DNA from: Burkholderiales bacterium
GTDB lineage: Bacteria; Pseudomonadota; Gammaproteobacteria; Burkholderiales; SG8-39
Direction of reading: 5' to 3'
Length of the DNA: 41,081 bases
Assembly: GCA_023383795.1 (NCBI GenBank)
Contig: JAHDYJ010000019.1
Span: 12,898 to 53,978, forward strand
The notes beneath the pieces were generated by a model. The model saw only the letters and a program-made list of their open reading frames with translations. It ran no database searches and was not told where the DNA came from. The position numbers were made by a program, and so were the translations under genes. This document shows, in pieces, positions 1-41,081 of this stretch; within the stretch, counting starts at the first letter, position 1, and each line of letters begins with the position of its first letter.

Positions 1-124
1 TCGGTCCCGGCGCGCCTTCCGGCAGCCGGCGGCGCGCGCCCCGCGCCGGCGCGCAATCCGGCCGCGCCGCGGGCGCAGCGCGAACGCTACCATAGCGCAC
101 GAGCCCGATTATGCGGAGGCGACC

Positions 125-604
125 ATGCCGATGGTTCCACTGATCGACTACGCCGAGGCCTCGCCCGAAGTGCGGGCGGTGTACGACGACATCATGGCGA
201 CGCGCAAGACCGACTGGATCAACAATTTCTGGAAGGCGCTCGCGAGCCATCCGCCGACCCTCGCGCGCGTGTGGAACGACGTGAAGCAGGTGATGGGCGC
301 CGGCGGCGCCCTCGACCCGCTGGTGAAGGAGCTCGTCTACGTCGCGGTGAGCGTGACCAACAACTGCGAGTACTGCATTCATTCGCACGCCGCCGCGGCG
401 CGGTCGAAGGGGATGACCGACGCGATGTTCGGCGAGCTGCTCGCCGTGGTCGGCCTCGCGAACGAGACCAATCGTCTCGCGAACGGCTACCGGATCCCGG
501 TCGATCCGCAGTTCGTGCCGCACGCCGGACCGGTCGCCGAGCCGGCCTCGCTCGAGGAGCTCGACTTCACGGAGGCGACCGCAGGGAACGCAACCGGGGA
601 TTGA
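125..604 (+). CDS. AhpD-like / carboxymuconolactone decarboxylase family protein
   Basis: A 159-residue cytoplasmic protein with the AhpD-fold redox motif C81-E-Y-C84 followed by H88 (NNCEYCIHSH). In alkylhydroperoxidase-type members this CxxCxxxH site is a thiol redox or proton-relay centre. The N-terminal half is helical, and the last 30 residues are acidic and probably disordered. The ATG at 125 has GGAGG five bases upstream, which decides the start. It stands alone on the plus strand, converging with the lipoprotein gene that ends at 627. The substrate is unknown. The CxxC argues for a peroxidase or thiol-reductase-like role over a true carboxymuconolactone decarboxylase. Confidence 0.85.
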   Translation: MPMVPLIDYAEASPEVRAVYDDIMATRKTDWINNFWKALASHPPTLARVWNDVKQVMGAGGALDPLVKELVYVAVSVTNNCEYCIHSHAAAARSKGMTDAMFGELLAVVGLANETNRLANGYRIPVDPQFVPHAGPVAEPASLEELDFTEATAGNATGD

Positions 605-626
605 GCGCCGCCGCGCCGGCCGCACG

Positions 627-1013
627 TCACTTCGCCGGCATCCGGTCGAGCACGCAGCGGATGCCCGGATCGGAGGGCCGGCCGACGAGGATTCCGGTCA
701 CTGATGCGGTCCATGCCTCCCGCGTGATCCTGCCGGCGTAGAGCCGCGACGTCTGGTCGACGAAGTAGCCGCCTTCGCGCGAGCCCGGGCTCGCGATCAG
801 CTGATCGACGGGAGCGGGTCCGATGCGCTGGCCGCGGCAGTCCTGCTGGACCTGCCCGAGGAACGCGTCGAATCCGGGGTCCGGACGCCAGGCGTCGGAC
901 GCGCAGCCCGCGACGGCGAGCGCGACGGCCGCCAGCGCTATCCGGCGGCGCGGCGCACCGCGCACCGCGTTCACGTCTGCCTGCTTCGCGACGTGCACCG
1001 GGCTACTTCGCAT
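627..1013 (-). CDS. small predicted lipoprotein, unknown function
   Basis: A 128-residue protein with a basic N-region (RGAPRRR), a hydrophobic run and the lipobox LAVAGC (Cys37 from the ATG). It is probably lipidated and periplasm-facing. The mature part is about 90 residues and has two cysteines that could pair. I do not recognise the family. The ATG at 1013 overlaps the end of the upstream crotonase-like gene by 11 bases. A GTG at 974 (residue 14) would give a more normal signal peptide and may be the true start. It is the last gene of the leftward CoA-transferase/dioxygenase/crotonase set, although an envelope lipoprotein has no obvious place in that chemistry. Confidence 0.65.
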   Translation of the reverse strand: MRSSPVHVAKQADVNAVRGAPRRRIALAAVALAVAGCASDAWRPDPGFDAFLGQVQQDCRGQRIGPAPVDQLIASPGSREGGYFVDQTSRLYAGRITREAWTASVTGILVGRPSDPGIRCVLDRMPAK

Positions 1014-1725
1014 GGGCCGCGCGATACGTCCGGATGCGGTCCTTCAATCCCGGTGCGGCCACCGAGGCGACGAGGTCGGCCATGTCCTGCGCGCGGGTGT
1101 CGAGGCTGGTGGCGGCGTTCAGGCGCGCCACGGCCTCGGCGCCGAGCGTCGTGGCGCGCTCCCGCTCGGCGAGGATCTCCTCGGCCCAGCGCTCGCGCGG
1201 CGCGCGCCGCTGCGCGAGCCCGATCGAGAGCGCGTGGGGCGCGCTCACCACCTTCGATGCGGCGAGCAGCGCGCGGGCGTGGTCGGCGCCGACGCGGTGC
1301 GCGAGCCGGCGGGTGCCGAGCTGCACGCCGAACTGCAGCCCGGGCAGGCGGAAGGTCGTCTCCGGGGCGGCGATGCGGATGCCGCACGCGGCGAACAGAT
1401 CGACGCCGGCGCCGAAGTTGCGGCCATGCGCGAGCGCGAGCGTGGCGAACGGCGCGTGGTAGACGGCCTGCAGAAGCTGCTCGATACGGACGAAGCGCAG
1501 GACGAGCTCGGCCTCGCTCGCGTTCTCGAAATCGGTGAAATCGAAGCCCGCGGAGAGGTTCTTGCCGGCCCCGGAGAGCACCAGCAGCCGCGTGCCGTCG
1601 CGGTGCGCTTCGGACACGGTGGCGAGCAGCGCCTCGATCAGGTCGGACGACAGCGCGTTCGCCTTGTCCGGCCGGTTAAGCGTGAGCAGCGTGACCGGGC
1701 CGTCACGCTCGACCAGCAGGTCCAT
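1003..1725 (-). CDS. enoyl-CoA hydratase/isomerase (crotonase) family protein, catalytic Glu missing
   Basis: A 240-residue crotonase-fold protein. The N-terminal VTLLTLNRPDKANAL motif and the oxyanion-hole segment GKNLSAGFDF are typical, as is the second oxyanion segment around HGRNFGAGVDL. At the position of the first catalytic Glu of enoyl-CoA hydratase the sequence reads LPGLQFG in place of PE-(I/L)-x-LG. The second Glu (ME in the rat enzyme) reads AR. It should therefore bind an acyl-CoA but probably does not hydrate enoyl-CoA in the standard way. It lies 173 bases downstream of the thiol dioxygenase gene, with a palindromic repeat between, and overlaps the lipoprotein gene. The function is inferred only from fold and context. 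Confidence 0.8.
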   Translation of the reverse strand: MDLLVERDGPVTLLTLNRPDKANALSSDLIEALLATVSEAHRDGTRLLVLSGAGKNLSAGFDFTDFENASEAELVLRFVRIEQLLQAVYHAPFATLALAHGRNFGAGVDLFAACGIRIAAPETTFRLPGLQFGVQLGTRRLAHRVGADHARALLAASKVVSAPHALSIGLAQRRAPRERWAEEILAERERATTLGAEAVARLNAATSLDTRAQDMADLVASVAAPGLKDRIRTYRAAHAK

Positions 1726-1762
1726 CTGGGCAGGCCCTCGAGACGCACATCCGGCAATTGGA

Positions 1763-1790
1763 GCAAGGGGCGGGGCCCTTGCCTATCCCC
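1763..1790 (+). repeat. CAAGGG/CCCTTG palindromic repeat, copy 1 (short form)
   Basis: GCAAGGG (1763-1769) pairs with CCCTTGC (1776-1782), followed by the tail CTATCCCC. It lies in the gap between the dioxygenase and crotonase-like genes, both transcribed leftward. It shares arms and tail with copies at 5502, 9431, 11098, 23226 and 23264. Confidence 0.7.
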
Positions 1791-1898
1791 TTCAGCGCCG
1801 GGACGGAGGCATTCGACACGTTGCCGGCGCGGGCCTCCCGCGCGGAACGCAGTGGCTGTGCATTCGTTGCGGTCGCCGGGGACGGCCCGGGGTCCGGG

Positions 1899-2513
1899 CT
1901 AGGCGCCCGACCGGGCGCGGACCTCCGCCGACCGGTCCCAGAAGTTCGGCAACGTCGCGTTGTGGTATCCGGAAACGAAGCGCGACGCGCGACCGGTCGC
2001 GGGATCGAAGACGTGGCGGGCCACGGCGCCGATGTTCGCGCCGTAGACGTGGATGCTGATCGACGGTCGGTCGGGCAGGGCATTGGCGACGACGTGGATG
2101 TCGCCGACCGTCGGCGAGACCTTGTCGACCTCGCCGGGAGCGACCCGGTGAGCCCCGGTCCGCCGCATCGGCGCCCCGGGTTCGGGCACGGCGTACTCCT
2201 CGCACGTCTCCGCGCCGCGCAGCACGCCGACCATGCCCCAAACGGTGTGGTCGTGCACCGGCGTACGCTGGCCGGGGCCCCACACGAAGCTCACCACCGA
2301 GAAGCGCTCGCGCGGATCGCAGTAGAGGAGATACTGCCGGTACGAGTCGGCGGCCTCGCGCGCGAACGCCTCCGGCAGCCAGTCGTCGTGGCGCACGAGC
2401 TCGGCGAGGAGCGGCGCGCCTTCGGCAAACACCTTGGCCTCGTCGTCGCCGTGCCGGTCGATCACGGCGCTGAACCGGGCGATGAACTCGCGAAACCGGG
2501 CTGCGTCGGTCAT
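1899..2513 (-). CDS. cysteine dioxygenase-family thiol dioxygenase, probably 3-mercaptopropionate dioxygenase type
   Basis: A 204-residue cupin with the mononuclear iron motif PVHDHTVWG (H87, H89) and a third histidine in GDIHVV (H140). The SISIHVYGANIG segment carries the Ser-His-Tyr relay of thiol dioxygenases. The HDHTVWG form, the Gly where mammalian enzymes have the crosslinking Cys, and Gln60 at the position of the substrate-binding Arg are features of the bacterial 'Gln-type' enzymes that prefer 3-mercaptopropionate. The expected product is a sulfinate. The start at 2513 is chosen because its ATG overlaps the TGA of the CoA-transferase (ATGA), which indicates translational coupling. 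The preference for cysteine or 3-mercaptopropionate is an inference from these residues. Confidence 0.85.
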   Translation of the reverse strand: MTDAARFREFIARFSAVIDRHGDDEAKVFAEGAPLLAELVRHDDWLPEAFAREAADSYRQYLLYCDPRERFSVVSFVWGPGQRTPVHDHTVWGMVGVLRGAETCEEYAVPEPGAPMRRTGAHRVAPGEVDKVSPTVGDIHVVANALPDRPSISIHVYGANIGAVARHVFDPATGRASRFVSGYHNATLPNFWDRSAEVRARSGA

Positions 2514-3670
2514 GGCTTCTCTCCCTTGCTGCTCCCGGCGCCGAGCCCGGCGAGCACCTCGTCGGTGTGCTCGCCGAGCGCCGGCGGGTTGCGATAGATC
2601 GCGAATCGCCCGCGACGGCTCGCGAGCGGCGACCCGAAGGTGCGCGTGCGCGCGCCGCCGGGCAGCGTGATCGGCTGCACCCAGCCCATGTGCTCGACCT
2701 GCGGGTCGGCGAGCACCTGGCCGTACGTGTTGATCGGCGCGCACGGCACGCCGAGCCCGCCGAACAGCGCGAGCCAGTGCGCGACCGTCGCGCGCGCGAA
2801 ATCGGCCTCAAGCAGCGCGCGCAGCGCCGCCTGATGCTGCGCGCGCAGCGCGGTGCTGGCAAAGCGCGCGTCGGCCGCGAGATCGGGGCGGCGCATGCCC
2901 TCGCACACCGCGCGCCACAGGCGGTCGTTTCCCGCGGCCATCGCGAAGTAGCCGTCCTGCGCCCGGAACGCCTGGTACGGCGCGTTGCGCGGGTGCGCCG
3001 ATCCGAGCTTCGCAGGGTCGCGGCCGGTGCCGAAGTGCTCGCTCGTCTGCAGCGCGGCGACGCCGAGCGTCGCGCCGAGCATCGAGACGTCGATGTGGTC
3101 GCCACGGCCCTCGCGCTCGGCCGCGCGCAGCGCCGCGACGATCGCGAACGCGGCGTAGAGGCCGGCGCTGAAGTCGGCGATCGGCACGCCGCATTTCACC
3201 GGCGCGCCGCCCGGCTCGCCGGTCACGCTCATCACGCCGCCGATCGCCTGGACCGTGAGATCGAAGCCGCCCTCGCCGGCGCGCGGGCCGGTCTGGCCGT
3301 AGGCCGAGACCGAGCAGTAGACGAGCGCCGGCTTCTCGCGCGCGAGCGCGTCGTAGCCGAGCCCGAGGCGCTCGAGCGTCCCGGGGCGGAAGTTCTCGAT
3401 CACGACGTCGCCCGAGAGGGCGAGCGCGCGCGCCGCCGCGCGCTGCCCGGCGTCCTTGAGATCGAGCACGACCGAGCGCTTGTTGCGGTTGAGGGAGGCG
3501 AAATTCTCGGAGTAGCCGCCGGTGAGCGGCGGCCAGCTGCGCAGCCCGTCGCCGTCGGGCGACTCGACCTTGATCACGTCGGCGCCCAGGTCGGCGAGCA
3601 GCATGCCGCAGAACGGGCCCGCGGCGATCTGGCAGAACTCGATGACCCGGATGCCGGCGAGCGGAAGCAT
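2510..3670 (-). CDS. CaiB/BaiF family III CoA-transferase
   Basis: A 386-residue cytoplasmic protein that begins MLPLAGIRVIEF and continues with AAGPFCGMLLADLGADVIKVE, the usual opening of family III CoA-transferases. The catalytic aspartate lies in GGFDLTVQA, followed by GGVMSVTGEPGGAPVK. Length is typical of the family (about 390-400). ATG 3670 is preferred over upstream starts in the same frame because it begins exactly at the conserved domain. The stop overlaps the thiol dioxygenase start by four bases, so the two products are made together. A sulfinate made by the dioxygenase, such as 3-sulfinopropionate, is a plausible acyl acceptor. Family III members with that activity are known in Burkholderiales. 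Confidence 0.88.
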   Translation of the reverse strand: MLPLAGIRVIEFCQIAAGPFCGMLLADLGADVIKVESPDGDGLRSWPPLTGGYSENFASLNRNKRSVVLDLKDAGQRAAARALALSGDVVIENFRPGTLERLGLGYDALAREKPALVYCSVSAYGQTGPRAGEGGFDLTVQAIGGVMSVTGEPGGAPVKCGVPIADFSAGLYAAFAIVAALRAAEREGRGDHIDVSMLGATLGVAALQTSEHFGTGRDPAKLGSAHPRNAPYQAFRAQDGYFAMAAGNDRLWRAVCEGMRRPDLAADARFASTALRAQHQAALRALLEADFARATVAHWLALFGGLGVPCAPINTYGQVLADPQVEHMGWVQPITLPGGARTRTFGSPLASRRGRFAIYRNPPALGEHTDEVLAGLGAGSSKGEKP

Positions 3671-3728
3671 GGCAGACTGGCGCGCTGAAACCGCACATTC
3701 TAAGCGAGAGCTCCGGGGAGGGCAGGCG

Positions 3729-4340
3729 ATGGGCGAGTTCGTGTACTGGCTCGGGATGAGCGCCGTCGCCGTGACGGCGGCCGCCGGCGTGCTGGAAGCC
3801 GGCCGCAAGCCGATCGATCTCTTCGGGATGGTGCTGGTCGCGCTCGCCGCGGGGCTCGGCGGCGGCACGGTCCGCGATCTGCTGCTCGACCGGACCGCGT
3901 TCTGGCTCGCCGACCAGACCTACCTCTACGCGGCGCTCGCTGCCGGCCTGGCGACCTTCGCCGCCGCGCGCGTGATGCGGCTGCCCGCGCGGCTCTTCCT
4001 GCTGCCGGACGCGGTCGGCCTCGCGCTCTTCACCGTCGTCGGCACGCAGGTCGGGCTCGCGTATGGCGTGCCGTGGCTCGGCGCGACGTTCCTCGGCGTG
4101 GCGACCGGCGTGCTCGGCGGCGTGCTGCGCGACATCCTGTGCAACGAGGTGCCGCTCGTGTTCGGCGGCGAGCTCTACGGCACCGCCGCGTGGGGCGGTG
4201 CGCTGCTGATGGTCGGCCTGATGGCGGCCGGGGTCGCGCAGGGCGTCGCGGCCGTCGCGGCCGCCGCCGCCATCCTGGCGGTGCGCCTCGCCGCGATCCA
4301 GTGGCGGATCACGCTGCCGCAGTTCAAGGCGCTCGCCTGA
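3729..4340 (+). CDS. UPF0126 / YicG-like (TRIC-type) membrane protein
   Basis: A 203-residue polytopic inner-membrane protein of about seven short helices. It contains the duplicated motif GLGGGTVRDLL (first half) and GVLGGVLRDILCNEVP (second half), the hallmark of the UPF0126/YicG family. That family shares a fold with TRIC cation channels. ATG 3729 is preceded by GGGGAGGG at good spacing, and upstream in-frame starts fall in the divergent CoA-transferase gene. It converges with the secreted-protein gene that ends at 4352. The transported ion is unknown. Confidence 0.88.
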   Translation: MGEFVYWLGMSAVAVTAAAGVLEAGRKPIDLFGMVLVALAAGLGGGTVRDLLLDRTAFWLADQTYLYAALAAGLATFAAARVMRLPARLFLLPDAVGLALFTVVGTQVGLAYGVPWLGATFLGVATGVLGGVLRDILCNEVPLVFGGELYGTAAWGGALLMVGLMAAGVAQGVAAVAAAAAILAVRLAAIQWRITLPQFKALA

Positions 4341-4351
4341 GCGCGGGCGGC

Positions 4352-5554
4352 TCAGCGACCGGCGAGCCGCGCCACCATGGCGTTCGAGCCGTCGCGCGTG
4401 CCCTTGTAGCCGAACGCGAACGGCAGCTGCCGGCCGTCGCCGCGCTGGTAGGCCGCCTCGAGCTCGGGCTGGCGGCGCGACGCGAAGAGCGAAATCGGGC
4501 CGGAGTACGCGCCGTAGAGCCGCATGTCCCAGCCCCGCTCGCGCAGGATGCGGTACGGAATGCCGGTGTCGTCCTGCACCAGCGGATCGGCGATCTCGAG
4601 GATGGTCTCGCGCATCCGCGCGAAGCCCGGCTGGTGCAGCAGGTAGGAGGCGGACTTGACGAGCACCGCGGCGGGCCTGAGCGACGCGACGTAGCGCGCG
4701 AGCTGCGGCTGCGCGCGCAGCCCCGCGTCGCTCGCGTCGGCGGAGAAATAGTAGAGCGTCTGCAGCTTGCCGATGTCCGGGTGGTAGAACGCGACGGCGA
4801 CCGAGCGCACCGCCGTCGCCGCGCTGGCGCCGCCGACATCGAATGCGCGGATCGCGACGATGCGCGCGCGGATCGCGCCCATCGAGGCCGCGAGGACCGG
4901 CAGGACGCCGCGGATGCGCGGCGTGTCGAGCTGCGCGGCCATGTTGTTGGTCATGAAGAAGTTGAGCGCCAGGAGGTCGCCGAGCGCGGCCCGCATGTCG
5001 TGCAGGGTCTGCGCGACCTCGCGCCGCGGCATGCGGTCGAGCTCCGGCAGCGCGCCCGGCGGCTCGAGGCCGATGAAGACGTAGGTGTCGCACAGCGGGA
5101 ACAGCAGGTACGCGTTCAGGAAATCCGGGCCGCTGAACGGGTAGAAGAGGGTGCGGCAGCGCGGGTGCTCGGCGGCGAGCGCCTCGTCGCGCCAGGCCTC
5201 CAGCGCCCGCAGGCGGCCCGCGCGCAGCCTCTGCCAACGCGGGGCGAGCCAGTCGCGGTGCGCCTGCCAGGCTCGATCGCTTGCGAGCGGCGCGTGCAGC
5301 GCGTAGTCGGGGGCGATTCCCCCGAGCATGCGCGCGATCGAGGTGACCCGCGGATCGAACGGCAGGTCGTCGGCGGCGCAGGCGGGCGCGGCGGGCAGGG
5401 CCGCGCCGGCGAGCGCGAGGGCAAGCGCGACGAGATGGCCGGACGCAGCGCGGGCGAGCCCGGGGAACCTCCGCGAGACCGCGCTCGCGCGCGGTCGGGA
5501 CGGGAGGATCGCGCAGGGGCCCGTAGGCCCCTTTCGCAGGGTCTCCCCGGTCAC
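4352..5554 (-). CDS. secreted protein of unknown function
   Basis: A protein of about 400 residues whose GTG start (5554-5552) overlaps the TGA of the upstream Bug/TctC gene (GTGA). An unusually long basic N-region of about 37 residues precedes a hydrophobic signal core (VALALALAGAALPAAPACAA). No other ATG, GTG or TTG lies in frame between 5554 and the signal core. The mature part has recognisable blocks such as LFYPFSGPDFLNAYLLFP, MTNNMAAQLDTPRIRG and YYFSADASD, suggesting a conserved but uncharacterised periplasmic family that I cannot name. The first 20 codons coincide with a palindromic repeat (5502-5537) and a GACCGCGC/GCGCGGTC hairpin, so the long N-region may be acquired sequence. It is last in the leftward box transcription unit. 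Confidence 0.75.
   Translation of the reverse strand: MTGETLRKGPTGPCAILPSRPRASAVSRRFPGLARAASGHLVALALALAGAALPAAPACAADDLPFDPRVTSIARMLGGIAPDYALHAPLASDRAWQAHRDWLAPRWQRLRAGRLRALEAWRDEALAAEHPRCRTLFYPFSGPDFLNAYLLFPLCDTYVFIGLEPPGALPELDRMPRREVAQTLHDMRAALGDLLALNFFMTNNMAAQLDTPRIRGVLPVLAASMGAIRARIVAIRAFDVGGASAATAVRSVAVAFYHPDIGKLQTLYYFSADASDAGLRAQPQLARYVASLRPAAVLVKSASYLLHQPGFARMRETILEIADPLVQDDTGIPYRILRERGWDMRLYGAYSGPISLFASRRQPELEAAYQRGDGRQLPFAFGYKGTRDGSNAMVARLAGR
5502..5537 (-). repeat. CAAGGGG-type palindromic repeat, divergent copy inside a coding start
   Basis: On the minus strand AGGGGCC (5526-5532) and GGCCCCT (5515-5521) form a stem with a four-base loop. The tail GCGCGATCCTCCC resembles the CAGATCCTCC tail of the copy at 9431. 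It overlaps the first codons of the secreted-protein gene. It is the least conserved copy, and membership of the family is tentative. Confidence 0.45.
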
Positions 5555-6510
5555 TGCGCCTTCAGGCCGGAGGCCTTGGCCGCAGCGCTCCATTTCGCGA
5601 GCTCCGCCGCGAGCTCGGCGCCGAGCGCGTCGGGCGTGCTGTAGGTCGCGCTCGCGCCCTGCTTCACGAAACTGTCGAGCACGTCCCTCGCGCTCAGCGT
5701 GCCCTTCAGCGCCTCGTTCAGCTTCGCGATCGCCGCCGCCGGCGTGCCGGCCGGCGCGATCAGGAAGAGCCGCGGCGAGGCGTCGAACCCGGGAAACGTG
5801 TCGGCGAGCGCCGCCCAGCCGGGCGCATCGGCAAGCTTCATCGGGCTCGTCAGGCCGATCGGGCGGAGCCTGCCGCCGCGCGCCTGCGCCAGCGCCGGCG
5901 AGGCGCTCATGATCGCTAGCGGGATCTGCCCGCTGACGATGTCGGGAATGATCGGCGAGGCGCCCTTGTACGGCACGTGCACCACGTCGACACCGGCCCG
6001 GCTCTTGAACAGCTCGAACGCGAGGTGGTGCACCGTGCCGAACCCCGGCGAGCCGTAGCTGTACTTGCCGGGGTGGGCCTTCAGGAGCGCGATCAGCTCG
6101 GCCGCGTTCTGCGCCGGGACCGCGGGATTGGCCATGATCGCGAGCGGCAGCGTGCAGGCGCCGCCGACCGGCGCGAAGCTCTTCAGCGGATCGTAAGTCA
6201 CTCTCGCGTACACGCTCGGCGCGATCAGGATCGACGTGTCGGCGAAGTAGGTCGTGTAGCCGTCGGGGGCGGCCTTGGCGAGCGCGTCGGCGGCGAGCGT
6301 CCCGCCGGCGCCGGGGCGGTTCTCGACGACGATCTGCTGGCCGAGGAGCTCGCCCATCCTGCCGGCGACGATGCGCGCGAGCGTGTCGGCGCCGCCGCCC
6401 GCCGAGAAGCCGACGAGCATGCGCACCGGCTTGGTCGGGTAGTCCTGCGCGACCGCCGGGATCGGCAGCGCGGCGAGCGCGGCGAGCGCCGCGCGGAGCA
6501 GGCGTTTCAT
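5551..6510 (-). CDS. Bug/TctC-family periplasmic solute-binding protein
   Basis: A 319-residue protein with a Sec signal peptide (MKRLLRAALAALAALPIPAVAQ) and the family opening YPTKPVRMLVGFSAGGGADTLAR. Further markers are VVENRPGAGG and VVHVPYKGASP. Length matches the family. The ATG at 6510 has GGAGGAG upstream. Bug proteins bind small carboxylates, including aromatic acids, and are very abundant in Burkholderiales. They often occur without their TctA/TctB permeases, which are also absent here. Lying downstream of the second boxB, it may capture an aromatic acid. This is inferred from position. Confidence 0.9.
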   Translation of the reverse strand: MKRLLRAALAALAALPIPAVAQDYPTKPVRMLVGFSAGGGADTLARIVAGRMGELLGQQIVVENRPGAGGTLAADALAKAAPDGYTTYFADTSILIAPSVYARVTYDPLKSFAPVGGACTLPLAIMANPAVPAQNAAELIALLKAHPGKYSYGSPGFGTVHHLAFELFKSRAGVDVVHVPYKGASPIIPDIVSGQIPLAIMSASPALAQARGGRLRPIGLTSPMKLADAPGWAALADTFPGFDASPRLFLIAPAGTPAAAIAKLNEALKGTLSARDVLDSFVKQGASATYSTPDALGAELAAELAKWSAAAKASGLKAQ

Positions 6511-6625
6511 GGGCTCCTCCTCGTTGCGTGACCGCGGACCGCGGCGGGCGCCGCGGCGGGGCGTTCATTAGGCCGCAACGCACGGGCGCTGGCAAGCGGC
6601 GGCGCGGCGTGCGCCGGCACGGCGG

Positions 6626-6645
6626 ATCCCCGCCTTCGCGGGGAT
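6626..6645. repeat. REP-like hairpin (second type)
   Basis: ATCCCCGC (6626-6633) and GCGGGGAT (6638-6645) form a perfect eight-base stem with a CTTC loop, in the 171-base gap between the boxB paralogue and the Bug gene. No T-tract follows on either strand. It resembles extragenic hairpins of the CCCGCxTTCGCGGG type common in proteobacteria and could stabilise the upstream message end. Confidence 0.55.
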
Positions 6646-6681
6646 GGCCCCGCGCGGGCGGCGCCGCCGCGCGACGCGAGG

Positions 6682-8106
6682 TCAGCCTAGCCGGACGTAC
6701 TCGTACTCGACCGGGAGGTTGTTGATGCCGCGGTCGGGCGGCGCGATCCAGCCGGCCATCTTCCCGGGCTCGCGGACCGGCTGCATCAGGCTGCGCACGA
6801 ACGCGCGGTCGGACTCGCTCGGCAGCGAGGCCGGAAGCTGCCGCTCGTACGCCTCGCGCGAGATCGGCGTGCCGCCCGGGTCGGTCGGAACGCCGGCCCA
6901 GGCGCCGATCGAGCGCCGGAACCGGGTCGAGGGCAGCGCGAGCTGGAAGTCGACGCCGGCGCGCTTGATCGCCATGTTCCAGCGCTTGACGCCGATCTCG
7001 CAGTCCCTGACGTAGGCGCTGCGCGCGATCTCGTTCATGGCGTTGCGCATCGGGACCGTGTCGGTGGCGACGCCGCCCTTGCCGTCCGGCACGTCGAGCG
7101 CGAAGGTCGCGTCCGCGCAGACGTGGTCCTCGTATTGCGACTCGTCCGGCCGGCCTTTGATGCCGTTCGCGAAAGTGGTCGCGGCGTTCGACGAGACCTC
7201 CGAGCCGAAGAGATCCAGCGAGGACGTGAACCAGAAGTTGAGATAGCGCTGCAGCGTCGGCAGGTCGACCGCGCCGTGCCGGCGGATCGCCTCGGGATTG
7301 TCGGTGCCGAGTTCCTTCATCACCTCGAGCGTGCGCCGGATCACGCGGGCAATGCCGGTCTCGCCGACGAACATGTGGTGCGCCTCCTCGGTCAGCATGA
7401 ACCGGCAGGTGCGCGCGAGCGGATCGAACGAGGACTCGGCGAGGCTCTTCAGCTGGAACTTGCCGTCGCGGTCGGTGAAGTAGGTGAACATGTAGAACGA
7501 CAGCCAGTCGCTGATCGGCTCGTTGAACGTGCCGAGGATGCGCGGCTTGTCGGCGTCGCCCGAGTGGCGCGCGAGCAGCTCCTCTGCCTCCTCGCGGCCG
7601 TCGCGGCCGAAATAGGCGTGCAGGAGGTAGACCATCGCCCACAGGTGGCGGCCTTCCTCGACGTTCACCTGGAACAGGTTGCGCAGGTCGTAGAGCGACG
7701 GGCAGGTGTGCCCGAGCAGGTGCTGCTGCTCGACCGACGCGGGCTCGGTGTCGCCCTGCGTCACGATCAGGCGGCGGAACTGCGAGCGGAACTCGCCGGG
7801 CACCTGCTGCCACACCGGCTGGCCGAAGGCGTCGCCGAAGCCGATCTTGCGGTCGGGGATCGCGTCGGCGAGGAAGATCCCCCAGCGGTAGTCGGGCATC
7901 TTCACGTAGCCGTAGCTCGCCCAGCCCTGTGCGTCGACGCCGACTGCGGTGCGCAGGTAGACGTCGTTCGCCTCGAAGTCGTGCGGCCCGAGCTCGCGCC
8001 ACCACTCGAGGAACCTCGGCTGCCAGTGCTCGAGCGCCCGCTGCAGCGTCCGGTCGTTCGCGAGGTTGACGTTGTTCGGGATGCGCTCCGAGTAGTTGAT
8101 GCTCAT
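6682..8106 (-). CDS. boxB: BoxB paralogue: benzoyl-CoA 2,3-epoxidase oxygenase component (second copy)
   Basis: A 474-residue soluble diiron oxygenase of the BoxB family. Ligand-bearing segments are intact: [10 protein letters not shown] (E121), [10 protein letters not shown] (E151, H154), TDRDGK (D211 region) and LTEEAHHMFVG (E240, H243). It matches the other BoxB at 9547 closely over the first 250 residues (about two thirds identical by eye). It diverges in the C-terminal third, where it has ARSAYVRDCEIGVKRWN in place of [17 protein letters not shown] and a different lid-like insertion. The ATG has AGGAG five bases upstream. It starts 34 bases after boxA, so one BoxA reductase could serve both oxygenases. 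It may act on a substituted benzoyl-CoA or be a redundant copy. The sequence cannot decide. Confidence 0.93.
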   Translation of the reverse strand: MSINYSERIPNNVNLANDRTLQRALEHWQPRFLEWWRELGPHDFEANDVYLRTAVGVDAQGWASYGYVKMPDYRWGIFLADAIPDRKIGFGDAFGQPVWQQVPGEFRSQFRRLIVTQGDTEPASVEQQHLLGHTCPSLYDLRNLFQVNVEEGRHLWAMVYLLHAYFGRDGREEAEELLARHSGDADKPRILGTFNEPISDWLSFYMFTYFTDRDGKFQLKSLAESSFDPLARTCRFMLTEEAHHMFVGETGIARVIRRTLEVMKELGTDNPEAIRRHGAVDLPTLQRYLNFWFTSSLDLFGSEVSSNAATTFANGIKGRPDESQYEDHVCADATFALDVPDGKGGVATDTVPMRNAMNEIARSAYVRDCEIGVKRWNMAIKRAGVDFQLALPSTRFRRSIGAWAGVPTDPGGTPISREAYERQLPASLPSESDRAFVRSLMQPVREPGKMAGWIAPPDRGINNLPVEYEYVRLG

Positions 8107-8140
8107 GCAGGCTCCTGATGAGATGTCTTCTTGTGCCGGT

Positions 8141-9361
8141 CTAGTACGTCTCGACGTGGTAGCGGCTCTGCGCGCGCAGCTGCGGGAGCAGGCCGTCCCA
8201 GTCGACGCCGTGCGCGCGGCAGGCGTCGGCGAAGGCCTCCTCGACGCCTTTCTCCATGCCCTTGAGGCCGCAGATGTAGATGTAGCAGTTCCCGTCGGCC
8301 AGCAGCCGCGCCACCTTGTCGCCGCGCGCGCGGATCATGTCCTGAACGTACTGCTTCGGCTTCTCCGGCACGCGCGAGAACGCCAGATTGATGTCGATGA
8401 AGTCCTTCGGCAGCTTCATCAGCGGACCGAAGTAGGGCAGCTCGCCCGGCGTGCGCGCGCCGAAGAAGAGCATCAGGTCGCCGCCCTCCTTGAGCGCGAT
8501 GCGGCGCCTGCGCCGCTCGGTCATCGCGCGCATCGGCGCCGAGCCGGTGCCGGTGCAGATCATCATGATCGACGAGCCCGGATGGTTCGGCATCAGGAAC
8601 GTCGCGCCGTACGGCCCGACGATCTTCACCTGGTCGCCCTTCCTCAGGTCGCACAGGAAGTTCGAGGCGACGCCGCGCACCGGCCTGCCGTCGCGGTCCT
8701 CGGTCACCCGCTTCACCGTGATCGACAGATTGTTGTAGCCGGGGCGCTCGCCGTTGCGCGGGCTCGCGACCGAGTACAGCCGCACGTGGTGCGGCTTGCC
8801 GTTCGCGTCCTCGCCCGGCGGGATCACGCCGATCGACTGCCCCTCGAGCACCGGGAACGCGGTGTTGCCGAAGTCGAGCACGATGTGGTGGATCTCGCTC
8901 GAGGTGTCCTCCGCGGTGAGGCGGAAGTTCCCGGTGCAGGTCGCCACCGCCGGACGGGCGAGGCCGTAGAGGTTGAGGTAGGGATGCGCCGCCGACCACG
9001 GCGGCGCGACCTGGCCGCCCTGGCCGGCGGTCGCCTCCGCCGTGATGCGGACGACGTCCTCGGGCGTGTCCGCCGCGCCGCCCGCATCGACCTCGGTCTC
9101 CGGCGGCAGCTCATCCCAGCCGAACTGCTCCTCGAGCGTGTAGGGCTTGTCCTTCGCGACCCGCCGCCAGCTGTCGATCGCGCCGGTGGGGCAGGGCGCG
9201 ATGCACTGGTTGCAGCCTTCGCATACCTCGAACTTGACGACGTAGTTGCGCGAGTCGTGCGTGATCGCGTCGATCGGGCACGTCTCCTCGCAGGTGTTGC
9301 ACCGGATGCAGATCTCCGGGTCGATCAGGTGCTGGCGGACGAGTTCGGTCGGAGCGTTCAT
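8141..9361 (-). CDS. boxA: BoxA: benzoyl-CoA 2,3-epoxidase reductase component
   Basis: A 406-residue cytoplasmic flavo-iron-sulfur protein that passes NADPH electrons to BoxB. The N-terminus carries two ferredoxin-type [4Fe-4S] motifs: C18-xx-C21-xx-C24-xxx-C28-P and C47-xx-C50-xx-C53-xxx-C57-P. An FNR-like FAD/NADPH module follows, with RLYSVAS (FAD binding), [10 protein letters not shown] and [10 protein letters not shown] (nucleotide). The C-terminal YHVETY ending is typical. The ATG at 9361 is set by the start of the conserved MNAP segment. The first 46 bases of this gene are duplicated at 9498-9543 just after boxB, so boxB and boxA are separated by an unusual 185-base spacer. Its ribosome-binding site is weak (GAG about 13 bases upstream). 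Confidence 0.95.
9316..9361 (-). repeat. 46-bp direct repeat, copy 2 (start of boxA)
   Basis: These are the first 15 codons of boxA. They match 9498-9543 with a single mismatch (T for C at codon 5). The 18-base core 9320-9337 can also pair with the inverted segment 9404-9420. Confidence 0.9.
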
Positions 9362-9403
9362 GGTGCGATCACTCAACGCGAGCCTTGGGTCACCGTCGTC
9401 GCA

Positions 9404-9420
9404 CGCCAGCACCTGTCGAC
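9404..9420 (-). repeat. inverted copy of the boxA codon 9-14 segment
   Basis: This 17-base segment is the reverse complement of the 18-base core at 9320-9337 and at 9502-9519 except for one missing base. In the leftward transcript it can pair either with the upstream copy or with the start of boxA, giving two exclusive hairpins with loops of about 81 and 66 bases. Confidence 0.75.
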
Positions 9421-9430
9421 TGGCTTGGAG

Positions 9431-9494
9431 GATCTGCAAGGGGCGGGGAAGGGGTGGAACCCTTCCCGTCCCACCTCGGCCCCCTTGTGCGATC
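9431..9494 (-). repeat. CAAGGGG/CCCCTTG palindromic repeat, long form
   Basis: The outer arms CAAGGGG (9437-9443) and CCCCTTG (9481-9487) enclose an inner perfect stem GGGAAGGG (9446-9453) with CCCTTCCC (9460-9467). Read on the minus strand it ends CCCCTTGCAGATCCTCC. It is clearly homologous to the copy at 23264, which shares the CAAGGGGGCC-GAGG start and the inner GAAGG/CCTTC arms. Confidence 0.75.
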
Positions 9495-9497
9495 GGG

Positions 9498-9543
9498 CCG
9501 GGTCGATCAGGTGCTGGCGGACGAGTTCGGCCGGAGCGTTCAT
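9498..9543 (-). repeat. 46-bp direct repeat, copy 1 (upstream of boxA)
   Basis: This is a 45-of-46 match to the boxA start at 9316-9361. It sits directly after the boxB stop codon. The spacing looks like an original boxB-boxA junction, with boxA once beginning here. Confidence 0.9.
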
Positions 9544-9546
9544 CGA

Positions 9547-10974
<1,428 letters not shown>

Positions 10975-10989
10975 TGACTGCTCCGGTGT

Positions 10990-11045
10990 GTGAATCGTTG
11001 ATCGTGAAGCGCTGAACGTTGAGCGTTGAGCGTTAGGCGTTAGGC
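10990..11045 (-). repeat. degenerate heptamer tandem array upstream of boxB
   Basis: Eight consecutive seven-base units on the plus strand: GTGAATC, GTTGATC, GTGAAGC, GCTGAAC, GTTGAGC twice, GTTAGGC twice. The consensus is near GTTGAGC. The array lies in the leader between boxC and boxB, ending 15 bases before the boxB start codon and just upstream of its ribosome-binding site. Confidence 0.8.
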
Positions 11046-11097
11046 ATGGGCCGGCGCCCGCAGGTGGCGTAGCGAGCGACCCTGCCTGCGCGCCGCC

Positions 11098-11127
11098 GGG
11101 GACATCGCAAGGGGGAATCCCCCTTGC
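11098..11127 (-). repeat. CAAGGGG/CCCCTTG palindromic repeat, boxC-boxB gap
   Basis: A perfect nine-base stem GCAAGGGGG (11107-11115) with CCCCCTTGC (11119-11127) and loop AAT. Read on the minus strand the tail GATGTCCCC follows, as in the other family members. It lies between boxC and boxB, where it could act as an RNA-stabilising or processing hairpin. There is no T-tract. Confidence 0.75.
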
Positions 11128-11200
11128 TCGTACGACCGGGCTTGCGCCGCAGTGCCGCGCCCGTCACCGCAGCGGCCATCGCCGGCGCTCTCGCTGCCTG

Positions 11201-12886
11201 CTATACGCGCTCCCAGTTGAACTTGGCCTTGGCGCCCTTGCCGAACACCTTCAGCGCGCCTTCCTCGCCGACCGCGTTCGGCCGATTGAAGATCCAGTTC
11301 TGCCACGCGGTCAGCCGGCCGAAGATGCGCGTCTCCATCGTCTCGGCGACCGGGAACCGGAGGTTCGCCTCGAGGCCGGTCAGGGCATCCGGCGACTGGC
11401 TGGCGCGCTCCTCGATCGCGATGCGCACTTCGTCCTCCCAGTCGAGGTCGTCGGGCGTGAACGTGACCAGCCCCAGCCCGGCGGCGGCCTCGGCGGCGAG
11501 CGGCTCGCCGACGTGCTTGCGGGCGGCGTCCACCGGCGCCTGCTCGCCGCAGAAGCGGGTCTGGATGCGGGTCCAGCCGTTCACCATCGGGTAGGCGCCG
11601 AAGTTCGCCTCCGAGAGCACGATCCTCGGCGCGGCCGCGGCGTCGTCGGGCAGGTGCAGCATGTAGCTGCGGTCGGCGGCGAGCGCAAGCTCGGCGAGCG
11701 TGCCGGCGAAGCACGACTCCTGGTCGACGACGGCGTAGATCGTGCGCGGCGAGACGTCGAGCCGCGCGAGCGTCCGTCGCAGCATGCCGATCGTCTCGTT
11801 GACGAACCAGTCTCTCGCGTTGGCCGCGAGCACCTTGTCAACGGCGAGCACCGCGCCCGCGTCGCCGCGCGTCTTCAGCAGCCACGTGCCGATCTCGAGA
11901 TCGTTCGTGCGCAGCATCAGGATGGCGTCGTCGAGCTCGCGCGCCATCGCGAGCGGCCACCAGGCCATGCCGGCCGCGTGGATGCCGTCGAGGCCGGACG
12001 GCTGCGCCTGCGCCGGCCCCTTCACGGTGATCGTCACGGTGCGTGCGGCACGGTCGATCCGCGCATCGACGTGCTCGTAGTGGTAGCCGGCGTCGTCGAT
12101 CCTGCGCTGGAGCGGCGTCAGGGCGATGCCCTTGCCGCCGGCGCGTCCGCTCGCCCTCGTCAGCCGGTCGACGTGCTCCTTGACCGCCTGCGCCCAGCCC
12201 TGCGGCTTCGCGACGTGGTCGACCAGGTTCCACTGCTTGGCGCGTTCGGCGCGCACGCCCTCGGTCGTGGTGCAGAAGAAGTCGGCGAGATCGCGCCGCA
12301 CCTTGCGCTTGTCGGTCACGCGGGTGAGGCCGCCGGTGCCGGGCAGCACCCCGAGCAGCGGCACCTCGGGCAGGCTGACCGCGGACGAGCGGTCGTCGAT
12401 CATCAGGATCTCGTCGCAGGCGAGCGCGAGCTCGTAGCCGCCGCCGGCCACCGCGCCGTTGACCGCGGCGAGGAAGCGCAGGCCCGAGTGGCGGCTGGAA
12501 TCCTCGATCCCGTTGCGCGTCTCGTTGGTGAACTTGCAGAAGTTCACCTTCCACGAGTGCGGCGAGAGGCCGAGCATGTAGATGTTCGCGCCGGAGCAGA
12601 ACATGCGCTCCTTGGCGCTGGTGAGCACGACGACCTTCACCTCCGGGTGCTCGAAGCGGATGCGCTGCAGGGCATCGTGCAGCTCGATGTCGACGCCGAG
12701 GTCGTAGGAATTGAGCTTCAGCCGGTAGCCCGGGCGCAAGCCCTTTTCCTCGTTCACGTCCATCGACAGCGTCGCGACCGGCCCGTCGAACGAGAGGCGC
12801 CAGTGCGCGTACTTCTCGGGGTGGGTGTCGTAGGTGACGAGGGCCTTCGCTTCCCCGCCGGCAGTCTGCTCGAGAACCGCGCTCAT
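11201..12886 (-). CDS. boxC: BoxC: 2,3-epoxybenzoyl-CoA dihydrolase
   Basis: A 561-residue crotonase-superfamily enzyme that opens the epoxide ring hydrolytically, releasing formate and 3,4-dehydroadipyl-CoA semialdehyde. The N-terminal crotonase domain has the oxyanion segments ERMFCSGANIYMLG and VNGAVAGGGYELALACDEI plus the active-site stretch SLPEVPLLGVLPGTGGLTR. The C-terminal half is the BoxC-specific extension, ending FNWERV. Size matches the family (about 550-560). AAGGAGAAGGAG lies just upstream of the ATG. boxR ends 31 bases before it, so boxR and boxC probably share a transcript. Confidence 0.95.
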   Translation of the reverse strand: MSAVLEQTAGGEAKALVTYDTHPEKYAHWRLSFDGPVATLSMDVNEEKGLRPGYRLKLNSYDLGVDIELHDALQRIRFEHPEVKVVVLTSAKERMFCSGANIYMLGLSPHSWKVNFCKFTNETRNGIEDSSRHSGLRFLAAVNGAVAGGGYELALACDEILMIDDRSSAVSLPEVPLLGVLPGTGGLTRVTDKRKVRRDLADFFCTTTEGVRAERAKQWNLVDHVAKPQGWAQAVKEHVDRLTRASGRAGGKGIALTPLQRRIDDAGYHYEHVDARIDRAARTVTITVKGPAQAQPSGLDGIHAAGMAWWPLAMARELDDAILMLRTNDLEIGTWLLKTRGDAGAVLAVDKVLAANARDWFVNETIGMLRRTLARLDVSPRTIYAVVDQESCFAGTLAELALAADRSYMLHLPDDAAAAPRIVLSEANFGAYPMVNGWTRIQTRFCGEQAPVDAARKHVGEPLAAEAAAGLGLVTFTPDDLDWEDEVRIAIEERASQSPDALTGLEANLRFPVAETMETRIFGRLTAWQNWIFNRPNAVGEEGALKVFGKGAKAKFNWERV

Positions 12887-12917
12887 GTGTGTCTCCTTCT
12901 CCTTTGCCGTATGTTGT

Positions 12918-13826
12918 TCAGGCCAGCACCGCGCGCCGCAGGTTCCCCAGGCTCTCCTCGATCGTCCGCCCGGCGGTGTCCACCGTGCGATCGGCCTGGC
13001 CGTAGAGCGCCGCGCGACCGTGCAGGATGCGCCGCAGGTCTTCCATCGCCGCGTCGTTGCCGGCCATCGGCCGGTAGTCGCCCTGCGCGGCGACGCGGTG
13101 CATGTGCTCCTCGGGCGCGGCCTTGAGCCACACCGTGAAGCAGGTCGAGAGCAGCAGATCGTAGGTCCCCGGCTCCGAGACGATGCTGCCGCCGGCGGCG
13201 ATCACGCACGGGGTGCCGCGCTCGAGGATCCGCTCGAGCGCGCGGCGCTCGTAGCGGCGGTAGCCGGTCTGCCCGTGCAGCAGGAAGACCTCGTGCAGGC
13301 TGGTGCCGGCGTCGGCCTCGATCTCGCGGTCGAGCTCGATGAACGGCACGCCGAGCTCGGCGGCGAGCCGCGCGCCGAGCGTCGACTTCCCGGCGCCGCG
13401 CAGCCCGATCAGCGCGAAGCGCTTGCGCCGGTCGGCCGCCGCGGCGCCGTAGTCCTTGATGAGTTGCGTGCGGAGCTCCGCGAGCTTCTCCTGCGGCAGC
13501 CGCTTGAGGAACTGCTGGGTGAGCACAAGCTCGACAGAGTGCTCGCCCTCGTCGCGCAGCAGGTCGGCGAGCGGCAGGCCGAGCGCCTGGCCGATCTGCC
13601 GCAGGACCAGGATCGACGTGTTGCCCTGGCCGGCCTCGAGCTGCGCGAGATAGCGCTCGGAGACCCCGGAGTCGCGCGCCAGGAGCTTGCGGGTCATGCC
13701 GCGCCGCGCGCGCGCCTCGCGCACGCGCTCGCCGAGGCGCTGCAGGAACTCCGCGTCCTGCGGTTCGCGGACCGCCGATTCGGCGGCCTTGCGCGCGAGG
13801 CGTTGCGGCGCGACCGGGGCGCCCAT
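12918..13826 (-). CDS. boxR: BoxR: benzoyl-CoA-responsive repressor (XRE HTH plus shikimate kinase-like domain)
   Basis: A cytoplasmic two-domain regulator. From ATG 13826 it has 302 residues, the BoxR length. Residues 27-92 are an XRE-type helix-turn-helix (LARDSGVSERYLAQLEAGQGNTS). A linker follows, then a shikimate kinase-like domain with P-loop GLRGAGKST (141-149), which in BoxR/BzdR binds benzoyl-CoA. An in-frame ATG at 13880 exists, but 13826 has AGGAG 11 bases upstream and the better family length. The promoter and operator at 13924-13955 suit either start. It should repress both divergent units until benzoyl-CoA appears. Confidence 0.93.
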   Translation of the reverse strand: MGAPVAPQRLARKAAESAVREPQDAEFLQRLGERVREARARRGMTRKLLARDSGVSERYLAQLEAGQGNTSILVLRQIGQALGLPLADLLRDEGEHSVELVLTQQFLKRLPQEKLAELRTQLIKDYGAAAADRRKRFALIGLRGAGKSTLGARLAAELGVPFIELDREIEADAGTSLHEVFLLHGQTGYRRYERRALERILERGTPCVIAAGGSIVSEPGTYDLLLSTCFTVWLKAAPEEHMHRVAAQGDYRPMAGNDAAMEDLRRILHGRAALYGQADRTVDTAGRTIEESLGNLRRAVLA

Positions 13827-13907
13827 CGTGTCTTGATCTCCTGGTGCTTGCACTCTAGCCTCTCCGGCGGCGTTCGCCATCAGGAAGAACTAGGTGAACT
13901 ATACTGC

Positions 13908-13935
13908 TTGTGTTCTTGAGTTCATGCATTATAAT
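13908..13935 (+). promoter_or_regulatory. sigma70-type promoter of the flavodoxin-bclA-liv unit
   Basis: The -35 box TTGTGT (13908-13913), a 16-base spacer and a perfect -10 TATAAT (13930-13935). Transcription would begin near 13942, about 60 bases before the flavodoxin start at 14004. Confidence 0.7.
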
Positions 13936-13939
13936 GCAT
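13924..13939. promoter_or_regulatory. BoxR operator, TGCA-N6-TGCA palindrome
   Basis: The perfect 16-base palindrome ATGCATTATAATGCAT contains two TGCA boxes separated by six bases, the operator form described for BoxR of Azoarcus. It covers the -10 elements of both divergent promoters, so one bound repressor would silence both. I saw no second TGCA-N6-TGCA pair in the other gaps of the locus. Confidence 0.82.
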
Positions 13940-13955
13940 TTCACTCGAATTGCAA
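13928..13955 (-). promoter_or_regulatory. sigma70-type promoter of the boxR-boxCBA unit
   Basis: On the minus strand, -35 TTGCAA (13955-13950), a 16-base spacer and a perfect TATAAT (13933-13928). Its -10 box overlaps the rightward -10 within the operator palindrome. Confidence 0.7.
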
Positions 13956-14003
13956 GCGCTCAGGCCGAGGCGCGGAAAGTCCGGAAGAACGCAGGAGCAC
14001 CCG

Positions 14004-14480
14004 ATGGCGCTGGATCTGACGATCCTCGTGGGCACGATGACCGGAACGGCGCAGCTGGTCGCGCAGGCGCTCGAGCTCGCGCTCGACGACGGCGACGCGC
14101 GGGTGACCGTGCGTCCGATGGACGGGTTGGCCGCGGATGCGTTCGCTGGCGGCGGCCTGTTCCTGATCTGCACCTCGACCTACGGCCAGGGCGATGTTCC
14201 CGACAACGCGAAGCAGCTCTACGAGTCGTTGCAGAACGAGCGGCCGGATCTCGCCGACGTCCGGTACGGCGTGATCGCGCTCGGTGACCGGACCTATGCG
14301 GACACGTTCTGCAACGGCGGCAGGCGGTTCGACGCCGCGCTCGCGGCGTGCGGCGCGCGCCGCATCGGGGAGATCCTCTGCCACGACGCGAGCGCCGGGA
14401 CGATGCCGGAAGAGGTCGCCGAGGCGTGGGTCGGCGGCTGGATCGCGCTCGCGCGCGAGCAACTGCAGCTGACGGCGTGA
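14004..14480 (+). CDS. MioC-like flavodoxin
   Basis: A 158-residue single-domain flavodoxin. The FMN phosphate loop is VGTMTGTAQ, the isoalloxazine loops are CTSTYGQGDVPDN and ALGDRTYADTFCNGG. These match the flavodoxin domains of MioC and sulfite/P450 reductases more than long-chain flavodoxins. ATG 14004 is chosen for CAGGAG six bases upstream; an earlier in-frame ATG (13950) lacks one. It is the first gene of the rightward benzoate unit and is followed closely by the first DUF4863 gene, so it is probably BoxR-controlled. A role as one-electron carrier for BoxB or another enzyme of the route is possible, but BoxA is already the known reductase. Confidence 0.88.
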   Translation: MALDLTILVGTMTGTAQLVAQALELALDDGDARVTVRPMDGLAADAFAGGGLFLICTSTYGQGDVPDNAKQLYESLQNERPDLADVRYGVIALGDRTYADTFCNGGRRFDAALAACGARRIGEILCHDASAGTMPEEVAEAWVGGWIALAREQLQLTA

Positions 14481-14494
14481 CGACGAGCCGGAAC

Positions 14495-14965
14495 ATGACG
14501 CCGAGCGAATTTCATGCGCTGGTCGCCCCGGTCGCACGGCACATCGCCGGGCGGCCGCTCGACGCGACGCTCGAAGCCGAGCTGAACCGCGCGTTCCCGC
14601 CCGGGGGCGGGCCGTTTCGCGAGATCGAGCGCGCGTGCCACGCCGCGATCGCGGCGGGCTGGATGTGCCGCGAGGGCGATGCCGCGCGCAGGTACGGCCG
14701 GATCTTCGAGCCGGAGGCGGCGCTCGCCGGATTCAGCGTGGACGTGGTGGACATCACCGATCTGGTCGGCAATCATCACGTCCATCCGACGGGGGAGATC
14801 GACATGATCATGCCGGTGACGCCGGCGGCGAGATTCGACGGCCGCGGCCGCGGCTGGCTGGTGTACGCGCCAGGCACCGGCCACCGCCCGACGGTGACCG
14901 ACGGGCGCGCGCTGGTGCTCTATCTGCTGCCCCAGGGCCGCATCGAGTGGAGCAAGTCCGGCTGA
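14495..14965 (+). CDS. DUF4863 / PnbB-like cupin-type protein, copy 1
   Basis: A 156-residue protein. An N-terminal helical domain (TPSEFHALVAPVARHIAGR) is followed by WMCREG...RYGRIFEP and a cupin-like C-terminal half with HHVHPTGEID and YAPGTGHRPTV, offering His/Glu metal ligands. The family includes PnbB, 4-hydroxylaminobenzoate lyase, and recurs near box genes with unknown role. ATG 14495 aligns with the start of the second copy. A GTG at 14477 overlapping the flavodoxin stop is the alternative. It is clearly homologous to the next gene over the whole length, so it is a tandem duplication. Confidence 0.85.
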   Translation: MTPSEFHALVAPVARHIAGRPLDATLEAELNRAFPPGGGPFREIERACHAAIAAGWMCREGDAARRYGRIFEPEAALAGFSVDVVDITDLVGNHHVHPTGEIDMIMPVTPAARFDGRGRGWLVYAPGTGHRPTVTDGRALVLYLLPQGRIEWSKSG

Positions 14966-15006
14966 GGCGCGCGCACGGTCCCGGCACGCGAACGAGGAGA
15001 GAGGAA

Positions 15007-15474
15007 GTGACGCCAGACGAATTCCAGGCGCTGCTGCGGCCGATGGCCGAGCGCGTGCGCGGCAGGGCGCTCGACAAGGCGCTCGAGGCCGACCTGAACC
15101 GGGACTTCCCCGGCGACGGCGACGCGGTGCAGGCGGTCGCGCGCGCCTGCCGCGAGGCGATCGCGGCGGGCTGGATGTGCAACCGCGAGGCCGGGGGCAT
15201 AAAATACGGCCGGGTCGTCAAGCCGGCGCCGGAGCTCGCCGGCTGCAGCGTGGACGTGGTGGAGATGGAGAACGTGAAGGGCCCGCACCACCGGCACCCG
15301 AACGGCGAGATCGACCTGATCATGCCCGTCGCCGCGGGCGCCAAGTTCGATGGACACGGGGCCGGATGGCTCGTGTACGGTCCGGGCACCGCGCACCATC
15401 CGACCGTGACGGACGGAAAGGCCCTGGTGCTGTATCTTCTGCCCGAGGGCGCGATCGAGTTCACGCGGAGCTGA
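15007..15474 (+). CDS. DUF4863 / PnbB-like cupin-type protein, copy 2
   Basis: A 155-residue paralogue of the preceding gene with the same order: TPDEFQALLRPMAERVRGR, WMCNREAGGIKYGRVVKP, HHRHPNGEID, YGPGTAHHPTV and VLYLLPEGAIEF. The GTG start (15007) sits behind GAGGAGAGAGGAA. It has the extra histidine AHH where copy 1 has GHR, so the putative metal sites differ slightly. It lies between copy 1 and the benzoate-CoA ligase. Function in benzoate degradation is unknown. Thioester or epoxide detoxification, or action on amino/hydroxylamino-benzoates, are guesses. Confidence 0.85.
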   Translation: MTPDEFQALLRPMAERVRGRALDKALEADLNRDFPGDGDAVQAVARACREAIAAGWMCNREAGGIKYGRVVKPAPELAGCSVDVVEMENVKGPHHRHPNGEIDLIMPVAAGAKFDGHGAGWLVYGPGTAHHPTVTDGKALVLYLLPEGAIEFTRS

Positions 15475-15580
15475 GCGGCCGCGGGAGGCCCGGACCGGGC
15501 GGGACAAACCAGGAGGGGCGGCAGCGCCGTTGCCGCGCATCGCGGCCGGCGGACGCCGCAACGAGAGAGGAGGGGGAAGC

Positions 15581-17182
15581 GTGCCGAGCCTGAGCACGGC
15601 CGACCACGGCGCGAGCCCGCCGTCGGTGACCGTCCCGCGGGACTACAACGCGGCGCACGACCTCGTCGAGCGCAACCTCGCGGCCGGCCGCGGCAGCAAG
15701 ATCGCGTACATCGACGACGCCGGCAGCTATACGTATGCGGAGCTGGCCGAGCGCGTCGATCGCGCGGCGAACGCGCTCACCGCGCTGGGTCTCGAGATGG
15801 AGCACCGGATGATGCTGGTGCATCTCGACACCATCGACTGGCCGAGCGTGTTCCTCGGCGCCATCAAGGCGGGGATCGTGCCGGTCGCGGTGAACACGCT
15901 GCTCACGAGCGCCGACTACCAGTACATGCTGCAGGACAGCCGCGCGCGGGCGCTCGTCGTCTCCGAGCAGCTGCTGCCGGTGCTCGAGCCGGCGATCAAG
16001 TCCTCGCCGTTCCTCAAGCACGTCGTCGTCTCCGGCCGGAACCCCGGCCGCTACCTCTCGCTGCAGGCGCTGATGGCCGAGGCGGCCGGCCATCGCGAGC
16101 CCGCGCCCACGACGAGCGACGATCCGTGCTTCTGGCTCTACTCGTCGGGCTCGACCGGCGCGCCGAAGGGAACGGTCCACATCCATTCGAGCCCGATCCA
16201 GACCGCCGAGCTCTACGCGCGGCCAATCCTCGGCATCCGCGAGGAGGACGTCGTCTTCTCCGCCGCGAAGCTCTTCTTCGCCTACGGCCTCGGCAACGCG
16301 CTCTCGTTTCCGCTCGCGGTGGGCGCCACGACGGTCCTCATGGCCGAGCGCCCCACGCCGGAATCGGTGTTCAAGCGCTTGACCGGGCACAAGCCGACGA
16401 TCTTCTACGGCGTGCCGACGCTGTTCGCGGCGCTCCTCGCGGCGCCGTCCCTGCCGAAGCGCACCGACGTCGCGATGCGGGTGTGCACCTCCGCGGGCGA
16501 GGCGTTGCCGGCCGACATCGGCAAGCGCTGGACCGACCACTTCGGCGTCGAGATCCTCGACGGCATCGGCTCGACCGAGATGCTGCACATCTTCCTGTCG
16601 AACCGGCCGGGCGAGGTGCGCTACGGCACGACCGGCAAGCCGGTGCCGGGCTACGCGCTGCGCCTGGTGGACGAGAACGGCGACCTGGCGCCGACCGGCG
16701 AGCTCGGCGAACTGCAGATTTCCGGGCCGACGGCCGCGGCGATGTACTGGAACAACCGCGCGCGGTCGCGCGACACGTTCATGGGCGCGTGGACGCGCAG
16801 CGGCGACAAGTACACGGTCGACGCCGACGGCTACTACACCTACGGCGGCCGCTCGGACGACATGCTGAAGGTGAGCGGCATCTACGTCTCGCCGTTCGAG
16901 GTCGAGGCCGCGCTGCTCAGCCATCCGGACGTGCTCGAGGCGGCCGTGATCGGCGTTCCGGACGAGCAGGATCTGATCAAGCCCAAGGCGTTCGTCGTCA
17001 CGAAGCAGGGCGCGAAGGCGTCCGACGCGCTCGGCGACGCCCTGAAGCAGCACGTCAAGGACCGCCTCGCGCCCTACAAGTATCCGCGCTGGGTGGAATT
17101 CGTTCCGGAGCTGCCGAAGACGGCGACCGGCAAGATCCAGCGCTTCAAGCTGCGCGCGCTTGAGGAGGGTGCGCGCAAGTAA
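15581..17182 (+). CDS. bclA: benzoate-CoA ligase
   Basis: A 533-residue ANL-superfamily acyl-CoA synthetase that activates benzoate with ATP and CoA, the committed step feeding BoxAB. Motifs: YSSGSTGAPKG (P-loop, A3), GEALPADIGKRW, DGIGSTEMLHIF (A5, typical of aryl-CoA ligases), YYTYGGRSDDMLKVSG (A8 hinge) and PKTATGKIQRFKLR with the catalytic Lys (A10). Length fits benzoate-CoA ligases. The GTG at 15581 has GAGAGGAGGGGGAAG upstream and is preferred to an in-frame TTG at 15530. It is followed at 48 bases by the binding protein of the Liv-type importer. Whether it prefers benzoate or a substituted benzoate is not readable here. Confidence 0.93.
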   Translation: MPSLSTADHGASPPSVTVPRDYNAAHDLVERNLAAGRGSKIAYIDDAGSYTYAELAERVDRAANALTALGLEMEHRMMLVHLDTIDWPSVFLGAIKAGIVPVAVNTLLTSADYQYMLQDSRARALVVSEQLLPVLEPAIKSSPFLKHVVVSGRNPGRYLSLQALMAEAAGHREPAPTTSDDPCFWLYSSGSTGAPKGTVHIHSSPIQTAELYARPILGIREEDVVFSAAKLFFAYGLGNALSFPLAVGATTVLMAERPTPESVFKRLTGHKPTIFYGVPTLFAALLAAPSLPKRTDVAMRVCTSAGEALPADIGKRWTDHFGVEILDGIGSTEMLHIFLSNRPGEVRYGTTGKPVPGYALRLVDENGDLAPTGELGELQISGPTAAAMYWNNRARSRDTFMGAWTRSGDKYTVDADGYYTYGGRSDDMLKVSGIYVSPFEVEAALLSHPDVLEAAVIGVPDEQDLIKPKAFVVTKQGAKASDALGDALKQHVKDRLAPYKYPRWVEFVPELPKTATGKIQRFKLRALEEGARK

Positions 17183-17229
17183 CTCCAAGAGCAAGGCATT
17201 CTGCAACCACGACGTCCACGGAGGGAAGC

Positions 17230-18447
17230 ATGACAGAAGCGAAGTTCCGTAGCAGCGGTCGCCGCAAGTTCCTGCAGGATACGGCAGCCCTCGGCGGCGC
17301 GGCCGCGCTCGGCGGGTTCGCCCCCGCGATCGCCCGCGCGCAGGCGCGGAAGGTGAGGGTCGGGCTGATGCTTCCCTACAGCGGGACGTACACCCAGCTC
17401 GGGATCGCGATCGAGAACGGGTTCCGGCTCGCGATCGCGGAGAACGGCGGCAACATCGCCGGGCGCGAGATCGAGTACGTCAAGCTCGACGACGAGTCGA
17501 ACCCGGCCAAGGCGACCGACAACGCGAACAAGCTCGTCACCGGCGACAAGGTCGACATCCTGGTCGGCACGGTGCACTCCGGCGTCCAGGCCGGGATGCT
17601 GAAGATCGTGCGCGAGACGGGGGTGCTGCACATCGGCCCGAACGCGGGCCTGAACGCGATGACGACCGCGTTGTGCGCGCCGAACATGTTCCGCACGTCG
17701 TTCGCGAACTCGCAGGTGTCCTATCCGATGGGCAAGGTCCTCGCCGAGCGGCGCGTGAAGAACGCGGTGACGCTGACGTGGAAGTACTCGGCCGGCGAGG
17801 AGAGCGTGAACGGATTCAAGGACGCGTTCACCAAGGGCGGCGGCAAGATCATGCGCGACCTGTGGATCCCGTTCCCGAACGTCGAGTTCCAGTCGCTGCT
17901 CACCGAGATCGCGTCGCTCAAGCCCGAGGCGGTCTACGTCTTCTTCGCCGGCGGCGGCGCGGCGAAGTTCCTCCGCGACTACCAGGCCGCGGGGCTCAAG
18001 GGCAAGATCCCGCTGTACGGCGCCGGATTCCTGACCGACGGGATTCTCGAGGCGGCCGGGGTCGCGGAGGCGGCCGAGGGGGTCGAGACGACGCTGCACT
18101 ACGGCGACGGCATCGACACCGCCAAGAACAATGCGTTCCGCCTGAGCTACGCCAAGGCGTACAAGCTCCAGCCCGACGTGTACGCGGTGCAGGGCTACGA
18201 CGCCGGGTTGCTGTTCGTCGCCGGGATGAAGGCGGTCAAGGGTGACATCGGGAACAGGAAGGCGATGATCGCCGCGATGGAGAAGGCCGAGATCGACAGC
18301 CCGCGCGGGCGGTGGCGCATGTCGAAGGCGCACAACCCGGTGCAGGATTTCTACCTGCGCAAGGTGGTGGGCAAGGAGAACAAGGTCATCGGCGTGGCGG
18401 CGAAGTCGCTCGACTATCCGCCGGCCAGCCTCTGCAAGATGGCCTGA
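17230..18447 (+). CDS. Liv-type ABC importer, periplasmic substrate-binding protein (probably aromatic acid)
   Basis: A 405-residue type I periplasmic binding protein. The N-terminus has a twin-arginine signal (SGRRKFLQD) and a hydrophobic core ending AIARAQA, so export is probably by Tat. The mature part starts KVRVGLMLPYSGTYTQLG, as in HmgR/LivK-like binders of branched amino acids or aromatic acids. Adjacent bclA and box genes suggest benzoate as ligand, as in hybrid benzoate clusters of Azoarcus. GGAGGGAAGC lies before the ATG. A strong hairpin with T-run follows the stop, which usually keeps binding-protein mRNA more abundant than the permease genes. Confidence 0.92.
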   Translation: MTEAKFRSSGRRKFLQDTAALGGAAALGGFAPAIARAQARKVRVGLMLPYSGTYTQLGIAIENGFRLAIAENGGNIAGREIEYVKLDDESNPAKATDNANKLVTGDKVDILVGTVHSGVQAGMLKIVRETGVLHIGPNAGLNAMTTALCAPNMFRTSFANSQVSYPMGKVLAERRVKNAVTLTWKYSAGEESVNGFKDAFTKGGGKIMRDLWIPFPNVEFQSLLTEIASLKPEAVYVFFAGGGAAKFLRDYQAAGLKGKIPLYGAGFLTDGILEAAGVAEAAEGVETTLHYGDGIDTAKNNAFRLSYAKAYKLQPDVYAVQGYDAGLLFVAGMKAVKGDIGNRKAMIAAMEKAEIDSPRGRWRMSKAHNPVQDFYLRKVVGKENKVIGVAAKSLDYPPASLCKMA

Positions 18448-18464
18448 CCCCGGCCGCTCCGACA

Positions 18465-18499
18465 CGGGCCGACGCCTCCCGGGGGTGTCGGCCCGTTTT
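18465..18499 (+). terminator. rho-independent terminator or attenuator after the binding-protein gene
   Basis: The stem CGGGCCGAC (18465-18473) with GTCGGCCCG (18487-18495) is followed by TTTTC. It sits in the 60-base gap between the binding protein and livH genes. Partial read-through would set unequal expression within the transporter operon. Confidence 0.75.
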
Positions 18500-18507
18500 C
18501 GTGAATC

Positions 18508-19404
18508 ATGGACCTCGGCACGTTCCTCATCCAGGTGCTGAACGGCGTTCAGTACGGGCTGCTGCTGTTTCTCGTCGCGAGCGGCCTGACGCTGGTGTTC
18601 GGCATCATGGGCATCATCAATCTCGCGCACGGCAGCTTCTACATGATCGGGGCCTATCTGGCCTGGTCGCTGTCGCAGCACTTCGGCAGCCTGTGGCTCG
18701 CGATCCTCGCCGGCGTCGTCCTGACCGTGCTGATCGGCGTGGCGCTGGAGTGGCTGCTCATAAACAAGCTCTACCACCGCGATCACCTGTACCAGGTGCT
18801 GCTCACCTACGGCCTGATACTCGTCTTCGAGGAGCTGCGCAGCGTGATCTGGGGCAACGACGTGCACGGAGTCGCTGTGCCCGAGTGGCTCGCCGCTTCG
18901 ATCCGGCTCACCGACACGCTCGCCTATCCGGTCTACCGGCTCTGGATCTCGGCCGTCTGCCTGGTGCTCGCGGTGCTGATGTACCTGCTCATCCAGCGCA
19001 CGCGTCTCGGCATGATGATCCGCGCCGGCGCCTCGAACCGCGAGATGGTCCAGTCGCTCGGGATCAACATCCAGCTCGTCTACCGCCTCGTCTTCGCGCT
19101 CGGTGTGGCCCTCGCCGCGTTCGCCGGCATGATCGCCGCGCCGGTCTCGTCGGTTTTTCCCGGCATGGGCAACCAGGTGCTGATCATCTGCTTCGTCGTC
19201 GTCGTGATCGGCGGCATCGGTTCGGTGAAGGGCGCGATGGCCGGAGCCATCCTCATCGGGCTGGTCGACACCTTCGGCAAGATCGTCCAGGTGGAGATCG
19301 CCGGCTTCCGGGTGCTGCCGGAGCTCGCGGGGATGACCGTCTACCTCCTCATGGCCGCGGTGCTCCTGTGGCGGCCCGAGGGAATCTTCGGAAGGCGGCT
19401 CTGA
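18508..19404 (+). CDS. livH: Liv-type ABC importer, inner-membrane permease LivH
   Basis: A 298-residue polytopic membrane protein with about eight helices. The opening FLIQVLNGVQYGLLLFLVASGLTL and FGIMGIINLAHGSFYMIGAYLAW are hallmark LivH sequence. The cytoplasmic coupling segment IRAGASNREMVQSLGIN contacts the ATPase. Length is typical. It starts ten bases after the terminator-like hairpin, and its stop directly abuts the livM GTG. Together with LivM it forms the translocation path for the ligand delivered by the upstream binding protein. Confidence 0.93.
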   Translation: MDLGTFLIQVLNGVQYGLLLFLVASGLTLVFGIMGIINLAHGSFYMIGAYLAWSLSQHFGSLWLAILAGVVLTVLIGVALEWLLINKLYHRDHLYQVLLTYGLILVFEELRSVIWGNDVHGVAVPEWLAASIRLTDTLAYPVYRLWISAVCLVLAVLMYLLIQRTRLGMMIRAGASNREMVQSLGINIQLVYRLVFALGVALAAFAGMIAAPVSSVFPGMGNQVLIICFVVVVIGGIGSVKGAMAGAILIGLVDTFGKIVQVEIAGFRVLPELAGMTVYLLMAAVLLWRPEGIFGRRL

Positions 19405-20367
19405 GTGGCCGGCGCGCGCGTCCGCCTTGCGGTCCTCGGCGTGCTCGCCCTGGCGCTCGCCGCGCTGCCGTTCCTCGCCGACAAGTTCTACGTCCAGCTC
19501 GCCACCAAGATCCTGATTCTGGCGATCTTCGCGATGAGCCTCGATCTCCTGGTGGGCTACACGGGGCTCGTCAGCCTCGGGCACGCCGCCTTCTTCGGCT
19601 TCGCCGGGTACCTGCTCGCGCTCGTCTCGCCGCAGTACGAGGCGGCGAACCTGTGGACCTCGCTCGCGATCGCTCTCGCGGGCAGCGCGGTTCTCGCGCT
19701 GGTGATCGGCGCGCTGGTGCTGCGCACGTCGGGCATCTACTTCATCATGGTGACGCTCGCCTTCGGCGAGATGCTGTTCCACTTGTTCCACGACACGAGC
19801 ATCGCCGGCGGGTCCGACGGCATCTACGTCTATGTGCGCCCGGTCGGCACGATCTTCGGCTGGCAGCCGTTCGACTTCGAGGACTTCACCCACTTCTACT
19901 TGGTGGTGCTCGTGGCGGCGCTCGGAGTGTACGCGCTGCTGCGGATGGTGCTCGCATCGCCGTTCGGGCGCGTGATCGTGGGGATTCGCGTGAACGAGCA
20001 TCGCATGCGGTCGCTCGGGTACCACACCTTCCGTTACAAGCTCGTCTGCTTCGTGCTCGCCGGCACGCTCGCCGGGCTGGCGGGCTACCTCGCCGCGGTG
20101 CAGTTCGGCGTCGTCAATCCGGACATGCTCGGTTTCCACGTTTCCGCGTCGGCGCTGATGATGCTGATCCTCGGCGGGATGGGAACGCTGGTCGGTCCGG
20201 CCATCGGCGCGGCCGTGATGATGACCCTGGAGCTCCTGTTCCAGAAGATCACCGACCACTGGCTGCTCCCGATGGGCGTTTTCATCGTGCTCGTGGCGCT
20301 GCTGCTGCCGCGCGGGCTGGTCGGTCTCGTGACCGGCGCGCGCGCAAAGGACGACTCGCGTGGCTGA
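19405..20367 (+). CDS. livM: Liv-type ABC importer, inner-membrane permease LivM
   Basis: A 320-residue membrane protein. LDLLVGYTGLVSLGHAAFFGFAGYLLA is the LivM signature and IRVNEHRMRSLGYHTFRYKL the coupling helix. It starts with GTG immediately after the livH stop and overlaps livG by eight bases, so translation is coupled. A lysine-poor, hydrophobic N-terminus acts as the first helix. The substrate is set by the binding protein, here probably benzoate or a related acid. Confidence 0.93.
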   Translation: MAGARVRLAVLGVLALALAALPFLADKFYVQLATKILILAIFAMSLDLLVGYTGLVSLGHAAFFGFAGYLLALVSPQYEAANLWTSLAIALAGSAVLALVIGALVLRTSGIYFIMVTLAFGEMLFHLFHDTSIAGGSDGIYVYVRPVGTIFGWQPFDFEDFTHFYLVVLVAALGVYALLRMVLASPFGRVIVGIRVNEHRMRSLGYHTFRYKLVCFVLAGTLAGLAGYLAAVQFGVVNPDMLGFHVSASALMMLILGGMGTLVGPAIGAAVMMTLELLFQKITDHWLLPMGVFIVLVALLLPRGLVGLVTGARAKDDSRG

Positions 20368-21130
20368 GGCCGCGGCCCGCGAGACGGTGCTGCGCACCGA
20401 GGCGCTCTCGCGCCGCTTCGGCGGGCTCGCGGCGGTCGACAACGTCGCGCTCGAGTGCCGCATGGGCGAAGTGCATGCGGTCATCGGCCCGAACGGCGCC
20501 GGGAAGACCACCCTGATCAACTTGCTCTCGGGAGACCTGCCGCCGTCCGCCGGGCGGGTGTTCCTGCGCGACCGCGAGATCACCGGCCTGCGGTCCGACG
20601 CGATCTCGCGCCTGGGCGTGGGCCGGAGCTACCAGAAGACCAACGTGTTCCTGCCGTTCACGGCGTTCGAGAACGCGCGGGTCGCGGCGCAGTCGCGGCT
20701 TCCGTCATCGATGCGGTTCTTCCGCTCGGCGCGGACTTACCGGCAGGTCAACGAGGCGGCCGAGCGCGCGCTCGTTCAGGCCGGGCTCGAGGGCCGCGAG
20801 GGCATTCCGGTGTCCGCGCTCTCGCACGGCGAGCAGCGCCAGGTGGAGATCGCGATGACGCTCGCCACCGGGCCGAGCACGCTGCTGCTCGACGAGCCGC
20901 TCGCCGGCATGGGCGCCGAGGAATCGGCGCGCATCGTGGAGCTCCTGCAGAAGCTCGTCGCCGGCCACGCGATCCTGCTGGTCGAGCACGACATGGACGC
21001 GGTGTTCGCCGTCGCGGACGTGCTCACGGTGATGGTCAACGGTGCCGTGCTGGCGAGCGGCCCGCCGGAGGCGATACGCAGCAACCCCGAGGTGCAGGAG
21101 GCGTACCTCGGCACCGAGGAGGCGCATTGA
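20360..21130 (+). CDS. livG: Liv-type ABC importer, ATPase LivG
   Basis: A 256-residue cytoplasmic ATPase. Walker A GPNGAGKTT, a Q-loop segment with SYQKTNVF, the signature LSHGEQRQVEIAM (SHGEQ in place of SGGQ, as in LivG), Walker B LLLDEPLAGMG and the switch His in LVEHDMD. The GTG start overlaps the livM end. It would energise import of the aromatic acid with LivF as the other half of a heterodimer. Confidence 0.93.
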   Translation: MAEAAARETVLRTEALSRRFGGLAAVDNVALECRMGEVHAVIGPNGAGKTTLINLLSGDLPPSAGRVFLRDREITGLRSDAISRLGVGRSYQKTNVFLPFTAFENARVAAQSRLPSSMRFFRSARTYRQVNEAAERALVQAGLEGREGIPVSALSHGEQRQVEIAMTLATGPSTLLLDEPLAGMGAEESARIVELLQKLVAGHAILLVEHDMDAVFAVADVLTVMVNGAVLASGPPEAIRSNPEVQEAYLGTEEAH

Positions 21131-21141
21131 GCGGTGCGGCG

Positions 21142-21858
21142 ATGAGCGGCGAAGTCCTCGTCGAGGCGAAAGGCATCCACACATTTTACGGGGCGAGCCA
21201 CGTCCTGCACGGGGTTGACTTCAGCGTGCGGCGCGGCGAGACCGTGGGGCTCATGGGCCGCAACGGCATGGGCAAGTCGACGCTGCTGCGGAGCATTCTC
21301 GGCCTGGTGCGGCCGCGCGAGGGGCGCGTGACGGTGAAGGGGCGCGACATGACGCGGGCCGCGCCGCACGAGATCGCGCGCGCCGGGATCGCGTACGTCC
21401 CCGAGGGCCGCGGCATCTTTCCGAACCTGAGCGTGCGGGAGAACCTGATGATGGCGGCGCGCCCGGGCACCGACGGCAGGCGCGAGTGGACCTTCGAGCG
21501 CGTCGTCGAGACGTTTCCGCGGCTCGCCGAGCGGATGAGCCACGGCGGCGGACAGCTGTCCGGCGGCGAGCAGCAGATGCTCACGATCGGCCGCGCGCTG
21601 ATGACCAATCCGGACATGCTGATCCTGGACGAGGCGACCGAGGGCCTCGCGCCGCTGATCTCGCGCGAGATCTGGAACATCATCCGGCGCATCAAGGAGG
21701 CCGGCATCGCGACCGTGATCGTGGACAAGAACTTCAACGCGGTCTCCGGGATCGCCGACCGCGCGCAGATCCTGGTGAAGGGGGCGACCGTCTACGACGG
21801 TTCCAGCGCCGAGCTGCGGTCGCAGCCGGACCTGCACGCCAAGTACCTCGGGGTCTAG
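21142..21858 (+). CDS. livF: Liv-type ABC importer, ATPase LivF
   Basis: A 238-residue ATPase. Walker A GRNGMGKST, YVPEGRGIFPNLSVRENL (a LivF hallmark), the signature LSGGEQQMLTIGRAL and Walker B MLILDEATEGLAP. The switch position reads VDKNFN where many ABC ATPases carry a histidine, a usual LivF variation. ATG 21142 lies 11 bases after livG; a TTG overlapping the livG stop is also in frame. It completes a five-gene importer. Confidence 0.92.
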   Translation: MSGEVLVEAKGIHTFYGASHVLHGVDFSVRRGETVGLMGRNGMGKSTLLRSILGLVRPREGRVTVKGRDMTRAAPHEIARAGIAYVPEGRGIFPNLSVRENLMMAARPGTDGRREWTFERVVETFPRLAERMSHGGGQLSGGEQQMLTIGRALMTNPDMLILDEATEGLAPLISREIWNIIRRIKEAGIATVIVDKNFNAVSGIADRAQILVKGATVYDGSSAELRSQPDLHAKYLGV

Positions 21859-21892
21859 CCGGACGCCTTCCGCGGGCGAGACCGGCGGTGCG

Positions 21893-23098
21893 ATGGCCAT
21901 GGAGCACGCTGCGCTGACCACCCGGCCGGCCGTCGAGCGGCTGGTCGCCTCGAAGATCCGGGAGGTGGCCAACGCCGGCATCGGCCGCAGGGATGTCGTC
22001 GCCTTCTGGTTCGGCGAGCCCGACGAGGTGACGCCGGAGTTCATCCGCCGGGCGGCGATCGACTCGCTCGAGACCGGCGAGACCTTCTACACCCACAACT
22101 TCGGGATTCCGGAGCTGCGCGCCGCCATCGCGCGCTATCTCTCCGCCCTGCACCGGCCGCGGACGCCCGACCAGGTCGCGGTCACGAGCTCGGGCATGTC
22201 GGCGCTGATGATCCTGAACCAGGCGCTGGTCGGGCCGGGCGACCGCGTGGTCGTGGTGACCCCGGTGTGGCCGAATCTCCGGGAGATCCCGAAGATCGTC
22301 GGCGCGGACGTCGCGACGGTGCCGCTCGCGTTCGGCGCCGCGGGCTGGCGGCTCGATACCGGACGGCTGCTCGAGGCGCTCACGCCCGCGACGCGCGCGC
22401 TCTACGTCAACTCGCCCAACAACCCGACGGGCTGGACGCTCGCGCCGACGGAGCGCGACGCGATCCTCGCGCACTGCCGCAGGCTCGGGATCTGGATCCT
22501 GGCCGACGACGCGTACGAGCGCCTGTACTACGCCGGTGCGGACGGCGCGGCCGCGCCGGGGTTTCTCGACGCCGCCGATCCGGACGACCGGGTCGTGAGC
22601 GCGAACACCTTCTCCAAGGCCTGGCTGATGACCGGCTGGCGCCTCGGGTGGCTGACCGCGCCGCACGCGATCATGGCTGCCATCGGCAAGCTCATCGAGT
22701 ACAACACCTGTTGCGCGCCGGTGTTCGAGCAGCGCGCCGGGGTGGTCGCTATCGAGCGGGGCGAGGCGGTGATCGCGCGGACGCTCGCCCGGTATCGGGG
22801 CGCCCGCGACTATCTCGTCGAGCGGCTGCGTGCGCTTCCCGGAGTGGCCGCCGATGCGCCGCCGGGCGCGATGTACGCGTTCTTTCGCGTGGCGGGCGTC
22901 GACGACAGCCTCGCGTTCTGCAAGCGGCTCGTCGCCGGTTACGGGCTGGGCCTCGCGCCCGGCGCGGCGTTCGGTGCCGAAGGCGAAGGCTGCGTGCGCT
23001 GGTGCTTCGCCGCGTCCGAGGCCCGGCTCGCCGACGGCGTGGCGCGGCTGGAGCGCGCCGTGCGCGATCTCGCGGCCGCCGGACGCCGCGCCGGATAG
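21893..23098 (+). CDS. PLP-dependent aminotransferase, class I/II
   Basis: A 401-residue fold-type I aminotransferase. SPNNPTGW is the substrate/PLP loop, DDAYERLYY carries the pyridine-N Asp and the Tyr, and NTFSKAWLMTGWRLGW carries the Schiff-base Lys. The C-terminal arginine that binds the substrate carboxylate appears in GCVRWCFA. It follows livF by 34 bases and may be co-transcribed, although no transamination step is known in the box route. ATG 21893 or 21899 is possible. Substrate is unknown. Confidence 0.88.
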   Translation: MAMEHAALTTRPAVERLVASKIREVANAGIGRRDVVAFWFGEPDEVTPEFIRRAAIDSLETGETFYTHNFGIPELRAAIARYLSALHRPRTPDQVAVTSSGMSALMILNQALVGPGDRVVVVTPVWPNLREIPKIVGADVATVPLAFGAAGWRLDTGRLLEALTPATRALYVNSPNNPTGWTLAPTERDAILAHCRRLGIWILADDAYERLYYAGADGAAAPGFLDAADPDDRVVSANTFSKAWLMTGWRLGWLTAPHAIMAAIGKLIEYNTCCAPVFEQRAGVVAIERGEAVIARTLARYRGARDYLVERLRALPGVAADAPPGAMYAFFRVAGVDDSLAFCKRLVAGYGLGLAPGAAFGAEGEGCVRWCFAASEARLADGVARLERAVRDLAAAGRRAG

Positions 23099-23225
23099 CG
23101 CGGGATCCGACCACCGCACTCGGCCGCGCGTGGCGAAGGCCGGGCCGGATGGCGGCGCGGCTGGGTTAAGCTAGGAGTGAGCTCAACATCGCCGCCGTGC
23201 TGCTTCCCGAACTGAGGCCATACGA

Positions 23226-23256
23226 ACAAGGGGCGAATTGCCCCTTGTATATCCCC
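23226..23256 (+). repeat. CAAGGGG/CCCCTTG palindromic repeat, short form
   Basis: A perfect nine-base stem ACAAGGGGC (23226-23234) with GCCCCTTGT (23240-23248) and loop GAATT, then the tail ATATCCCC. It lies in the 268-base gap between the aminotransferase and the ABC ATPase genes. Confidence 0.8.
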
Positions 23257-23263
23257 AAACGGG

Positions 23264-23324
23264 CAAGGGGGCCCGAGGGAAGGTTTGGGACCCCTCCCTT
23301 CCCAACCACCCCTTGTAGATCCCC
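23264..23324 (+). repeat. CAAGGGG/CCCCTTG palindromic repeat, long form
   Basis: Outer arms CAAGGGG (23264-23270) and CCCCTTG (23309-23315) flank inner arms GGGAAGG (23277-23283) and CCTTCCC (23297-23303). The tail TAGATCCCC follows. It lies eight bases after the short-form copy in the same orientation and is homologous to the element between boxB and boxA. Confidence 0.8.
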
Positions 23325-23366
23325 TCTTTCGCGACCGCATTCGCATTTGAGATAGGTTCCAGCGGC

Positions 23367-24050
23367 GTGCTCAGGATCCGCTCGCTCGCCAAGCGTTACC
23401 ATGGCCCGCGATCGCGGACCGTGCTCGCTGGCGTGGACTTCGATCTCGCCGCCGGCGAGTACGTGGCGGTGATGGGCGAGTCGGGGATCGGCAAGTCGAC
23501 GCTGCTCAACCTGATCGCGGGCCTGGACCGGCCGGATGCCGGGTCGATCGAGTTGGAGGGGCGCGAGCTCGGCGCGCTCGACGACGACGCCCTCACCGAG
23601 CTTCGCCGCGCGCGCATGGGCTTCGTCTTCCAGGCGTTCCACGTCCTGCCGTACCTGTCGGTCGCGGAGAACGTGGCGCTTCCGCTCGTGCTGCTCGGCG
23701 AGCGCGCGACGCCGCGGGACGAGCGGGTCGCGGCGATGCTCGGCGCGGTCGGGCTCGAGGACCGCGCCGCGAGCCGCCCGAGCGAGCTGTCGGGCGGCGA
23801 GCTGCAGCGGGTTGCGATCGCCCGCGCGCTCGTGCACCGCCCCGCGCTCGTCCTCGCCGACGAGCCGACCGGCAACCTCGATCCGGACAGCGCGGCGCAG
23901 GTCCTGGCGCTGCTGCGCGACGCGGTGAAGCGCCATCGCAGCGCCGCGATCCTCGTCACGCACTCGCGTGCCGCCGCCGCGTCCGCCGACCGCATCTACA
24001 CGCTCACCGCGGGCGGCCTGGTCGCGGGCGACACACGAGGGGCTGCGTAG
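23367..24050 (+). CDS. ABC transporter ATPase, LolD/MacB type
   Basis: A 227-residue ATPase. Walker A GESGIGKST, Q-loop VFQAFHVLPYLSVAENV, signature LSGGELQRVAIARAL, Walker B LVLADEPTGNLD and switch ILVTHS. The NLD and ELQRVA forms place it with the LolD/MacB (ABC3) class that works on membrane lipids, lipoproteins or efflux without transporting from the periplasm. The GTG start at 23367 is supported by the immediate MLRIRSLAK opening. Its stop directly abuts the FtsX-like permease start, so the pair is an operon. Confidence 0.9.
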   Translation: MLRIRSLAKRYHGPRSRTVLAGVDFDLAAGEYVAVMGESGIGKSTLLNLIAGLDRPDAGSIELEGRELGALDDDALTELRRARMGFVFQAFHVLPYLSVAENVALPLVLLGERATPRDERVAAMLGAVGLEDRAASRPSELSGGELQRVAIARALVHRPALVLADEPTGNLDPDSAAQVLALLRDAVKRHRSAAILVTHSRAAAASADRIYTLTAGGLVAGDTRGAA

Positions 24051-26618
24051 ATGGCGACTCTCGCGGCATCGCGGCTTCTCGGGCTGCTGCGCGCCACGGC
24101 GGGTTCGCTCGGGGCCGGCAAGGGCCGCCTGTCGATCAGCATTGCCGCGATCGCGCTTGGCGTGGCGCTCGGCTATGCGGTGCAGCTGGTGAACCGCGTG
24201 GCGGTGAACGAGTTCGCGCAGGCGGTCCAGACGCTGTCGGGGACGGCGGACCTCGTGATCCGGGGACCGCGCGGCGGGTTCTCCGAGCAGGTGCTGGGCG
24301 AGGTGGCGCAGCTTCCGGAAGTGGCTGCCGCGAGCCCGATCGTGGAAGTCGAGGCGCGGATTCCCGGCCGCGACGAGGCGCTCAGGCTGCTCGGAATCGA
24401 CGTCTTCCGCGCGGGCCTGGTCCAGCCCGGACTGGTGCCGGAGGTCGCCGCCGTGCCCCAACCGTCCGCGCCCGATTCGCCGTCGCGCGAGATGCCCTCG
24501 CTCGACACGCTGCGCGACGACACGGTCTTCCTGAACGCCGCGGCGATGGCCGCGCTCGGGATGGGCGTGGGCGACTTCCTGCCCGTGCAGGTCGGCACGG
24601 GCATCGTCCGGCTCAGGGTCGCCGGCGAGGTGCGCGCGGAGGGCCACGCGCAGCCGCTCGCGGTCATGGACATCGCCGGGGCGCAGTGGCGGCTCGGGCG
24701 CCTCGGACGCCTGGGCCGGATCGATCTGCGCGTGCACCCCGGCGTGGACGTCGCGGAGCTCGCGCGCCGCATCGGTGCGGTCTTGCCGCCGGGCGTCGCG
24801 GTCGAGCGTCCATCGGCCGCGATCGAGTCCACGGTGCGCCTGTCGCGCTCCTACCGGGTGAATCTGAACGTGCTCGCCCTCGTGGCACTCTTCACCGGCG
24901 GGCTGCTCGTCTTCTCGACCCAGGCGCTTGCGGTGGTGCGGCGACGCCCGTACCTCGCGCTGCTGCGCGTTCTCGGCCTGACGCGCGGAGCAATGATGCT
25001 GCTGCTGCTGCTGGAGGCGGCCGCCGTCGGCGCGGTCGGCGCCCTCGTCGGCCTGGCCGGTGGGTACGCGCTCGCCGAGCTCGTGCTCGGCACCGTTGGA
25101 CCCGACCTCGGATCCGGGTTCTTTCGCGGGGTCGTCGCGCGGGCGACCTTCGAGCCCGCGCCCGCGCTGTTGTTCCTCGTGCTCGGCATCGCGACTGCGC
25201 TGCTCGGCAGCCTGGCCGCCGCCAACGAGGCCGCGCGCACCGAGCCGGCGCAGGCGCTCAAGGCGGGCGACGAGCAGCGCGCCTTCCGGCGGCTCACGCC
25301 GGTCTGGCCTGGCCTGGCGTTCATCGCGCTCGGCGCGGCCCTCGCGGGCGCACCGCCGGTGAACGGGCTGCCCGTCTTCGGCTACGCCGCGATCGCCTGT
25401 CTGCTGGTCGGCACGATCCTGCTCCTCGCGCGCATTGCGCGCGCGGTGTTCGACCGGATTCCGGTCGCGCGCCGCCCCGCCGCGCGCCTCGCGGTCCTGC
25501 AGCTGCGCGGCGCGCCGGGGCAGGCGACGGTGAGCCTGGCCGCGATCGTCGCCAGCGTCAGCCTGCTCGTCTCGATGGCGATCATGGTCGCTTCGTTCCG
25601 GCAGTCCCTGGACCAGTGGCTCCAGCACGTCCTGCCGGCGGACCTCTACCTGCGCGCCGCGCCGACCGGCGACAGCGCGTTCCTGCCGCCTGACGTCCAG
25701 GAGGCGATCGCGGCGCTGCCCGGCGTGCGGCGCGTCGAGTTCCTGCGCAGCGAGCGCCTCCTGCTGGACGCCCGACGACCGCAGATCGTGCTGCTCGCAC
25801 GGCCGATCGACGCGGCCTCCGCCGCCAGCCGGCTCCCGCTCGTGCGCAGTGCACCGCCGCCGGCCGGAGCGGCGCCGCCGGCATGGGTAAGCGAGGTTGC
25901 GGCCGACCTCTACGGGTTCGACGTCGGGCAGGAGATCGAGCTTCCGATCGGCGGCCGCAGCGTGCCCTTCCACGTCGCAGGCGTCTGGCGGGACTACGCG
26001 CGCCAGCAGGGCGCGGTCGTGATCGAGCGCGCGCTCTACGCCGAGCTCACCGGCGACCGCAACGCGAACGATGCCGCGATCCATCTCGAGCCGGGCGCGG
26101 CGCCGGAATCGGTCGCGCGCGCGCTGCGCGAGCGCGTGCCGGGCAGCGGCGAGCTCGAAACCGTCCTGCCAGCGGAGATCCGGCAACGCTCGCTCGCGAT
26201 CTTCGATCGCACGTTCGCCGTGACCTACGCGCTGGAAACGGCTGCGCTCGCGATCGGCCTGATGGGCCTCTCGTCGAGCTTCGGCGCCCTGGTCCTGGCG
26301 CGGCGTCGCGAGTTCGGCGTGCTGCGGCACCTCGGCCTGACGCGCGCGCAGGTCGGCGCGATGCTCGCCGCCGAGGGTGGGATCGTCAGCGCGCTCGGCC
26401 TCGGCGTCGGCGCGGCGCTCGGCTGGATCATCAGTCTGATCCTGATCCACGTCGTCAACCGGCAGTCGTTCCACTGGAGCATGGACCTTCACGTGCCGTG
26501 GGGGTCGCTCGCGGCATTCACCGCCATCATGCTCGGTCTGGCCAGCCTGACGGCGCTCGCGAGCGGCCGCCAGGCGATGGGCGGCGACGCGGTTCGCGCG
26601 GTCAAGGAGGACTGGTGA
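24051..26618 (+). CDS. large FtsX/MacB-like ABC permease (AttF/AttG type)
   Basis: An 855-residue inner-membrane protein. A first helix near residues 28-48 precedes a periplasmic domain of about 220 residues. A block of helices follows, with the FtsX signature VVRRRPYLALLRVLGLTRGAMMLLLL. Then come more helices, a second periplasmic domain and a final FtsX core LARRREFGVLRHLGLTRAQVGAMLAAEGGIVSALGLG. The double FtsX core makes one chain do the work of two permease halves. With the ATPase and the AttH-like gene it forms a three-gene set recalling attEFGH. Substrate is unknown; lipid or lipoprotein handling is likely by family. Confidence 0.88.
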   Translation: MATLAASRLLGLLRATAGSLGAGKGRLSISIAAIALGVALGYAVQLVNRVAVNEFAQAVQTLSGTADLVIRGPRGGFSEQVLGEVAQLPEVAAASPIVEVEARIPGRDEALRLLGIDVFRAGLVQPGLVPEVAAVPQPSAPDSPSREMPSLDTLRDDTVFLNAAAMAALGMGVGDFLPVQVGTGIVRLRVAGEVRAEGHAQPLAVMDIAGAQWRLGRLGRLGRIDLRVHPGVDVAELARRIGAVLPPGVAVERPSAAIESTVRLSRSYRVNLNVLALVALFTGGLLVFSTQALAVVRRRPYLALLRVLGLTRGAMMLLLLLEAAAVGAVGALVGLAGGYALAELVLGTVGPDLGSGFFRGVVARATFEPAPALLFLVLGIATALLGSLAAANEAARTEPAQALKAGDEQRAFRRLTPVWPGLAFIALGAALAGAPPVNGLPVFGYAAIACLLVGTILLLARIARAVFDRIPVARRPAARLAVLQLRGAPGQATVSLAAIVASVSLLVSMAIMVASFRQSLDQWLQHVLPADLYLRAAPTGDSAFLPPDVQEAIAALPGVRRVEFLRSERLLLDARRPQIVLLARPIDAASAASRLPLVRSAPPPAGAAPPAWVSEVAADLYGFDVGQEIELPIGGRSVPFHVAGVWRDYARQQGAVVIERALYAELTGDRNANDAAIHLEPGAAPESVARALRERVPGSGELETVLPAEIRQRSLAIFDRTFAVTYALETAALAIGLMGLSSSFGALVLARRREFGVLRHLGLTRAQVGAMLAAEGGIVSALGLGVGAALGWIISLILIHVVNRQSFHWSMDLHVPWGSLAAFTAIMLGLASLTALASGRQAMGGDAVRAVKEDW

Positions 26619-26628
26619 GGAGCGAGGA

Positions 26629-27720
26629 ATGACCAGCAGGAGAAACTGCTGCCGGCGTGCGGTCTCGAGCCTCGCCGCGGTTGCGCTGGCTGCGACCTCT
26701 CCCGCGATTGCAGAGACCGAGTACCCCGTGGTCCTGCCGGGCGTCGAGGTCGTGTTTCCGCGCGACCATGGCGCGCATCCGGCCTACCGCACCGAGTGGT
26801 GGTACATCACCGGCTGGGTGCGCGACCGCGCCGGCCGCGACCTCGGTATCCAGGTCACGTTCTTCCGCAACCGGCCGGGCGTGGCCGAGGACAACCCCAG
26901 CGCGTTCGCGCCGCGCCAGCTCCTGTTCGCGCACGCGGCGCTCGCGGATGCCGCGCACGGCCGGTTGCGGCATGACCAGCGGGCCGCGCGGGCGGGCTTC
27001 GGATTCGCCCGCGCGGCGGAGGATGCGACCGACGTGCACATCGGAGACTGGTCGCTCCGTGCCACGACGCAGGGATACGCCGCGCGGATCGCGGCGGGCG
27101 AGTTCACGTTGGACCTTGCGTTCCGCGTCACGCAGCCCGTCCTGCTCCAGGGCGCCGGCGGCTACAGCCGCAAGGGTCCGCTGCCCGGGCAATCGAGCTT
27201 CTACTACAGCCGGCCGCACCTCGCGGTCTCGGGCATGGTCGTCGTCGACGGCGTGCGCCTGGAGATCGCGGGCGAGGCCTGGCTCGACCACGAGTGGTCG
27301 AGCGAGTACCTCGCACCCGAGGCGCAGGGTTGGGACTGGACCGGCGTCAATCTCGCCGACGGCGGCGCGCTGATGGCCTTCCGCATCCGCGACAGGCACG
27401 GCGGCACTTTCTGGGCGGGCGGGACGCTGCGGCGGAGCGACGGGACCGTGCGCAGGTTCGCTCCGGGCGAGATCGCCTTCACGCCGCTGCGCACGTGGCG
27501 CTCCCCGCGCACCGAGGCCGAGTATCCGGTGGCGATGCGGGTGCGCGCCGGCACGCTCGAGCTCGAGCTCGCGCCGATGATGGACGACCAGGAGCTCGAC
27601 TCGCGGGCGAGCGTCGGCACCGTGTACTGGGAGGGCGCGGTGCGCGCGCTCGAGGGCGAGCGCGAGATCGGCCGCGGCTATCTCGAGCTGACCGGCTACT
27701 GGCGGCCGCTCAGGCTCTGA
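26629..27720 (+). CDS. AttH/CrtC-type lipocalin-like exported protein
   Basis: A 363-residue protein with an N-terminal signal (RRAVSSLAAVALAATSPAIAE) and no lipobox. The family landmarks are YRTEWWYITGWV, QVTFFRN, PGQSSFYYSRPHL, AWLDHEWSSE, WDWTGVNLADGG and the ending ELTGYWRPL. Proteins of this double lipocalin-like fold include AttH and hydroxyneurosporene synthase CrtC. In ABC-linked AttH the role is unknown. It starts ten bases after the permease stop. I infer a periplasmic carrier or hydratase acting on a hydrophobic molecule moved by the adjacent ABC system. Confidence 0.88.
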   Translation: MTSRRNCCRRAVSSLAAVALAATSPAIAETEYPVVLPGVEVVFPRDHGAHPAYRTEWWYITGWVRDRAGRDLGIQVTFFRNRPGVAEDNPSAFAPRQLLFAHAALADAAHGRLRHDQRAARAGFGFARAAEDATDVHIGDWSLRATTQGYAARIAAGEFTLDLAFRVTQPVLLQGAGGYSRKGPLPGQSSFYYSRPHLAVSGMVVVDGVRLEIAGEAWLDHEWSSEYLAPEAQGWDWTGVNLADGGALMAFRIRDRHGGTFWAGGTLRRSDGTVRRFAPGEIAFTPLRTWRSPRTEAEYPVAMRVRAGTLELELAPMMDDQELDSRASVGTVYWEGAVRALEGEREIGRGYLELTGYWRPLRL

Positions 27721-27764
27721 ATCGGCTACACTGACGCCCGCCGCGGGTACGGTCGAATATCAGC

Positions 27765-28559
27765 GTGCAGTCGTCGTTCATCACGGTCCAGGGCCGCAGG
27801 CTCGAGTACCGGCGCATCGCCTCCGAGCGTCCCGACACGCCCACGCTGGTGTTCCTGCACGAGGGGCTCGGGTCGGTATCGCTGTGGCGCGACTTCCCCG
27901 ACCGGGTCGCGCACGCCACCGGCTGCGGCGCGGTGGTGTACTCGCGCTACGGCTACGGCCGCTCCGACCCGCTGCAGGTGCCCCGCACGGTGGACTACAT
28001 GCACCGCGAGGCGCGCGAGGCGTTGCCCGAGCTCATCGACAAGCTCGGGATCGTGGACCCCTTGCTCGTGGGCCACAGCGACGGCGCGTCGATCGCGATC
28101 CTCTACGCGGCCGCGCATCCAGGCATGCGCGGCCTCGTTCTCGAGGCGCCGCACGTCTTCGTCGAGGAGATTTCGGTCACGAGCATCGCCGCGGCGCGCA
28201 CCGCCTTCGAGACGAGCGAGATGCCCGAGAAGCTCGCGCGCCATCACGCCGACCCGCGACGCACGTTCTACGGGTGGAACGACATCTGGCTGCATCCGGA
28301 CTTCCTCGCCTGGAACATCGAGGCGTTCCTGGCGGCGATCACCTGCCCGATGCTCCTGATTCAGGGGCTCGACGACGAGTACGGCACCCTGCAGCAGCTC
28401 GACGCCATCGCCCGCCAGGCGCGCGGGCCGGTCGAGGTCGTGAAGCTCGAGGCCTGCAGGCACTCACCGCACCGCGACCAGCCCGATGCGACGCTCGCGG
28501 CGATGGTGCGGTTCATCCGCCGCGTCGCGCCGGGTGCGATCCAGGCCGCGGCGGCATGA
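27765..28559 (+). CDS. alpha/beta hydrolase
   Basis: A 264-residue alpha/beta hydrolase. The oxyanion segment FLHEGLGSVSLWRDFP, nucleophile elbow VGHSDGAS (Ser), acid loop LIQGLDDEYG and catalytic His in ACRHSPHRDQ are all present. The GTG start at 27765 begins right at the conserved N-terminus. Hydrolases of this kind, called putative lactone hydrolases, are found in benzoate box clusters of Azoarcus. It may hydrolyse a thioester, or a lactone formed from a dead-end box intermediate. It probably shares a transcript with the BadH-like gene 16 bases downstream. Confidence 0.85.
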   Translation: MQSSFITVQGRRLEYRRIASERPDTPTLVFLHEGLGSVSLWRDFPDRVAHATGCGAVVYSRYGYGRSDPLQVPRTVDYMHREAREALPELIDKLGIVDPLLVGHSDGASIAILYAAAHPGMRGLVLEAPHVFVEEISVTSIAAARTAFETSEMPEKLARHHADPRRTFYGWNDIWLHPDFLAWNIEAFLAAITCPMLLIQGLDDEYGTLQQLDAIARQARGPVEVVKLEACRHSPHRDQPDATLAAMVRFIRRVAPGAIQAAAA

Positions 28560-28575
28560 CCGGAGGAGGCGCGGT

Positions 28576-29340
28576 ATGCGAGGACTGAGCGGGAAGGCGG
28601 CCATTGTCACCGGCGCGGCGAACGGCATCGGGCGCGCGATCGCGCGGCGCCTGGCCGAGGAAGGGTGCGCGGTCGGGATCTTCGACCTCGACGAGACCGG
28701 CGCGCTCGGCTGCGCGGGCGAGATCCAGGCCGCGGGCGGCCACTCGCACGTCGAGCTGGTGGACATCACGGACCATGCGGCCGTCGAGCGCGCGGTGCAG
28801 TCGTTCGAGGCGGCGCGCGGACCGACCGACATCCTGGTGAACAACGCCGGGTGGGACCGCGCGGCGAACTTCCTCGACAGCGATCGCGCGCTTTGGGACC
28901 GCGTGATCCGCATCAATCTCTACGGACCGCTCAACGTGCACCACGCCGTCCTCAAGGGGATGGCCGAGCGCGGCCGCGGCGCGGTGGTGAACGTCGCGTC
29001 GGATGCGGGACGGGTCGGCTCGTCCGGCGAGGCGGTCTACTCCGCGTGCAAGGCCGGGATCATCGCGCTCACCAAGACGCTCGCGCGCGAGCTCGTCGGC
29101 AAGGGTATCCGGCTGAACGCGGTCGCGCCGGGGCCGACCGACACCGCGATCCTGCAGAGCCTCGGCGAGAGCGCGGACGGCGCGAAAATCCTGGAGGGCC
29201 TGAAGCGCGCGATCCCGATGAAGCGCCTCGGCGTTCCGGAGGACCACGCCGGCATCGTCGCGTTCCTCGCGAGCGACGACGCCGCGTACATCACCGGCCA
29301 GGTGATCAGCGTCTCCGGCGGCCTGACGATGGTCGGCTGA
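28576..29340 (+). CDS. short-chain dehydrogenase, BadH-like (2-hydroxycyclohexanecarboxyl-CoA dehydrogenase type)
   Basis: A 254-residue NAD-dependent SDR. The Rossmann glycine motif TGAANGIG, an Asp that selects NAD (IFDLD), ILVNNAGWD, the catalytic Ser/Tyr/Lys set in VNVASDAGRVGSSGEAVYSACKAG, GPTDTAIL and the ending ITGQVISVSGGLTMVG. Several of these stretches closely resemble BadH of Rhodopseudomonas, which oxidises 2-hydroxycyclohexanecarboxyl-CoA. A GGAGGAGG ribosome site precedes ATG 28576. The resemblance is remembered, not computed, so other hydroxyacyl-CoA substrates are possible. Confidence 0.87.
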   Translation: MRGLSGKAAIVTGAANGIGRAIARRLAEEGCAVGIFDLDETGALGCAGEIQAAGGHSHVELVDITDHAAVERAVQSFEAARGPTDILVNNAGWDRAANFLDSDRALWDRVIRINLYGPLNVHHAVLKGMAERGRGAVVNVASDAGRVGSSGEAVYSACKAGIIALTKTLARELVGKGIRLNAVAPGPTDTAILQSLGESADGAKILEGLKRAIPMKRLGVPEDHAGIVAFLASDDAAYITGQVISVSGGLTMVG

Positions 29341-29361
29341 CCGCGCCGCCGAGGCCGCGGC

Positions 29362-31401
29362 TCACAGCGCGCAAGCGACCCGCGTCCCCTGGTCGAACGC
29401 GCGCAGCGCATCGAGCTCCTCGGCGCGCTCGGCGCCGCCGATGAGGTGCGCGCGCACGCCGAGCGCGGCGAGCCCGTCGTGGAGCTCGCGCGCCGCGAGC
29501 TGACCCGTGCAGAGCACGACCGTGTCGCAGGCGAGGACGTGCGGCGCGCCTTCGTGCACGTAGTGCAGCCCGGCGTCGTCCACGCGCACGTACCGCACGC
29601 CGGCGAGGATGCGCACCCCGCGGCGCGCGAGCTCCGCCTTGAGCGCCCACCCGGTCGTCATCCCCAGCGTGCGCCCGGGCGGCGTGGACCGGCGCTGGAA
29701 CATCGTGATGCGGCGCGCTCCGCGCTCCGCGGCGGGCTGCGTCAGCCCGCCGCTCGCGGCCCCGGTCGTGTCGACGCCCCATGCCGCGAGGAAGCGGTCG
29801 GCGCGCTCGGCGCCCGGCGGCGCGCTCAGGAACTCCGCCACGTCGAAGCCGATGCCGCCGGCGCCCATGATCGCCACGTCGCGTCCGGCCGCGCGTGCTC
29901 CCGAGAGGATCTCGTCGTAGCGCGCGACCTTCGGATGGTCGATGCCGGGGAGCTCCGGCACGCGCGGGCGCACGCCGGTCGCGACGACGATCTCGTCGAA
30001 GCCGGCGGCGGCGAGGGTCCGGGCATCGACGGGCGTCTCGAGTCGCAGCTCGACGCCCGCCTCGGCGAGCCGCGTCTCGAAGTAGCGCAGCGTCTCGGCG
30101 AACTCCTTGCCGGGGATTGCCTTCGCGAGGTTGAGCTGGCCGCCGATGCGCGCGGCGGCCTCGAACAGCGTGACGCGGTGTCCGCGCTCGGCCGCCGCGA
30201 CCGCGCACGCGAGGCCGGCGGCGCCGGCGCCGACCACCGCGATCCGCTTCGCACGCGCTGCGCGTCCGGCCGGGAACTCGGTCTCGCGGCCGGCGCGCGG
30301 ATTGACGAGGCAGGTCGCCGGCCGGTTGACGAAGAGGTAGTCGAGGCAGGCCTGGTTGCAGGCGATGCAGGTGTTGATCGCGCGGCTGCGGCCCGCCTTC
30401 GCCTTCGCCGCGAACTCGGGGTCGGCGAGGAAGGGCCGGGCGAGCGAGACGAGATCGCTGACGCCGTCGGCGAGGAGCCGCTCGGCGAGCTCGGGGGTGT
30501 TGATGCGGTTCGTCGCCATGACCGGGATGCCGACGGCGTCCTTGATCCGCTTGGCGGCGAAGGTCCAGGCGGCGCGCGGCACCGTGTAGGCGATCGTCGG
30601 CACGCGCGCCTCGTGCCAGCCGATCCCGGTGTCGAGGACGTCGACGCCGGCCGCGGCGAGCACGCGCGCCTGCGCGATCGTCTCGGCCGCATCGAGACCC
30701 CCTTCGACGAGGTCGAGCGCGGAGATCCGGAACACGATCAGGAAGTCGCGCCCGACGCGCGCGCGCGTGCGCCGCACGATCTCGAGCGGGAAGCGCATCC
30801 GGTTCTCGAACGGCCCGCCCCAGCGGTCGGTGCGGTCGTTGGTCCGCGGGCAGGTGAACTGCGTGACGAGGTAGCCCTCCGAGCCCATGATCTCGACGCC
30901 GTCGTAGCCCGCCTCGCGGGCGAGCGCGGCCGAGCGGGCGAAGTCTTCGACCGTCTGCTCGACCTCCGTGTCGGTCAGCGCGCGGATCGGCCGCCGATTG
31001 ATCGGCGAGGCGATGTCCGAGGCGCCCACCGGTGCAGGGATGCGCGCGTAGCGGCCCGCGTGCAGGATCTGAAGGCAGATGCGGCCGTCTTCGGCATGCA
31101 CGGCATCGGTGATCGTGCGATGGAACGGCACGCGCGAGGGGTCGGCGAGGGCGTCGGCGTCCTCCTCGAGGAGGCCGTCGGCGTTCGGCGCGACGCCGCC
31201 GGTGATGATGAGGCCGACGCCGCCGCGCGCGCGCTCGGCGTAGAACGCAGCGAGCTTGCGGGCGCCGTCCGGCTCGCACTCTAGTCGCGTGTGCATCGAC
31301 CCCATCACGAGCCGGTTGGCGAGGCGGACGAAGCCGAGGTCGAGCGGCGCGAAGAGCCGCGGGAAGGCGTGCTGGGCGGGCGCGCCCGGATCGTTGGGCA
31401 A
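29362..31401 (-). CDS. fadH: 2,4-dienoyl-CoA reductase (FadH-like) / old yellow enzyme-type flavoprotein
   Basis: A 679-residue protein. An N-terminal TIM-barrel FMN domain (FPRLFAPLDLGF, MGSMHTRLE, GYDGVEIMGSEGYL with the catalytic Tyr, DTGIGWHEARVPTI with the catalytic His). A [4Fe-4S] cluster motif follows (CIACNQACLD...ATCLVNP). The C-terminal FAD/NADPH domain has VVGAGAAGLACA and IMGAGGIGFDVAEFL. The start is TTG 31401 with GGAG nine bases upstream, needed to include the conserved LFAPLDLGF. It converges with the BadH-like gene. It would reduce dienoyl-CoA esters, perhaps including ring-cleavage products. Confidence 0.9.
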   Translation of the reverse strand: MPNDPGAPAQHAFPRLFAPLDLGFVRLANRLVMGSMHTRLECEPDGARKLAAFYAERARGGVGLIITGGVAPNADGLLEEDADALADPSRVPFHRTITDAVHAEDGRICLQILHAGRYARIPAPVGASDIASPINRRPIRALTDTEVEQTVEDFARSAALAREAGYDGVEIMGSEGYLVTQFTCPRTNDRTDRWGGPFENRMRFPLEIVRRTRARVGRDFLIVFRISALDLVEGGLDAAETIAQARVLAAAGVDVLDTGIGWHEARVPTIAYTVPRAAWTFAAKRIKDAVGIPVMATNRINTPELAERLLADGVSDLVSLARPFLADPEFAAKAKAGRSRAINTCIACNQACLDYLFVNRPATCLVNPRAGRETEFPAGRAARAKRIAVVGAGAAGLACAVAAAERGHRVTLFEAAARIGGQLNLAKAIPGKEFAETLRYFETRLAEAGVELRLETPVDARTLAAAGFDEIVVATGVRPRVPELPGIDHPKVARYDEILSGARAAGRDVAIMGAGGIGFDVAEFLSAPPGAERADRFLAAWGVDTTGAASGGLTQPAAERGARRITMFQRRSTPPGRTLGMTTGWALKAELARRGVRILAGVRYVRVDDAGLHYVHEGAPHVLACDTVVLCTGQLAARELHDGLAALGVRAHLIGGAERAEELDALRAFDQGTRVACAL

Positions 31402-31493
31402 GGGTGAGATCTCCGACGGTCGCTGCGGGGCAGGCGATTATCCCGGTACCGGCTGCGCGGCTCAAGTGCGCGTCGCGTCCCGCGCGAAGGCGT

Positions 31494-31508
31494 CGCGATA
31501 TAATCGCG
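31494..31508 (+). promoter_or_regulatory. probable -10 region of the MFS gene within an inverted repeat
   Basis: CGCGAT-ATA-ATCGCG is a perfect inverted repeat with a three-base centre and contains TATAAT (31499-31504). It is 63 bases before the MFS start. I see no convincing -35 box, which may mean an activator is needed. Confidence 0.5.
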
Positions 31509-31566
31509 CCGTGCCGGCCCCCGTTCTTCCGCACGCACGCACGGTCCTTTCCTGCTCTCGCGCGCG

Positions 31567-32793
31567 ATGACGGCCGCCGCAACGCCGCTGCGCATCGACG
31601 TCCAGGTCATCAGCCTGGTCGGCGTCGGCCACGGCTTCTCGCACTTCTACCATCTGGCGATCCCGCCGCTGTTCCCGCTGCTCAAGGACGAGTTCGGCGT
31701 GAGCTATGCCGCGCTCGGCTCGGTGATGGCGGTGTACTTCGCCGTGTCGGGCGTGCTGCAGACCGTGGCCGGCTTCGTGGTCGACCGCTGGGGCGCGCGG
31801 CCGGTGCTGATCGGCGGGCTCGCGCTCTCGGCGCTCGGCATGGGGCTCGCCGGCCTGGTGCCCTCGTTCGAGTGGCTCTACGTCTGCATGGTGATCGCCG
31901 GGCTCGGCAACTGCGTGTTCCATCCGGCCGACCTCGCGCTGCTCAACGCCAAGGTCGCGCCGCGGCGCCTCGGCTACGCGTTCAGCGCGCACAGCATCAC
32001 CGGCTACCTCGGCTGGGCGGTCGCGCCGGTGTTCGCGGTCGCAGTCTCCAGCGTCTGGGGCTGGCGCGGCGCGCTGCTCGCCGCCGGAGCCATCGGCGCG
32101 GTGTTCGCCGTGTTCATGGCGATGCAGCGCATTCTCGCCGGCGGCACGCGCACCGCGCCACGCGCGGCCGGCGCGCCGGCCGGGCTGCGCCACGACGTGC
32201 GCCTGCTCGTCTCGGCGCCGGTGATGCTCTGCTTCGCGTTCTTCCTGCTGCTGTCGATGGCGCTGTCGGGCTTGCAGACGTTCTCGACGACGGCGCTCGC
32301 CGAGCTGTATACGATCGAGCTCGTGCTCGCCTCGAGCGCGTTGACCGCGTTCCTGCTCGGCAGCGCGGCTGGCGTGGCGTTCGGCGGCGTGCTGGCGGCG
32401 CGCTCCGACCGGCACCGGACGATCGCAGTGGCCGGCATGCTGGGCGGCGCGGTGGCAACCGTCGCGCTCGGCATGGCGGCTCTCTCGACCGCGTTCCTCG
32501 TCCCGGTCGCCGCGCTCGCCGGCTTCGCGATCGGCGTCGTCGCTCCGGCGCGCGACATCCTCGTGCGCGAAGTCACGCCGACACACTCGCGCGGCAAGGT
32601 CTACGGCTTCGTCTACTCCGGGCTGGATCTCGGCGGGCTGGTGGCGCCGCTCGTGCTGGGCTGGCTGCTCGACCGCGGCGCGCCGCATCTCGTGTTCATG
32701 GTCGCGGCCGGGCTGATGATCGTCTCGATTCCGACAGTCGTCCTCCTGCGCCAAGGCACGCGACGGCCCGCTGCGGTGTTGCGGGGCCGCTGA
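31567..32793 (+). CDS. MFS transporter, fosmidomycin-resistance-like family
   Basis: A 408-residue, 12-helix inner-membrane protein. The opening GVGHGFSHFYHLAIPPLFPLLKDEFGVSYAALG and the loop VDRWGARPVL (an MFS motif A relative) place it with the Fsr-type group. FHPADLALLN and the C-terminal SRGKVYGFVYSGLDLGGL are further family sequence. The N-terminus is short. It diverges from the FadH-like gene. Substrate is unknown; efflux of an aromatic or organic acid is only a guess. Confidence 0.87.
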   Translation: MTAAATPLRIDVQVISLVGVGHGFSHFYHLAIPPLFPLLKDEFGVSYAALGSVMAVYFAVSGVLQTVAGFVVDRWGARPVLIGGLALSALGMGLAGLVPSFEWLYVCMVIAGLGNCVFHPADLALLNAKVAPRRLGYAFSAHSITGYLGWAVAPVFAVAVSSVWGWRGALLAAGAIGAVFAVFMAMQRILAGGTRTAPRAAGAPAGLRHDVRLLVSAPVMLCFAFFLLLSMALSGLQTFSTTALAELYTIELVLASSALTAFLLGSAAGVAFGGVLAARSDRHRTIAVAGMLGGAVATVALGMAALSTAFLVPVAALAGFAIGVVAPARDILVREVTPTHSRGKVYGFVYSGLDLGGLVAPLVLGWLLDRGAPHLVFMVAAGLMIVSIPTVVLLRQGTRRPAAVLRGR

Positions 32794-32810
32794 TTCGACC
32801 CGCGTCCGAG

Positions 32811-32826
32811 TGCCAATTTGTTGGCA
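32811..32826. promoter_or_regulatory. small inverted repeat TGCCAA-N4-TTGGCA
   Basis: A perfect six-base inverted repeat with four-base centre in the 134-base gap between the MFS gene and the glycine-zipper gene, about 100 bases before the latter. It could be a regulator site. There is no T-run, so it is not a terminator. Confidence 0.35.
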
Positions 32827-32927
32827 CCCGTCGGCGTGCACTAGTGCCGCCGACCCGGTGCGCGGCCGCTCGCCGAGCGGCGCCACTCGCTAGCATGGTC
32901 CGGTCGAAATCAGCAGGGATTCCTGGC

Positions 32928-33296
32928 ATGAGCACGAAAAGCTGGATCGTTGCGGCCGCGCTGCTCGGCGCGGCGTCCGCGGCGCATGGGCAAACTGCGG
33001 AAACGGCCCTCGGCGGGGCAATCGGCGGCGGCGGCGGGGCCGCCGGGGGATCGGTGTTGGGGGGCCAGACAGGGGCGATCGTCGGCCGGGCGGTCGGCGG
33101 CGCGGGCGCCGCGATCGGGGCGAACGTGACCGGGACGGGCTCGGGCGGGCAGACCGCGAGCCAGCCGCAGCCGGCGCCGCAGTCGGGACCGCAGGTCGTG
33201 CATCATCATCACTATTACGAGGGCAAGCCGGGCAAGAAGCCCAGGAACGTGCCGAAGGGCAAGGCCCACGGCTGGCACCGCAACTTCGGCGACTGA
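32928..33296 (+). CDS. small exported glycine-zipper protein, unknown function
   Basis: A 122-residue protein with a signal peptide (MSTKSWIVAAALLGAASAAHGQ). A glycine-zipper region follows (GGAIGGGGGAAGGSVLGGQTGAIVG), a linker rich in Gln and Pro, and a basic tail with HHHHYY and KPGKKPRNVPKGKAHGWH. Glycine zippers mark membrane-inserting or oligomer-forming envelope proteins. The histidine run could bind metal. ATG 32928 gives the cleanest signal peptide. It is a single-gene unit closed by a strong terminator. Confidence 0.8.
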   Translation: MSTKSWIVAAALLGAASAAHGQTAETALGGAIGGGGGAAGGSVLGGQTGAIVGRAVGGAGAAIGANVTGTGSGGQTASQPQPAPQSGPQVVHHHHYYEGKPGKKPRNVPKGKAHGWHRNFGD

Positions 33297-33338
33297 GCCA
33301 TCGCGGGACCGCGGGGGTAGCCGCGGCAAGCAAGTGAG

Positions 33339-33367
33339 CCGCCCCGGGTCCGGGGCGGTTTCTTTTT
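33339..33367 (+). terminator. rho-independent terminator of the glycine-zipper gene
   Basis: A perfect nine-base stem CCGCCCCGG (33339-33347) and CCGGGGCGG (33350-33358), a two-base loop and TTTCTTTTT. It is the strongest terminator in the window. Confidence 0.93.
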
Positions 33368-33498
33368 CGGCGCCGGCGCATCGCGTGCGGCCTGCGCTGC
33401 GGTGGCGGGACGCCGCCAAATGAGGCAGCATCCGACCGGTCGCGCGGTGATGAGCGCGAGCGAGGGCGAGGTCGCAGCGAGCCGGAGCGGGTGGACGG

Positions 33499-33906
33499 TT
33501 GGAAGGCGCGGAGAACGAGGGCGGCGCGAGCGTGCGCGTCGACAAGTGGCTGTGGGCGGCGCGGTTCTACAAGACGCGCGGTCTGGCGGCGCAGGCCGTC
33601 GAGGGCGGCAGGGTCCAGGTGAACGGCGCGCGCGTGAAGCCCGCGCGCAACCTGAAGCCGGGCGACGTGCTGGACGTGCGCGTCGGCGAGCTCGCGTGGC
33701 GCGTCGAGGTGCGCGCGCTCGGGACGCGCCGCGGGCCGGCCACGGTGGCGCGCGCGCTCTACGTCGAGGACGAAGCGACCCGCAGCGAGCGCGAACGCAT
33801 GATCGCCGCGCGCAAGGCTGCGGGGGCGGCACCGGGGTCCGGCTTTCGCGGGCGCCCCACCAAGCGCGACCGCCGGCTGATCCGGCGTTTCAGGGAGAAG
33901 GACTGA
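33499..33906 (+). CDS. hslR: S4-domain RNA-binding protein, Hsp15 (HslR) type
   Basis: A 135-residue protein with the S4 core VRVDKWLWAARFYKTRGLAAQAVEGGRVQVNG and KPARNLKPGDVL, close to Escherichia coli Hsp15. A basic C-terminus (GRPTKRDRRLIRRFREKD) also binds RNA. Hsp15 binds stalled 50S subunits carrying nascent chains. The start is uncertain: TTG 33499 gives a ten-residue lead like other Hsp15 proteins, while GTG 33532 has GAGGG ten bases upstream and begins at VRVDKW. It is followed at four bases by the TPR-methyltransferase gene. Confidence 0.9.
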   Translation: MEGAENEGGASVRVDKWLWAARFYKTRGLAAQAVEGGRVQVNGARVKPARNLKPGDVLDVRVGELAWRVEVRALGTRRGPATVARALYVEDEATRSERERMIAARKAAGAAPGSGFRGRPTKRDRRLIRRFREKD

Positions 33907-33910
33907 GCGC

Positions 33911-36202
33911 GTGCCCGAACCGGACGTGCAATCCCTGATCGAGCGCGCGTCGGCCGAGATGCAGGCCGGGCGCGCGGACGCCGCCGAGCGGCTCTACCGC
34001 GACGTCCTCGCGCGCGATCCCGAGCATGCGGTCGCGCTGCATTTCCTCGGGCTGTGCCTGGTCCAGACCGGCCGCGCGTCCGAGGGACTCGCGTATCTCG
34101 CGCGGTCGATCGCGCTGCTGCCGGGCAAGGCGAAGCCCCGGCACAACTACGGCGTCGCGCTTCTGCAGGCGGGCGATCTCGCCGCGGCCGAGCGCGAGCT
34201 CCTCGAGGCGATCCGGCTCGAGCCCGAGAACGCGGCCTCGCATCACTACCTCGGCATGGTGCGGCAGCGGCTCGGCCGGCTCGCGGAGGCTGCGATCGCG
34301 TACCGTGCGGCGCTCGAGCGCGCACCGGACGATCCGGCCGTGACGAGCAATCTCGGGTTCTGCCTGCTGGAGCAGGGCGACGTGGAAGGCGCGCAGGCCT
34401 GGCTGCGCCGCTCGATCGCGCGCGAGCCGCGCAATGCGGTCGCGCACAACAACCTGGGTTCGGCGCTGAGCGCCGGCGGCGATGCGGCGGGCGCGATCGC
34501 GAGCTTCCGCAGCGCGGTCGAGCTCGCCCCGACCTACGCCCTCGCCTGGTACAACCTCGCGCTCGCCCTGCGCCGGACCGGCGACTATGACGGCGCGTTC
34601 GGCGCCCTGCGTAGCGCAGTCCAGCACGGGCCGGACTTCGCTCCGGCGTGGCAGGCGCTCGCCGACGAGCTCGCGCATGCCGAGTTCGACGCGTGGGATC
34701 CGCGCGCGGCCGAGGACTTCACGCAGATCCTGCGCCATCCGGCGGTCGACGCGGCGCCTCTCGCGCGTGCGGCGGCGGCGCTGCTGGTGCTCGATCCGGC
34801 GTTCGGATCCGCGTTCCGCGGGCTCGTTTCCGGCGGCGCGCCGGCCGGCGTATGGAGCGATGCGGCGCGGCTGCAGGCACTCGCCCATCCGCTGCTGCTC
34901 GCGCTGATCGAGGACGCGGTCGTGCCCGATCCGGAGTTCGAGCTGTTCCTGCGCGCGCTTCGGCGCGGCGCGCTCGAAAGCTGGCAGGCGGGCACGCTGC
35001 AAGGCTCGCCGCCCGCGGTCGGACTGCTCTGCGCGCTCGCGCAGCAATGTTTCCTCGACGAGTACGTGTGGCCGGAGAGCGCGGACGAGGCGGCCGTGGT
35101 CGAGCGCCTGGTGGCGCGCGTCGGCGCCGGAGCGTCGGCGGCCGAGGTGGCGCTGCTCGCCGCCTGCCGGCCGATCGCGGCCTACCGGGGAATGCGCCGT
35201 CCGTTCGATGCCGGTGCGGCCTTCGCGCGCATGTGGCGGCGGCAGGTCGAGGAACCCTCCGAGGAGGCGCGGCTGCGACCCGAGATCCCGGTCATCGGCG
35301 CGATCGAGGACGCGACCTCGCGCGCCGTGCAGGCGCAGTACGAGCGCAACCCGTATCCGCGCTGGCATCGCCTGCCGCAGACCCATGTCGGCGCGTATCC
35401 GCTCGGCCGCGCCCTGCGTGCGCTCTTTCCGCACGTCGATCCGGGCCGGCTGCGGGTACCGGAGGCGCCGCGGATCCTCGCAGCCGGCTGCGGCAGCGGA
35501 TTCCAGGTCGCGGTGACCGCCTCGCGCAATCGCTCCGGACAGGTGCTCGCGGTCGACCTGAGCCGGACGAGCCTCGCCTACGCGATGCGCCGATGCCGCG
35601 AGCTGGGACTCGCGAACGTCCGCTTCGCGCAGGCCGACATCCTCGCGCTCGGATCGCTCGGCGAGCGCTTCGACTGGATCGAGTGCGGCGGCGTGCTGCA
35701 CCACATGCGCGACCCGCTCGCGGGGTGGCGCGTGCTCTGCACGCTGCTCGCGCCCGGCGGCGTCATGAAGGTGGCGCTGTACAGCGAGATCGCGCGGCGC
35801 GGCGTGGTCGCGGCGCGCGAGCTCGTCGCGCGGGAAGGGCTGGTCCCGGATCTCGCCGGCATCCGCGCCGCGCGGCAGCTGATCCTGGCGCAGCCGATCG
35901 GAAGCGCGGCGCGCGAGGCGCTGCTCACGGCCGATTTCTGGACGGCGTCGGGCGCGCGCGATCTCGTCATGCACGTCGAGGAGCATCGCTACACGACGAC
36001 CGAGCTCGCAACGATGATCGACGCGCTCGGGCTCGAGTTCCTCGGCTTCGAGTTCGACGTGCCGGAGACGCCGAACCAGTATCGCGTCGAGCACCCCGAC
36101 GATCCGGGCGGCCGGTCGCTCGCGAACTGGGGCGCATTCGAGGCGCGCCATCCGCACGCCTTCGCGCGCATGTATCAGTTCTGGGTGAGGAAGCCCGACT
36201 GA
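33911..36202 (+). CDS. TPR-repeat protein fused to a SAM-dependent methyltransferase
   Basis: A 763-residue protein starting with GTG. About residues 5-250 are tandem tetratricopeptide repeats (for example AVALHFLGLCLVQTGRASEGLAYLARSIALLP). A middle helical region of about 220 residues is unassigned. The C-terminal third is a class I methyltransferase with motif I ILAAGCGSGFQVA, acidic AVDLSR, QADIL and the post-motif ECGGVLHHMRDP. The segment QYERNPYPRWH just before it is typical of this fusion family. The target is unknown; TPRs suggest a protein partner. It is translationally close to hslR. Confidence 0.88.
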   Translation: MPEPDVQSLIERASAEMQAGRADAAERLYRDVLARDPEHAVALHFLGLCLVQTGRASEGLAYLARSIALLPGKAKPRHNYGVALLQAGDLAAAERELLEAIRLEPENAASHHYLGMVRQRLGRLAEAAIAYRAALERAPDDPAVTSNLGFCLLEQGDVEGAQAWLRRSIAREPRNAVAHNNLGSALSAGGDAAGAIASFRSAVELAPTYALAWYNLALALRRTGDYDGAFGALRSAVQHGPDFAPAWQALADELAHAEFDAWDPRAAEDFTQILRHPAVDAAPLARAAAALLVLDPAFGSAFRGLVSGGAPAGVWSDAARLQALAHPLLLALIEDAVVPDPEFELFLRALRRGALESWQAGTLQGSPPAVGLLCALAQQCFLDEYVWPESADEAAVVERLVARVGAGASAAEVALLAACRPIAAYRGMRRPFDAGAAFARMWRRQVEEPSEEARLRPEIPVIGAIEDATSRAVQAQYERNPYPRWHRLPQTHVGAYPLGRALRALFPHVDPGRLRVPEAPRILAAGCGSGFQVAVTASRNRSGQVLAVDLSRTSLAYAMRRCRELGLANVRFAQADILALGSLGERFDWIECGGVLHHMRDPLAGWRVLCTLLAPGGVMKVALYSEIARRGVVAARELVAREGLVPDLAGIRAARQLILAQPIGSAAREALLTADFWTASGARDLVMHVEEHRYTTTELATMIDALGLEFLGFEFDVPETPNQYRVEHPDDPGGRSLANWGAFEARHPHAFARMYQFWVRKPD

Positions 36203-36230
36203 GCGCCGGCCGTGCGGCGGTGCCCGCAGC

Positions 36231-36716
36231 TCACTGCGGCTGCGCGGTGCGCGAGCGGCTCGTCGTCACGATCCGGCCGCCGAGATCGAAGTGCGCATTG
36301 AACTCGTTGATGCCCTCGGGCATGACGGGGCCGTAGCGCCAGGTCCACACCTCCTCCCCGCGCGCCGGAAAGGTCATCTGCTCGCCCGGCTTGCCGAGCA
36401 GGCGCCGGACCTCGGCCTGCGTCATTCCACCCCTCACCTGCGCGAAGTACTCCTCGGCGAGCACCTGGCGCAGCGCCTTCAGCACCCCGTCGGCGCCGAT
36501 CTCGGCCATGTAGGTCACCAGGCCGGCACGCCACTCCGCGAACTCCCAGACGACGCTGCCGTCCGCCTCGCGCCACTCGTACGACGGCGCGCCCATCACC
36601 TTGAGGACCTGCTCGGCCGTCGACACGCCCGGCTTCAGGTCGCGGATTCCCATGTCGCATGCCGCGACCGCGGCGACGAGGCCGAGCGCGGCGGCGATCC
36701 GGCGCAGAATGCCCAC
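36231..36716 (-). CDS. BamE/SmpA-like lipoprotein with two related repeats
   Basis: A 161-residue protein with signal and lipobox (LGLVAAVAAC, Cys20). The mature part holds two SmpA/OmlA-like modules: LKPGVSTAEQVLKVMGAP with VVWEFAEW, and VRGGMTQAEVRRLLGKPGE with EVWTWRY. Single-module BamE assists outer-membrane protein assembly. The double module is a different, uncharacterised branch. It converges with the TPR-methyltransferase and diverges from slyD over a 77-base gap. Confidence 0.83.
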   Translation of the reverse strand: MGILRRIAAALGLVAAVAACDMGIRDLKPGVSTAEQVLKVMGAPSYEWREADGSVVWEFAEWRAGLVTYMAEIGADGVLKALRQVLAEEYFAQVRGGMTQAEVRRLLGKPGEQMTFPARGEEVWTWRYGPVMPEGINEFNAHFDLGGRIVTTSRSRTAQPQ

Positions 36717-36793
36717 TTCGAGCTCCTTCGGTGGCGGTTCCGGGTATTATCGGGCGATTGGTGCGGTTGTGCCGGCACTCCGGAGGTTCGAGC

Positions 36794-37279
36794 ATGAAGA
36801 TCATGAAGAATGCGGTCGTCGCGCTGCAGTACGAGGTGCTCGACGACCAGGGCGAGACGATCGAGCGCGGCAAGGAGCCGCTGGTGTATCTGCACGGCGG
36901 CCACGCGGGGATCTTTCCGCGCGTCGAGGAGGCGCTCGCCGGCAAGGAGGAGGGCGACAAGGTGCAGGTGCAGCTCGCGCCCGAGGATGCCTTCGGCGAG
37001 CGCAACGACGCGCTCGTGCGCGACGAGCCCCGCGCGCGCTTTCCCGAGAAGGTCGCGGTCGGCATGTACTTCGAGGCCGAGCTCAAGCACGGGGACCACG
37101 CGCAGCCGGTGGTGTTCAAGGTGGTCGACGTGTCCGACGACAGCGTGACCATCGACGGCAACCATCCGCTCGCCGGCCGCCCGCTCGACTTCCGCGCGAC
37201 CGTCGTGTCGGTGCGCCCGGCGACGAAGGAAGAGATCGATCACGGCCACGTGCACGGTGCCGGCGGGCACCATCACTAG
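36794..37279 (+). CDS. slyD: SlyD-type FKBP peptidyl-prolyl isomerase
   Basis: A 161-residue FKBP protein. The SlyD core is split by an IF domain: VALQYEVLDDQGETIERG, PLVYLHGGHAGIFPRVEEALAGKEEGDKVQV, then the insert with PEDAFGERND, then DGNHPLAGRPLDF. The C-terminal tail is His-rich (HGHVHGAGGHHH) but much shorter than the E. coli tail, so metal binding may be modest. ATG 36794 follows CGGAGG. It acts as a proline isomerase and chaperone, possibly in nickel enzyme maturation. Confidence 0.93.
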   Translation: MKIMKNAVVALQYEVLDDQGETIERGKEPLVYLHGGHAGIFPRVEEALAGKEEGDKVQVQLAPEDAFGERNDALVRDEPRARFPEKVAVGMYFEAELKHGDHAQPVVFKVVDVSDDSVTIDGNHPLAGRPLDFRATVVSVRPATKEEIDHGHVHGAGGHHH

Positions 37280-37309
37280 GGCGCGAGCCCTTACCACATG
37301 CCCGCTCTC

Positions 37310-37323
37310 GCGACCGCGGTCGC
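37310..37323. promoter_or_regulatory. 14-base perfect palindrome between slyD and the hydrolase gene
   Basis: GCGACCGCGGTCGC is a perfect palindrome 32 bases before the isochorismatase-family start. It has the size of a regulator site, but in DNA this GC-rich such palindromes also arise by chance. Confidence 0.3.
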
Positions 37324-37354
37324 ATTCTGCACTTGATTCGAGGGCCTCGCGGAG

Positions 37355-37984
37355 ATGCAGTCCGAACCGAACGGCGCGCCCCGGACGCTGCGGCGCATGG
37401 CGGGGGCGCAGCCGCCCGCGGCGGTCGATCCGCGGCGCACGGCGCTCGTCCTGATCGATTTCCAGCAGGAGTATTTCACCGGCAACGTGCCGCTGCCCGA
37501 CGGCGAGGCGGCCGCGGCGAACGCGGCGCGCCTGGTGGCATGGGCCGAGCGCACCGGGATGCAGGTGGTGCACGTGCATCACGTCGCGCCGAGCCCGAAG
37601 GCGGCGCTCTTCACGCCCGGCAGCGATCGGATCGAGCCGCATCCGCGCCTTGCGCCGCGCGCCGGCGACCGGCGCATCACCAAGACGTTGCCGAGCAGCT
37701 TCGTCGGCACCGAGCTCGACGCGTTCCTGAAGGGCAAGGGCATCGACACGCTCGTCATCGCGGGCCTGATGACGCACATGTGCGTCGATTCGACCGCCCG
37801 CGACGCGGTCTCGCTCGGCTACAAGGCGATCGTCGCGGGCGACGCCTGCGCGACGCGCGACCTGCCCGATCGCGGCACCGGCGCGAGGGTGGCGCATGCC
37901 GACATCCATCGCGGCAGCCTGACCGCGCTCGCCGACCGGTTCGCCGACGTGCTCGCGACGGCGGACATCGAGCGGCTCGCGTAG
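37355..37984 (+). CDS. isochorismatase-family cysteine hydrolase
   Basis: A 209-residue alpha/beta hydrolase-like amidohydrolase. The catalytic triad is visible: Asp in LVLIDFQQEYF, Lys in ITKTLPSSF and Cys in GLMTHMCVDSTARDA with the preceding cis-peptide turn. The 28-residue N-terminal lead before RRTALVLID suggests a later start is possible. The family includes isochorismatases, nicotinamidases and N-carbamoylsarcosine amidases; the actual substrate is not readable. It lies between slyD and the exported methyltransferase. Confidence 0.87.
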   Translation: MQSEPNGAPRTLRRMAGAQPPAAVDPRRTALVLIDFQQEYFTGNVPLPDGEAAAANAARLVAWAERTGMQVVHVHHVAPSPKAALFTPGSDRIEPHPRLAPRAGDRRITKTLPSSFVGTELDAFLKGKGIDTLVIAGLMTHMCVDSTARDAVSLGYKAIVAGDACATRDLPDRGTGARVAHADIHRGSLTALADRFADVLATADIERLA

Positions 37985-38009
37985 GATCCGGAACGGAGAG
38001 GAATCGGTA

Positions 38010-38594
38010 ATGAAGCGACTGATCGCCATCGTCGTGCTCGCCGGCTGCGCGGCCGCGGCGTGCGCCCAGGCGCCGCGCCCGGCGCGCGACATCGGGCAGA
38101 GCGACCCGCCGACGTTCGTCGCCGAGCCGTCCGGCGGGTCGCGCGTCCCGGACGTGATCTACGTCCCGACTCCCGAGCCCGTCGTCCAGGCGATGCTCGA
38201 GCTCGTCCGGCCGGGGCCGCGGGACCTCGTCTTCGACCTGGGGTGCGGCGACGGACGGATCGTGATCGCGGCGGCGAAGCGCTACGGCGCGCGCGGCGTC
38301 TGCGTGGACATCGATCCGGATCGCATCGCCGAGGCGCGCGACAACGTGCGCCGCGCCGGGGTGGCAGACCGGATCCAGATCGTGCAGGGCGACCTCTTCG
38401 AGCTCGACCTCAGCCGCGCGACGGTGATCACGCTCTATCTGCTGCCGGACCTGAACCTGATGCTGCGGCCGAAGCTCGAGAAGCTGCCGCGCGGCACGCG
38501 CATCGTGTCGCACGCGTTCGACATGGGCGACTGGACGCCCGACCGGAAGCTCACGGTGGCCGACAAGGAGATCTTCTTCTGGGTCGTCAAGTAG
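38010..38594 (+). CDS. exported SAM-dependent methyltransferase-like protein
   Basis: A 194-residue protein with a signal-like N-terminus (KRLIAIVVLAGCAAAACAQ). After VPDVIYVPTPEPVVQAML comes a class I methyltransferase core: motif I VFDLGCGDGRIVIAAAKRYG, acidic VDIDPDR, GDLFELDL and VITLYLLPDLNLMLRPKLEKLPRG. This last block recalls the ATPSCKMT/FAM173 lysine methyltransferases. The catalytic fold is complete. A periplasmic location would be surprising, because SAM is cytoplasmic. The N-terminus may instead be a membrane anchor or lipoprotein signal (AGC or AAC as lipobox). The substrate is unknown. Confidence 0.8.
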   Translation: MKRLIAIVVLAGCAAAACAQAPRPARDIGQSDPPTFVAEPSGGSRVPDVIYVPTPEPVVQAMLELVRPGPRDLVFDLGCGDGRIVIAAAKRYGARGVCVDIDPDRIAEARDNVRRAGVADRIQIVQGDLFELDLSRATVITLYLLPDLNLMLRPKLEKLPRGTRIVSHAFDMGDWTPDRKLTVADKEIFFWVVK

Positions 38595-38703
38595 GTCGGG
38601 CGCCGCGCGCAGGCTGATCGGCGCGCCCGTCGCCTCCAGGTCGGCGGCGGGGACGGCAGAGCCGATCGGCCGCGGAGTGCGCGGGGCGAGCTCGCGAGCG
38701 CCG

Positions 38704-41081
<2,378 letters not shown>

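Follow-up and report, generated by a model that had tools for sequence, protein, structure and literature searches.

The window, the whole stretch of 41,081 nucleotides analysed here, carries on its minus strand three neighbouring genes encoding (i) a family III CoA-transferase of 386 amino acids counted from the ATG (2510..3670; PF02515, 430.6 bits, and tree placement), (ii) a Gln-type thiol dioxygenase of the 3-mercaptopropionate dioxygenase (3MDO) family with 204 amino acids (1899..2513; matches to solved chains and marker residues), and (iii) a crotonase-fold protein of 240 amino acids from the subfamily of PDB entry 3isa (1003..1725; ECH_1 PF00378, 87.4 bits, structure match and alignments). 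The first-pass annotation had described the first two as fused by an ATGA overlap; the overlap is read from the sequence on the minus strand (2510..2513), where the transferase TGA and the dioxygenase ATG share the ATGA at 2513-2510, but the genes are separate and overlapping, not fused. A further 173 bases lead from the dioxygenase stop to the crotonase start, and the minus-strand reading frame at 1003-1725 confirms the crotonase homologue 3' of the pair. The three-gene arrangement is thus confirmed as an observation, and the interpretation originally placed on it, a 3-mercaptopropionate and sulfinate-CoA pathway, is partly supported.

The Gln-type 3MDO enzymes were recognized by three His iron ligands, a Ser-His-Tyr motif, Gln at the place of Arg60, and Arg168. 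The window dioxygenase displays the complete set (H87, H89, H140, S153, H155, Y157, Q60 and R166), the Azotobacter counterparts of Q60 and R166 in the alignment being Gln63 and Arg168, and scores 226-237 bits against the four solved Gln-type chains 6xb9, 4qma, 3uss and 4wvz, and 27.9 bits against CDO_I PF05995. Every one of the 67 dioxygenase rows in the alignment, from which rows with an internal stop, duplicates and short rows had been dropped, has the His ligands and the Arg for the substrate carboxylate; three dioxygenase-like rows at or below 120 bits were removed before the tree was built. The original assignment as a Gln-type thiol dioxygenase therefore stands on both residues and scores, and supports a Gln-type 3MDO homologue with 3-mercaptopropionate as its putative substrate. 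A keyword check of two 3MDO papers returned no mention of thioglycolate or other alpha-mercapto acids as substrates.

The crotonase fold and the ECH_1 domain place the third protein in the crotonase superfamily. Its AlphaFold model (pLDDT 94.8) superposes on 3isa with a TM score of 0.97, and 3isa is also the nearest solved structure (50% identity, Z 39.1 over 239 residues), the next PDB entry having a Z of 30.1. An orphan structure annotated as a putative enoyl-CoA hydratase/isomerase from Bordetella parapertussis, 3isa displays no family-level difference from the window protein. In an alignment to 5zai, Asp109 and Gly129 take the places of the two catalytic Glu residues, Glu144 and Glu164 in the rat enzyme; the pair of Glu residues of a canonical enoyl-CoA hydratase is thus absent, and both replacements are invariant in 33 aligned subfamily members. 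In addition, Arg126 occurs in 36/36 aligned members versus 0/43 other crotonases, and Asp109 in 37/37 versus 6/43, the 43 controls being a non-random set of weaker hits from the same scan in which one type dominates (26 with Phe at 126, 27 with Val at 129). Judged from the alignment, the invariant Arg126 beside the lost catalytic Glu probably lies in the pocket. The subfamily is sharply bounded, at least 207 bits against at most 125 bits among the best candidates (up to seven per genome), and the term unusual crotonase proved apt for a protein without the ordinary hydratase residues that is nevertheless a conserved partner of the other two genes.

The CoA-transferase tree comprised rows of 270 residues or more; protein matches were left out of the row sets if they contained an internal stop, duplicated another row, or were short. 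The window transferase falls into a clade of 62 rows and 53 distinct genes, nine rows being incomplete duplicates of genes that the clade contains anyway. This clade and the Act-like proteins, represented by desulfinase-linked relatives and not by Act of Variovorax paradoxus TBEA6 itself, form separate clades (support 100/100 and 100/99, respectively). Nor did the window protein join human SUGCT or 4ed9, the sole characterized or solved references in the tree; formyl- and carnitine-CoA transferases were compared through NCBIfam, where it reached no cut-off. Asp166, presumably the equivalent of Frc Asp169, is invariant in seven aligned sequences. A phylogeny against sulfinopropionate CoA-transferases had been proposed as the check on this gene, and its outcome goes against a transferase of the known Act kind, the host possessing a separate Act-like gene beside a desulfinase. 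Identification of the transferase as Act is not borne out, and of the statement that the gene pair matches the first two steps of the known pathway, the dioxygenase and the conserved pairing are supported, the identity of the transferase is not.

Conservation was assessed in 399 Burkholderiales genomes, scoring the best candidates per genome (up to seven in the crotonase and dioxygenase searches, up to four in the transferase and desulfinase-relative searches). On that scoring the crotonase subfamily occurs in 49 genomes. The dioxygenase accompanies it in 42 of them, where 9.0 would be expected, and the transferase clade in 35, where 4.5 would be, expectations that ignore kinship; seven lack the dioxygenase, 14 lack the transferase clade, and all three genes are found together in 32 of the 399. 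The dioxygenase, scored likewise, is present in 73 genomes, 30 of them with neither crotonase nor transferase clade. Several families share the three-gene arrangement, as do Alphaproteobacteria, and four-base overlaps join transferase to dioxygenase (window, L107), dioxygenase to crotonase (L048, L250), and transferase to crotonase (L172, L257). Of 44 crotonase loci obtained by profile search, 11 are without either partner within 7 kb and a further 11 are accompanied by the transferase alone, counting as without transferase L184 and L188, two members of the 94-locus set whose transferase lies outside the clade; at least five locus pairs represent the same contig twice (L044/L170, L106/L177, L101/L182, L128/L196, L111/L180). 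Some partner-poor crotonase loci display a Rieske oxygenase in place of the thiol dioxygenase, and no crotonase was found in the stretches retrieved for L037-L039, three same-family relatives with transferase and dioxygenase. Transferase and dioxygenase are supported as a conserved unit, and the crotonase belongs to the module.

Two other neighbours were observed. A YeiH-type putative sulfate exporter lies near 4 of the 94 loci, and a quinone oxidoreductase downstream in the f46 genomes was set aside as presumably a housekeeping neighbour, judging by gene order.

The known acyl-CoA dehydrogenase-like desulfinase had been reported as absent, which is correct for the neighbourhood, the window operon containing none over the cut-off curated by NCBI for NF042439, and wrong for the genome: host contig C222, apart from the window, carries an Act-like transferase gene adjoining an Acd-type desulfinase of 641.6 bits (cut-off 600). 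Contamination is an unlikely source of C222, the tetranucleotide correlation with the window (0.992) being like that between the window's two 20 kb ends. The host is the one genome among the 49 with crotonase that exceeds the cut-off; genome G016 has two matches below it, at 474-476 bits. Across the 399 genomes a relative of the known desulfinase at E 1e-80 appears in only four (best candidates, up to four per genome), and the host acyl-CoA dehydrogenases found no match at dioxygenase or crotonase loci L036-L143 except L115.

A catabolic module is highly probable, and 3-mercaptopropionate is its most likely substrate. In the order of steps that we infer, the dioxygenase would convert the thiol into a sulfinate, to whose carboxylate the family III transferase would move CoA from a donor CoA ester. 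The sulfino-acyl-CoA so formed would be the substrate of the crotonase, whose most likely reaction is cleavage of the C-S bond to give sulfite and an ordinary acyl-CoA; this acyl-CoA could serve as CoA donor in the next round. The observed basis consists of the genes, their marker residues, the conserved linkage, and the finding that crotonase genomes all but lack the known desulfinase. Taken whole, a three-gene module for a small mercapto-carboxylic acid in which the crotonase cleaves the C-S bond is a tentative proposal, held at somewhat less than even confidence, and the cleavage step taken singly is a shade more tentative. A crotonase would have difficulty expelling SO2 from the beta position, since the carbanion left at that carbon of 3-sulfinopropionyl-CoA gains no stabilization from the thioester; a crotonase desulfinase would thus be chemically easier with sulfur on the alpha carbon. 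Crotonase copies with other oxygenases or no partner, transferase-dioxygenase pairs without crotonase, and the host's own Act-like and Acd genes also count against it.

The most serious of the other readings is that transferase and crotonase handle CoA esters in general (as a hydratase, hydrolase or C-C cleaving module, for instance), taking acids from various oxygenases, the crotonase leaving sulfur untouched. This is a real, if minority, possibility: at L187 and L255-L257 the pair occurs with a Rieske oxygenase of VanA type and a reductase of VanB type, further partners of the pair are an acyl-CoA synthetase and subunits of class I CoA-transferases, the crotonase alone adjoins box genes (L100, L101, L173-L175), and hydrolysis of 3-hydroxypropionyl-CoA is proposed in PMC6370202 for a crotonase of the TBEA6 cluster. 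It fits less well with the dioxygenase being present in 42 of the 49 crotonase genomes (best candidates per genome) and lying near, though not adjoining, the pair at L116, L117, L124 and L127.

The canonical 3-sulfinopropionate route might operate in trans, the window dioxygenase supplying 3-sulfinopropionate, the Act-like and Acd proteins of C222 finishing, and the window transferase and crotonase serving a side substrate. The C222 gene pair, with its desulfinase over the cut-off and a base composition equal to the window's, and the single close 3MDO homologue in the host genome are in keeping with this; it is nonetheless unlikely, since it can apply to the host alone (in the other 48 crotonase genomes nothing exceeds the desulfinase cut-off) and leaves the conserved crotonase linkage unexplained. 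An accidental neighbourhood, with the crotonase outside any pathway with the other two genes, could invoke the host's family, where crotonase and dioxygenase each lie beside box genes without the others, but is very improbable, because the arrangement recurs across families and in Alphaproteobacteria, with four-base overlaps there too, and co-occurrence is far above expectation.

If the crotonase partner of the proposed module finishes the pathway, it would explain how many dioxygenase genomes without the known desulfinase complete the breakdown (73 versus 4 of 399, best candidates per genome), assign a role to the orphan structure 3isa, and add C-S cleavage to the known crotonase reactions; the protein is a candidate for an unrecognized sulfur-removal route in the breakdown of small sulfur-containing acids. 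More doubtful is the broader idea of an Acd-independent C-S cleavage, widespread in Burkholderiales and extending to Alphaproteobacteria, in which a flavin-free crotonase-fold desulfinase of the 3isa subfamily acts on a sulfino-acyl-CoA from a dedicated thiol dioxygenase and CoA-transferase.

A literature search on titles and abstract openings returned no description of a dioxygenase/transferase/crotonase unit. Activation by a family III CoA-transferase had been attributed to Advenella, but PMC5373536 credits SucCD with activating 3-sulfinopropionate there, although the cluster contains a family III transferase gene, and PMC6370202 names SucCD or Act. Variovorax paradoxus TBEA6 (Mdo, Act, AcdA) resembles the window in its same-family thiol dioxygenase, family III CoA-transferase, nearby TctC-type receptor, and crotonase-family gene in the cluster; the window differs in a transferase from another clade than the Act-like relatives in the tree and in an operon without Acd. 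The plasmid cluster of Diaphorobacter sp. HDW4B, comprising CoA-transferase, 3-sulfinopropanoyl-CoA desulfinase and dioxygenase, shares the dioxygenase family and the logic from thiol to sulfinate to CoA ester, but its transferase is of the Act-like clade, and the place of the window crotonase is taken by an acyl-CoA dehydrogenase-like desulfinase. In E. coli, the methylmalonyl-CoA decarboxylase ScpB, a crotonase, is paired with the CoA-transferase ScpC and takes CO2 off an acyl-CoA. That system removes CO2 from the alpha carbon, has no thiol dioxygenase, and displays other active-site residues; it nevertheless matches the window proposal in combining a crotonase with a CoA-transferase for the removal of a small acid anhydride, CO2 in ScpB, from an acyl-CoA.

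The three genes lie on the minus strand, where the first-pass annotation had placed them, and comprise a family III CoA-transferase (3670-2510), a thiol dioxygenase (2513-1899) and a crotonase (1725-1003). The transferase ends and the dioxygenase begins within a shared ATGA at 2513-2510, so that the reported overlap holds, but these are overlapping genes, not a fusion; a gap of 173 bases separates dioxygenase and crotonase. An AhpD/CMD-type protein (125-604, plus strand) and a TctC receptor (5551-6510, minus strand) flank the module on either side, and excerpts of PMC5373536 describe an AhpD-domain gene and two TctC genes as neighbours of Advenella mdo, a likeness that may be coincidence. In the host's family, box (aerobic benzoyl-CoA) genes often occur near the dioxygenase, in the window at 6682-8106 (minus strand), with a boxB-like gene in 11 of 23 fetched stretches (L036-L056, L064, L066; that of L037 just 45% identical), and the crotonase is also found alone beside box genes. 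The window further encodes a protein that joins a helix-turn-helix domain to a shikimate-kinase domain (12918-13880, minus strand), an architecture like that of the BoxR regulator.

The three-gene unit is a true, conserved gene module. Among 399 Burkholderiales genomes, the crotonase occurs in 49, the dioxygenase in 73 (E up to 1e-50) and the transferase clade in 37 (36 at no less than 545 bits and one partial at 455; next match, 413). Crotonase and dioxygenase coincide in 42 genomes (expected 9.0), crotonase and transferase in 35 (expected 4.5), transferase and dioxygenase in 33 (expected 6.8), and all three in 32, with Fisher values of 1e-23 to 1e-36 that are overstated because the kinship of the genomes is ignored. 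Against linkage, 7 of the 49 crotonase genomes lack the dioxygenase and 14 the transferase clade, and 30 of the 73 dioxygenase genomes carry neither partner. Within 7 kb, 44 crotonase-profile loci show both partners in 19 cases, the transferase only in 11, the dioxygenase only in three and neither in 11; the corresponding values for all 94 loci, a set including loci found via the dioxygenase or fetched twice and some ending at contig edges, are 26, 26, 14 and 28. Overlaps of four bases link the transferase to the dioxygenase in the window and L107, the dioxygenase to the crotonase in L048 and L250, and the transferase to the crotonase in L172 and L257. Three loci of same-family relatives (L037-L039) display transferase and dioxygenase without the crotonase.

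The best four PDB sequences for the dioxygenase are Gln-type enzymes (6xb9, 4qma, 3uss/4tlf and 4wvz; E 3e-66 to 1e-69), with cysteine and mercaptosuccinate dioxygenases far behind (E ~1e-6). For Azotobacter 3MDO, excerpts of PMC8050391 name Gln63, His90, His92, His142, His157, Tyr159 and Arg168, plus the serine in the Ser-His-Tyr motif; the window protein has every one of these residues, as Q60, H87, H89, H140, H155, Y157, R166 and S153. An alignment of 67 rows, three of which are PDB chains and one the window protein, shows no variation at the three His ligands, His155 or Arg166; Ser153 and Tyr157 are each preserved in 66 rows and Gln60 in 59. In the dioxygenase tree, a branch (99/93) separates 12 rows, among them the three solved chains, the Diaphorobacter protein linked to a desulfinase and four dioxygenases linked to the crotonase (L127, L130, L250, L251), from the rest, where the window dioxygenase falls together with the other 33 crotonase-linked rows. 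The family is thus clear, and the substrate is inferred. The next homologues in the host reach at most 34% identity; two same-family genomes carry two close-set copies (L049, 8634-11494; L051, 8494-10109), the second 49-51% identical to that of the window.

The nearest solved chain to the crotonase is 3isa (E 2e-62, TM 0.97; Z 39.1, rmsd 1.0 over 239 residues; next entry Z 30.1). A profile built from eight members finds this subfamily in the 49 genomes at 207 bits or more, with scores of at most 125 bits outside it among the matches listed. Aligned to the 3-hydroxypropionyl-CoA dehydratase 5zai, Asp109 and Gly129 occupy the two Glu positions and Arg126 replaces the Gly adjoining the second, all three unchanged in 33 of 33 aligned members. 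Compared with 43 other crotonases, a non-random sample from the same scan, the subfamily is distinguished by Arg126 (36/36 versus 0/43), Phe61 (37/37 versus 0/43), Asp109 (37/37 versus 6/43) and Gly129 (35/35 versus 4/43). In a near relative (L185, 7503-8706; crotonase ~85% identical), the dioxygenase is visible only as two weak fragments and the crotonase as two overlapping frames, which would reflect decay or sequencing error.

The transferase-crotonase pair has further kinds of neighbour. At 12 loci (L103, L104, L106, L108, L110, L116, L117, L127, L171, L172, L177, L181), two class I CoA-transferase subunits adjoin the module, often together with an acyl-CoA synthetase (8 loci); the solved structure nearest to the subunits is 5mzw of the glutaconate CoA-transferase family, followed by 6con. 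A VanA-type Rieske oxygenase accompanies the transferase-crotonase pair at eight loci, in four with a VanB-type reductase, both ahead of transferase and crotonase (L187, L255, L256, L257; the others are L140, L199, L202, L205), perhaps representing demethylation that supplies the same module. In the Paraburkholderia graminis Rieske locus, an S-(hydroxymethyl)glutathione dehydrogenase follows transferase and crotonase. A YeiH-type putative sulfate exporter (PF03601; below the TIGR00698 cut-off) near the crotonase of L138, L172, L194 and L200, few cases, hints at sulfite disposal.

The first-pass annotation, which proposed a 3-mercaptopropionate/sulfinate-CoA route with the crotonase at a later C-S step, was partly right. 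The dioxygenase would convert a thiol to a sulfinate, the transferase would convert this into a CoA thioester, and the crotonase would then act on the thioester. It might strip sulfur from 3-sulfinopropionyl-CoA, with Arg126 gripping the sulfinate and Asp109 as acid/base, but this would leave an unstabilised beta carbanion. Alternatively, the sulfur would sit on the alpha carbon, the substrate being a 2-mercapto acid, and the enzyme would act like methylmalonyl-CoA decarboxylase, itself a crotonase. The reaction may instead be hydrolysis or hydration. In excerpts of PMC6370202, deletion of the crotonase family gene VPARA_05510 of the TBEA6 cluster is reported to weaken growth on thiodipropionate, and hydrolysis of 3-hydroxypropionyl-CoA is suggested as a possible role of its product. 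A literature search, judged mostly by titles and abstract openings, found no account of the dioxygenase/transferase/crotonase unit; a crotonase step in mercapto-acid catabolism is a testable proposal.

The transferase certainly belongs to PF02515, and reaches no NCBIfam equivalog cut-off (top, succinate--glutarate CoA-transferase, 331.6 of 750 bits). As reference for Act we used a Diaphorobacter sp. HDW4B plasmid encoding a transferase, an annotated 3-sulfinopropanoyl-CoA desulfinase (706 bits with 5af7, 659 with the desulfinase model NF042439) and a dioxygenase in a row. The 86-row tree, in which Act is represented by desulfinase-linked relatives, does not support the proposed Act-like identity: the window protein falls in a 62-row clade (53 distinct genes; support 100/100, stem 1.06), every member of which comes from a locus with crotonase or dioxygenase, and the three desulfinase-linked Act-like proteins form a different clade (100/99) near 4ed9. 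The desulfinase Acd is missing from nearly all carriers. In 51 genomes, the 49 with the crotonase and two others, the NF042439 cut-off is exceeded in the host (G000), G017 and G298, that is, in one of the 49; G016 has two matches below it (474-476 bits) and the remaining crotonase genomes reach at most 314 bits. At protein level, a search across all 399 genomes at E 1e-80 yields four, namely G000, G017, G298 and G016, the last with two proteins 44-45% identical. The host encodes its Act-like transferase and adjoining desulfinase (641.6 bits against a cut-off of 600) on another contig, C222 (L266, 8451-9767 and 9787-10998), whose base composition agrees with the window. Besides the Act-like and Acd genes, the surrounding stretch (4429-12613) holds TRAP-type transporter genes, a LysR gene and a gene for an acetolactate-synthase-like TPP enzyme, and is thereby reminiscent of the Variovorax paradoxus TBEA6 cluster, which contains act, acdA and ilvX.
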